A stretch of 38,860 nt of DNA from Lactiplantibacillus plajomi. Lineage in GTDB: Bacteria; Bacillota; Bacilli; Lactobacillales; Lactobacillaceae. Positions within the stretch are counted from its first letter, which is position 1, and each line of letters begins with the position of its first letter. The stretch lies in NCBI RefSeq assembly GCF_005405405.1, contig NZ_BJDZ01000028.1, forward strand, positions 1-38,860, given 5' to 3'. Of the stretch, positions 1-38,860 are shown piece by piece. The position numbers and the translations under genes are program-made. A model generated the notes under the pieces. It worked only from the letters and a program-made list of their open reading frames with translations, did no database searches and was not told the DNA's origin.

Positions 1-97
1 AAGGATACACCTGTTCCCATGTCGAACACAGAAGTTAAGCTTCTTAGCGCCGAGAGTAGTTGGGGGATCGCTCCCTGCGAGGGTAGGACGTTGCCAT
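1..97 (+). rRNA. 5S ribosomal RNA, 3' part
   Basis: The first ~97 bases carry typical 5S features, including the loop-B/C segment CCATGTCGAACACAGAAG and a 3' half ending in GGGTAGGACGTTGCC. The 5' end lies outside the window. The exact 3' end is estimated. The gene is followed at once by a tRNA cluster, as at the end of an rRNA operon. Confidence 0.93.
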
Positions 98-105
98 GCG
101 ATTAT

Positions 106-178
106 TCCGACATAGCTCAGTTGGTAGAGCGCTTGACTGTTAATCAAGATGTCGACGGTTCGAGCCCGCCTGTCGGAG
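106..178 (+). tRNA. tRNA-Asn(GTT)
   Basis: The cloverleaf closes with acceptor strands TCCGACA and TGTCGGA. The anticodon loop is CTGTTAA and the T arm contains GGTTCGAGCC. No CCA is encoded. It is the first tRNA after the 5S gene. Confidence 0.95.
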
Positions 179-195
179 TTATCTACGTAAGCCAT

Positions 196-285
196 GGAGA
201 GTTGTCCGAGTGGCTGAAGGAGCAGCATTGGAAATGCTGTAAACGGGTTATACCTGTTTCAAGGGTTCGAATCCCTTACTCTCCG
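196..285 (+). tRNA. tRNA-Ser(GGA)
   Basis: A class II tRNA of 90 bases with the long variable arm expected for serine. Acceptor strands are GGAGAGT and ACTCTCC, and the anticodon loop is TTGGAAA. Confidence 0.95.
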
Positions 286-306
286 TTAGTTAGATATTTA
301 TATTAT

Positions 307-379
307 GACCCCTTGGTCAAGTGGTTTAAGACACTGCCCTTTCACGGCAGTAACATGGGTTCGAATCCCGTAGGGGTCA
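307..379 (+). tRNA. tRNA-Glu(TTC)
   Basis: Acceptor strands GACCCCT and AGGGGTC pair, and the anticodon loop CTTTCAC gives TTC. The T arm contains GGGTTCGAATCCC. Confidence 0.95.
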
Positions 380-383
380 TTAT

Positions 384-456
384 GGAGGATTAGCTCAGTT
401 GGGAGAGCGTCTGCCTTACAAGCAGAGGGTCACAGGTTCGAGCCCTGTATCCTCCA
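384..456 (+). tRNA. tRNA-Val(TAC)
   Basis: Acceptor strands GGAGGAT and ATCCTCC pair, and the anticodon loop CTTACAA gives TAC. A 54-base spacer with a small inverted repeat (TGATGA/TCATCA) separates it from the next tRNA. In the related Bacillus cluster order, Met and Asp tRNAs stand at this point. Confidence 0.95.
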
Positions 457-510
457 TCTGATGACTTAGATCATCACTAATAGAATAATTACCATCATGA
501 AGAATGTTAT

Positions 511-583
511 GGCTCGGTAGCTCAGTCGGTAGAGCAATGGATTGAAGCTCCATGTGTCGGCGGTTCGATTCCGTCCCGCGCCA
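511..583 (+). tRNA. tRNA-Phe(GAA)
   Basis: The anticodon loop TTGAAGC gives GAA, and the D, anticodon and T stems are regular. The acceptor strands GGCTCGG (511-517) and CCGCGCC (576-582) carry one T-C mismatch at pair 4:69, where most relatives have a T-A pair. Confidence 0.92.
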
Positions 584-588
584 TTTAT

Positions 589-671
589 GGAGGGGTAGCG
601 AAGTCTGGCTAAACGCGGCGGACTGTAAATCCGCTCCTTCGGGTTCGGTGGTTCGAATCCACTCCCCTCCA
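589..671 (+). tRNA. tRNA-Tyr(GTA)
   Basis: An 83-base class II tRNA with acceptor strands GGAGGGG and CCCCTCC. The anticodon is GTA within GGACTGTAAATCC, and the variable arm is CTCCTTCGGGTTC-like. Confidence 0.95.
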
Positions 672-679
672 TTCTTTAT

Positions 680-750
680 AGGGATATAGTTTAATGGTAG
701 AACAACGGTCTCCAAAACCGTCGGTGTGGGTTCAACTCCTACTATCCCTG
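680..750 (+). tRNA. tRNA-Trp(CCA)
   Basis: Acceptor strands AGGGATA and TATCCCT pair. The anticodon is CCA within GGTCTCCAAAACC and the discriminator base is G. Confidence 0.94.
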
Positions 751-757
751 CCATGAT

Positions 758-831
758 GGCGGTAGTGGCGAAGTGGTTAACGCACCGGATTGTGGCTCCG
801 GCACGCGTGGGTTCGATTCCCACCTACCGCC
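758..831 (+). tRNA. tRNA-His(GTG)
   Basis: The anticodon is GTG within GGATTGTGGCTCC. The acceptor is best read with the extra G(-1):C73 pair that is specific to tRNA-His: GGCGGTAG pairs with CTACCGCC over eight base pairs. Confidence 0.94.
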
Positions 832-838
832 CTTTGAT

Positions 839-910
839 TGGGTTATAGCCAAGTGGTAAGGCAATGGACTTTGACTCCATCATGCGCTGGTTCGAATCCA
901 GCTAACCCAG
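839..910 (+). tRNA. tRNA-Gln(TTG)
   Basis: Acceptor strands TGGGTTA and TAACCCA pair, the anticodon is TTG within GGACTTTGACTCC, and the discriminator base is G. Confidence 0.95.
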
Positions 911-932
911 TTGGGTTCGGGCATAAAATGAT

Positions 933-1003
<71 letters not shown>

Positions 1004-1053
1004 TTCCTGAAAAGGTTATAATCCTGATCAGTATTTCAACCCATATTTATTTT

Positions 1054-1138
1054 GCCGGCGTGGCGGAATTGGCAGACGCGCTGGACTCAAAATCCAGTTC
1101 CCGTTGAGGGAGTATCGGTTCGACCCCGATCGCCGGTA
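1054..1138 (+). tRNA. tRNA-Leu(CAA), probable phage attachment site
   Basis: An 85-base class II tRNA with acceptor strands GCCGGCG and CGCCGGT, anticodon loop CTCAAAA (CAA) and a long variable arm. It is the last host gene before the integrase gene, which points back toward it. Its 3' half (about 1112-1138) is therefore the best candidate for the attL core. This could not be tested, because no second copy of the tRNA end (attR) is present in the window. Confidence 0.94.
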
Positions 1139-1394
1139 CTTTGAAGCTCACAGATAGCTTTAGGTACCTTTAAAAAGTCGTTATATCGTTGATATAACGG
1201 CTTTTTTATTTTTGTTAATGTCATGGAACGTCACCTAACGTCATGCTTTGGTGCCATTTTGGTGCCACCTTGCAAAATAGTAGGGGACGATCTGTATAAA
1301 TCCAACCGAGTGTTCTAAACGTAATAGTATCAAGTGATTGCTTAGTCATGGTGCCACTAGTTGGCACCATAATGGAGCCACTTTTGGTGCCAGT
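1112..1394. other. putative attL region with two families of short repeats
   Basis: The region lies between the 3' end of tRNA-Leu and the end of the integrase gene. It holds three AAYGTCA copies spaced exactly 10 bp apart (1217-1223, 1227-1233, 1237-1243). It also holds TTTGGTGCCA three times (1247-1256, 1258-1267, 1383-1392), ATGGTGCCA at 1348-1356 and its inverse TGGCACCAT at 1362-1370, plus a degenerate GGAGCCA at 1374-1380. Tyrosine integrases of lambda-like phages bind short arm-type repeats flanking the crossover core, and these repeats are good candidates for such sites. The crossover point itself is not visible. Confidence 0.6.
1172..1213. terminator. bidirectional rho-independent terminator
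   Basis: A 12-13 bp stem AAGTCGTTATATC / GATATAACGGCTT (one T-G pair) with a GTT loop is followed by CTTTTTTATTTTT on the + strand and by TTTTT on the - strand. It can stop transcripts leaving the tRNA cluster and those coming leftward from the integrase gene. If attL is at the tRNA end, this terminator is phage DNA. Confidence 0.8.
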
Positions 1395-2510
1395 CTAAAA
1401 CTGCTCAAGTACATCGTTTATTTTTTCTTGTTGAGTCTGTTCTAATTCTAAAATGACGTGTGCGTAAACTCGTTGTGTGATACCAACGTCGGAGTGACCA
1501 AGGCGATGACTGATAACATAGATGGATACATCCTTATATATTAGATAGCTTGCATGAGTATGTCGCAGGCCGTGAAACGTGATTCTTCTAATACCTATTT
1601 TGTTGTGAATACGAGTTAAGAGCTGGTTTACGGCAGAGTTAGAAGGTACCTTACCATTCTTTCCAAGAAACATCAGATGATGCATATCAGTAATTTTAAG
1701 ACTGATTTGATCGCGATGAAACCTATCCAAGGCAGTGGCTAATTCTTTAGTAATTGTAATGGTCCTTTTTGAAGCTTGGGTCTTGGTTGGCAGGAAGCCA
1801 TAGTCGTCCTTATAATCCAGTGTCTTATTGATTGTAATCGTAAGATGCTTGTAGTCAATGCAGTCCCAAGTCATACCAGCAACTTCGGAATATCTAGCAC
1901 CAGTAAGCAAGCCAAAGAGTACCATTAGAGCACCCACATTATTAATACCGGCTTTAGGTAGAATATATTCCTTGAGTTTAGTCATATCGGAAACGTTTAA
2001 AAAGTTGATGGCTGCGTCTGCATCATCACTTTTAGTTAATGGTATTTTAGTATGCTTGGTAAAGTTTTTCCGCAAAATATCATCATCAACCGCATATTCT
2101 ACGCATGATCTGCAGTGACCAGCAATCTTTGCTACCGTTTCACGAGCAAACTGCTTAGCTAAATGGTTTAGAAACTGTTGATAGCGCGATTTTGTTACCT
2201 TAACTATTGGCATTCTCTGGAAGTACAAATCGACTTGATTCAGTGTATATTCGTAATTACGTCTAGTTGCTGGTGCAACGCTTTCTTTTTTGTAGGTTTC
2301 GTACCAACTAAGCATATAGTTATAGAAACTAATATCCGACTGTGCGATATTCTCACCCGACAATTTACGTACCTCTTGCTGCTGCGCGTATAATTGGGCT
2401 TCCATTTTTGTGCGAAAGCCAGACTTTCTCAAAAAATGACGTTTTCCAAAATCATCGTAGTATGAAACTCTAACGTTATATCCGTTTTTTCCTTTAACAA
2501 TTGTTGCCAT
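1395..2510 (-). CDS. int: phage integrase, tyrosine recombinase
   Basis: Catalyses site-specific recombination between phage attP and the host site, probably the adjacent tRNA-Leu gene. The protein has an N-terminal AP2-like arm-binding domain (about residues 1-45), a SAM-like core-binding domain (about 60-145) and a C-terminal catalytic domain. The catalytic set is complete: Arg in TGARYSEV (~206), HGLRH (His~313, Arg~316), Arg-Leu-Gly-His (~339) and the nucleophile Tyr in QRVYAHV (~349). At 371 residues it has the usual length. I chose the start at 2510 because AAAGG stands 9 bases before it; an in-frame ATG at 2519 abuts the same AAAGG with no spacing. The gene is transcribed toward the tRNA cluster, as is usual at attL. 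Confidence 0.97.
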   Translation of the reverse strand: MATIVKGKNGYNVRVSYYDDFGKRHFLRKSGFRTKMEAQLYAQQQEVRKLSGENIAQSDISFYNYMLSWYETYKKESVAPATRRNYEYTLNQVDLYFQRMPIVKVTKSRYQQFLNHLAKQFARETVAKIAGHCRSCVEYAVDDDILRKNFTKHTKIPLTKSDDADAAINFLNVSDMTKLKEYILPKAGINNVGALMVLFGLLTGARYSEVAGMTWDCIDYKHLTITINKTLDYKDDYGFLPTKTQASKRTITITKELATALDRFHRDQISLKITDMHHLMFLGKNGKVPSNSAVNQLLTRIHNKIGIRRITFHGLRHTHASYLIYKDVSIYVISHRLGHSDVGITQRVYAHVILELEQTQQEKINDVLEQF

Positions 2511-2531
2511 TATATTCATCCTTTCATCCGA

Positions 2532-2547
2532 CCTAGGCAGGGCATGG
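2532..2547. repeat. 16-bp direct repeat, copy 1
   Basis: CCTAGGCAGGGCATGG occurs here, just upstream of int, and again exactly at 6351-6366, at the start of a small early ORF. It is in the same orientation although the neighbouring genes are read in opposite directions. The function is unknown. Confidence 0.7.
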
Positions 2548-2633
2548 GATTTTTAGGATGTTATCGGCATCACCTCCTTATATGTGGTAAAATTATGTAT
2601 ACAAAAAGTGTGGATTATCCCACTAATGTAGCT

Positions 2634-2676
2634 GCACATTCCATTATCTTGGCGGGTAGGGGAATGTGCTTTTGTT
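2634..2676 (+). terminator. terminator-like hairpin on the + strand
   Basis: A perfect 9-bp stem GCACATTCC / GGAATGTGC with an 18-base loop is followed by TTTTGTTATT. It faces right, against the leftward int and lipoprotein genes, so it would end an antisense or short + transcript. No gene on that strand was recognised upstream. Confidence 0.45.
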
Positions 2677-2688
2677 ATTCAGAATTGC

Positions 2689-3339
2689 TTAGAAGCTAGT
2701 CTTAGTAGTTGAAATCAACTTATTATTAGTGAACGTGAACGTAACAGAAGCACCAGTCTTTCCCTTAATGCTAGTGTAATTAAGAATTTGAGCACTTAAA
2801 GCGCCGGATCCTGACATGGACTCAGCATTAGGAGTACCTAGTTTCGATTCTACAGATTCTAATGAATCACCAGTTTTGATATTCTTGATTGAGTCTGAAG
2901 TAACCTTACTATTTGGTGTTAACTTGGCATTTGTGTAAGCTTTTGCAACAGCTTGTTTACCGTAAAAACTAACGCTAACTGAAGCACCACTTAAACTCTT
3001 GCCAACGTTTGTCCAAGTGTATTGGGTAGCTTTTTTGTCCAATCCAGTAATGCTAGTTTCAGTACTCTGATCAGATTTACCAAACATGGATTCAACGGCA
3101 CTTTTGCTGGTCGAGGTGCCACCATTAGGCAGGGCAACTTTGATGCTCTTATAATTTTCGAGTGAGATTTCTTTCTTAGCACTCGTTGAAGATGACTTCT
3201 TAACGGTCTTTGTTGTGCTTTTAGCTGAGCTTTCTTTAGTACTAGAATCAGATGATGATTCCTTTGAGCTGCCACAAGCAGTTAAAGTTGCCCCTGTTAG
3301 TAGTAAGACCCCTAATGTTGCTACTTTTTTCATGTTCAT
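2689..3339 (-). CDS. secreted lipoprotein with tandem DUF3862-like domains, possible superinfection exclusion protein
   Basis: The start has lysines, a hydrophobic stretch and the lipobox LTAC (residues ~19-22), so the protein should be lipid-anchored on the outside of the membrane. A Ser/Lys-rich linker (~25-58) leads to two related domains (~60-140 and ~145-216). The second contains KTGDSLESVESKLGTP, typical of the small SmpA/BLIP-like fold of DUF3862 proteins. The start at 3339 has GGAGG eight bases upstream. Exported lipoproteins in this position between int and the repressor are known from other Firmicutes phages to block DNA entry of related phages (for example Ltp of TP-J34). That role is inferred here from position and architecture only. 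Confidence 0.8.
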   Translation of the reverse strand: MNMKKVATLGVLLLTGATLTACGSSKESSSDSSTKESSAKSTTKTVKKSSSTSAKKEISLENYKSIKVALPNGGTSTSKSAVESMFGKSDQSTETSITGLDKKATQYTWTNVGKSLSGASVSVSFYGKQAVAKAYTNAKLTPNSKVTSDSIKNIKTGDSLESVESKLGTPNAESMSGSGALSAQILNYTSIKGKTGASVTFTFTNNKLISTTKTSF

Positions 3340-3393
3340 TTACATTGCCTCCAATGATATAATTATTTTGTAAATACGTACCATTGTTAACTA

Positions 3394-3425
3394 CGTCCTA
3401 CTGTTACCAGCAGTGGGGCGTTTTC
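3394..3425 (+). terminator. weak terminator-like inverted repeat
   Basis: CGTCCTACTG (3394-3403) can pair with CAGTGGGGCG (3411-3420) using three T-G pairs, and TTTTC follows on the + strand. It lies between two leftward genes and has no T run on their strand. A role in stopping opposing transcription is possible but unproven. Confidence 0.3.
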
Positions 3426-3436
3426 ATTTGAAATAA

Positions 3437-3844
3437 TCATTCCTTAGATTGTAGTTCGTATACTCTTTCAATACGTTCTTGAAAGTTTCTTGATGCTACG
3501 CCAGGATTATGATGTCGTTTTTGTGCTTGTATTCCTATTTCTAGTATTTGTATTTCTTCGTTGTATCTTTTTTGGCGACGATATAGTTTTGCCATTGTGT
3601 CAAACACTCCGGGTAGCCAGTTATCATGATCAATTATTTTTTTACCGTAACTCTCAGCGGCGATGTAGTTTTTATTGCGCCATAAATCATAAAGTTTCCT
3701 ACATTCAATTTGATACTGTTCAATGCGACGGTCATCCATTTCAATTTCAGTAAAAACTTTCTCGGTAGTACTGTTAGTAGCTGATTTTTTGGAATGCTGT
3801 TTAATGTTGGTTAGGTAATTGACGATTCTTTTGAATGATTGCAT
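3437..3844 (-). CDS. TPR-like small protein of the lysogeny module
   Basis: The product is 135 residues. Its middle (~45-115) is helical and resembles tetratricopeptide repeats: paired helices with the pattern LYDLWRNKNYIAAESYGKKI, then LYRRQKRYNEEIQILEIGI. Such domains mediate protein contacts, but the partner is unknown. ATG at 3844 was chosen because GTGAGG stands six bases upstream; an upstream GTG at 3856 overlaps that site. The gene begins eight bases after the end of the metalloprotease gene and is likely co-transcribed with it and the repressor. No enzymatic motif is visible. Confidence 0.75.
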   Translation of the reverse strand: MQSFKRIVNYLTNIKQHSKKSATNSTTEKVFTEIEMDDRRIEQYQIECRKLYDLWRNKNYIAAESYGKKIIDHDNWLPGVFDTMAKLYRRQKRYNEEIQILEIGIQAQKRHHNPGVASRNFQERIERVYELQSKE

Positions 3845-3852
3845 GGGTGGCC

Positions 3853-4329
3853 TCACTTATAGAATTGATGTTTGGGTATCTTGATATTGAGGGCTTCTTC
3901 AGCAACGTTTCCGGCTTCAAATAAAAACTTAGGTTTGAGGTTGCATGTTTCACCAAAACGAACGACATCGAAATCCGCGGGCTCAAGACCAGTTTGGTTC
4001 ATGTAGTGCCTAACCATGATATAGAAGGCACCGTGATTAGCTCGGGCTTCTATTTTACTATTAGAGACCATACTAGCATCAATAAGAGGCTCGGAGGTTG
4101 AATCAAGTAAGCAGTGCATAATCTCGTGGCACTTTGAGAAAACTATCGAATAAGCCTTACTATTGACGAAGAAAGTTCGCGTCAATGGAAGGGAGTAACC
4201 GCTAACATTATCCGGTAGGTCACTCACGAGACGATAATCCAATTCGTAGTGACTGATTAGATAATCTGGGTCCCACGTTCCTATCTTATCGATATCGGTA
4301 AGCGCTTCGTCCAATGTATCATAAATCAT
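3853..4329 (-). CDS. ImmA/IrrE family metallopeptidase
   Basis: A 158-residue zinc peptidase. The HEIMH motif (His68, Glu69, His72) supplies two zinc ligands and the general base. Glu94 in KIEARANHGAFYIM fits the third ligand of the IrrE/ImmA (DUF955) family. In ICEBs1 the ImmA protease cleaves the repressor ImmR, and in many phages such a gene sits beside the CI repressor. Here it starts nine bases after the repressor gene in the same direction. It is therefore likely to help inactivate the repressor during induction. The ribosome binding site is weak (AAGTGAT). Confidence 0.9.
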   Translation of the reverse strand: MIYDTLDEALTDIDKIGTWDPDYLISHYELDYRLVSDLPDNVSGYSLPLTRTFFVNSKAYSIVFSKCHEIMHCLLDSTSEPLIDASMVSNSKIEARANHGAFYIMVRHYMNQTGLEPADFDVVRFGETCNLKPKFLFEAGNVAEEALNIKIPKHQFYK

Positions 4330-4338
4330 CTAATCACT

Positions 4339-4746
4339 TCATTTCTTATCAATTTTCTTTCCATCATCGCCATAACTACCGAACTTACGAAGCCGGTCCT
4401 GACCTTCCTTACTCTCTAAGTAGGTTTTTACCAGGGCACGAATAGCAGCCTGGTCCTCATCGGAGAGGGCATGATCGCGTGATGTCAGCATGGCTGACGA
4501 ATCAACGATTTCGTTCACGTCGATGTGCTTGGGCTCGTTTGTAGAATTTTTGCTAATATTGTCTCCAATCAATTCTGCGACGGTGACATTTAAAACTCTT
4601 GCGACTTTTTGTAAGCTTGCAGTGCTGGGAGTTTTAGTATCCCAACGATAAATACTATTTTTGCCCAAATCAGCTTTTTCAGCTAGGGTTTGCAGTGACC
4701 AGCCCCGCTGCTTAGAAAGTTTTTTTATTCTTTCTAACGTTGTCAT
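4339..4746 (-). CDS. CI-like phage repressor, XRE family
   Basis: A 135-residue protein with an N-terminal helix-turn-helix (residues ~5-60, with SLQTLAEKADLGKNSIYRWD and VARVLNVTVAEL). This is the classical repressor that keeps the prophage silent by binding the switch region to its right. It lacks the LexA-like peptidase domain of lambda CI, so cleavage by the adjacent ImmA/IrrE protease is a sensible alternative induction route. An open frame extends upstream to 4899, but the true start is ATG 4746, with AGGAG eight bases before it. The C-terminal half is acidic and unassigned. Confidence 0.92.
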   Translation of the reverse strand: MTTLERIKKLSKQRGWSLQTLAEKADLGKNSIYRWDTKTPSTASLQKVARVLNVTVAELIGDNISKNSTNEPKHIDVNEIVDSSAMLTSRDHALSDEDQAAIRALVKTYLESKEGQDRLRKFGSYGDDGKKIDKK

Positions 4747-4802
4747 ATCAACACTCCTAAGGGTATTGATGAAAAGGATTATCCCTAGTGGTAGAAAATC
4801 AT

Positions 4803-4831
4803 TTGACTTTTTATCACGAATGATTGATAAT
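4803..4831 (+). promoter_or_regulatory. putative rightward early promoter (PR)
   Basis: TTGACT (4803-4808) and GATAAT (4826-4831) are separated by exactly 17 bp, a near-consensus sigma-A promoter directed at the Cro gene. One GGTAGAAAAT copy ends four bases before the -35 box, and one arm of the long inverted repeat starts just after the -10 box. This fits operator control. Confidence 0.55.
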
Positions 4832-4935
4832 GTATTCATCAAGTAATTGAGCAACAAAAAACTAGCAACTTCAAAGCTCAACTTTGGCGAGAACAGCAAG
4901 AAGAAGGTTTTTATGTGCTTATTTCTTATACCCTG

Positions 4936-4963
4936 ATTTTATCATAAGTGGTAGAAAATGCAA
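4936..4963 (-). promoter_or_regulatory. putative leftward repressor promoter
   Basis: On the minus strand, TTGCAT (4963-4958) and TAAAAT (4941-4936) are 16 bp apart and directed at the repressor gene. The spacer contains the AGTGGTAGAAAAT repeat, and the upstream edge touches the second arm of the inverted repeat. Confidence 0.5.
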
Positions 4964-4998
4964 TAACTTGATGAATAAATTACTAAGGAGGGTAGAAA

Positions 4999-5208
4999 AT
5001 GACCGAAGAAAAAATGATTATTGGGGCGAAGGCAATTACCAGTAAAATTAAAATTCGTCTACTTGAACGAGGCATGAGCCAAGTTGAATTAGCAGAATTA
5101 ATTGGCGAAGGGCCTACCCAACTGAATCGTGCGATTCATGCCGATACGTCACCAAAGTCAGTTAGAATTCGCCAGAAGATTTACAAGGTTTTAGATATCA
5201 ATAATTAA
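4999..5208 (+). CDS. Cro-like DNA-binding protein, XRE family
   Basis: A 69-residue protein consisting almost entirely of one helix-turn-helix domain (LLERGMSQVELAELIGEGPTQ). It is the first rightward gene, diverging from the repressor, so it is the probable Cro, which shuts down the repressor promoter and favours lytic growth. AAGGAGG stands about seven bases before the ATG. The start codon itself lies inside the third GGTAGAAAAT repeat, so a protein bound there could also block initiation at this gene. Confidence 0.88.
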   Translation: MTEEKMIIGAKAITSKIKIRLLERGMSQVELAELIGEGPTQLNRAIHADTSPKSVRIRQKIYKVLDINN

Positions 5209-5225
5209 TAAGGAGATGATTAGTT

Positions 5226-5993
5226 TTGAACGCATTAAAACCATTTAGCTTTGAGGGTAAGCAGGTACGAACAGTGTTGGTTGATAATGAACCCTATTTT
5301 GTTGGCAAGGATTCAGCGTTAGCAATTGGGTACACGGATTTAAGTTTTAGAAATGCGATTAAGTCCCATGTTAAAAGCAAGTACAAAAGGGAGTGTCAAA
5401 TCAACACCCCCTCAGGAACGCAAACAATGATTGTAATTTCTGAACCGGGCATTTATCAACTGGCCAGTCAAAGTAAGCTTCCAAGTGCTGAGCCGTTTCA
5501 AGATTTTGTTTACGAACAAGTTTTGCCATCTATCCGCAAGAGCGGCGTTTACATGACCGATAAGACGGCTTATGACATTACACACGACAAAGACGCGCTG
5601 GGCGACTTGCTGTTACAAGCAGGTAGCCAGCTTAAACAAAAAGACTTAGTTATCAAAGAGTTGCAGCCGAAAGCAGACTACACTGACCGAATGTTAGCCA
5701 ATCAGGGGCTGGAAACAATCTCGATGATTGCCAAGAACTATGGTTACTCAACGCGAGAATTTAATAAGCTGCTGCATGGCTTGGGCATCCAATACAAACA
5801 AGGCCAGACTTGGCTACTGTATGCAAAGTACCAGAACGAAGGCTACACGCACGTTGAACCATACGAGTACACGAATAGCGATGGTATTAAGAAGGTACGC
5901 AACACAATGAAGTGGACACAATCGGGGCAAAAATTCTTATACGACTTTTTGAAGTCAAGGGGAATCATGCCACTAGTTGAACAACTGGTATAA
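5226..5993 (+). CDS. phage antirepressor, BRO-N and KilAC domains
   Basis: A 255-residue protein with an N-terminal BRO-N domain (residues ~5-110; YFVGKDSALAIGY, then EPFQDFVYEQVLPSIRKSG) and a C-terminal KilAC domain (~130-245; MIAKNYGYSTREFNKLLHGL, then WTQSGQKFLYDFLK). Proteins of this architecture act against phage repressors or regulate early genes. The start is TTG at 5226, with AAGGAG about ten bases upstream; no ATG is better placed. It follows the Cro gene by 17 bases and probably shares its transcript. Confidence 0.92.
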   Translation: MNALKPFSFEGKQVRTVLVDNEPYFVGKDSALAIGYTDLSFRNAIKSHVKSKYKRECQINTPSGTQTMIVISEPGIYQLASQSKLPSAEPFQDFVYEQVLPSIRKSGVYMTDKTAYDITHDKDALGDLLLQAGSQLKQKDLVIKELQPKADYTDRMLANQGLETISMIAKNYGYSTREFNKLLHGLGIQYKQGQTWLLYAKYQNEGYTHVEPYEYTNSDGIKKVRNTMKWTQSGQKFLYDFLKSRGIMPLVEQLV

Positions 5994-6064
5994 AGCTGCG
6001 TGTCCAAATTGAACATGCAGACCGAAATGTTATGAAGTATGGCTATTGAAGGAGGGTGATATGG

Positions 6065-6346
6065 ATGAATATCGGTCTGGATCCTGAATCAACACGTCGA
6101 TTTCTGGATAGAATCGTTAATCGGATAGCAGTTGCTTTACTCCCGGCTGTTCGAGAACGGTTGTTAGGTGATGAATTGCTCAATAAAAGTGAGTTAGGAG
6201 ACTGGCTTGGGGTTTCTCCCACAATCTTAACCAAGAGCTTTCTAACAAAGCCAGGGTTTCCTTACTACATGGTTGGGAGTGACCGCCGTTACTGGAAACG
6301 AGCAGTAATCAAATATTTAGATGAACATCAAGAATTTAGTGATTAA
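6065..6346 (+). CDS. helix-turn-helix protein, DUF771/excisionase-like
   Basis: A 93-residue protein. The C-terminal half (LLNKSELGDWLGVSPTILTK, then YYMVGSDRRYWKRAVIKYLDEH) has the winged-helix pattern of MerR/excisionase-type domains, with a conserved RYW strand before the last helix. The N-terminal half is an amphipathic helix. The family is common in early regions of Firmicutes phages. It might be the excisionase, since no other Xis candidate is seen, but position alone does not prove it. ATG 6065 has GGAGGG eight bases upstream; an in-frame GTG at 6056 overlaps that site. Confidence 0.75.
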   Translation: MNIGLDPESTRRFLDRIVNRIAVALLPAVRERLLGDELLNKSELGDWLGVSPTILTKSFLTKPGFPYYMVGSDRRYWKRAVIKYLDEHQEFSD

Positions 6347-6350
6347 TTGG

Positions 6351-6366
6351 CCTAGGCAGGGCATGG
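6351..6366. repeat. 16-bp direct repeat, copy 2
   Basis: CCTAGGCAGGGCATGG, identical to 2532-2547. Here it precedes a small membrane-protein ORF. Beyond the 16 bases the two flanks differ. Confidence 0.7.
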
Positions 6367-6386
6367 AAAAAGTTAGGAGAACAATC

Positions 6387-6488
6387 ATGATTGTGCTACC
6401 AGATTGGGTGTTTACGGCGCTAGTTACCTGGGTAATTACGGCACTGTGGTTTAAGCGACACGAGATTAAGAACTGGTTTGGAATTTAA
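6387..6488 (+). CDS. 33-residue predicted membrane peptide
   Basis: ATG 6387 has TTAGGAG seven bases upstream and opens a 33-codon frame. Its product has a hydrophobic helix (residues ~3-22, VFTALVTWVITALWF) followed by a basic tail KRHEIKNW, so a single membrane span with the tail in the cytoplasm is expected. The frame ends just before the ribosome binding site of the next gene. An in-frame ATG at 6363, inside the 16-bp repeat, would add eight residues but lacks a ribosome binding site. Function unknown. Confidence 0.6.
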   Translation: MIVLPDWVFTALVTWVITALWFKRHEIKNWFGI

Positions 6489-6501
6489 GGAGGCGTTTTA
6501 T

Positions 6502-6762
6502 ATGGAATATACGGATGAGATTAACTATGCACTAAAGGCGCGTGATCAGCGTGCAATTGATGAAAACGAAAAGGAATTGTTGATGACGATTCAGTTTACG
6601 TTGAACGCTAAGTTCACGAAACCGGGTTCAAAACGGTACAGTCAGCAGTTTCTGGAAGCACTGGTACTTGCTGGTATCGACTGTTACAAACCACAGGCGA
6701 GTGAGGACGGTAAATGGCATTTTGAATTACCGCGATTAGAAGGTGATGTTGATGAAGGTTGA
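6502..6762 (+). CDS. hypothetical early phage protein
   Basis: An 86-residue soluble protein, acidic at its end (EGDVDEG), with no motif I recognise. ATG 6502 has AAGGAGG eight bases upstream; the frame is open further upstream to a TTG at 6478 without support. The end overlaps the next gene by 11 bases, as in a tightly packed early operon. Confidence 0.75.
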   Translation: MEYTDEINYALKARDQRAIDENEKELLMTIQFTLNAKFTKPGSKRYSQQFLEALVLAGIDCYKPQASEDGKWHFELPRLEGDVDEG

Positions 6763-6967
6763 GGTTGGGGATCGCGTGACTTATCCCAGCGTGTATTCGT
6801 CTGGACGAGTATTAATTAAGGGCGGTATTGGTGAAGTCATGGCCATTAAGCAAGACTACTTTGGCAAATCATCGCGCAGAATTGCAGTTGTGCAGGCTGG
6901 TAAGAATAGGTTTGATCTATTTCTGGATGTTTTAGAACGGGTTAATCGAGGAGGCAGTAAGTTATGA
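6752..6967 (+). CDS. hypothetical early phage protein, small beta-barrel-like
   Basis: A 71-residue protein. The pattern VEVGDRVTYPS, GGIGEVMAIKQDYFG and RRIAVVQAGKNRFDLF suggests an SH3/KOW-like small beta barrel, but no family can be named. ATG 6752 follows AGAAGG by eight bases and starts inside the preceding gene. The stop codon overlaps the start of the next gene (ATGA), which suggests translational coupling. Confidence 0.7.
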   Translation: MKVEVGDRVTYPSVYSSGRVLIKGGIGEVMAIKQDYFGKSSRRIAVVQAGKNRFDLFLDVLERVNRGGSKL

Positions 6968-7134
6968 GAAAGGTATCACGGAAACCGTTTGAGGTTTGGC
7001 TTAAACAACAAAATACCCACGACCGGGTGCAACCAGTCGCAGGTACCGCGTTAGACGCATATTTCATCAAATTACGTGTCTATCATACGCTTAAACCGAC
7101 TTTATGGCAACGTCTTTGGGGGTGGCTGGGATGA
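6964..7134 (+). CDS. 56-residue basic protein
   Basis: ATG 6964 overlaps the previous stop codon (ATGA) and has GAGGAGG about ten bases upstream. The product is basic and rich in tryptophan at its end (LWQRLWGWLG). The frame ends in another ATGA overlap with the following gene. The overlaps on both sides support it as a real gene. No function can be assigned. Confidence 0.65.
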   Translation: MRKVSRKPFEVWLKQQNTHDRVQPVAGTALDAYFIKLRVYHTLKPTLWQRLWGWLG

Positions 7135-7586
7135 TTGCTACTCAGACCGATTTTGATAAATTCAGTAATTTGAGTAAACCTAGGTACGACTTTACAAAGT
7201 ACATCTCAATTAGTACGCCAAAAAAGAATATCAGCGTAACTGTTCCGCTGCTGACACTGGATAGTAAGAAAGCATATTTTAATGCGGCCTGCAAAAAAAT
7301 GTTAGCTGGCTTTCGTTTTGTTACCTTCGGCTACTATGATGGCAAATTATTGCTGACGTTCATGCGAAATGGTGAAGGTAATGAAGGTGCAAATAAGCTG
7401 TCAACTTTGGGTAAAAGTTCGTTACAAACTGGATTTTCATATCTCGCTAAAAAGTTGGGTCAGAAAACAGACGCTGTTAATCTGGATGCTTTTGTCTACA
7501 AGTACAAGCTTACAATGGTTGATCAACAGCACGCAATTATTGACTTATCAGAAGTTAATAGTAAGCGGCGAAAGGGTGAAAAATGA
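7131..7586 (+). CDS. hypothetical early phage protein
   Basis: A 151-residue soluble protein with no recognised domain. It has alternating beta-strand-like segments (ISVTVPLLTL, FRFVTFGYYDGKLLLTF) and a basic end (SKRRKGEK). ATG 7131 overlaps the preceding stop codon and is preceded by GGGGGTGG; the longer open frame to 7104 has no ribosome binding site. Its position before the recombination genes is typical for uncharacterised early genes of lactobacillus phages. Confidence 0.72.
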   Translation: MIATQTDFDKFSNLSKPRYDFTKYISISTPKKNISVTVPLLTLDSKKAYFNAACKKMLAGFRFVTFGYYDGKLLLTFMRNGEGNEGANKLSTLGKSSLQTGFSYLAKKLGQKTDAVNLDAFVYKYKLTMVDQQHAIIDLSEVNSKRRKGEK

Positions 7587-7768
7587 TGGATTCTATCAGT
7601 AAAAAAATGAATCAGATTAAAATTCAGAAAATGGGTATTGGACTGGTAAATGCACCTAGTCCGAAAGAACCAAAAACGCAGCGATTCTTAACTGCAACTT
7701 TGTTTGAGGCTTACAAAGAGCTTGATTGTTTGGAACATGAATTAAATCAACTACGGGGGTTCGAATAA
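7583..7768 (+). CDS. small hypothetical protein
   Basis: A 61-residue protein with a predicted helical end (ATLFEAYKELDCLEHELNQL). It starts in an ATGATGG sequence overlapping the previous stop codon, with AAAGGGTG upstream; either ATG could be used. It ends by overlapping the DUF1351 gene by one base. Function unknown. Confidence 0.65.
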   Translation: MMDSISKKMNQIKIQKMGIGLVNAPSPKEPKTQRFLTATLFEAYKELDCLEHELNQLRGFE

Positions 7769-8631
7769 TGGTAAATGAAGTGATTAATTTACCGGACTAT
7801 TCAGTAAACTATCAACCTGCGCCTATTGAGATTAACAACTACGAAGGTTTGCAGGCGGCGATTGTTCAATACATGAAACGCTATTCCGACTTGGTGATTA
7901 CGGATGCCAACGCTGCTGAAACCAAGAAGCTTCGGGCAAAGCTTAACAGACTTAAGAGAGCCTTGGACGAGCGACGTAAGGAAATTAAGAAGGACTATAA
8001 TGGTCCGCTTAAGGAGTTCGAAGCAAAGGTTAAGGCGCTCGAAGCCAATATTGATGACGTGATTCAGCCGATTGATACTGGACTGAGCGAGCTGGAAGCA
8101 CAGCGTAAGCAACAAAAAGAAAACGAAGTACGCAATTTGATTGCGGCAATGGCCCCCGCTTATGACGTCGAAATTGACGAAATTGAGCTGGACCCTAAAT
8201 GGCTGAACAAGACACTAAAGGGGCGTCCCTTAACCGACGAAGTTGCATCGGTCATGAAGTCAGTGAAAGATGCTAAAGACAAACTAGCGACTGAAACTGC
8301 AATGGTCACCAAGTATGCGCAAGCGGTTGATGTGGATCCAATGCCGTGGATTGACCAGCTTAAACAGGGACAGGATGTCCAGTATTTGCTGACAGGTATT
8401 GATAACCAAGTTGCACAGGCTAAGAAGCGGGAAGAACAGCGACGCTTACGTGCCGAAGCTGCGGCTGAACATCAACAGGAAACGAGCACCGGTAAGATTG
8501 TTGATACTGATACCGGTGAGGTTATTTCTGTAGTTCGGACGCTGAAGATAACGGCCACTAAGGACCAAATGTGGGACTTAGCAAGCTATATGAGAAAGCA
8601 CGGTATCAAGTTTGAGGCGGTGAACTCATGA
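7768..8631 (+). CDS. DUF1351 domain protein
   Basis: A 287-residue protein of the phage DUF1351 family. The N-terminal half is a long coiled coil (residues ~30-120; LRAKLNRLKRALDERRKEIK, EAKVKALEANIDDVIQPI). The middle contains LDPKWLNKTLKG, a hallmark of the family, and the C-terminal part is a small ordered domain (LKITATKDQMWDLASYMRKH). Members almost always lie next to a single-strand annealing recombinase and SSB, as here, so a role in phage recombination or replication is likely. The biochemical role is unknown. Confidence 0.87.
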   Translation: MVNEVINLPDYSVNYQPAPIEINNYEGLQAAIVQYMKRYSDLVITDANAAETKKLRAKLNRLKRALDERRKEIKKDYNGPLKEFEAKVKALEANIDDVIQPIDTGLSELEAQRKQQKENEVRNLIAAMAPAYDVEIDEIELDPKWLNKTLKGRPLTDEVASVMKSVKDAKDKLATETAMVTKYAQAVDVDPMPWIDQLKQGQDVQYLLTGIDNQVAQAKKREEQRRLRAEAAAEHQQETSTGKIVDTDTGEVISVVRTLKITATKDQMWDLASYMRKHGIKFEAVNS

Positions 8632-9380
8632 CGGAAAAGCAGGTTGAATCACAAGTGTCATTTAAGATTGCGCCTGAAAAGCGCGTGGAACTACAAGCTG
8701 CCTTTTTTGCAGGACTAACGAAGTTTAGAGAGCAAGTCAAGGCGCCCGCCAAGAACGGTCATGTCGGTTATGCGACTAAGGGTGGTAACAAGGCTTACGA
8801 TTACGTCCTTTTAGACGATTTGATTAAGTCAATTGACATGGGACTGAAAGGTACGGGTATCGCTTGGTATCAGGAAGCTGAGGCGGACCAGAAAGCCATT
8901 CGTGTTCGGACTGTTCTCACACATAAGGACGGGTACATGTACCAGTCTCCATGGATGAGTTTCTCAACGAACGGTCAACCACAGAGCGCCGGTAGTGCAA
9001 TCACTTACGCAAAACGTTATTCACTAGGCACCTCATTTGGTGTGAGCTCTGAAGCGGATGACGATGGTGAAGCAACTGGTAAAGGACAGGCATCGGGTAA
9101 TAGTTCTCATCAGTATGGAAGTAACCAACGTCGTCCAAACAGAGGCACTCAACAACGTAGTAATCGAAATAGTGGCAATTCTGATAATGGTCCGTTAAAG
9201 CAAGCCATGCGACAGATTGAGTTAATTAGTCAAGCAACCGGGCGTGATCAAGCTGAAATTTATCAAGAGTTAATCGGCCAAACTGGGTACGCTGACTCAG
9301 AACTGAACAATACCAGTAATGCTGTGAAATTTTTCAACGCGGCAAAACAAATGCGTCATAATTTGGAAGGTGGAAATTAA
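8628..9380 (+). CDS. erf: ERF-family single-strand annealing recombinase
   Basis: A 250-residue protein of the ERF superfamily (P22 Erf relatives), which anneals complementary single strands in phage recombination. The conserved core spans residues ~15-145 and includes YDYVLLDDLIKSI and the family signature SAITYAKRYSLGTSFGVS followed by acidic EADDDGEA. A low-complexity Gln/Asn/Arg-rich linker (~150-190) joins it to a helical C-terminal part. It overlaps the DUF1351 gene by four bases (ATGA), and the SSB gene starts within its stop codon. The three genes are thus probably translated together. Confidence 0.94.
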   Translation: MTEKQVESQVSFKIAPEKRVELQAAFFAGLTKFREQVKAPAKNGHVGYATKGGNKAYDYVLLDDLIKSIDMGLKGTGIAWYQEAEADQKAIRVRTVLTHKDGYMYQSPWMSFSTNGQPQSAGSAITYAKRYSLGTSFGVSSEADDDGEATGKGQASGNSSHQYGSNQRRPNRGTQQRSNRNSGNSDNGPLKQAMRQIELISQATGRDQAEIYQELIGQTGYADSELNNTSNAVKFFNAAKQMRHNLEGGN

Positions 9381-9823
9381 TGAATTTAGTTAGTTTATAT
9401 GGTCGGGTAGCTAACGACTTAGAATTGCGTTATACAAATAGCGGTAAGGCAGTCGTTCAATTTTCGATTGCCGTTCGAGGGTATAACGATAAAAGCAACT
9501 TCATTCGTTGTCAAGCATGGGAAAAGCGAGCAGAGAATTTGGCAAATTATTTTCACAAAGGGAGTCGAATCGGCGTGACGGGTCAGTTAGTGAGTGGACG
9601 TTATGACAAGGACGGTCAGACACACTATACGCAAGATGTAGTCGTGAATACGTTTGATTTTGTGGATAGCAAGCAGGAGTCTCAGCGCTTGAATCACGGT
9701 AATGACGAAGCAATCGATACAGCTGCTAGTCGTACAAATAGCAAAATTGGCAATACCAAGCGTGGACCGTTTGAGAATAATGGCAATCAGATAGATATCA
9801 GCGATGATGATGTACCGTTTTAG
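9380..9823 (+). CDS. ssb: single-stranded DNA-binding protein
   Basis: A 147-residue protein with an OB fold (residues ~1-105; LYGRVANDLELRYTNSGKAVVQF, FIRCQAWEKRAENLANYFHKG, QLVSGRYD), a flexible linker and an acidic tip ISDDDVPF. The tip matches the conserved SSB tail that recruits replication and repair proteins. It coats single strands during phage replication and works beside the ERF recombinase. The start overlaps the previous stop codon. Confidence 0.96.
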   Translation: MNLVSLYGRVANDLELRYTNSGKAVVQFSIAVRGYNDKSNFIRCQAWEKRAENLANYFHKGSRIGVTGQLVSGRYDKDGQTHYTQDVVVNTFDFVDSKQESQRLNHGNDEAIDTAASRTNSKIGNTKRGPFENNGNQIDISDDDVPF

Positions 9824-9837
9824 TTGGGGTGATTTAG

Positions 9838-10530
9838 ATGCAACGGTCCCGGACGGAACTAGTTGTTCATAACGGTAAGTACTGGCTTGCTACAGAGTTG
9901 GACAAGAAGCCAAATTTAGAGCATATCGAGACGGTTAGCGGCTCAACCGACCAATTCTATATGGACTGGGAATTAGCTGACACGCGCAAAGCCAGGCCAC
10001 AGCAGCGGCGCTTATTCTTTGCATTGCTCAATGACATTGCGGATTGGTCAGTAGTTCCACACGATTATTTGAAGTCAATGTTCTATTTGCAATACGCAAC
10101 TTACACCAAAGGCAAGCAAATCAGCCTGTCAGACACCACAGAATCAAGTGTAAGCGATGCAAATGTACTATTAGACCTAGTTATCGACTTCATGTTTGAA
10201 TGGCACGTACCGTTTAAGCGTGGCTATGAGCTACTACCGCGCGACCAAGAATATTATCTGTTCGAGTGCTGCCGTCACCGAGTTTGCATGATTTGTGGCG
10301 GGCGAGCGGATATCCATCATGTCGATGTGATTGGGTCCGGGTTAAATCGAACGCACGTTGATCACAGCAAGCGACACGTTATTGCATTGTGTCGGCGGCA
10401 TCATGGTGAAATTGAGCAGATTGGAGCAAAGGCGTTTAGTGCTAAGTATCATGTTCCAGTGGGCGGTATCAAGTTAGATAGAGAAACGTTAAAACGAATT
10501 GGCTTGAGAGGTAAGTACAGCAGTGACTAA
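9838..10530 (+). CDS. putative HNH nuclease / NinB-Orf-like recombination protein
   Basis: A 230-residue protein. The C-terminal part has a zinc-binding HNH-like arrangement: CMICGGRADIHHVDVIG, then HSKRHVIALCRRHHGEIEQIG. This gives two paired cysteine sites and the central histidines of the HNHc_6 group. The N-terminal part (KARPQQRRLFFALLNDIADW) resembles the NinB/Orf-type domain found fused to it in many Firmicutes phages. It follows SSB in the recombination block, so a role in processing recombination intermediates is likely. ATG 9838 has GGGGTGAT upstream. Confidence 0.85.
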   Translation: MQRSRTELVVHNGKYWLATELDKKPNLEHIETVSGSTDQFYMDWELADTRKARPQQRRLFFALLNDIADWSVVPHDYLKSMFYLQYATYTKGKQISLSDTTESSVSDANVLLDLVIDFMFEWHVPFKRGYELLPRDQEYYLFECCRHRVCMICGGRADIHHVDVIGSGLNRTHVDHSKRHVIALCRRHHGEIEQIGAKAFSAKYHVPVGGIKLDRETLKRIGLRGKYSSD

Positions 10531-10569
10531 TACACCGAGCGGGTGGAAGGCCCGTGATTGGAGGAGATT

Positions 10570-10719
10570 ATGGTTTACGTATTGTTAGTAAATGGCGCGG
10601 CTGCAGCAGTTTATTCGACATTGACGGAAGCAAGAACCGATAAGAAACGATTACAGAAGAGAATTCAGAATTTGGCTGTTCAAGCAGTTCCATATCGGAC
10701 CAAGTCAGTTCTAAGTTGA
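10570..10719 (+). CDS. 49-residue hypothetical protein
   Basis: ATG 10570 is preceded by GGAGGAG about five bases upstream. The frame encodes a hydrophobic/alanine-rich start (YVLLVNGAAAAVYSTLTEAR) followed by a basic helix (DKKRLQKRIQN). The layout resembles small phage proteins with one beta hairpin and a helix. It fills the gap between the HNH gene and the replication gene. Function unknown. Confidence 0.6.
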   Translation: MVYVLLVNGAAAAVYSTLTEARTDKKRLQKRIQNLAVQAVPYRTKSVLS

Positions 10720-10729
10720 GGTGGGGCGA

Positions 10730-11482
10730 ATGGCACAAAGAAGAATGTTTAGCAAGCAGATCACCGAAACTGATTTGTTCATGGATTTACCATTATCCGC
10801 GCAAGCCCTTTATTTGCACCTCATGATGAATGCTGATGATGACGGATTCTTGGGTAATGCAAGAACAATTCTAAGGATGGTTAGCGCTAGCAATGATGAT
10901 TATAAATTATTGATAGCTAAACAATTTGTCATTGTCTTTGATGATGGTGTGGCTGTGATTAAAGATTGGCGGATTCATAACTATATTCGTAAAGACCGGT
11001 ATCGCTCGACTATTTATGTTGATCATAAACGGGAATTATCAGTTGACGAAAACCAGTCATACCAACAATTAGAGCCTGGTATACCAGATGTCATACCAAA
11101 TGTATCCAGAATGGATACCCAGGTTAGGTTAGGTAAGGATAGGTTAGGTAAGGGTAGTAAAGAACATAGTCCGGCTGAAGCCGAACCGTTCGACTGGAAA
11201 TCCGTAATCGACTATCTAAACCAGCAGGCAGGCAAGCGGTTTAGGTACACAGAGAGTAATAAGAGAATCATAGTTGCCAGACACAATGACGGTGGCTTTA
11301 CAGTCGACGACATGAAAACAGTCATTGATAATCAGTGCGCGGCTTGGTTGCATAGCAGAATAAAGGGAAAGCCAGCAGCGCAATATTTAAGACCGGAAAC
11401 GTTGTTTAGAGCGTCAAAATTTGAGGGCTATTTAAATAATCGCCCCAAAGAGTCGGAAAAGGATTGGTTTGGTGATGATTGA
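10730..11482 (+). CDS. replisome organizer (DnaD-like) with conserved phage C-terminal domain
   Basis: A 250-residue replication initiator. The N-terminal winged-helix part (residues ~1-100; MFSKQITETDLFMDLPLSAQALYLHL) is that of phage replisome organizers, which bind the origin. The C-terminal part (~150-240; VIDYLNQQAGKRFRYT, YLRPETLFRASKFEGYL) is the Phg_2220_C/DnaD-associated domain. Between them the gene contains iterated repeats, read as VRLGKDRLGKGS, that probably form the origin. Start ATG 10730 follows AGGTGGGG; the frame opens earlier at 10721. It ends overlapping the helicase loader gene, its likely partner. Confidence 0.91.
   Translation: MAQRRMFSKQITETDLFMDLPLSAQALYLHLMMNADDDGFLGNARTILRMVSASNDDYKLLIAKQFVIVFDDGVAVIKDWRIHNYIRKDRYRSTIYVDHKRELSVDENQSYQQLEPGIPDVIPNVSRMDTQVRLGKDRLGKGSKEHSPAEAEPFDWKSVIDYLNQQAGKRFRYTESNKRIIVARHNDGGFTVDDMKTVIDNQCAAWLHSRIKGKPAAQYLRPETLFRASKFEGYLNNRPKESEKDWFGDD
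11121..11153. repeat. iterated repeats in the replication gene, putative phage origin
   Basis: TAGGTTAGGTAAGG occurs at 11125-11138 and 11140-11153 (15-bp period), preceded by a partial AGGTT unit. The units encode the repeated peptide RLGK. In many Gram-positive temperate phages the origin lies as iterons inside the replisome organizer gene. This is therefore the likely site where that protein assembles. Confidence 0.65.
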
Positions 11483-12267
11483 TGAATAAAGTCGGGAAAC
11501 TGATTGACCAACGTTTAGTGGCCAAAGTAATTAAGCAGAAGAATATTGATCCAAGTAAATTACCAACGGTCGAGGAACTGAATAAACGGACGGTTGACAT
11601 GGCCCAAAGAAGTGTTGAATCCAATCGACAACGTTATTACTATCGCATGAGTGTTTGGTCAGGTAACGTTCCATTACGATTTAAGTTCAGCGACTGGCAG
11701 GTTGATGCCCAACGTAATCAGGTAAAGGCTAAACAACTAGGAAATCAAGCGTTTGTATTGGCGAAAGAAATGATTACCAAGCCGTTTAATGTAGCCATGG
11801 TTGGTGATCGGGGCGTGGGCAAGACTGCACTAGCTCTGGCAATGATGTCACAACTCATGCAATGTGGCAAAACGGCAATGTTTGTATCAACTGCAGAGCT
11901 GCTACGGTTGGTAAATGACAGGTACTCAGCCAACGACGTTCAGGAGCGGTTGATGTACATCGCAAAGGACATGAAGTCGGTGGACGTGTTGGTGCTTGAT
12001 GACTTCGGAACGGAAGGTGGTAAGCCGACGGAGAGTGGCTATTACAAGCCGGTTCACAAGGACCTGCAAACGCTAATGTACCAGGTCGCTAATGCACGGG
12101 TAGACTTCGAGCATAACAGGGCCCGATACAGCACTATCATCACGACTAACAATTCCCGTGATCAGTTACGAGATATGTACGATAAGAAAACGATTGACCG
12201 TTTATTTACCAAGAACAGTGAGCACCGCTTGGTATTTGATGGTATGAAAGGGGTACGGAACGTATGA
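11482..12267 (+). CDS. DnaC-like helicase loader, AAA+ ATPase
   Basis: A 261-residue ATPase that should load the host replicative helicase on the phage origin. Walker A is GDRGVGKT (residues ~109-116). Walker B is VLVLDDFGTE (~169-178). A sensor-like TTNNS and an arginine-containing end (KKTIDRLFTKNSEHRLVFDG) complete the AAA+ module. The N-terminal ~70 residues form the helicase-binding part. ATG 11482 overlaps the stop codon of the replisome organizer gene; a TTG precedes it in frame. The end overlaps the zinc-ribbon gene by four bases. Confidence 0.93.
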   Translation: MNKVGKLIDQRLVAKVIKQKNIDPSKLPTVEELNKRTVDMAQRSVESNRQRYYYRMSVWSGNVPLRFKFSDWQVDAQRNQVKAKQLGNQAFVLAKEMITKPFNVAMVGDRGVGKTALALAMMSQLMQCGKTAMFVSTAELLRLVNDRYSANDVQERLMYIAKDMKSVDVLVLDDFGTEGGKPTESGYYKPVHKDLQTLMYQVANARVDFEHNRARYSTIITTNNSRDQLRDMYDKKTIDRLFTKNSEHRLVFDGMKGVRNV

Positions 12268-12455
12268 CATGTAGACTTTGTAATGGCAACAAGGTGGTAT
12301 ATAGCCCAGTGGGGGCTTATGGGGTCACAGTTGGCCCTTGCCCGAATTGCACGGATGTTATTCACGAGCACTACGAACATGAGCTAGAAAGGAAGTTGGC
12401 TTATGACGGCGAAGGCAGGTTGGTTGGATGTTATGAGCGAGCTGCAAGCCATTGA
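12264..12455 (+). CDS. small zinc-ribbon protein
   Basis: A 63-residue protein with two cysteine pairs, CRLC at residues ~3-6 and CPNC at ~27-30, in a DnaJ/rubredoxin-like spacing that should bind zinc. A charged helical tail follows. It starts on the ATGA overlap with the helicase loader gene. Its last 53 bases overlap the next gene in another frame, an unusually long overlap for this phage, so the end could be extended relative to relatives. Function unknown. Confidence 0.7.
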   Translation: MTCRLCNGNKVVYSPVGAYGVTVGPCPNCTDVIHEHYEHELERKLAYDGEGRLVGCYERAASH

Positions 12456-12720
12456 GGCACGACATGGTAGTGTGCTGAAGGCACCCAAGTCAGAAGTAGA
12501 TTATCTGCACAAGATGCAGGGTATCAAGGACCTTGATATTAAGTACGTGGAAATGACAAGACACGAGTACAACGTGCTCAAGAAAGCCCTGGAGCATAGA
12601 ATTACAGTTCGCTTTGCGCAGATTCAATTGGGGTATAGCAGCTCATGGGTGCGATACCGCTTGGGTGCTATTCGCAATGGGCAGTATCTTATTACAGATT
12701 TAGACGAGAAAGAGGAATGA
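12403..12720 (+). CDS. hypothetical early protein with helix-turn-helix-like end
   Basis: A 105-residue protein. The second half (MTRHEYNVLKKALEHRITVR, IQLGYSSSWVRYRLGAIRNG) reads like a helix-turn-helix of transcription regulators, but the family is not certain. ATG 12403 has AAAGGA about ten bases upstream inside the preceding gene. It lies just before the methyltransferase remnant. Confidence 0.65.
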   Translation: MTAKAGWLDVMSELQAIEARHGSVLKAPKSEVDYLHKMQGIKDLDIKYVEMTRHEYNVLKKALEHRITVRFAQIQLGYSSSWVRYRLGAIRNGQYLITDLDEKEE

Positions 12721-12738
12721 GATTGAAGTTTACAATAC

Positions 12739-12999
12739 TTGCGAAGCGCTGGAAAATCATCATGGTTAGCTAAGAAGTACGGCACGCTCGATGAAACATG
12801 GCCTTTTGACTTGCGTCAGGGATTTATTGAGTGTATGCGAGTTTTGAAGCCGCATGGCACGTTAATTTTTAAGTGGAACGAAGAGCAAATTAAGTTGAGC
12901 GAACTGTTAGATGCCATTGGTTATCTGCCATTATTCGGTGATAAGCGTGGGAAAACGCACTGGCTTGTATTTATGAAAGTAACCGTAGATGTTAGCTAG
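12739..12999 (+). pseudogene. truncated SAM-dependent methyltransferase (C-terminal half)
   Basis: The 86-codon frame matches only the C-terminal half of phage class I methyltransferases: AGKSSWLAKKYGTLDE, then ECMRVLKPHGTLIFKWNEEQI and GKTHWLVFMK. In intact members this part follows an N-terminal SAM-binding half with a DPP-type catalytic motif about 40-100 residues earlier; neither is present. The only start codons are TTG 12739 or later, without a ribosome binding site. An ATG at 12718 leads into another frame that stops quickly. The best reading is a gene that lost its 5' half by deletion. Confidence 0.72.
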
Positions 13000-13013
13000 A
13001 AAGGAGCGACTGT

Positions 13014-13514
13014 ATGGAACAAAAGTTAATTCGTGAGATAACAAAGTTAGTTACTGACCTTGTACACGATGAACGTAAACGACAATTTCAGAATGAGCAG
13101 ACATGGAGAGTTAAGAATACTAGGTTATTGCTGAAAAATTATGATATTTTGAAAGAGCATTCGAGGGACATCGATACAGACATTGATCGTTATTTGAAGG
13201 ACGTATTTAACGCGGATGATTTAAAGTTGCGTAGTGTCATGGGCTATAAGGCACGTACAAATAAGATGATGGAGTACACGGACTTAATGCTACAAGCTTA
13301 CAAAAATTATGCCAAGAAACGTGATTTAGCAGTTCAACGGCGATATTTTGTCATTCAAAATATGTACATCAATCCGCAGAAATGGACGTTCATGAAAATC
13401 GCTGACTATTTTGATGTCTCGGAAAAGACGATTAAGCGCGATCAAAAAGAAGCAATTCAAGAGTTTTCGATATTCTTATTTGGGATTGTTAGCTTAGAAG
13501 AGATGGTTAGCTAA
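13014..13514 (+). CDS. ArpU/RinA-family late transcription activator
   Basis: A 166-residue protein with a long helical N-terminal part and a C-terminal sigma-region-4-like helix-turn-helix (residues ~105-150; VIQNMYINPQKWTFMKIADYF, SEKTIKRDQKEAIQEF). Proteins of the ArpU/RinA group, at the end of the early region of many Firmicutes phages, switch on packaging, structural and lysis genes. AAAGGAG lies seven bases before ATG 13014. The likely target promoter, with three TGTCC boxes, begins two bases after its stop codon. Confidence 0.87.
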   Translation: MEQKLIREITKLVTDLVHDERKRQFQNEQTWRVKNTRLLLKNYDILKEHSRDIDTDIDRYLKDVFNADDLKLRSVMGYKARTNKMMEYTDLMLQAYKNYAKKRDLAVQRRYFVIQNMYINPQKWTFMKIADYFDVSEKTIKRDQKEAIQEFSIFLFGIVSLEEMVS

Positions 13515-13515
13515 T

Positions 13516-13560
13516 TGTCCCAATCGTGTCCAGACAATGTCCCTTTTTAGATGGTATATT
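13516..13560 (+). promoter_or_regulatory. putative activator-dependent late promoter
   Basis: Three direct repeats TGTCC at 13516-13520, 13527-13531 and 13538-13542 are spaced by exactly 11 bp, one helical turn. A -10-like TATATT follows at 13555-13560. There is no good -35 box; the third repeat takes its place. This is the layout expected for a promoter that needs an activator, most simply the ArpU/RinA-like protein encoded just upstream. Confidence 0.6.
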
Positions 13561-13630
13561 GATAGCGTGAATGAGTGGGAAGATACGACCATTAATCTAC
13601 TCCTTGAATGGAATTGCAGAGACAGGTATG

Positions 13631-13708
13631 TGTGATTGTAACCGGTACTCGGTGCCGGAAGAGGGCGGTTTGACTTTCCGTGCATGGTTCGATTCCACGC
13701 CAATCACA
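13631..13708 (+). ncRNA. tRNA-like structure 1 (degenerate)
   Basis: TGTGATTG (from 13631) pairs perfectly with CAATCACA (to 13708), forming an extended acceptor-like stem. Inside are a D-arm-like CCGG-loop-CCGG, a 5-bp anticodon-like stem GAGGG/CTTTC with an 8-base loop CGGTTTGA, and a T arm CATGG-TTCGATT-CCACG with one mismatch. The 8-base loop and the mismatch argue against a normal translating tRNA. It lies ~65 bases after the predicted late transcription start. Confidence 0.5.
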
Positions 13709-13709
13709 T

Positions 13710-13733
13710 TGGTTGGAAGCTAAGAGCCAACCA
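13710..13733 (+). ncRNA. hairpin between the tRNA-like structures
   Basis: TGGTTGG (13710-13716) and CCAACCA (13727-13733) form a perfect 7-bp stem with a 10-base loop. No T run follows, so it is not a terminator. It may be a processing element of the structured late leader. Confidence 0.4.
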
Positions 13734-13737
13734 TTAC

Positions 13738-13809
13738 GTAGCTTGAGCTCGGTTGGTTGAGCACTGAACTAGATGTTTAGGAGCGCTGGTTCGAAACCAG
13801 CAGGTTACG
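13738..13809 (+). tRNA. tRNA-like gene 2, anticodon AGA, function doubtful
   Basis: This 72-base stretch folds into a full cloverleaf. The acceptor GTAGCTT/AGGTTAC has seven pairs including two G-T, the D arm is GCTC/GAGC, the anticodon stem CTGAA/TTTAG, the variable loop GAGC, the T arm GCTGG-TTCGAAA-CCAGC, and the discriminator G. The loop CTAGATG would give anticodon AGA (serine codons), but the long variable arm of tRNA-Ser is missing, and position 37 is T instead of a purine. It may be a decayed tRNA or a tRNA mimic. No CCA is encoded. Confidence 0.55.
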
Positions 13810-13993
13810 TTAAAAAAACTGAGATGGTTGGTAACCGGTGACGGTAAGCCGACTAGCAGGTGCCTTAGAGCGCCTTATGCTACAGATATGATCTATGATG
13901 CCCGGCTAGATAAGTGGTACAAGGATAAGAAGCGTCGCGCTAAACGGCATGGCGCTTTTAGTTTGGAGAAAAATAAAAAGGTGGTAATTAAGA
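13810..13993 (+). other. non-coding remainder of the late leader
   Basis: This stretch contains a further imperfect hairpin near 13847-13884 (AGCAGGTGC with GCGCC-TTA-TGCT). It also contains a 39-codon open frame at 13888-14007 (MIYDARLDKWYKDKKRRAKR) that lacks a ribosome binding site and overlaps the next gene. I see no convincing gene here. The ribosome binding site AAGGTGG of the next gene is at its end. Confidence 0.5.
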
Positions 13994-14257
13994 ATGAACG
14001 ATGTTGAATTTACAAGTAAATGCAAAGCCTTAGTGCTGGACTACGCTAATGAACATTTAGATGTAACTGATGGAAAACAAATCACTGTCGATGATGTCTT
14101 TATTGTTTGGCAAGTTAAAGCATTACAGAATAGCAAAGCGTTACTCAGCACGACGTTAAGTGATGGCATGTACTACGAGCTTACCTATAACGGTGATAAG
14201 GGTGAGATCTACCTAGACGCCTACAAAAAGTTTGAGAATCGATGCTACAAAATTTAG
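13994..14257 (+). CDS. DUF6275 family phage protein
   Basis: An 87-residue protein whose pattern matches the phage family DUF6275: YANEHLDVTDGKQITVDDVF, WQVKALQNSKALLSTTL, then DGMYYELTYNGDKGEIYLDA and a final CYKI. Members lie just before the terminase genes in many Lactobacillales phages, as here. Their function is not known. AAGGTGG stands nine bases before the ATG. It is the first protein gene behind the predicted late promoter. Confidence 0.85.
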   Translation: MNDVEFTSKCKALVLDYANEHLDVTDGKQITVDDVFIVWQVKALQNSKALLSTTLSDGMYYELTYNGDKGEIYLDAYKKFENRCYKI

Positions 14258-14296
14258 ACTAATTAATTCCAATTAACGGAGGTGTGGTGGTATGTA

Positions 14297-15103
14297 ATGA
14301 CAGAAAAGTATGAGCAGGCTGAACAAGACTATATGGCTGGTATGAAGTACAAGGATATTGCATCCAAGTATGAAGTCAGCTTGAATACTGTCAAGACGTG
14401 GAAGCGTCGATATGGTTGGCAACGTGGAACACCTAAAAAAGGGGCACCCCCTAAGCCAGAAGGTGTGCACACAAAATTAAAAAAGGGTGCACACAAAGTT
14501 GCACCCAAAATAGTAGATGAACTAGAGGCAAACGACGAGCTTACGGATAAGCAGAAGTCGTTCTGTCTCTTTTATTTGCAACGTTTCAACGCCACTTGGG
14601 CATATCAGAAAGCCTATGGGTGTAACTATGATGTTGCAGTTACGAATGGGCCGAGAATGCTCGGAAATGCTCGGGTAAAAAGGCAGCTTACAGAGTTGAA
14701 GAAACAACAACGTGCCGACCTGTACGTAACTGCTGATGATATCGCCCAGGAGTATGCCAAGCAGGCATTTGCCAGTCTAGGCGATGTCTTGGACTACAAG
14801 GTTCATGAAGAGTTGGTGCAGGATACCGACGGCGATGTATTCTTGGATACAGATGATAAGCCAGTGAAGAGACACGTTGCTGACATTTATCTTAAGCCAA
14901 GTAATCAGATTGATTGGTCATTGGTCCAAGATATCCACCGTGGCAAAGATGGCCTGGTGGTCAAACTATATGACAAGCAGAAAGCACTGGACAGCTTGAA
15001 CAAGATTATGAAGGACACGAGTATTGCGGACCAGACTGCGCATGGCGTGCTGATTAAAGATGATGTTGAAGGGGGAAACGAGCGTGACAGAAGTGAGTCT
15101 TAA
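14297..15103 (+). CDS. terS: terminase small subunit (PBSX type)
   Basis: A 268-residue protein that recognises phage DNA for packaging and regulates the large subunit. It has an N-terminal helix-turn-helix (residues ~1-35; [20 protein letters not shown]), a basic proline-rich linker, and the Terminase_2 domain (~80-160; [42 protein letters not shown]). The C-terminal part should contact the large subunit. ATG 14297 is used, with GGAGGTG 12 bases upstream, a rather long spacing. It overlaps the large subunit gene by 20 bases. Confidence 0.93.
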
Positions 15104-16331
15104 AAGTAAATTAGCTGCCTCGTTTTATAACCTGCACGTTGACATCAAGCATCAGCGCCATGCCAATTACTGGCTCATGGGCGGTCGTGGCTCAACTAAA
15201 TCAAGCTTTGTTTCAATTGAAATTGTGCTCGGTATCATGAAAGACCCAGAGGCCAACGCAGTGGTACTCCGTAAGGTTGCGAATACGCTAAGAGATTCAG
15301 TATTCGACCAGTATCTTTGGGCGATTGATGTTCTCGGTGTTGGTGATTATTGGAAAGAATCGGTTAGCCCGATGATTCTAACGTACCTCCCAACTGGGCA
15401 GCAAATTCGATTCAAGGGGGCTGACAAGCCGCGAAAGATTAAGTCACAGAAGTTCCGTCGAGGCTATACCAAGTTCAAACATTATGAGGAAGTTGACGAA
15501 TTCGCCGGCTGGCCTGAAATACGAAACATTAACCAGTCGTTAAACCGTGGTGGCTCCAACATTATCACCTTTTATAGCTACAATCCGCCAGCAAGTCAGA
15601 ACAGTTGGGTTAACCTGATTACCAGCCAAGAAGGTATGCGTGAGGACACTTTGGTGCATAAATCCGACTACCTAAGTGTCCCTAGAGAATGGTTAGGCAA
15701 GGAATTCCTTGCAGATGCCGAGCAGTTAAAGAAGGACAACCCCAAAGCGTACGCCCATGAGTACCTAGGAGAGATTACCGGGACGGGCGCCGAGGTATTT
15801 AACAATATTAACAAACGCCGAATAACGGATGATGAGATTCAGTTGTTCGACAATATTAAACGAGGTATGGACTTTGGCTTTGCTAGCGACCCGCTGGCTT
15901 ACGTCGAGGTCTTTTTTGATGTCACGAGGCACCGGCTTTACATCTTTAACGAGGTGTACAAAGTGGCTTTAAAGAACCGCAATGCCGTGGACTTGATCAA
16001 GCCGCTTGATCCAGAGAATAAAGTTATCACTGGTGATTCGGCATCGCCCGGTACGATTGCTGAGTTGCGTGACATGGGATTGAACGTGATCGGAGCCATC
16101 AAGGGGCCCGGTAGTCGTGACCAAGGATTTAAGTGGTTGCAGGATTTGCGCGAGATTGTGATTGACCCAGTCCGTTGTCCGAATGCGGCTCGCGAGTTTA
16201 CAGCTTACGAGTTAGAACGTGACAAATACGGCGAATTAAAAGCGGAGTACCCTGATGGTGATGACCACAGCATTGATGCCGTTCGATACGCCGTTGAGTC
16301 GATTATGCGTAAAGGAGGTTTTAAGCCATGA
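15084..16331 (+). CDS. terL: terminase large subunit (PBSX type)
   Basis: A 415-residue packaging motor. The N-terminal ATPase has Walker A GGRGSTKS (residues ~33-40) and Walker B with HYEEVDEF (~133-140). The C-terminal RNase H-like nuclease supplies acidic residues in [19 protein letters not shown] and [12 protein letters not shown]. The start is GTG 15084, with AGGGGG eight bases upstream, although the frame is open to 15060. It overlaps TerS before and the portal gene after by four bases. This indicates a tight packaging operon. Confidence 0.96.
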
Positions 16332-17758
16332 AAACGAAAACGATGATTCAGCTATTGAAGAATACTGACGGTCGGCGTGGTCGCTTTAATCAGCGTTATC
16401 ACACGGCCTTACGTTATTATCATAACGAGAATGACATCACACTACGCAATAACGGTGAGTCTAAGACCCGCGAAGAAGGTAAGGAGGCCGAAGACGGACC
16501 GCTAAGACATGCTGATAATCGGGTCAGCAGCAATTATGCGCAGTTATTAGTTGACCAGGAAGCCGGCTACTTGGCGACGGTACCTCCGGCAATCGACGTT
16601 GAAGATGATGAGCTCAATGATTTGATTAAGTCGACCTTGGGTGATAACTTCAACCTCCGATTGAATCAATTGGTTGTCGATGCCAGTAATGCTGGTGTGG
16701 CATGGGTGCACTATTGGCTTGATGACGATGGTCAGTTTAGGTATGGGATTGTCCCACCTGATCAAGTCACGCCAATTTACAGTAGCGACTTGGATAGCAA
16801 GTTGTTAGCCGTACGGCGTTCATATCGTAAGCTGGATTCAGAGACCGGCAAGTTCTATTCGGTGCATGAATATTGGACTGATAAGGACATGACGGCGTTT
16901 AAATCGCAGTTACCTAACTATAGCGACCTAGCGCCAATCACTGACCGGATTCCGACTTTCGATGTGTCGACTGGTGATGAGGTTGGTAGTGGTGCGGTGC
17001 TTAAACATAATTTTGGACGAGTGCCATTTATCGCGTTCCCTAAAAATAAGGACTGGCGCCCGGAATTATTAAAGATTAAGGGCTATATTGATGTTTACGA
17101 TAACGTGTATAACGGTTTCGTGAACGATATTAATGATGTGCAACAGGTCATCTTAGTGTTGACCAATTATGGTGGCGAAGAATTATCCGAGTTCATGCGA
17201 ACGATTAAAGAGGATAAAGCCATTAAGATGGACAATGCTGGTCCAAACGATAAGTCCGGCGTCGATAAACTAACCATTGATATTCCGGTTGAGGCACGGG
17301 ACAACGTACTACAAAGGACGGATGCCAAAATTTTTGTTGATGGTCAAGGCGTAAACCCAACTGATTTTAAAGAGATTGGCAATGCGTCTGGTACGGCAAT
17401 TCGTGCGTTATATGGACACCTTGAGCTCAAAGCATCAAACACCGAGGCGTACTTCCGTGACGCCTTAACAGAACTGGTGCGGGCCGTTATGAACTGGCTT
17501 GGGACGACTGATGCTGATTCGCGACCAATTAACCAAACGTGGACCCGTACGGCCATTCAGAATTCACTTGAACAGGCCCAAGTGGTTGCTGCCATTGCTC
17601 AGTACAGTAGCGATGAAGCAATTGCTAAAGCCAACCCGATTGTTGATGACTGGCAAGCAGAACTTGAACGCCGTCAAGATGACGTTGTCAACCAAGACGG
17701 CTATGCTAGTTTCGATGTTAATCAGGAATTAGGCGGTGGGGACGATGACCAAGCTTAG
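16328..17758 (+). CDS. portal protein, SPP1 gp6-like
   Basis: A 476-residue protein of the SPP1 gp6/PBSX portal family, which forms the twelve-fold ring through which DNA enters and leaves the capsid. Characteristic parts are the N-terminal RYYHNENDI with SSNYAQLLVDQEAGYL (~55-85), the stem and clip part YIDVYDNVYNGFVNDINDVQ (~250-270), and ALYGHLELKASNTEAYFRDA (~355-375). It starts four bases inside TerL and overlaps the minor head gene by 14 bases. Confidence 0.95.
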   Translation: MKTKTMIQLLKNTDGRRGRFNQRYHTALRYYHNENDITLRNNGESKTREEGKEAEDGPLRHADNRVSSNYAQLLVDQEAGYLATVPPAIDVEDDELNDLIKSTLGDNFNLRLNQLVVDASNAGVAWVHYWLDDDGQFRYGIVPPDQVTPIYSSDLDSKLLAVRRSYRKLDSETGKFYSVHEYWTDKDMTAFKSQLPNYSDLAPITDRIPTFDVSTGDEVGSGAVLKHNFGRVPFIAFPKNKDWRPELLKIKGYIDVYDNVYNGFVNDINDVQQVILVLTNYGGEELSEFMRTIKEDKAIKMDNAGPNDKSGVDKLTIDIPVEARDNVLQRTDAKIFVDGQGVNPTDFKEIGNASGTAIRALYGHLELKASNTEAYFRDALTELVRAVMNWLGTTDADSRPINQTWTRTAIQNSLEQAQVVAAIAQYSSDEAIAKANPIVDDWQAELERRQDDVVNQDGYASFDVNQELGGGDDDQA

Positions 17759-19415
17759 TTACTGGGAGAAACGCCATCTAAGAGAAAAGCAGCGGGAAAT
17801 AAAAAGTGCTCAGCAATTTGAAAAGGGCATTCAAGCTGAATTGAATGGGGCGTATCGGGAACTGGCGAAAGAAGCCTCAATGTGGGTTGATCGTTATACC
17901 AAGAACCAAGGGCTGAATTCAGAGCAGGCGATGCGAGCACTACATGGTATTCGCACCAAGCACTGGCGAATGACGCTCAAACGGTTTGAGGCAAAAGCTA
18001 AGCAGGGTGGTTATCAAGACGAGCTAGACGCTGAGTATTATCGCTCACGTTTAGCTCGTTTGTCGTCGCTAGAAGAACAAATGCGTAAACTGACCCGTGG
18101 ACTGGCTAAGAAACACACTAGCAAGATGGAAACCGCCTTAGCTAATGAGTACCAAGAGACTTACATGCGAACGACTTATCACACGCAGGCTCAGCATGGG
18201 GCGTTTACCGCTGACTTTGCTCGGTTCAACGAGATACAGTTAAGAACGATTGTTTCCCGACCGTGGGCCAAAGATGGCAAGGACTTTTCACAACGGATTT
18301 GGCAGAATTACCAGCAAGAACTGCCGAGCTACTTAATGGATTCGCTGTTCCGAGCGACGGTGATGGGGTGGGGCGTTGATAAAGTTGCCCAGCGGATGCA
18401 CGCTCAATTTCAGGACGTTAAACGTAACCAGATTCATAATCTCGTTCAAACTGAATTGGGGCACGTTCAAGAGGAAGCCACCGCTAAGAGTTATGAAGAG
18501 AGTGGGATAAAACAGTACGAGTACATGGCAACCTTGGAGACGCACACTTGTACAGTTTGTGCTAAGTTAGATGGGCAACGCTTTAAGCTGTCTGAGCGTG
18601 AAGTCGGTATTAACTACCCGCTAATGCATCCCCGCTGTCGGTGTACGACCGTACCATGGATGGCAGACCTGCCAGAAATTGGTGAGCGTTGGATGCGTGA
18701 TCCTAAGACTGGCAAAGGAAAGTTAATTAAGAACGTTACTTATGCGGATTGGTGGAAAGAGTATGGAATTGCCGATAAGGTTTGGAACAACGGCGATATC
18801 ACTCAAATGTTGAGTAATAAGCCGATTGTTCGCATTAGTCAACTGACCGCTGCACAGTTAGAAGGCATGATAGCGCAGGTTAAACGGCCGCGGCCAGATG
18901 TGCTGGACGATATTCATCACGGTGCTTACCGTCAAAATATGTTAGATTATGCCCATGAACAGGGATACGATACCAAGCCAACAATACTTAGCTGGAAGGA
19001 TTCTTTATTAATCCCTGATAGTGCGAAGATTTATCGTTATACTGATCGTAAACAACAATTACTGCATGGCGATTTAGAATATTCAACTACTAAGAATTCA
19101 CTTAATGGGCGGGGCATATATTTTGGCGCAGATTATAAATTTACCGCTAAAAAATATAATCACGTTCCTAATGAACTGGTAACTGCTGCAATGACTGCGG
19201 ATAGTATTATCGTAAGCCAATTTAAATTTCAAGCTGCATTGCAAAAGCAAATGCGAATTCTCGGTATTAAAGAGGATATACAGCCGTTGATTGGCGAGGT
19301 GTTATTCGATTACATTGCGATGGGCTTAGGTGTTGATGGGTGGTACAATAAGAACGGCGACAAGTTTGTCGTATTGAATCGGGGAAAGGTGGGCATCATT
19401 GATGAAAATAAATGA
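17745..19415 (+). CDS. minor head protein (MuF/SPP1 gp7) with ADP-ribosyltransferase-like C-terminal domain
   Basis: A 556-residue virion protein. Residues ~1-310 form the MuF/SPP1-gp7 domain, with the signature THTCTVCAKLDGQ, GINYPLMHPRCRCTTVPW. Proteins of this family travel with the portal and may be injected. The last ~140 residues look like an ADP-ribosyltransferase fold: IYRYTDRK, LEYSTTKNS, NGRGIYFGADYKFTAKKY, GVDGWYNKNGDKFVVLNRGKV. Hand counts give 53% GC at 18301-18360 but 32% at 19201-19260, so this domain looks acquired. A small gene overlaps its end, a candidate immunity gene. ATG 17745 is preferred over GTG 17736. The head domain is certain; the toxin assignment is inference from pattern. 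Confidence 0.88.
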   Translation: MTKLSYWEKRHLREKQREIKSAQQFEKGIQAELNGAYRELAKEASMWVDRYTKNQGLNSEQAMRALHGIRTKHWRMTLKRFEAKAKQGGYQDELDAEYYRSRLARLSSLEEQMRKLTRGLAKKHTSKMETALANEYQETYMRTTYHTQAQHGAFTADFARFNEIQLRTIVSRPWAKDGKDFSQRIWQNYQQELPSYLMDSLFRATVMGWGVDKVAQRMHAQFQDVKRNQIHNLVQTELGHVQEEATAKSYEESGIKQYEYMATLETHTCTVCAKLDGQRFKLSEREVGINYPLMHPRCRCTTVPWMADLPEIGERWMRDPKTGKGKLIKNVTYADWWKEYGIADKVWNNGDITQMLSNKPIVRISQLTAAQLEGMIAQVKRPRPDVLDDIHHGAYRQNMLDYAHEQGYDTKPTILSWKDSLLIPDSAKIYRYTDRKQQLLHGDLEYSTTKNSLNGRGIYFGADYKFTAKKYNHVPNELVTAAMTADSIIVSQFKFQAALQKQMRILGIKEDIQPLIGEVLFDYIAMGLGVDGWYNKNGDKFVVLNRGKVGIIDENK

Positions 19416-19653
19416 GATTAGCCCAGATATTAGAGAATTCCTATACTATCGGTTTAATGAACAACAAGACGCTGCGGGTATTGGCGATAAAACACCTGAA
19501 ATGGAATGTTTTCGAGATAATCTAGAGATAAATAATTTTACTGCTGAAATTAAATATAGTTACTATAAGTACGCACCTAATGTTCAAGAATGTCTGGATA
19601 AAGCTCGTAAAATTACCGAAGACCATTGGCACGTTAAGATTGAATGGCAATAG
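19402..19653 (+). CDS. small protein overlapping the MuF gene, candidate immunity protein
   Basis: An 83-residue, slightly acidic, soluble protein without a recognised domain (ISPDIREFLYYRFNEQQD, EDHWHVKIEW). It starts 14 bases inside the MuF gene with AAGGTGG upstream, so its translation is coupled to that gene. Its DNA is strikingly AT-rich: 14 of 60 bases at 19501-19560 are G or C, a 23% hand count. A small cytoplasmic protein directly following a toxin-like domain, with the same base composition, is the classic arrangement of an immunity gene. This is inference only. Confidence 0.6.
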   Translation: MKINEISPDIREFLYYRFNEQQDAAGIGDKTPEMECFRDNLEINNFTAEIKYSYYKYAPNVQECLDKARKITEDHWHVKIEWQ

Positions 19654-19668
19654 TTTGGAGGTGCCGGG

Positions 19669-19998
19669 ATGGCAAAAGACGATTACTTCGTAATCATGTA
19701 CATGTTGTTAAAACGTCTGTATTCGTTATTAAAACAAGGTAAAGTAATTAGTAATAAGGAGCTTCAAGAACTAGGCTATAATTACAATACGACTTATTGG
19801 GAGTACATCCTGTTTAATATGTCAAATGAAGGTTATATTACTGGTGTTACTGAAGTGAGAGCTCTGCCTGGCAGCACTTTACGATATGAAAATGTGCAGA
19901 TTACGCCGGCCGGGATTGAGTACCTGTTCAGTAATTCCATGATGGAACGAGTAAAGAACACACTGAAAGATTTTAAGAATATGATTCCCGGAGCCTAA
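19669..19998 (+). CDS. YjcQ family protein
   Basis: A 109-residue winged-helix-like protein of the YjcQ family found in Firmicutes phages. It has MLLKRLYSLLKQGKVISNKE, YWEYILFNMSNEGYITGV, VQITPAGIEYLFSNSMMERV and a final MIPGA typical of the family. The role in phage biology is unknown; DNA binding is plausible. It has GGAGG upstream, shares the low GC of the preceding gene (18 of 60 bases G or C at 19681-19740), and is followed at once by a terminator. It therefore appears to belong to an inserted cassette. Confidence 0.85.
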   Translation: MAKDDYFVIMYMLLKRLYSLLKQGKVISNKELQELGYNYNTTYWEYILFNMSNEGYITGVTEVRALPGSTLRYENVQITPAGIEYLFSNSMMERVKNTLKDFKNMIPGA

Positions 19999-20029
19999 GC
20001 ACCCAACCAAGCGTTGAGTGCTATTTTTA
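19998..20029 (+). terminator. rho-independent terminator after the yjcQ-like gene
   Basis: AGCACCCAAC (19998-20007) pairs with GTTGAGTGCT (20013-20022) with one C-A mismatch, followed by ATTTTTAT. It lies inside the late operon, between the MuF cassette and the scaffold gene, where readthrough or a new promoter would be needed for the structural genes. Confidence 0.65.
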
Positions 20030-20124
20030 TACTCCATTGTCCCGAGCAAGACGTAAAAAGGCTTATTTTTTATGCCTTGATTTGCGGTCGCACCGCGTAA
20101 TAAAAGCGTGAAAGGATGATCACT
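20030..20124 (+). promoter_or_regulatory. intergenic region before the scaffold gene, with hairpins and a possible promoter
   Basis: After the terminator come an AAGGC/GCCTT inverted repeat around a T-rich loop (20057-20077) and CGGTGCGACCGC-type symmetry near 20084-20096. A weak promoter-like TTGATT...TAATAA pair with a 15-bp spacer follows. A processing site or a second late promoter is possible; neither is proven. Confidence 0.35.
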
Positions 20125-20676
20125 GTGAAACGAGAAGTATTAACGAAAATGGGACTAACCGAAGAACAGATTAACTCGATTATGGAAACTAATGGCCATG
20201 ATATCGAGAATGCCAAGCATGCCTTGGGTGATGTGGAAGCTATCAAAGCGGAAAACGAGACGCTGAAAGGCAATGTTGCTAATCGGGATAAGGATCTTAA
20301 GGCATTAAAGAAACAGCTTGGTAATAATGAAGAACTAGCTAAGCAAGTGACTGAATTACAAGCCAAGTATGACGAAGATACCAAGTCATTAACCGCGCAG
20401 CTTAATCAAACCAAGCTGAACGGTGCCCTGGACACGGTATTGTCCAGCGCAAAGGCCCGTAATCCTAAAGCAGTCAAAGGCCTACTCGATATGGACAAGG
20501 TCAAGTTGACTGACGATGGCAAGCTAGAAGGCGTTGACGACCAGTTAGCGGCTTTGCGTAAGTCAGACGCCTATTTGTTCGATGAAGGTACCAAGTCCCA
20601 TTACAGTCCTGATGGTGGTGGTGGTTCACAAGATACGGACCCCGCCCAAGCAATGATTGACGCATTTAAATCTTAG
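20125..20676 (+). CDS. capsid scaffold protein (gp20 type)
   Basis: A 183-residue protein of the phage minor structural GP20/scaffold family. An N-terminal helical part (TKMGLTEEQINSIMETNGHD) leads to a long coiled coil (~35-105; VEAIKAENETLKGNVANRDK, KQVTELQAKYDEDTKSL). The C-terminal part ends in a glycine-rich linker and a short helix that should bind the capsid protein. Scaffold proteins direct procapsid assembly and leave before DNA packaging. GTG 20125 has AAAGG nine bases upstream; ATG 20116 overlaps that site. Confidence 0.88.
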   Translation: MKREVLTKMGLTEEQINSIMETNGHDIENAKHALGDVEAIKAENETLKGNVANRDKDLKALKKQLGNNEELAKQVTELQAKYDEDTKSLTAQLNQTKLNGALDTVLSSAKARNPKAVKGLLDMDKVKLTDDGKLEGVDDQLAALRKSDAYLFDEGTKSHYSPDGGGGSQDTDPAQAMIDAFKS

Positions 20677-20688
20677 GAGGAATACAAC

Positions 20689-21615
20689 ATGACAATTAAC
20701 TACGCGGATGCCTATCAACAAGCGATTCAACAAGCTTTCTATGATGGACATCTTTTTTCATCGGCATTATGGAACTCACCAGCTAACAGTGTGATTAATT
20801 TTGATGGTGCCAAGCACATCAAAGTGCCTCGTTTAACGATTGATGAAGGCCGCCGGGACCGTAAGCGGCGAACGATTACGCAACCAGCAGCCAACTATTC
20901 CAACGACTGGGATAGTTATGAACTAACCAATGAACGTTACTGGAGCACGCTGGTTGACCCGTCAGACGTCGACGAATCTAATTACGTTATCTCAATGGCT
21001 AACATCACTAAGCAATTTAATTTGGACGAAAAGATGCCGGAAATGGACCGGTTCATGTTCAGTAAGTTATACCAGCGTAAGGAAGCTGCGGCGGATGATG
21101 GCATTCATACCGATACCATTGACGAAAAGAATATCCTGACTGCTTTCGACGATATGATGGTGAACATGGATGAACAACGGGTCTCACAGACTGGTCGTTA
21201 CCTGTACATCACACCGAAGAACAACGCCATTCTAAAGCGAGCGGAAGCAATGAACCGTCAGTTGGTATTGTCTGACCCGAACAATGTGCAACGGACGGTC
21301 TACAGCTTGGATGATGTCACTATCGTGGTGGTACCGTCTGACTTGATGCAAACGGCCTTTGACTTCACGGTTGGGTCCAAGCTCAAGGACGACGCTAAGC
21401 AGATTGAGATGTTCTTGATCTCAAATGGTGTTCAAATCGCACCACAGAAGTACAGTTTTGCTGGCTTTGACAATCCATCAGCGGCTAACAGTGGTAACTT
21501 CTTGTATTACGAACAAAGCTACGAAGATGTCTTTTTACTCAAGACTAAAACTAAAGGAATTGAATTCGTAGTCAGTGATAAGACACCGGTGACGGATGAA
21601 GCGAGTAGTGTCTAA
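20689..21615 (+). CDS. major capsid protein
   Basis: A 308-residue HK97-fold capsid protein of the PBSX/skin group: short N-arm, KHIKVPRLTIDEGRRDRKRR-like basic extended loop (~45-65), spine helix KMPEMDRFMFSKLYQRKEAA (~115-135), then GRYLYITPKNNAILKRAEAM and the A-domain strands. It has the usual length for a capsid protein without a delta domain, which fits the separate scaffold gene. AGGAGG stands eight bases before the ATG. Confidence 0.93.
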   Translation: MTINYADAYQQAIQQAFYDGHLFSSALWNSPANSVINFDGAKHIKVPRLTIDEGRRDRKRRTITQPAANYSNDWDSYELTNERYWSTLVDPSDVDESNYVISMANITKQFNLDEKMPEMDRFMFSKLYQRKEAAADDGIHTDTIDEKNILTAFDDMMVNMDEQRVSQTGRYLYITPKNNAILKRAEAMNRQLVLSDPNNVQRTVYSLDDVTIVVVPSDLMQTAFDFTVGSKLKDDAKQIEMFLISNGVQIAPQKYSFAGFDNPSAANSGNFLYYEQSYEDVFLLKTKTKGIEFVVSDKTPVTDEASSV

Positions 21616-21724
21616 GCCAACGGAAGCGAATACGATTGCGGAGATTAAAGCTTATCTTGATCAACAAGGTATCAGTTATGAATCGAATGCGGTTAAAGCT
21701 GATCTGCTAGCTTTAGTGAAGTGA
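21608..21724 (+). CDS. HeH/LEM-domain mini-protein
   Basis: A 38-codon frame starting at GTG 21608, inside the end of the capsid gene. It encodes EIKAYLDQQGISYES then KADLLALV, the complete HeH/LEM helix-extension-helix motif. Such short domains stand alone or fused after capsid genes in several Firmicutes phages and are thought to bind DNA or proteins. The ribosome binding site is modest (GGATGAAG), but coupling to the capsid gene is likely. It fills the gap before the connector genes. Confidence 0.68.
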   Translation: MSKPTEANTIAEIKAYLDQQGISYESNAVKADLLALVK

Positions 21725-21751
21725 GAATAAGTTGAAATAAGGTGAGATAAG

Positions 21752-22141
21752 ATGGAGCAACTACCACGACGGCCAGTTCTACTGGCTAAGTTAAAAGCCT
21801 TGCGAGTGAATGAACCTGAAAATGCTGCCTATGACGTGATAATGGATTATGTGCTTGATAAGACTATTGCTGACGTAGCCAACTACTGTCACCTTGCAAT
21901 GGCTGAATTACCGGAAGAGCTCGATAACACCATGATTGCGATGTGCTTGCAACTCATCAGCACACATCAATTACTCACACCACTTGATGAGCGGTCAGGA
22001 GACGTTGATAGCATCTCTGAGGGTGACACTTCCGTGAAGTTTAAGTCGGCATCTCAGGCTTACCTTGAGCTGCAGGAGGTCAACACGATTAGCGATAACT
22101 TTGTGCTGGCTTTGAATGCGTTCAGGAAGGTGAAGCGATGA
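21752..22141 (+). CDS. head-tail connector (adaptor) protein
   Basis: A 129-residue helical protein with the pattern of phage gp6/gp15 connectors. It contains ENAAYDVIMDYVLDKTIADV, MCLQLISTHQLL and the end DTSVKFKSASQAYLELQE. It should bind under the portal and start the neck. Its place directly after the capsid gene and before head closure agrees. It overlaps the next gene by four bases. Confidence 0.85.
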   Translation: MEQLPRRPVLLAKLKALRVNEPENAAYDVIMDYVLDKTIADVANYCHLAMAELPEELDNTMIAMCLQLISTHQLLTPLDERSGDVDSISEGDTSVKFKSASQAYLELQEVNTISDNFVLALNAFRKVKR

Positions 22142-22533
22142 ATGGCTTTAAACGGATGGCACGAGTGCTGCCGACATTATGGCATGACCGGGTAACGATT
22201 AGTGGCGTTCGTGAAGTTAAAGATGGACCGTTCACAACGACGGAAGATGTGACTGTCTGTAAAGACCGACCGGCCAAAGTTGTCCTATCAGGACTCAAAA
22301 CCAGTGAACAGTCGTTCTTTGGGACTGATGCCTATGATGCCAAGCTCATCATTGATAATGGCGTTAAGGTAGCAGCCGGTGACTTAATCACCGTGACTGA
22401 TCAGAACAGCGTGGTAACTGAGTATCGGCGTGCCAGTAAAGGTTATACCGGCTATGCAAGTCACCAAGAAGTTGCGATGGTGCGTGATGAAAAGGCTAAA
22501 GAGGTGGTTAACGATGGCTTGGGGAACGATTGA
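22138..22533 (+). CDS. head closure / minor capsid protein
   Basis: A 131-residue beta-rich protein of the Minor_capsid_1 type (LPTLWHDRVTISGVREVKDG, AKVVLSGLKTSEQSFFGTDA, GDLITVTDQNSVVTEYRRAS). It fits the head-completion ring, which plugs the portal after packaging. ATGA overlap with the connector gene; its end overlaps the next gene by 20 bases. Confidence 0.83.
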   Translation: MNGFKRMARVLPTLWHDRVTISGVREVKDGPFTTTEDVTVCKDRPAKVVLSGLKTSEQSFFGTDAYDAKLIIDNGVKVAAGDLITVTDQNSVVTEYRRASKGYTGYASHQEVAMVRDEKAKEVVNDGLGND

Positions 22534-22912
22534 TGCCAAAGAGTTTGAGGCTTTCGTTGAAAGGGTTGGTGCACAAGGCAAACCACAACGGCTTAAACGT
22601 GAACTAAGCCAGAGTGTACGCCAGGTTGGTTCAAAAGCACTTCGGGGAGTTAAAAACCGTACGCCAGTTGACACAGGAACACTTCGGCGAGGATGGGAAC
22701 TTAAGGGACCCACCATTAGTTCCTCGGACATTGTGCTGACGATGCTCAATAATATTGAGTACGCACAGTACGTCGAGTCTGGTCACCGAACGAGGAGTGG
22801 TGGCTGGGTTTCAGGTAGCCATATGCTGATGAAAACTTTATTTGAAGTCGATAATCAGATGTCTTCGTTGCTCACTCCAGCCTTTCAAAAGTATTTACAG
22901 GGGTTGATGTAA
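22514..22912 (+). CDS. HK97 gp10-like neck/tail-completion protein
   Basis: A 132-residue protein with the family signature KNRTPVDTGTLRRGWEL, then NNIEYAQYVESGHRTRSGGW and a helical end. HK97 gp10-like proteins act at the head-tail joint. The start at ATG 22514 has AGAGGTGG six bases upstream and lies inside the head-closure gene; the longer open frame to 22430 is overlap only. It ends by sharing one base with the next start codon. Confidence 0.9.
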   Translation: MAWGTIDAKEFEAFVERVGAQGKPQRLKRELSQSVRQVGSKALRGVKNRTPVDTGTLRRGWELKGPTISSSDIVLTMLNNIEYAQYVESGHRTRSGGWVSGSHMLMKTLFEVDNQMSSLLTPAFQKYLQGLM

Positions 22913-23325
22913 TGGCCTTCGATATAATCAAATCAATTGCCGAAGAATTAGTGGGTATGGGGCTGAACTTACCAATCTATCGGGAGAATCAACGAGGCGG
23001 TTTTAAAGAACCGTCTTTTTTCATAAGTAAAATCACGGGACACATACAGCCTAACTTGTTCGGTATTCAGTGGCGGGATAACCATTATGAAGTGGTGTAC
23101 TTTCCAAATGCTGATGGGGCTAACGCCGACATGGACGCGATGGAGGACTTTTTGTCCGATAACTTTACCCAACTGCAAGAGTTTGCCAAAATACGGGACC
23201 TGAACTTTGAACGGAGTGACAGCACGTTGGTGGCAACTTTTAAAGTTAAGTTTAGAGCCGTTCCCGTAGACCAGGGCACTAAACAACAATCATTAGACTT
23301 TGAAGGAGGTCTAAAACATGACTAA
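22912..23325 (+). CDS. tail terminator protein (DUF6838-like)
   Basis: A 137-residue protein with the pattern IIKSIAEELVGMGLNLPIY, FFISKITGHIQPNLFG, HYEVVYFPN and FKVKFRAVPVDQ. It matches the phage tail-terminator family DUF6838, which caps the tail tube and joins it to the head. Position between the gp10-like protein and the tail sheath agrees with PBSX order. It overlaps the next small gene by eight bases. Confidence 0.82.
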   Translation: MAFDIIKSIAEELVGMGLNLPIYRENQRGGFKEPSFFISKITGHIQPNLFGIQWRDNHYEVVYFPNADGANADMDAMEDFLSDNFTQLQEFAKIRDLNFERSDSTLVATFKVKFRAVPVDQGTKQQSLDFEGGLKHD

Positions 23326-23500
23326 AGTACGCGCAAAGCGGGTCACTAAGGTTGCACGATATGGTAAAGCTGACTTATTACAAGCTAGTGGATTTACCAA
23401 GCTTGAGAAAGATATTCTGAACGTGGTTTTAGACAACGACCAAGAGTATTCAGTCGATCAGGCTAAACAACAAATCAAGAAATTTAAGGAGGCTATCTAA
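23318..23500 (+). CDS. small basic hypothetical tail protein
   Basis: A 60-residue protein: a basic start (TKVRAKRVTKVARYGKADLL) followed by helices (FTKLEKDILNVVLDN, VDQAKQQIKKFKEA). Genes of this size and position, between tail terminator and sheath, are common in PBSX-like phages (xkdJ position). The function is unknown. AAGGAGG stands upstream and the stop codon overlaps the sheath start. Confidence 0.75.
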   Translation: MTKVRAKRVTKVARYGKADLLQASGFTKLEKDILNVVLDNDQEYSVDQAKQQIKKFKEAI

Positions 23501-24858
23501 TGGCTGGTGGAATTTGGACAACACAGAACAAAGTACGGCCAGGCGCTTACATCAATACTAAAGGTGTGGCAGAAGCAAAACCAGATACGACTATTGGTCG
23601 GGTGCTTCTGGCTAACGGCGTGGATTATGGTTGGGGGACAAACGGTGTGATTGAATTGTCCGCTGACAGTAATTTTCGCGCATTGATTGGGACAACGCTA
23701 TCTGATGACAAGGCCGTGACTATTCGCGAGGCACTTAAGGGAGCATTAACGGTGCTACTAGTTAATGCCAACGACGGTGAGAAAGCAACTGTCACGGATG
23801 ATGCCTTACCATGGACCTTTACAGCCAAGTTTGGCGGTACTCGTGGCAATGATATCAGCGTCAACGTGGTAAAAGATGCTACTGATGATAGTAAGTTGAC
23901 CGTTACGACTCTACTTGATACGACAGCGGTTGACGAACAAACAGTGAGTGCGGATGGCACCATTTCACTATTGAGTAACGATTTTATCGATGTTACTACT
24001 GCGGAAGATGTGGCCACTAAGTTAGCTGCGTTGACGGGTAAAACGTCTTACAAGTTAACCGGTGGGACTTCAAAAGCCGGTGATGTAACCGAATTATTAT
24101 CCAAAGTCATGGAAACGATGACGTATAACGTGGTAACCACGGCAGGGTATGCGGATGATAATCCAATTCATGCTTTATTAGTTGAAATGGTTCGCCGGAT
24201 GCGTGAAGAAGAAGGCTACAAGGTGACGGCGGTTGTGCCAGGCAAACTTACTGATAAGCCTTGGGATTATGAAGGTGTGTCAACCGTCGTTAATGGCGTA
24301 GCTCTAACTGACGGCACTAAGTTAGATGCAACAATGGCTGCGGCTTATATTGCTGGCGCCTCTTCAGCTATTAACGGTGCTTCATCCTTAACTTATGCTG
24401 AATATCCGGGTGCAGTCGACGCAAATCCACGCCTGTCGAATTCTGCCACGATTGATAATTTAAAGAGTGGTCACTTATTGTTCACGGTTAAGCGTGATGG
24501 TGGTGTAGTGGTTGAACAAGACATTAATTCCCTTGTTAGCTACACAGACGATAAGCCAAGCTACTTTGCCAAAAATCAAGTGATTCGGACGATTGATTGG
24601 ATTGCCAACCAAACTCAGACTACCTTTGAGGACCAGTTTATCGGCAAGGTTAACAATGACGAAACTGGCCGTGACTTGTTCAAGGCGAACCTGGTTGCAC
24701 AGTTAGATCAACTTCAAAATAGTGGGTCAATCACCAACTTTGAGGCTGACGATGTCACGGTTGCATCTGGTGAGAATAAAGACGCCATCTTAGTGACGTT
24801 GGCAGTTCAACCTAATGAAGCAATGGAAAAACTGTACATGACGATTACGGTGCAATAA
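23500..24858 (+). CDS. tail sheath protein (XkdK-like)
   Basis: A 452-residue contractile sheath protein. The N-terminal part has the family start GGIWTTQNKVRPGAYIN and TTIGRVLLANGVDYG. An inserted variable domain (~105-190) follows. The conserved C-terminal domain contains INSLVSYTDDKPSYFAKNQ, VIRTIDWIANQTQTTFEDQF, GKVNNDETGRDLFKANL and ends EKLYMTITVQ. Presence of a sheath gene means a contractile tail (myovirus). Confidence 0.96.
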   Translation: MAGGIWTTQNKVRPGAYINTKGVAEAKPDTTIGRVLLANGVDYGWGTNGVIELSADSNFRALIGTTLSDDKAVTIREALKGALTVLLVNANDGEKATVTDDALPWTFTAKFGGTRGNDISVNVVKDATDDSKLTVTTLLDTTAVDEQTVSADGTISLLSNDFIDVTTAEDVATKLAALTGKTSYKLTGGTSKAGDVTELLSKVMETMTYNVVTTAGYADDNPIHALLVEMVRRMREEEGYKVTAVVPGKLTDKPWDYEGVSTVVNGVALTDGTKLDATMAAAYIAGASSAINGASSLTYAEYPGAVDANPRLSNSATIDNLKSGHLLFTVKRDGGVVVEQDINSLVSYTDDKPSYFAKNQVIRTIDWIANQTQTTFEDQFIGKVNNDETGRDLFKANLVAQLDQLQNSGSITNFEADDVTVASGENKDAILVTLAVQPNEAMEKLYMTITVQ

Positions 24859-24875
24859 GAGAGGAGTTTTAAAAC

Positions 24876-25358
24876 ATGGCTGAAACAACGACAATTGGTT
24901 CTTTCTTAAATGGGCGAGACACAATTTCTACAAAAGACGCCAAGATTTACATCACAATTGACGGCAAAGTCATTCCGCTAATTGAGGCGAATAAGTTTAG
25001 CGCTAAATTAGAAAAAAACAAGGAAGACGTTCAAACCTTGGGCTCACGTTGGAAACACAAGAAGGTTACGAGCGTTGAAGGTACGGGGACACTTGGCGGC
25101 TATTTGATTAGTTCCAACTGGTCCAAGTATGCTTTGCCATACATTAAAGGCGGCAAGGACCTGTATTTTGAAGTTACCATGACCATTAATGACCCAACGA
25201 GTGCTGCTGGGACACAGACTTTGCACTTTACGGACGTTAACCTTGATGACGTCCCGTTTGCCGACTTTGAGGCGGATGACGATGTTATGCAATGGGAATC
25301 AGACTTTACCTTTGAAGGCGTAGAACTAATTCACGCTTTTGATGGATTTGATTTGTAG
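24876..25358 (+). CDS. tail tube protein (XkdM-like)
   Basis: A 160-residue beta-rich protein directly after the sheath gene, as expected for the tube (LNGRDTISTKDAKIYITIDG, FSAKLEKNKEDVQTLGSRW, GTGTLGGYLISS, FEADDDVMQWESDFTFEG). It polymerises into the inner tube through which DNA passes. GAGGAG upstream of the ATG is clear. Confidence 0.93.
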   Translation: MAETTTIGSFLNGRDTISTKDAKIYITIDGKVIPLIEANKFSAKLEKNKEDVQTLGSRWKHKKVTSVEGTGTLGGYLISSNWSKYALPYIKGGKDLYFEVTMTINDPTSAAGTQTLHFTDVNLDDVPFADFEADDDVMQWESDFTFEGVELIHAFDGFDL

Positions 25359-25370
25359 GAGGAGTAAGTA

Positions 25371-25805
25371 ATGAGTGAAGAAGTAAAGCAACAACGTAGC
25401 GTAGCAGGGTTCTTAAAGCAGAACGTTGATTATGAACCGGCGACGCAAGAAGTCCTATTTAAACGGTTTAAAGAACCGTTTGTGATTCGGGAAATTACAA
25501 ATAAGGAAATTGACGTACTACGGAAAAAGGCAACTACTCGGCATAAGAATCCGGCTACTGGTCAAGTGGAAAAGACGCAAGATCAGGAAAAATTTGGCGA
25601 ATTGATGGTCACTGAATCAGTTGTTTTTCCGCCGCTGGACAATGAAGAACTTCAAAAGAGTTACGGGTGCTTAGCTGACCCCGTGGGATTACTTAAGGAA
25701 ATGCTCAAAGTGGGTGAAATGACGGACCTTAGCGGTGAAGTCATGAAGTTATCTGGGATTAATCAAGATAACTTGGAAGATTTAACTGAAGAAGTAAAAA
25801 ACTAG
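25371..25805 (+). CDS. tail assembly chaperone (XkdN-like), short product
   Basis: A 144-residue protein (VAGFLKQNVDYEPATQEVLF, EPFVIREITNKEIDVLRKK, GLLKEMLKVGEMTDLSGEV) of the XkdN group, corresponding to lambda gpG. It lies between the tube and tape measure genes and should coat the tape measure during tail assembly. Its last codons GTA-AAA-AAC-TAG contain the heptamer A AAA AAC, where a -1 frameshift leads into the next frame. Confidence 0.92.
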   Translation: MSEEVKQQRSVAGFLKQNVDYEPATQEVLFKRFKEPFVIREITNKEIDVLRKKATTRHKNPATGQVEKTQDQEKFGELMVTESVVFPPLDNEELQKSYGCLADPVGLLKEMLKVGEMTDLSGEVMKLSGINQDNLEDLTEEVKN

Positions 25806-25993
25806 TCGAGGCGGGCCAGGGAAATGATTTTAATTACTACTTCTACGTAATGAATGAGTATCACTGGACGCCAGCACAATGGATTAGTTTTACAACGCGT
25901 GAAAAAGCCCTGATTATTGCTGGAATTCAAATCCGTGTTAAGGAAGAGAAACGGCAAGAGAAGGATGCTAAGCGTAAAGCTAGGAGGCATTAG
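25371..25993 (+). CDS. tail assembly chaperone, -1 frameshift product
   Basis: A slip at A AAA AAC (25796-25802), just before the TAG stop, moves ribosomes to the -1 frame from 25802. That frame continues for 63 codons to TAG at 25991-25993 (LVEAGQGNDFNYYFYVMNEY, WTPAQWISFTTREKALII, ending in a basic helix). The downstream frame has no ribosome binding site or start of its own near its beginning. The arrangement matches lambda gpG-gpT and many other phages, where both products are needed for tape measure assembly. The fused product would be 207 residues. The site is seen; its use is inferred. Confidence 0.85.
25796..25802 (+). other. programmed -1 ribosomal frameshift site
   Basis: A_AAA_AAC in the reading frame (GTA AAA AAC TAG) is the strongest class of bacterial slippery heptamer. 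The stop codon immediately behind it and the long open -1 frame support use. I did not find an obvious downstream pseudoknot by eye. Confidence 0.85.
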
Positions 25994-26026
25994 CTTTCTA
26001 GTGTACATAGGAAAGGAGGCAGAAGT

Positions 26027-29000
26027 GTGTCGACCGTAAGTGCAACGATTAAGATTCTAGATGGCTTTTCAGGACCACTTAGTAAGTTAAATTCAGGACT
26101 TCAGGCGGGACAAAGTCGTTTTAGCCAGTTTAAGTCTGCCATGAATGGTAACCCGTTTGGTTCTGTGAATAAATCTGCCCAACAAACTGGCGGGATTTTC
26201 AAGCAAATGTTGGGTGCTAACTTGATCGGCTCAGGAATTTCTAAGGGAGTCGGGATGGCCACATCAGGAATTGGGTCAATGATGACTGAATTAAACGATT
26301 CTAGTAAAGCCTGGCAGACTTTTAATGGCAATATGAGTATGATTGGTCAAAGCCAAGGACAAATCAATAAAACCCGAGGCTCACTCCAAAAATATGCTCA
26401 ACAAACGATTTATTCTGCCTCTGATATGGCTTCAACTTATAGTCAATTGGCGGCCGTTGGAACCAAGAATACCGGTCAACTGGTTAAGGGATTTGGAGGC
26501 TTAGCCGCTGCCTCAGCGGACCCGCAACAAGCAATGAAGACGTTAAGTCAACAAGCAACCCAAGCAGCAGCTAAGCCACAGATTCAATGGGCTGACTTTA
26601 AACTAATGCTCGAGCAGACGCCCGCTGGTATGGCAATGGTTGCGAAAACCATGCATAAGAGTACTGGGCAATTGGTTAAGGATGTTCAAGCGGGTAAAGT
26701 TAAAACGGATGATTTCTTTAATGCGATTGCTAAGACTGGTACGAATAAGAACTTTAGTAAAATGGCCACACAGTATAAAACTGTTGGTCAAGCGATGGAT
26801 GGTTTAAAAGAAACTTTGGCCAATAATTTACAACCGGCATTTGATAAAGTTGGCAAGGTTGGAATTAAGGCTATTAGTGAATTAACTGACAGTCTTGGCA
26901 AAGTTAAGTTTGATACGATTGCTGACAAGATTACGCCTATGGTTACTGGTGTGGTTAATGGATTGAAGACGGCGGGAAAGGCAGTTAGAGCCTTTTTTAA
27001 ATCATTCAGTGATAGCGGTGCAATTTCATCAATGGGAGCCGCATTTTCTTCAATTAAGGAAACCATTGGCAGTGTTATTGGTAAGCTGTCTAGTATGGGG
27101 ACAAAAGATCCTTTTGCGGCGTTTAAAACATTGGGTAGTATAACTGGTGGCGCGCTAAAGGGAGCTGCAAATGCAATCACGGCAATTTCCGATGTGATTG
27201 GTGATTTAGACCCTAGTTCTCTTAAAGTATTAGGGGCAGCGTTTGTTGCGCTTAAAGCTGGGACTAAAGGATTAATTTTAACGGCAGTTGTAGCTGGACT
27301 GACTGCACTTAGTAAGTTAGATTCGGGTACCTTGAATGCATTAGCTAAGGCACTAGGTGTTTTGGCAATTGGTTTAGTTACTATTAAGACGTTAGGCAAA
27401 CTGGACAGTGCCTTTACTGGATTAAGCCGTGGCATAAAGAGTTTGGGTAGTGGCGGAGCTATTTCTAAGATTGGCTCGAGCGCCAGTGCGGGTGCGGCCG
27501 GATTTATTAAACTAGGCGCCTCGTTGTTACTAGTGGGTGGGGCTATTTTACTTGCTGGTGCAGGCATGTGGTTAATGGTCGATGCAACTACTTCATTAGT
27601 AGCGGCTGGCTGGCCTGCGGTAGCTGTGTTTGCGGGCATGGTGATTGGTATTGCAGCCTTGGCAGCTGTTGTTGCACTGATTGGTCCGGCGATGATTGCG
27701 GGTGCAGTGGGCTTCGTTATTTTTGGAGCTGCGTTACTAATTATCGGTGTGGCGGTATTTGTTGCCGCTGCTGGATTAGCCATTCTTGCAACGCAACTTC
27801 CGCTAATTGCTCAATACGGGCTGACAGCCGCCATTAATATATTAGCGTTAGCTGGCGCCATTGCAGTGTTCGGCCTGGGTGCAATTGTGGCAGCAGTTGG
27901 TTTAATCCTACTTGGTGCCGCACTGCTGGTTGTTGGTGTTGGCTTTGCCGTAGCCGCGATTGGTGCATTGTTATTTGGGGTTGCGATGGCGATTGTTGCA
28001 GCAACCGTCTTAATTGCGGCAGTCGGCATGCTGATGCTAGCAGTCGCAGTTCCGTTGGTTGCAGCCTTTAGTTTGGTTGCGGCGGTTGGACTTTTGATGA
28101 TGAGTGCTGCTTTGATGATTATTGCAGTCGTCGGATTGATTGCCGGTGCCGGTATGATTGTATTAGGAGTGGGATTGATGTTAGTGGCGCCATTAGCAAT
28201 TGTGGCAGCAGCTGGTATTCTTTTACTTGGCGCTGCCGCAATTGTCCTTGGGGCTGGATTAATCATTGTGGCGGCTGGATTAGCAGCGGTGGCAGCTGGA
28301 TTAATTTTGGCGGCAGCTGGCGTTATGGTATTAGTCACAGCTTTCATCACGGCTGGAACCATGCTAGTTAGTGCCATTGTGGGTGCGATGAAGAATGTCA
28401 TCTCAGCAGTTTCTGATGGCATTTCTACTGCAGTTAGTACGGCTAAGAGTTTTGGTAGTGCGCTAGTCAGTGTTGGTAAGGATTTGATTCAGGGACTTGT
28501 AAACGGGATTAAAAGCATGATTAGTACAGCAGTAAGCACAGTTAAGAACGTTGCTGGAAGTGTTGTTAAAGCAGCTAAGTCAGTATTGCATATCGGTTCG
28601 CCGTCAAAACTATTTAATCAGTATGGACGTTGGGTAGACCAAGGGCTGATTAATGGATTGAATCGTGATGCAGGAGGCGCTGCTAGTGCTTCTAGTGCGA
28701 TGGCTCAAGGCGTGGTTAACGCTGCTAGCGGTATGAGCGCAACATTACCAAATTTAGTGGCAGGATCACTTGCAGGTAATAATGCCGGTGATGTTTTGGC
28801 TGACGGCTTTGGACGAGCGCTAGTCATGATTAATCGAGTGTCTAAAGCGATTGATGGTTTGGGAAGTAATTCAATTGGTGTCAATGGCAGGATGGCTAGC
28901 GACTTACCTTTATCCTCACCGTACGGAGAAGGTAAGAGCACTACCACTACTAATACCAATTATGGTAATGATGAATCTAACGTCGTTGTTCAGGTTCAAA

Positions 29001-29110
29001 GTGGTGCCATCCAACTTGTAAGTAGTGGTAATGCTCAAATGGACGGTGAAGCTATTGTTCGGGCTGCTGAAGACTACTTGAAACACTTAAACGGAAAATC
29101 GATGAGTTAG
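26027..29110 (+). CDS. tape measure protein
   Basis: A 1027-residue protein that sets tail length; the usual 0.15 nm per residue suggests a tail near 150 nm. The N-terminal tape-measure domain spans ~1-270 (MSTVSATIKILDGFSGPLSK, QQTIYSASDMASTYSQLAAV, LMLEQTPAGMAMVAKTMHKS). Residues ~480-780 are an almost unbroken hydrophobic Ala/Val/Ile/Leu/Gly run with many predicted spans. The C-terminal part holds VLHIGSPSKLFNQYGRWVDQG, typical of tape measures. GTG 26027 with AAAGGAGG upstream is the start. Long minus-strand frames inside it are shadows of its low complexity. Confidence 0.95.
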   Translation: MSTVSATIKILDGFSGPLSKLNSGLQAGQSRFSQFKSAMNGNPFGSVNKSAQQTGGIFKQMLGANLIGSGISKGVGMATSGIGSMMTELNDSSKAWQTFNGNMSMIGQSQGQINKTRGSLQKYAQQTIYSASDMASTYSQLAAVGTKNTGQLVKGFGGLAAASADPQQAMKTLSQQATQAAAKPQIQWADFKLMLEQTPAGMAMVAKTMHKSTGQLVKDVQAGKVKTDDFFNAIAKTGTNKNFSKMATQYKTVGQAMDGLKETLANNLQPAFDKVGKVGIKAISELTDSLGKVKFDTIADKITPMVTGVVNGLKTAGKAVRAFFKSFSDSGAISSMGAAFSSIKETIGSVIGKLSSMGTKDPFAAFKTLGSITGGALKGAANAITAISDVIGDLDPSSLKVLGAAFVALKAGTKGLILTAVVAGLTALSKLDSGTLNALAKALGVLAIGLVTIKTLGKLDSAFTGLSRGIKSLGSGGAISKIGSSASAGAAGFIKLGASLLLVGGAILLAGAGMWLMVDATTSLVAAGWPAVAVFAGMVIGIAALAAVVALIGPAMIAGAVGFVIFGAALLIIGVAVFVAAAGLAILATQLPLIAQYGLTAAINILALAGAIAVFGLGAIVAAVGLILLGAALLVVGVGFAVAAIGALLFGVAMAIVAATVLIAAVGMLMLAVAVPLVAAFSLVAAVGLLMMSAALMIIAVVGLIAGAGMIVLGVGLMLVAPLAIVAAAGILLLGAAAIVLGAGLIIVAAGLAAVAAGLILAAAGVMVLVTAFITAGTMLVSAIVGAMKNVISAVSDGISTAVSTAKSFGSALVSVGKDLIQGLVNGIKSMISTAVSTVKNVAGSVVKAAKSVLHIGSPSKLFNQYGRWVDQGLINGLNRDAGGAASASSAMAQGVVNAASGMSATLPNLVAGSLAGNNAGDVLADGFGRALVMINRVSKAIDGLGSNSIGVNGRMASDLPLSSPYGEGKSTTTTNTNYGNDESNVVVQVQSGAIQLVSSGNAQMDGEAIVRAAEDYLKHLNGKSMS

Positions 29111-29120
29111 GGGGCGCAAG

Positions 29121-29813
29121 ATGGCAAAACATGTCGGTATTTATCTGACGGATAGTAAGAATTCCACGTTTGAATTACCGGTTAACCCCGAGGAGATTCA
29201 AATCAGTAGTGAGACGGACGATGCTACGGAGACGGTTGTCAAGCTGGGGGAAGTCAATGTTCTAGGCGAGAAAAAACTTCGAACTGTTGAGATTGAAAGC
29301 ATTCTGCCAGTCAAAACGGCGGGTGTGAACTATGTGACGGCTACCAAGCCGCTTAGTTCAGCTCAAAAGTACATTGACCGGATCCTTAAAATTCAAAAGT
29401 CTAGAAAGCCGGTACGATTAGTTTTGTCCGGTTCAAAGATTTCACTAAAAATGACGATTGCCAAGTTTACGTACGGGTTTAAGAATGCAAATTCGGATGA
29501 GTACACGTATACACTGAGCTTGACGGAGTATAGAACGTACAAGGCAAGAAAGATGAAAATCACCAAGAAAAAGGTTGCTAAAAAGGGTAAGGGACGATCG
29601 AAACCGCCTAAGAAAATTGGGCGGGGGTCCAAGGTGATTGTGAATGGTCGGCTGCACCTTGATAGCTACGGTCGGGCTCCTGGCGTAACGGAACACAATG
29701 CTGTTCGCAAGGTGAACTTTATTGCACCGGGACGTGCGTGTCCTTATCACGTCACCTTGCTCAACGGCGGTTGGCGCGGTTGGGTTAAAAAGTCTGCAGT
29801 TAAGGCGGTGTGA
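29121..29813 (+). CDS. XkdP-like tail/baseplate protein
   Basis: A 230-residue protein. Residues ~1-145 match the XkdP/YqbP N-terminal domain (VGIYLTDSKNSTFELPVNPE, AQKYIDRILKIQKSRKPVRL, EYTYTLSLTEYRTYK). A very basic lysine-rich linker follows (~148-170). The end (SKVIVNGRLHLDSYGRAPGV to GGWRGWVKKSAV) looks like a small SH3-type domain where relatives carry LysM. It probably links the hub to the peptidoglycan. It follows the tape measure gene by ten bases. Confidence 0.85.
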   Translation: MAKHVGIYLTDSKNSTFELPVNPEEIQISSETDDATETVVKLGEVNVLGEKKLRTVEIESILPVKTAGVNYVTATKPLSSAQKYIDRILKIQKSRKPVRLVLSGSKISLKMTIAKFTYGFKNANSDEYTYTLSLTEYRTYKARKMKITKKKVAKKGKGRSKPPKKIGRGSKVIVNGRLHLDSYGRAPGVTEHNAVRKVNFIAPGRACPYHVTLLNGGWRGWVKKSAVKAV

Positions 29814-29815
29814 GC

Positions 29816-30841
29816 ATGGCGATTACAAGCTTTACAGTTCAGCACCGTGGCGGCGGAATGGTGGTCTGGGATATTCGTGAACTAGTTGTGGATGATACGG
29901 TACAGTGGACGACGGACCTTAATTACAGCGCTGGTGAGCTGACCTTTGACATCGTGGAAGTTGACGAAGGTTTTACGCCTCGTAATGGTGACATCGTAAA
30001 AATGAGTTGGGATGGGGTCAAAACCTTTTACGGTTATATTTTTGATTTCAAATATACGAACGAAAAGTTTAGTGTTACGGCTTACGACAAACTCCGTTAT
30101 CTTAAAAACGAAGACGCAATTGTCTGGCCGGTCACGACCGTCTCACAACGTTTTGATAAAGTTTGCCGAATGGCTGAGATTAAACATCGTGTTGTTAATA
30201 ACTCAAGTCACAAGGTTGCCGCTGAAGTTTGTGATAGTAAGACCTACTTTGACATGCTGAAGTCGGCTATCGAAATAACGACAAAAGCAAACGGCCAAAA
30301 ATACTTTGTGATCGCAAATTATGACACGGTGGAGTTGCGTAGAGCACCTTACCGTAGTTTGACGATTATCTTGGGTGACCAATCCCTCATGACTAAGTTT
30401 GAGTATGAACGTAGCATTGATGACGCAGCCACGGTCGTTCGGGTTGTTCGTGAAGATGAAACCAAGGGACAAAAGAGTACCGCTACTGCAACGGGGAAGA
30501 GTGCTAAGGACACGCATTACACAACTGTCACGGCTGGTAGCCCGCATAATATAGACAACTGGGGCCGTCTGCAGAAGGTTGAAAAAGCCAAGGAAAAGGC
30601 TAACGTCGCGCAAATGAAAGCCCAGGCCCGTCAACTTTTGAAAGAGAAAAACATTCAAAAACGGACCCTGAAACTGACAGTGTTAGGTGACATTAGTTTG
30701 GTGGCGGGCAATGCGGCGTATATTCAGATTAAGAGTCTGAAGGACATCGGTCTGGGAACTTCCTCGCATTTGATTACGAAAGCGACCCACCATTTTGGCA
30801 AGGATTACACTTGTGAGGTTGAAATGGTGGTGAACAAGTAA
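29816..30841 (+). CDS. baseplate hub protein (XkdQ/gp27-like)
   Basis: A 341-residue protein of the XkdQ/YqbQ family, related to T4 gp27 and phage late-control D. It has VDDTVQWTTDLNYSAGELTF, PRNGDIVKMSWDGVKTFYGY, a central helical region, then KRTLKLTVLGDISLVAGNAA and the end HHFGKDYTCEVEMVVNK. It forms the hub under the tail tube. ATG 29816 is preferred, with AAGGCGGTG upstream; GTG 29810 is an alternative. Confidence 0.88.
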   Translation: MAITSFTVQHRGGGMVVWDIRELVVDDTVQWTTDLNYSAGELTFDIVEVDEGFTPRNGDIVKMSWDGVKTFYGYIFDFKYTNEKFSVTAYDKLRYLKNEDAIVWPVTTVSQRFDKVCRMAEIKHRVVNNSSHKVAAEVCDSKTYFDMLKSAIEITTKANGQKYFVIANYDTVELRRAPYRSLTIILGDQSLMTKFEYERSIDDAATVVRVVREDETKGQKSTATATGKSAKDTHYTTVTAGSPHNIDNWGRLQKVEKAKEKANVAQMKAQARQLLKEKNIQKRTLKLTVLGDISLVAGNAAYIQIKSLKDIGLGTSSHLITKATHHFGKDYTCEVEMVVNK

Positions 30842-31143
30842 TGGCAGGACAATGGTTATTGAGCCAGCTTAAAAGCAAGGGTGGCAAAGATGCTGACTAC
30901 GCTGACGTGGTTTATGGTACCGTGGTCAGCACTGCGCCACTCCAGATTCAGTATTCAAATAGTATGATTCTTACGAGCAGTTTCTTAACGCTAGGGCGTG
31001 CCGTTAGCGACTATGAAACGACCATTAAAATAGATGGCTCGGATAAGAAAGTAAAAATTAAGAACGGACTGCGGTCTGGTGATCACGTTGCGATGATTCG
31101 TGGCGATGGTGGCCAGACTTTTTACGTGTTCGACAAATTGTGA
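30841..31143 (+). CDS. DUF2577 protein (XkdR-like)
   Basis: A 100-residue beta-rich protein with the DUF2577 pattern ADVVYGTVVSTAPLQIQYSN, MILTSSFLTLGRAV and LRSGDHVAMIRGDGGQTFYV. XkdR-like proteins are OB-fold parts of the baseplate spike. The start shares one base with the hub stop codon. Confidence 0.88.
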   Translation: MAGQWLLSQLKSKGGKDADYADVVYGTVVSTAPLQIQYSNSMILTSSFLTLGRAVSDYETTIKIDGSDKKVKIKNGLRSGDHVAMIRGDGGQTFYVFDKL

Positions 31144-31153
31144 GGTGATAAAA

Positions 31154-31606
31154 GTGGATGATGAGAACTTAGTTACGGATACAACGACTGATGAAGATTC
31201 ATTGGACGTGATTGAAGACGAGGTTCAGGAGGTTACCCTAACTTCAAGAACTTACAAGGTTACAAACGGTCGCATTATCGGCATGACGGATGACTTGGAT
31301 GCCATGGTGCAAGCCATTGATAAGATTATGCGGACAGAACGGTTCGTGTTTCCAATTTATTCGGACCAGTACGGCAACGATTTTGAGGAATTGCTGGGTA
31401 AAGACTTTGATTACGCACAAGTAGAAGTTGAACGGATGCTGACTGAGGCACTGGAAGCGGATGACCGAGTCGGTGAAGTGCAAGTGGATACGATTGAGCG
31501 TACCGATGCAAACACGCTAACCGTGACTGCGACTGTTAGCACGGTTCATGGCGATGTACCGATTGAGACGGAGGTGAACATGGGTGAATCCGGAACAATT
31601 AATTGA
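31154..31606 (+). CDS. DUF2634 protein, baseplate wedge gp25/XkdS-like
   Basis: A 150-residue protein of the XkdS/DUF2634 family, related to T4 gp25. It has TYKVTNGRIIGMTDDLDAMV, QAIDKIMRTERFVFPIYSDQ, YGNDFEELLGKDFDYAQVE and an acidic start. It joins sheath and baseplate. The start is GTG 31154, with GAGGTGAT upstream; the open frame upstream to 31100 overlaps the previous gene. Its end overlaps the baseplate J gene by 23 bases. Confidence 0.87.
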   Translation: MDDENLVTDTTTDEDSLDVIEDEVQEVTLTSRTYKVTNGRIIGMTDDLDAMVQAIDKIMRTERFVFPIYSDQYGNDFEELLGKDFDYAQVEVERMLTEALEADDRVGEVQVDTIERTDANTLTVTATVSTVHGDVPIETEVNMGESGTIN

Positions 31607-32732
31607 ACAAATCGAGGCGCAGGACTTTGACTACTATATGGACAAAGCGCTTGCGAACGTACCGGACACGGTTGATAAACGGGAGGGCTCAATTATCTAT
31701 GATGCATTAGGACCAGCCTGTATGGCCTTGGCTGAGTCCTCAATGAGTTTGGCCACCGTCGTTCGGCAAACATACACAGCCACCGCTCAAGGCGAATTTT
31801 TAGACTATCGTGCAGCCGAAAAAGGCACAGCCCGGCAAACGGCTACTGCCACACAAGTTAGCGCTAAGTTTACTGATTCAGACGGGCAACCAGTCACTAG
31901 CGTGGTCGTAGGTGACCGGTTTGCGAGCTTGGGTGATGAGCCTATTTTCTATCAGGTAACGGAACTCACTGGTGAAGGGTCAGCGTTGTTGACTGCTGAA
32001 ACCGCTGGGAGTGGGTCTAATGGCTATCGGGGTCAAATCTTGCCAGTCACACCAAACGATTCGCTTTCTTGGGCGGAAATTACGGATGTACCGGTGCCAG
32101 CTCGTGACGCGGAAACGGATGACCATTTGAGGGAACGTTTGCTGTCACCGGACACCTACAATGCATACGGTGGGAACGTAGCGGACTATGTGGCTATCTT
32201 ATCGAAAATTGATGACGTGGGCGCCGGGCAGGTTTATCCGGCGTGGCAAGGTGGCGGTACTGTTAAATTGGTGATTCTGGATAATGATTTGCGAGCAGCT
32301 AGTAAAGAACTACTAGCTACCGTTAAGAACTCGATTGATCCTGATGAGGTGACGGGGCAAGGCTATGGACTAGCGCCAATTGGGCATAAGGTGACAGTGG
32401 TCGCGCCAACAGAGTTAAGCGTTGACGTGACCACTACAGTCGAGGTTGATTCACAAATTACAATCAAGGCAGTACAAGCCCAAGTTGAGGCAGGAATTGC
32501 GGATTACTTCCAGAAACGACGACAGGATTGGGACGACGTGAATACTGCAACGGGACGCGGCTATAAATTAACGCTTTATCGAGCTCAAATCCTAAGCGAG
32601 ATTTTAAAAGTTGAAGGGGTGGTCAACGCGTCAATGCCTAAGTTAAACGGCAAGGACGCTGATGTTGACCTGGTCTTTACGAATTCGGTCTCACAACTGC
32701 CGGTAGTTGGGATGGTGACGCTCAATGGTTAA
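31584..32732 (+). CDS. baseplate J-like protein (XkdT/gp47)
   Basis: A 382-residue baseplate wedge protein of the baseplate J family. Motifs are KREGSIIYDALGPACMALAE near the start (~28-48), GEFLDYRAAEKGTARQTAT (~70-90), the middle RDAETDDHLRERLLSPDTYN (~170-190), GGNVADYVAILSKIDDVGAG, and the end VEGVVNASMPKLNG. The GTG start at 31584 has GGAGGTG nine bases upstream. Confidence 0.93.
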   Translation: MNPEQLIEQIEAQDFDYYMDKALANVPDTVDKREGSIIYDALGPACMALAESSMSLATVVRQTYTATAQGEFLDYRAAEKGTARQTATATQVSAKFTDSDGQPVTSVVVGDRFASLGDEPIFYQVTELTGEGSALLTAETAGSGSNGYRGQILPVTPNDSLSWAEITDVPVPARDAETDDHLRERLLSPDTYNAYGGNVADYVAILSKIDDVGAGQVYPAWQGGGTVKLVILDNDLRAASKELLATVKNSIDPDEVTGQGYGLAPIGHKVTVVAPTELSVDVTTTVEVDSQITIKAVQAQVEAGIADYFQKRRQDWDDVNTATGRGYKLTLYRAQILSEILKVEGVVNASMPKLNGKDADVDLVFTNSVSQLPVVGMVTLNG

Positions 32733-33279
32733 ACTAGCCGATTATTTACCAGATTACTATGATAATGTTCTCGAAACTGATTTACTAATGCAAACTGAGC
32801 AGAAATTATTCGATGGCCGGACCGATGAATTGGGACGCTTATTGATGAACCAATTTGTAACGCAGGCTGATAGTACGGGGTTATCTGTATTTGAGGCGGA
32901 ACTTGGCATGGATGTTGATCCCCATACACCCCTGGAGACGCGGCGGACAAATATCTTGTTGCGAGTGCTACCACCGCAGGCAATCACGCTCGGCTATTTT
33001 CGACAACTGGTGAATGCGCTCAAGATACCAGCCGATATTGTTGTTGACTCGGTTAGTTGTGTTGTGAAGACGTTAAGCACCGTGGGGGCGTTGACACCAA
33101 GCCAAGTGGTACAACTTAAGTTCTTAATGAATACCTACTTACCCAGTAACTTAGCCTATCAAATTAGTAAACAGGGTAATACAGATAGCAAACATGTTTT
33201 AAAGGTAGGTTTTGCAACGCATGCAAAGGTAACGGCCTTTGTGGGTGCAACGCCAATTGACTATAAGGGGGTTGGATAA
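32725..33279 (+). CDS. XkdU/YmfQ-like tail protein (DUF2313)
   Basis: A 184-residue protein with the start VKLADYLPDYYDNVLETDLL, FDGRTDELGRLLMNQFVTQA, TPLETRRTNILLRV and LKFLMNTYLPSNLAYQI. This is the pattern of the XkdU/YmfQ family that follows baseplate J in PBSX- and Mu-like phages (gp48 of Mu). It links the wedge to the fibres. It overlaps both neighbours, by eight bases and one base. Confidence 0.88.
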   Translation: MVKLADYLPDYYDNVLETDLLMQTEQKLFDGRTDELGRLLMNQFVTQADSTGLSVFEAELGMDVDPHTPLETRRTNILLRVLPPQAITLGYFRQLVNALKIPADIVVDSVSCVVKTLSTVGALTPSQVVQLKFLMNTYLPSNLAYQISKQGNTDSKHVLKVGFATHAKVTAFVGATPIDYKGVG

Positions 33280-34196
33280 TGGCGAAGTATAAAGACTCAG
33301 TATTGACCACAGCTGGCCTAGCGTTGGCCAGTAGCGCTTATGCAGGAAAAACGACGTTCAAACTGACTCGTACAACGACTACAGCTGAAAAATTGACGAC
33401 CGATAAGATTAGGCCTTTATCAGCGCTGCCTATTGAGAAACAAGAAGGGCTTATTACACAAGGTGATAGTGTAGTCACACATGATCATACTCTGATTACG
33501 GCAGAACTGTATTTTACAAATCAAGACTTGTCAGCCGGATACGAAGTTAATGCGATTGGCGTGTATGCACAGGAGACTGGTGCGGATGAAATTCTCTATA
33601 GTGTTATCATTGCAGACCAGCCAGAATACATGCCGGATTTTAGTGATAAAGTCCTAATGGAATTTAAAACGACCGTAACAATGGCGGTCGGTCAAATCGA
33701 TGCCGTTATTATCGAGATGGCAACTGATGGATTAGCAACACGACAATACGTCGACAACACATTAAAGCAAGCCAAATCGTATGCGGACACTGGTGATAGC
33801 CAAGCTCTAACCGCGGCAAAAGAGTATACGGATAGCAATTTGCCAGCAAGCTTGGATGATCGTAGCTTCGCAGTGGACATCTCAATGCTTAACGTGAATG
33901 ACTTTCCGCATTTTAGAGCCTGGGGTTACTACAACGGCGCCGGAATTGCGCAAACAACCGCTTATGCTGGGGTACCGCTGATGACGGAGTTCACCTTAAG
34001 CGTTGATTTAAAAGAAAATGGTGAAGTAATGATTCCTAAGCTGGTTCCGAAACAAATCGAAACGGCGTTGCCTGATTTTGATACGAGTAGCTTCACTGTG
34101 AGCGTAGCCAGTGACGGTGAGTGGCTGTACCTGATTTCGGAACCAGCAACAATCGGTATTCAGTGTTTGAATGCGAAATTTAAACGGGAGGAATAG
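33279..34196 (+). CDS. tail fibre / receptor-binding protein, collar type
   Basis: A 305-residue protein. Residues ~1-150 match the phage tail-collar fibre N-terminal domain (YKDSVLTTAGLALASSAYAG, GKTTFKLTRTTTTAEKL, AGYEVNAIGVYAQETGADEI, MEFKTTVTMAVGQIDAVI). A coiled segment follows (YVDNTLKQAKSYADTGDSQA), then a C-terminal domain likely to contact the cell. It is followed after two bases by the first G8 leader ORF. Confidence 0.85.
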   Translation: MAKYKDSVLTTAGLALASSAYAGKTTFKLTRTTTTAEKLTTDKIRPLSALPIEKQEGLITQGDSVVTHDHTLITAELYFTNQDLSAGYEVNAIGVYAQETGADEILYSVIIADQPEYMPDFSDKVLMEFKTTVTMAVGQIDAVIIEMATDGLATRQYVDNTLKQAKSYADTGDSQALTAAKEYTDSNLPASLDDRSFAVDISMLNVNDFPHFRAWGYYNGAGIAQTTAYAGVPLMTEFTLSVDLKENGEVMIPKLVPKQIETALPDFDTSSFTVSVASDGEWLYLISEPATIGIQCLNAKFKREE

Positions 34197-34198
34197 CA

Positions 34199-34306
34199 AT
34201 GAAAATTAGAACTACATTAGAATTTGTCGGGGGGGGCAAAAATGCTAGTTTAACAGCATTTTTAACCCCTTTATCATACGTGGATGGTGGTGTTAACCAT
34301 GGCTAA
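34199..34306 (+). CDS. 35-codon leader ORF with G8 tract, copy 1 (open)
   Basis: It starts with ATG after a strong GGAGGAATAGC site and encodes MKIRTTLEFVGGGKN then FLTPLSYVDGGVNHG. The three central glycines are written by a run of eight G (34229-34236). The stop codon overlaps the start of the next fibre gene, so translation of the two is probably coupled. An inverted repeat AAAAATGCT/AGCATTTTT lies after the G run. A homologous copy stands at 36050. The peptide may be structural or only a translational leader. Confidence 0.62.
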   Translation: MKIRTTLEFVGGGKNASLTAFLTPLSYVDGGVNHG

Positions 34307-35117
34307 CATCACTACGATTGACCCTGGCCAAGCTGGCTGGGACCGAGTTGCTAATAAGAACTTTGAAACTCTGGCCAATACAGTTGTTGGTGGGCGTAAC
34401 TACTTTAGCATGGCTAACTTTAACGCTAATAAGTTTGAAGAATCCGTGCTTAAAATGCCTTCGGTTATCTTGCAATTAAAACCGAATACTGTGTATACCG
34501 TTTCAACGACAATTCCGGCACGAACTGACTTAGACGACGCACAAGACTGTTTCGCAGGTCCGGTGGGTTTTCGTCCGGAATCGGGTGTTAATGGTGTTAA
34601 AGATACGGCTCCGCTAACGGTTACGACGGATGCGGTTGGTAAGCTGCAGGTTTCATACCGTAATACCAATCTGAGAGAGAACCACATTCAGGTTGAATTA
34701 GGCGATAAAGCCACTGACTGGCGGCCGGCCATTGAAGATATGGCACAGGTATCTGACACTGGTTGGCAAACGGAAGGTGTTGGCTTAGTTAACGGTGCTA
34801 AGGTCACTGATAGTAAGCCAAATAATGTGCCTATGTACCGTTTTGTTACGCTGACTGCTAATGGCGAAGAACTCCATTTATTATCGATTCATGCTGGCTT
34901 AACCGGTTTTAGTTCGCGTTCGAAAATCATTACTTTGCCAACGTCGGTACAGTCAGCGCTCGAGAACGTACAAGGTATCCCGTTTGGCGATGATTCGTAT
35001 CATGCCACTCTCTGGCTGAGCGCTAGCGGGCCAAATGTCTACTTCGATACTTACCAAGGTACGGCGCAAAGCGCACCATCAGGCGGGGTATTGATCAGCA
35101 CAACAGTAATGTATTAG
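34299..35117 (+). CDS. tail fibre protein 1 with GQAGWDRVAN N-terminus
   Basis: A 272-residue protein. The first ~25 residues (MANITTIDPGQAGWDRVANK) are shared with two other genes nearby and probably attach the protein to the virion. The middle (~35-155) has the carbohydrate-binding-like pattern LKPNTVYTVSTT to IQVELGDKATDWRPAIED, common in phage tail proteins. The last part, beginning DTGWQTEG (~157 on), resembles the end of the gene at 36151. ATG 34299 with GGTGGTG upstream lies inside the end of the leader ORF, so I infer coupled translation. A terminator follows. Confidence 0.82.
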   Translation: MANITTIDPGQAGWDRVANKNFETLANTVVGGRNYFSMANFNANKFEESVLKMPSVILQLKPNTVYTVSTTIPARTDLDDAQDCFAGPVGFRPESGVNGVKDTAPLTVTTDAVGKLQVSYRNTNLRENHIQVELGDKATDWRPAIEDMAQVSDTGWQTEGVGLVNGAKVTDSKPNNVPMYRFVTLTANGEELHLLSIHAGLTGFSSRSKIITLPTSVQSALENVQGIPFGDDSYHATLWLSASGPNVYFDTYQGTAQSAPSGGVLISTTVMY

Positions 35118-35142
35118 GTCGTCCATGTTGGGCGGCCTTTTA
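35116..35142 (+). terminator. rho-independent terminator after fibre gene 1
   Basis: AGGTCGTCC and GGGCGGCCT form a 9-bp stem (two T-G pairs) around ATGTT, followed by TTTT. It is only moderately strong and could attenuate transcription of the downstream fibre genes. Confidence 0.6.
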
Positions 35143-35162
35143 ATATAGAAAGGAAGCTCAAT

Positions 35163-35579
35163 ATGGCAGTCAATTTAACTGAAATCACACACGGTCAAGC
35201 CGGGTGGGATAAAACTGCAAATTCAAACTTTAACGCATTAAACCAAGATACTGGGTTAGTACGACTAACAATGGTGGGCGCAATCAAAGGCTTATACCAG
35301 GCAGAGAATGCACCACTTGCACGCAGGGTCAACGGTGTAGTGCATTTAACTTCGGGGATTATCTCCACGGGAACCATTCCTGCTGACACAAAGATTCTAT
35401 CTATGCCAGATGAACTACTTGGTGCCGATGGAGGGATTACCGCGTTATGTCAGGATGTCACTAATAAAGGTGCTTTTCCCGTCACAATTAAGACGGGCGG
35501 TTTGTTTGTGGCAAAAGACTTAGCATGTGGAACTAGTTTGAATTTTGCAGGGATCACTTATTTAGGAAAGGATGTATAA
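35163..35579 (+). CDS. tail fibre-like protein 2, short
   Basis: A 138-residue protein. Its N-terminal part (LTEITHGQAGWDKTANSNFN) is paralogous to the other two fibre genes, while the rest (VRLTMVGAIKGLYQAENAPL, GVVHLTSGIISTGTIPADTK, ILSMPDELLG) is different and beta-rich. It lacks the G8 leader found before its paralogues; AAAGGAAG lies upstream of the ATG. It could be an accessory fibre or receptor-binding variant. Confidence 0.75.
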   Translation: MAVNLTEITHGQAGWDKTANSNFNALNQDTGLVRLTMVGAIKGLYQAENAPLARRVNGVVHLTSGIISTGTIPADTKILSMPDELLGADGGITALCQDVTNKGAFPVTIKTGGLFVAKDLACGTSLNFAGITYLGKDV

Positions 35580-35580
35580 G

Positions 35581-35910
35581 ATGGCTATTTTGTACTATTG
35601 GGACGAAAAAAAAGAGCTCAATCACAGCGAGTTCTATCAAGATGAACTGCCAACGCCGATGCCGTCAAATGCAACTTCGGTAGCACCCCGAAACGGGCTG
35701 TATGAACCGATTACTTGGAATGGGGAGACATGGGTTGGCACCGATAAAGAGGTATGGTTAGCAGCTCATCCTGTATCTAAGCCGGAACCATCGGCACAGG
35801 ACAAAGCTAATGCTGCATTGGCTTTGCAAATTGCACAAAATAAGGCAGCTCAGGATAAGTTTAATGCGCAAACAATGTTGGCACTTGCACAGAATGGAGG
35901 AACTAACTAA
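35581..35910 (+). CDS. tail protein, XkdW-like position
   Basis: A 109-residue protein with aromatic start (AILYYWDEKKELNHSEFYQD), a middle that reads PRNGLYEPITWNGETWVGTD, and a long alanine/glutamine-rich helix at the end (QDKANAALALQIAQNKAAQD). Size, position before XkdX and the helical end resemble XkdW-type or fibre-assembly proteins. The family is not certain. ATG 35581 has AAAGG nine bases upstream. The stop codon shares a base with the XkdX start. Confidence 0.7.
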   Translation: MAILYYWDEKKELNHSEFYQDELPTPMPSNATSVAPRNGLYEPITWNGETWVGTDKEVWLAAHPVSKPEPSAQDKANAALALQIAQNKAAQDKFNAQTMLALAQNGGTN

Positions 35911-36047
35911 TGTTTTTTGACTATATCAAACAGTACTACACGATGGGGCTTTATACGAAAGATGATCTCAAAACATTAAAGCTTGGCGGCATGATGACTG
36001 CTGATCAGTATGATGAACTAGTTGGCGCTGCGAAAACGGAGGAATAG
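35910..36047 (+). CDS. xkdX: XkdX family protein
   Basis: A 45-residue protein with the complete XkdX pattern: FFDYIKQYYTMGLYTKDDL then VGGM-like LGGMMTADQYDELVG. XkdX proteins lie among the tail genes of PBSX-like phages; their role is unknown. GGAGG precedes the start, which overlaps the previous stop codon. The second G8 leader begins three bases after its stop. Confidence 0.85.
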   Translation: MFFDYIKQYYTMGLYTKDDLKTLKLGGMMTADQYDELVGAAKTEE

Positions 36048-36049
36048 TA

Positions 36050-36091
36050 ATGAAAATTAAAGCTGAATTAGAAATTGTCGGGGGGGGCTAG
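36050..36091 (+). CDS. leader ORF with G8 tract, copy 2 (interrupted by one base)
   Basis: It starts with ATG after GGAGGAATAGT, the same site as copy 1, and encodes MKIKAELEIVGGG before a TAG. The glycines are again written by eight G (36080-36087). If the run were seven G, the frame would stay open for 35 codons (GGARNVVTPVFLTFLSSVNG, then GVDNG) and would align without gaps to copy 1, 19 of 35 residues identical, ending across the start of the next fibre gene. TAGAAAT/ATTTCTA forms a hairpin at the place where copy 1 has a different one. Confidence 0.6.
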   Translation: MKIKAELEIVGGG

Positions 36092-36150
36092 AAATGTTGT
36101 AACACCAGTATTTCTAACCTTTTTATCATCAGTGAACGGTGGTGTTGATA

Positions 36151-36561
36151 ATGGCTAACATCACCAACATTGATTATGGACAAGCCGGTTGGGATCGAGT
36201 CGCTAATGAAAACTTTAAAGCGATTAACGCTGATATTACTGACACTGGCTGGATTGACTTAACACTTATTAATGGGTTCGCTAATCAATCGACAATTGGA
36301 AAAACAAGTATTAGAAAATTTGGGAAGCTAGTAACTTTACGAGTAGCACTAACTGGACTATCGCTAAAAAGCGTGGCCACTAGACTGCCCTCTGGTTTTT
36401 CACCTTTGCAACAGATTCCGATTTCATTAAGAGGAACTGAGGGGCGGACCTTTTCACTGACAGTTACAGGCTACGGTGAATTAAAATTTGAAAGTCCTGC
36501 AGATAATAACTTTGAGTCAACTGATTATGTTGGCGGCATTGTGAGTTGGATGACAGAATAG
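36151..36561 (+). CDS. tail fibre protein 3 with GQAGWDRVAN N-terminus
   Basis: A 136-residue protein. Its start (MANITNIDYGQAGWDRVANE) is nearly the same as that of the gene at 34299. It is followed by a domain (DTGWIDLTLINGF, FGKLVTLRVALTGLSLKSVA, TRLPSGFSPL) that resembles the end of that gene. It seems to be a short alternative fibre lacking the middle domain. ATG 36151 has GGTGGTG upstream and stands where a restored leader frame would end. Its translation may therefore depend on the state of the G8 tract. Confidence 0.78.
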   Translation: MANITNIDYGQAGWDRVANENFKAINADITDTGWIDLTLINGFANQSTIGKTSIRKFGKLVTLRVALTGLSLKSVATRLPSGFSPLQQIPISLRGTEGRTFSLTVTGYGELKFESPADNNFESTDYVGGIVSWMTE

Positions 36562-36573
36562 GGGTGATTGAAT

Positions 36574-36957
36574 GTGCTTTATCACTTAAAACATAATAGA
36601 TTTTGGTTATGGAAAGCGCTAGAGACGTACGGTCTCGGCGTTTATTTTTTAATCAAGCAAAACACTTTCGTCTTTGAGCCACCACGACCTAGCCTACTCG
36701 ATATTTTTGATGATCCGCCAGTAATTTTCATATTGGCTGTCATTGGTACGTTTGCGCTAGTCTACTCACTTTGGAATGTAAACTTTTCATATTATAAGCC
36801 GGTCATGACGGGGTTGCTAACCTTTGCATGGCTATTTTTTATGGTCGCGTTTGGGTTGCATGATTTTGCTATTCAAAGGTATGTCAGCTTTGAGAGTATG
36901 TATGCATTCTTTGTATTAGCATCCACGATTTTTGAGATTGTTATGGGAGATGACTAG
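36574..36957 (+). CDS. membrane protein with about three spans
   Basis: A 127-residue protein. A basic N-terminal part is followed by hydrophobic segments near residues ~53-68 (VIFILAVIGTFALVYSLW), ~78-95 (VMTGLLTFAWLFFMVAFGL) and ~105-122 (MYAFFVLASTIFEIVM). It lies at the start of the lysis block and could assist holin function, but the family is unknown. GTG 36574 is chosen because AGGGGTGAT stands at a proper distance; TTG 36568 is too close. Confidence 0.7.
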   Translation: MLYHLKHNRFWLWKALETYGLGVYFLIKQNTFVFEPPRPSLLDIFDDPPVIFILAVIGTFALVYSLWNVNFSYYKPVMTGLLTFAWLFFMVAFGLHDFAIQRYVSFESMYAFFVLASTIFEIVMGDD

Positions 36958-36959
36958 GT

Positions 36960-37157
36960 ATGAGTGACGCTGTTGCGGTAGCTTTGATAACCACGGTGGG
37001 TTCAGTCCTTGTTGCAATCCTGACTCAAGTGGCGACAGTCTGGAAAACCGCAAACAGCGACGATAAAGGGCTTAAGCAGGAGAATGAAGAACTCCGTAGG
37101 AAGAACAAAGAGTTACAAGAAATAGTCGATTACTATAGAAAGAGAGATGATAGGTAG
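36960..37157 (+). CDS. small membrane protein with coiled coil, lysis block
   Basis: A 65-residue protein with one N-terminal membrane span (residues ~5-27; VALITTVGSVLVAILTQVAT) and a charged coiled coil (KQENEELRRKNKELQEIVDY). Proteins of this plan next to holins can act as holin partners or antiholins (compare XhlA, which has the reverse order). The stop codon overlaps the holin start. Confidence 0.75.
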   Translation: MSDAVAVALITTVGSVLVAILTQVATVWKTANSDDKGLKQENEELRRKNKELQEIVDYYRKRDDR

Positions 37158-37441
37158 TGGAGCAACTAATTCAGTTAGTAAATAGCGGCACCATTGTATT
37201 GATCGCGCTGGGAACGTTTGCCATCGTATGGGGGATTAAGCAAACGCCGCTGAACAATAAATACTTGCCGGTTGCGGCAATCTTAATTGGTGCGTTGATT
37301 GGAGCGGTGTTCAGCTTGTTCGCTGGCGATGTTCAACCAACCGTGGGTTTAGTAGATGGTGTCGTTGCTGGTGCTGTTAGCGTGGGTGGGAACGAGTTTA
37401 TTAAGTCACTATTGCATGCGCTTGATGGAGGTGCTAAATAG
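37157..37441 (+). CDS. phage holin
   Basis: A 94-residue protein with membrane segments near residues ~10-27 (TIVLIALGTFAIVWGI), ~36-56 (YLPVAAILIGALIGAVFSLF) and a third hydrophobic stretch (~64-80). A short end follows. The layout matches small phage holins (holin 4/A118-like). It would form pores that release the endolysin encoded by the next gene, which begins directly after it. GTG start in an overlap with the previous stop codon. Confidence 0.85.
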   Translation: MEQLIQLVNSGTIVLIALGTFAIVWGIKQTPLNNKYLPVAAILIGALIGAVFSLFAGDVQPTVGLVDGVVAGAVSVGGNEFIKSLLHALDGGAK

Positions 37442-38515
37442 ATGGTATTACATGGATTTGACGTTGCCAGTTATCAAGCTGATATGAATGTGGGTAAAGT
37501 TCCAGGGGACTTTGTATTAGTGAAAGCGACTGAGGGTACTAATTATATTAACCCTGAATTTAGTAAGCATGTTAAGCAGACGGTTGCCTCAAATAAGAAG
37601 CTAGGTATTTATCATTTCATTCGTAATGACTCGAGTGTTAAAAAACAGGCCGATTATTATCTGACGACGATTAAGAAGTATATTGGTGAGGCCATGTTAG
37701 TACTGGATTTTGAAAATACAAAAGGATCAAGTATTCAAAATCAAAATGGAGTTAGATTAGCTAAACAATGGCTTGATTATATTTATAAGAAGACTGGTGT
37801 ACGCGCAGTATTGTATACGGGATTGAGTTGTGAGAATACGCTTGATTGGTCGTCTGTAGTCAAGTCAAATTACGGACTTTGGATTGCTCAATACAATAAC
37901 TACAAACCTGTGACCGGTTACACGCCGCGTGACTTGTACGGTTCGCTTAAGAATTGGGAAACTGCGGTCATGTTCCAGTACACGAGCAATGGTTATTTAA
38001 CTGGATGGACGTCAGGACTTGATCTAGATGTATTTTATGGTGATACATCGACGTGGGATAAGTATGCCAAGGCTACCAAGACGGTAACCGAAAGCAAACC
38101 TGTTCCAAAGCCTAAGCCAACCGCTACCGGGCCAAAGTGGGTTAAGGAAACAAAGACGTACACTCTTAAGACTGCAGTCAAGCTACGTAAGTCAGCTTCT
38201 ACAGCAGCGGGCGTCATTACAGTACTACCAGCCGGTAGTACGGTTAAGACTGACCGCGCCATTATCCAAGGCGGTTACCGCTGGGTCCGGCAACCACGAT
38301 CCGGTGGTTATGGCTATCTGGCAACCGGCCCGAAGTCAAACACTCTGGCCTATGTAAAAAGTGGTGTTGCTAAGACGTACTACAAGGTCAAGTCCGGCGA
38401 TTCATGGTGGGCGATTGCCAACTCAAATGGTATGACGGTCGGTAAGCTGACCAAGTTAAACGGTGCTACCGCCAGCACTATGATTCATCCGGGAGATAAG
38501 ATTCGAATTAAGTAA
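37442..38515 (+). CDS. endolysin: GH25 muramidase with SH3 and LysM domains
   Basis: A 357-residue lysin. The GH25 muramidase domain (residues ~1-205) has HGFDVASYQ (Asp7) and the catalytic pair in VLDFEN (Asp89, Glu91), plus YTGLS and the end LDLDVFYG. A proline/lysine linker (~215-230) leads to a bacterial SH3 domain (~235-300; VKLRKSASTAAGVITVLPAG, GGYRWVRQPRSGGYGYLATG) and a LysM repeat (~313-357; YYKVKSGDSWWAIANSNGMT, LNGATASTMIHPGDKIRI). It cuts peptidoglycan glycan strands at the end of infection. No signal peptide, so it depends on the holin. A strong terminator follows. Confidence 0.96.
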   Translation: MVLHGFDVASYQADMNVGKVPGDFVLVKATEGTNYINPEFSKHVKQTVASNKKLGIYHFIRNDSSVKKQADYYLTTIKKYIGEAMLVLDFENTKGSSIQNQNGVRLAKQWLDYIYKKTGVRAVLYTGLSCENTLDWSSVVKSNYGLWIAQYNNYKPVTGYTPRDLYGSLKNWETAVMFQYTSNGYLTGWTSGLDLDVFYGDTSTWDKYAKATKTVTESKPVPKPKPTATGPKWVKETKTYTLKTAVKLRKSASTAAGVITVLPAGSTVKTDRAIIQGGYRWVRQPRSGGYGYLATGPKSNTLAYVKSGVAKTYYKVKSGDSWWAIANSNGMTVGKLTKLNGATASTMIHPGDKIRIK

Positions 38516-38518
38516 GCG

Positions 38519-38560
38519 AAAGCCCGTATCAGCCAATTTGGTTGATGCGGGCTTTTTTTA
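38519..38560 (+). terminator. strong rho-independent terminator after the lysin gene
   Basis: AGCCCGTATCAGCC (38521-38534) and GGTTGATGCGGGCT (38540-38553) form a 14-bp stem with a 5-base loop, followed by a run of seven T. It ends the late operon. Confidence 0.93.
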
Positions 38561-38842
38561 TGTAAGTGCTAGTATTATGAAACTAGCACTTAGCGATTAT
38601 ATCCTTGACCACGTGTGGATAATGCATTTGATACATGTCTACGATATTACAGACAAGTTATTTGTGCAATCTTATGAACGTAATTGTAAGTTGAACGTTA
38701 ATTTCCTCAGGCAATTACGTTGGGTCGAGTGCAAGTATAAATTATGTATGAACCCTGCCTATGGGCCTAGAATAAAAAGTGTACAAGTTAAATAGAGACT
38801 CTGATTTAGTATAATTAAGGAAGTAAATTGGAGGATCAAATA
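38561..38842. other. AT-rich region after the late operon, no convincing gene
   Basis: A 10-bp inverted repeat AAGTGCTAGT/ACTAGCACTT (38564-38573, 38582-38591) opens the region. An open frame from ATG 38577 to 38795 (LALSDYILDHVWIMHLIHVY) lacks a ribosome binding site and has no recognisable domain. A TATAAT at 38810-38815 with a poor -35 (TTAAAT, 16 bp upstream) could start transcription of the following gene. No copy of the tRNA-Leu end, and thus no attR, is present. Confidence 0.5.
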
Positions 38843-38860
38843 ATGACGAAGCACAGTTAT
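38843..38860 (+). CDS. start of an unknown gene, cut by the window edge
   Basis: ATG 38843 follows GGAGG by eight bases and TATAAT by about 28 bases, so a gene very likely begins here. Only MTKHSY is visible. It may be a cargo gene between the lysin and attR or a host gene. Confidence 0.6.

What the first reader, a model, noticed from the sequence alone, without database searches (positions are those of the whole stretch)
34199..36160. Paired G8-tract leader ORFs that may switch tail fibre genes on and off
Two of three paralogous fibre genes (34299 and 36151) are preceded by homologous leader ORFs, with the same ribosome binding site, first residues MKI(R/K) and a run of eight G. In copy 1 the frame stays open for 35 codons and stops across the fibre start. 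In copy 2 a single extra base after the G8 run puts a TAG right behind it; removing one G restores a 35-codon frame with 19 of 35 residues identical to copy 1, also ending across the fibre start. The frame is thus conserved in both, but one is now off by one. Homopolymer G runs are classic slippage sites, and if fibre translation is coupled to the leader, slippage would choose between fibres. The link to coupling is inference.
Basis: partly seen in the sequence, partly recalled or inferred. Interest (0 to 1): 0.85.

Follow-up and report, generated by a model that had tools for sequence, protein, structure and literature searches.

The report
Slippage switches for phage tail fibres
Viruses dormant in the chromosomes of lactic acid bacteria carry short leader reading frames with unstable runs of G in front of some tail-fibre genes, and these runs probably turn individual fibres on or off at random, giving the virus a mixed set of host-binding tools.

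Summary
Two homologous leaders (ATG at 34199 and 36050), each with a G8 run, lie just before tail-fibre genes of a contractile-tailed prophage. Leader 1 is open into the fibre start; leader 2 closes directly behind its run. Relatives make chance or decay unlikely. The leader occurs in 6 of 21 genus genomes, own included, and in 3 genomes of two other genera. In 17 genus-type leaders the run is 7 to 21 G; in all 17 one downstream frame ends at a stop overlapping the fibre start by 8 nt; 9 enter it, 8 miss it, in both directions. Seven leaderless paralogues lack that overlap. Two tandem prophages differ at one of 39,715 aligned columns: a G in a leader run. Starts behind leaders need about twice the opening energy of other starts, though their Shine-Dalgarno match is not weaker. 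Best reading: a slipped-strand contingency locus in which translating the leader opens the next fibre start. Switching and coupling were not measured.

The parts
34199..34306 (+). leader ORF 1, 35 codons, open; its stop overlaps the fibre start by 8 nt
34229..34236 (+). G8 run of leader 1
34229..34272 (+). predicted RNA stem-loop: G run paired with CCCCUUU around an inner hairpin with some covariation
34299..35117 (+). tail-fibre gene A, behind leader 1
35163..35579 (+). leaderless paralogous fibre gene B with an ordinary ribosome binding site (presumed constant fibre)
35581..35910 (+). tail-fibre-family gene (phrog_1766) between fibres B and C
36050..36091 (+). leader ORF 2 as it stands, 13 codons, closed by a TAG behind the run
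36080..36087 (+). G8 run of leader 2
36088..36158 (+). rest of leader 2: hairpin, and a frame that stays open to a TAA overlapping the fibre start
36151..36561 (+). tail-fibre gene C, behind leader 2

Best explanation
Each leader is a contingency (phase-variation) switch for the fibre gene behind it. Slipped-strand mispairing at the G run during replication changes its length by one or a few G. When the leader frame stays open behind the run, ribosomes translate through the hairpin, stop just inside the fibre start, and in passing open the folded fibre start and reinitiate there. When the frame closes behind the run, ribosomes leave early, the fibre start stays folded and less fibre is made. 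Each locus has one leaderless, presumably constant fibre plus 1 to 3 switchable ones, so a lysogen population would release virions with different fibre sets. Shown from sequence: the leaders, length variation, frame geometry, fixed stop-start overlap. Predicted by folding: start occlusion. Inferred: slippage and its rate, dependence of translation on the leader, fibre composition of virions, effect on host binding.
For: Run lengths 7, 7, 8, 8, 8, 8, 8, 9, 9, 9, 9, 10, 10, 10, 10, 10, 21 in 17 leaders from 8 prophage loci; 9 enter the frame that ends on the fibre start, 8 miss it, 5 in one direction and 3 in the other. Two tandem prophage copies of G312 (second copy begins near C1:1814287) differ at one of 39,715 aligned columns, a G in one leader run; this covers all but about 1.35 kb of the 41 kb repeat. 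17 of 17 overlap the fibre start by 8 nt (read from its printed ends); 0 of 7 leaderless paralogues do. Opening energy of the start site: 15 starts behind leaders mean 11.8 kcal/mol, 7 leaderless 6.0, 27 other window ORF starts 6.2 (p 4.6e-6 against the 27); shuffle-corrected mean z -1.22, 0.56 and 0.19 (p 2e-4). In 4 of 17 leaders (3 distinct: L042/L043 second, L045 both) the middle is read in another frame (SN for LT), yet the open frame still ends on the fibre start: openness is kept, not the peptide. Leaders also occur in two other genera.
Against: No expression data or reads. The single-G difference in G312 could be a homopolymer sequencing or assembly error. Fibres behind leaders have a Shine-Dalgarno match as good as leaderless ones (mean duplex -11.3 against -10.8 kcal/mol), so a closed leader may only lower translation. 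Mean unpaired probability at the starts was not clearly lower than at comparison starts (3 of its 14 comparison coordinates were off by one and 2 were the leaders themselves). Some frame staying open over the 55 nt behind the run is common by chance (mean 0.75 in mononucleotide shuffles), so openness alone is weak evidence. In one search two of five covariation measures did not exceed shuffles (pairs with double change 5 against 4.1; pair types 13 against 14.6). Leaders are homologous, so tests across them are not independent, and one of the 15 starts (L047 first) has lost its fibre. The leader is sparse: 9 of 397 family genomes, and no match in the phage and plasmid collections.
Confidence: 0.74

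Rival explanations
1. Programmed ribosomal frameshifting or transcriptional slippage: the run and the hairpin behind it shift a fixed fraction of ribosomes or transcripts, so both frames are always made and run length is not a genetic switch.
For: A G run followed by a stem-loop resembles a slippery site with a stimulator.
Against: The offset to the open frame is not constant: 9 leaders are in frame, 5 off one way, 3 the other. Lengths from 7 to 21 G do not fit a fixed slippery heptamer. It could still add leakiness.
Confidence: 0.12
2. The leader frame acts on transcription (attenuation or Rho polarity) rather than by translational coupling; run length still switches the fibre.
For: A hairpin ending in CC(C)UUUU sits inside the leader; a terminator-like stem lies between fibres A and B at 35116-35138, and two of the ten promoter-like sites fall in the leaders (34250-34277, 36123-36152).
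Against: The terminator scan does not list the leader hairpins. Lysis genes lie downstream, so strong termination would be costly unless internal promoters exist; promoter-like sites are not above shuffles (10 against 13.8).
Confidence: 0.15
3. The leaders are recombination joints: the conserved leader plus fibre N-terminus lets fibre heads be swapped, and frame and run are of no regulatory use.
For: Leader and fibre 5' end form the only direct repeats of 18 nt or more found in 33000-37500. In L047 the fibre behind the first leader is gone and the leader runs into the leaderless paralogue.
Against: Does not explain the fixed 8-nt overlap, the predicted start occlusion, or why paralogues with the same N-terminus lack a leader. 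The two roles can coexist.
Confidence: 0.08
4. Leader 2 is simply a decayed, frameshifted small gene or a sequencing error.
For: Leader 2 is closed in the only sequence at hand; L019, from IMG/VR, is identical over 11,155 bases and may be the same genome.
Against: 8 of 17 leaders are closed while hairpin, run and stop-start overlap persist; decay would erode them.
Confidence: 0.03

Closest known systems
Poly-G contingency genes of Campylobacter and Neisseria (passages of PMC10877375; PMC8355987 and PMC5084427 seen as search listings)
   Same: Run length sets a reading frame and so turns surface functions on or off
   Different: Those are bacterial genes, typically with the run in or at the gene itself; here it is in a phage leader ORF ahead of the fibre gene, several leaders per prophage
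Invertible tail-fibre segments: Mu G segment (Gin), P1 Cin (recalled; titles seen in the reference list of PMC6286511)
   Same: Reversible change of which phage tail fibre is made
   Different: No inverted repeat of 18 nt or more in 33000-37500; seemingly independent on/off instead of either/or
Diversity-generating retroelements, phage BPP-1 (recalled)
   Same: Genetic variation aimed at a phage receptor-binding protein
   Different: Would switch whole fibres instead of mutating codons; no reverse transcriptase among the 19 window ORFs given to Pfam, the other ORFs not scanned
Helicobacter pylori tlpB leader G-repeat, target of RepG (PMC8295292, start of abstract)
   Same: Variable G run in an mRNA leader sets expression
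   Different: There a small RNA reads the run; here a translated leader frame is proposed

Membership tests
Slipped-strand (simple-repeat) phase-variable locus | Homopolymer run of 7 or more inside a translated frame | tested here: met
   17 of 17 genus-type leaders, G7 to G21; translation itself not shown. The three leaders of other genera have G6, G6, G7
Slipped-strand (simple-repeat) phase-variable locus | Run length varies between near-identical copies | tested here: met
   G9 against G10 as the only difference in 39,715 aligned columns; one pair only, sequencing error not excluded
Slipped-strand (simple-repeat) phase-variable locus | Length alters the frame that reaches the regulated gene | tested here: met
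   9 open, 8 closed of 17
Slipped-strand (simple-repeat) phase-variable locus | Reversible switching of expression within a population | not testable with these tools
   no reads, no expression data
Translational coupling | Upstream stop overlaps or adjoins the downstream start | tested here: met
   8-nt overlap in 17 of 17; 0 of 7 leaderless paralogues
Translational coupling | Downstream start occluded unless the upstream frame is translated | tested here: inconclusive
   Opening energy 11.8 against about 6 kcal/mol supports it; unpaired probability and Shine-Dalgarno strength do not
Programmed frameshift site | Constant offset between upstream frame and open downstream frame | tested here: not met
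   three offset classes 9, 5, 3 of 17
Invertase-switched tail fibres | Inverted repeats around alternative fibre ends | tested here: not met
   no inverted repeat of 18 nt or more in 33000-37500
Rfam families | Match at gathering score | tested here: not met
   0 matches in 33000-38860

The most novel reading that the evidence does not exclude
A previously undescribed class of phage contingency locus: portable leader modules (ribosome site, G run, hairpin, frame ending on the fibre start) that put individual tail-fibre genes under independent, reversible, replication-driven on/off control beside one constant fibre, so that one lysogen releases virions with combinatorial fibre sets without an invertase or retroelement.
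Probability: 0.6. Interest if true: 0.86.

Novelty: new variant of a known kind. Interest (0 to 1): 0.78.

Why it matters
Known reversible switches of phage tail fibres use DNA inversion, and targeted variation uses retroelements (recalled). A bare homopolymer in a 35-codon leader would be a far simpler way, would move with each fibre cassette, and is easily missed by gene callers that skip short ORFs. It would make phage bet-hedging on host binding testable in food lactobacilli. The leader model also gives a search handle: a G run in a short ORF whose stop overlaps a fibre start.

Tried and rejected
Peptide and DNA searches of the phage and plasmid collections with leaders found nothing. Pattern scans of viral contigs gave three contigs with real leaders (L019, L053, L121); the other hits, L017, L018, L054, L120, L122 and L123 to L128, were judged chance by eye. 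L052, a hit in a Nitrospirae record, was not examined. A protein search with the gene at 33279 in viral contigs found only the contig of L019 again. Four weak hits in other genera (26 to 33 bases) were not counted as leaders and not read.

In one search the second L044 leader is printed as closed because the script took an ATG further upstream, with the ATG behind the ribosome site, gives open and is the count used. In one search the L119 leader is also printed closed; read by eye, the frame it enters stops just upstream of the fibre ATG, so it is counted neither way. Of the G8-or-longer places listed, 17 regions outside the known leaders were read; they are in or between ordinary genes or at contig ends, apart from L089.

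Full report
What is there. The window holds a contractile-tailed temperate prophage: integrase, ERF recombinase, terminase, portal and sheath, tape measure, Mu gp48-like protein, holin and GH25 lysin, baseplate wedge. Behind the baseplate genes and a tail-fibre-like gene (33279) come three paralogous fibre genes sharing an N-terminus of the type MANITxIDxGQAGWDRVANxNF with different heads. Fibres A (34299) and C (36151) each follow a short leader ORF with a G8 run; fibre B (35163) has none. Fibre A resembles a piece of a Lactobacillus brevis phage 521B protein annotated as structural or as host range and adsorption protein (34% over 44% of its length); fibre C resembles minor tail proteins (phrog_257, E 9e-7; Staphylococcus phage 37). 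None of the three fibres has a Pfam match, and fibre B has no PHROGs match.

Relatives. BLAST of leader 1 against 397 genomes of the family gave leaders in the own genome and 5 others of the genus (four further weak hits in other genera not counted). Three of those five have the contig lengths of L. pingfangensis, L. nangangensis and L. daowaiensis records, so the genus is taken to be Lactiplantibacillus. A covariance model from 16 leaders found leaders in 6 of 21 genus genomes (15 places) and in 9 of 397 family genomes. The three new ones lie in two other genera (2 of 24 genomes of one; 1 of 7 of the other), each just upstream of a gene in what looks like a tail-fibre module, judged by eye without a family search. 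A wider model gave the same 9 of 397 and 3 of 395 genomes in the order. Homologues of fibre B were found in 5 of 21 genus genomes, all five leader carriers; the sixth carrier, G099, gave none at that threshold, and its leaderless gene (L044 7604) was taken as a paralogue by eye.

The run. Seventeen genus-type leaders (window 2, L042 2, L043 2, L044 3, L045 2, L046 2, L047 2, L053 2) have G7 to G21. In 17 of 17 one downstream frame ends at a stop overlapping the fibre start by 8 nt; 9 leaders enter that frame and 8 do not, in both directions. Per locus the states are: window open, closed; L042 closed, open; L043 closed, open; L044 closed, open, closed; L045 open, open; L046 open, open; L047 closed, closed (its first leader has lost its fibre); L053 open, closed. 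L042 and L043 are two tandem copies in one genome, so the 17 hold 15 distinct leaders if run length is ignored. Compared piece by piece over 39,715 aligned columns (all but about 1.35 kb of the roughly 41 kb repeat), the copies differ at one, a G in the first leader run. Read data were not available, so a homopolymer error cannot be excluded.

What is conserved. The G run is predicted to pair with CC(C)UUUU around an inner hairpin (dinucleotide-shuffle z -2.8 and -1.8). Over 16 aligned leaders 85% of pair cells are standard, against 51 to 65% when slid; double-change cells are 16 against 6.2 in shuffles (0 of 500), but the number of pairs with double change (5 against 4.1) and of pair types (13 against 14.6) do not exceed shuffles. 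The peptide behind the run is less conserved: in 4 of 17 leaders (3 distinct) it is read in another frame, yet the frame is still open to the fibre start. So the constraint seems to be an open frame ending on the fibre start plus an RNA fold, not a peptide.

Coupling. The starts of 15 fibres behind leaders (L043 left out as a duplicate; L047 first, which has lost its fibre, included) sit in strong local structure: opening energy 11.8 kcal/mol on average, against 6.0 for 7 leaderless fibres and 6.2 for 27 other starts picked from the mechanical ORF list of the window, more than composition explains. The 7 leaderless fibres have a GAAAGGA-type site and no stop at the overlap position. Against: Shine-Dalgarno pairing is equally good in both sets and mean unpaired probability did not separate 17 leader starts from 14 comparison starts. 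Strict dependence on the leader is therefore not established.

Literature. Ten searches of the paper library (several lists were capped, for example 15 of 94) showed no listed title or abstract start describing homopolymer-switched phage tail fibres or a phase-variable leader ORF of a phage. Passages only were seen of PMC7291426, PMC10877375, PMC9863714, PMC3711429, PMC4004267 and PMC6286511, and a term search in PMC2831843 found no mention of phage. Most subscription papers are not held, so prior description is not excluded; I recall, without a source here, reports of G tracts in some Campylobacter phage genes.

Verdict. Observation confirmed, interpretation supported with one change: seemingly independent on/off of accessory fibres beside a constant one, rather than a choice between two. 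Switching, coupling and effect on host binding remain inference.

Noticed in passing
L089 (G360:C6, near 95119): A G9 run inside a short ORF that closes right behind the run, while another frame looks open onward; possibly a second kind of phase-variable gene. Gene function not identified.
   Followed up: partly
L042/L043 (G312:C1 1773222 to about 1855352): Two prophage copies of about 41 kb lie in direct tandem in one chromosome record.
   Followed up: partly
L046 9061: A G21 run in a leader whose frame is still open (seven glycines in a row); unusually long.
   Followed up: no
window 35116-35138: Terminator-like stem between fibres A and B; a similar GGCCTTTT stretch precedes the leaderless fibre in some relatives.
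   Followed up: no
window 35606-35613: A8 run early in the small tail-fibre-family gene at 35581, the only A or T run of 8 or more on this strand of the window.
   Followed up: no
L047 6038-6189: A leader whose own fibre has been lost: it runs straight into the leaderless paralogue, suggesting cassette loss by recombination.
   Followed up: partly
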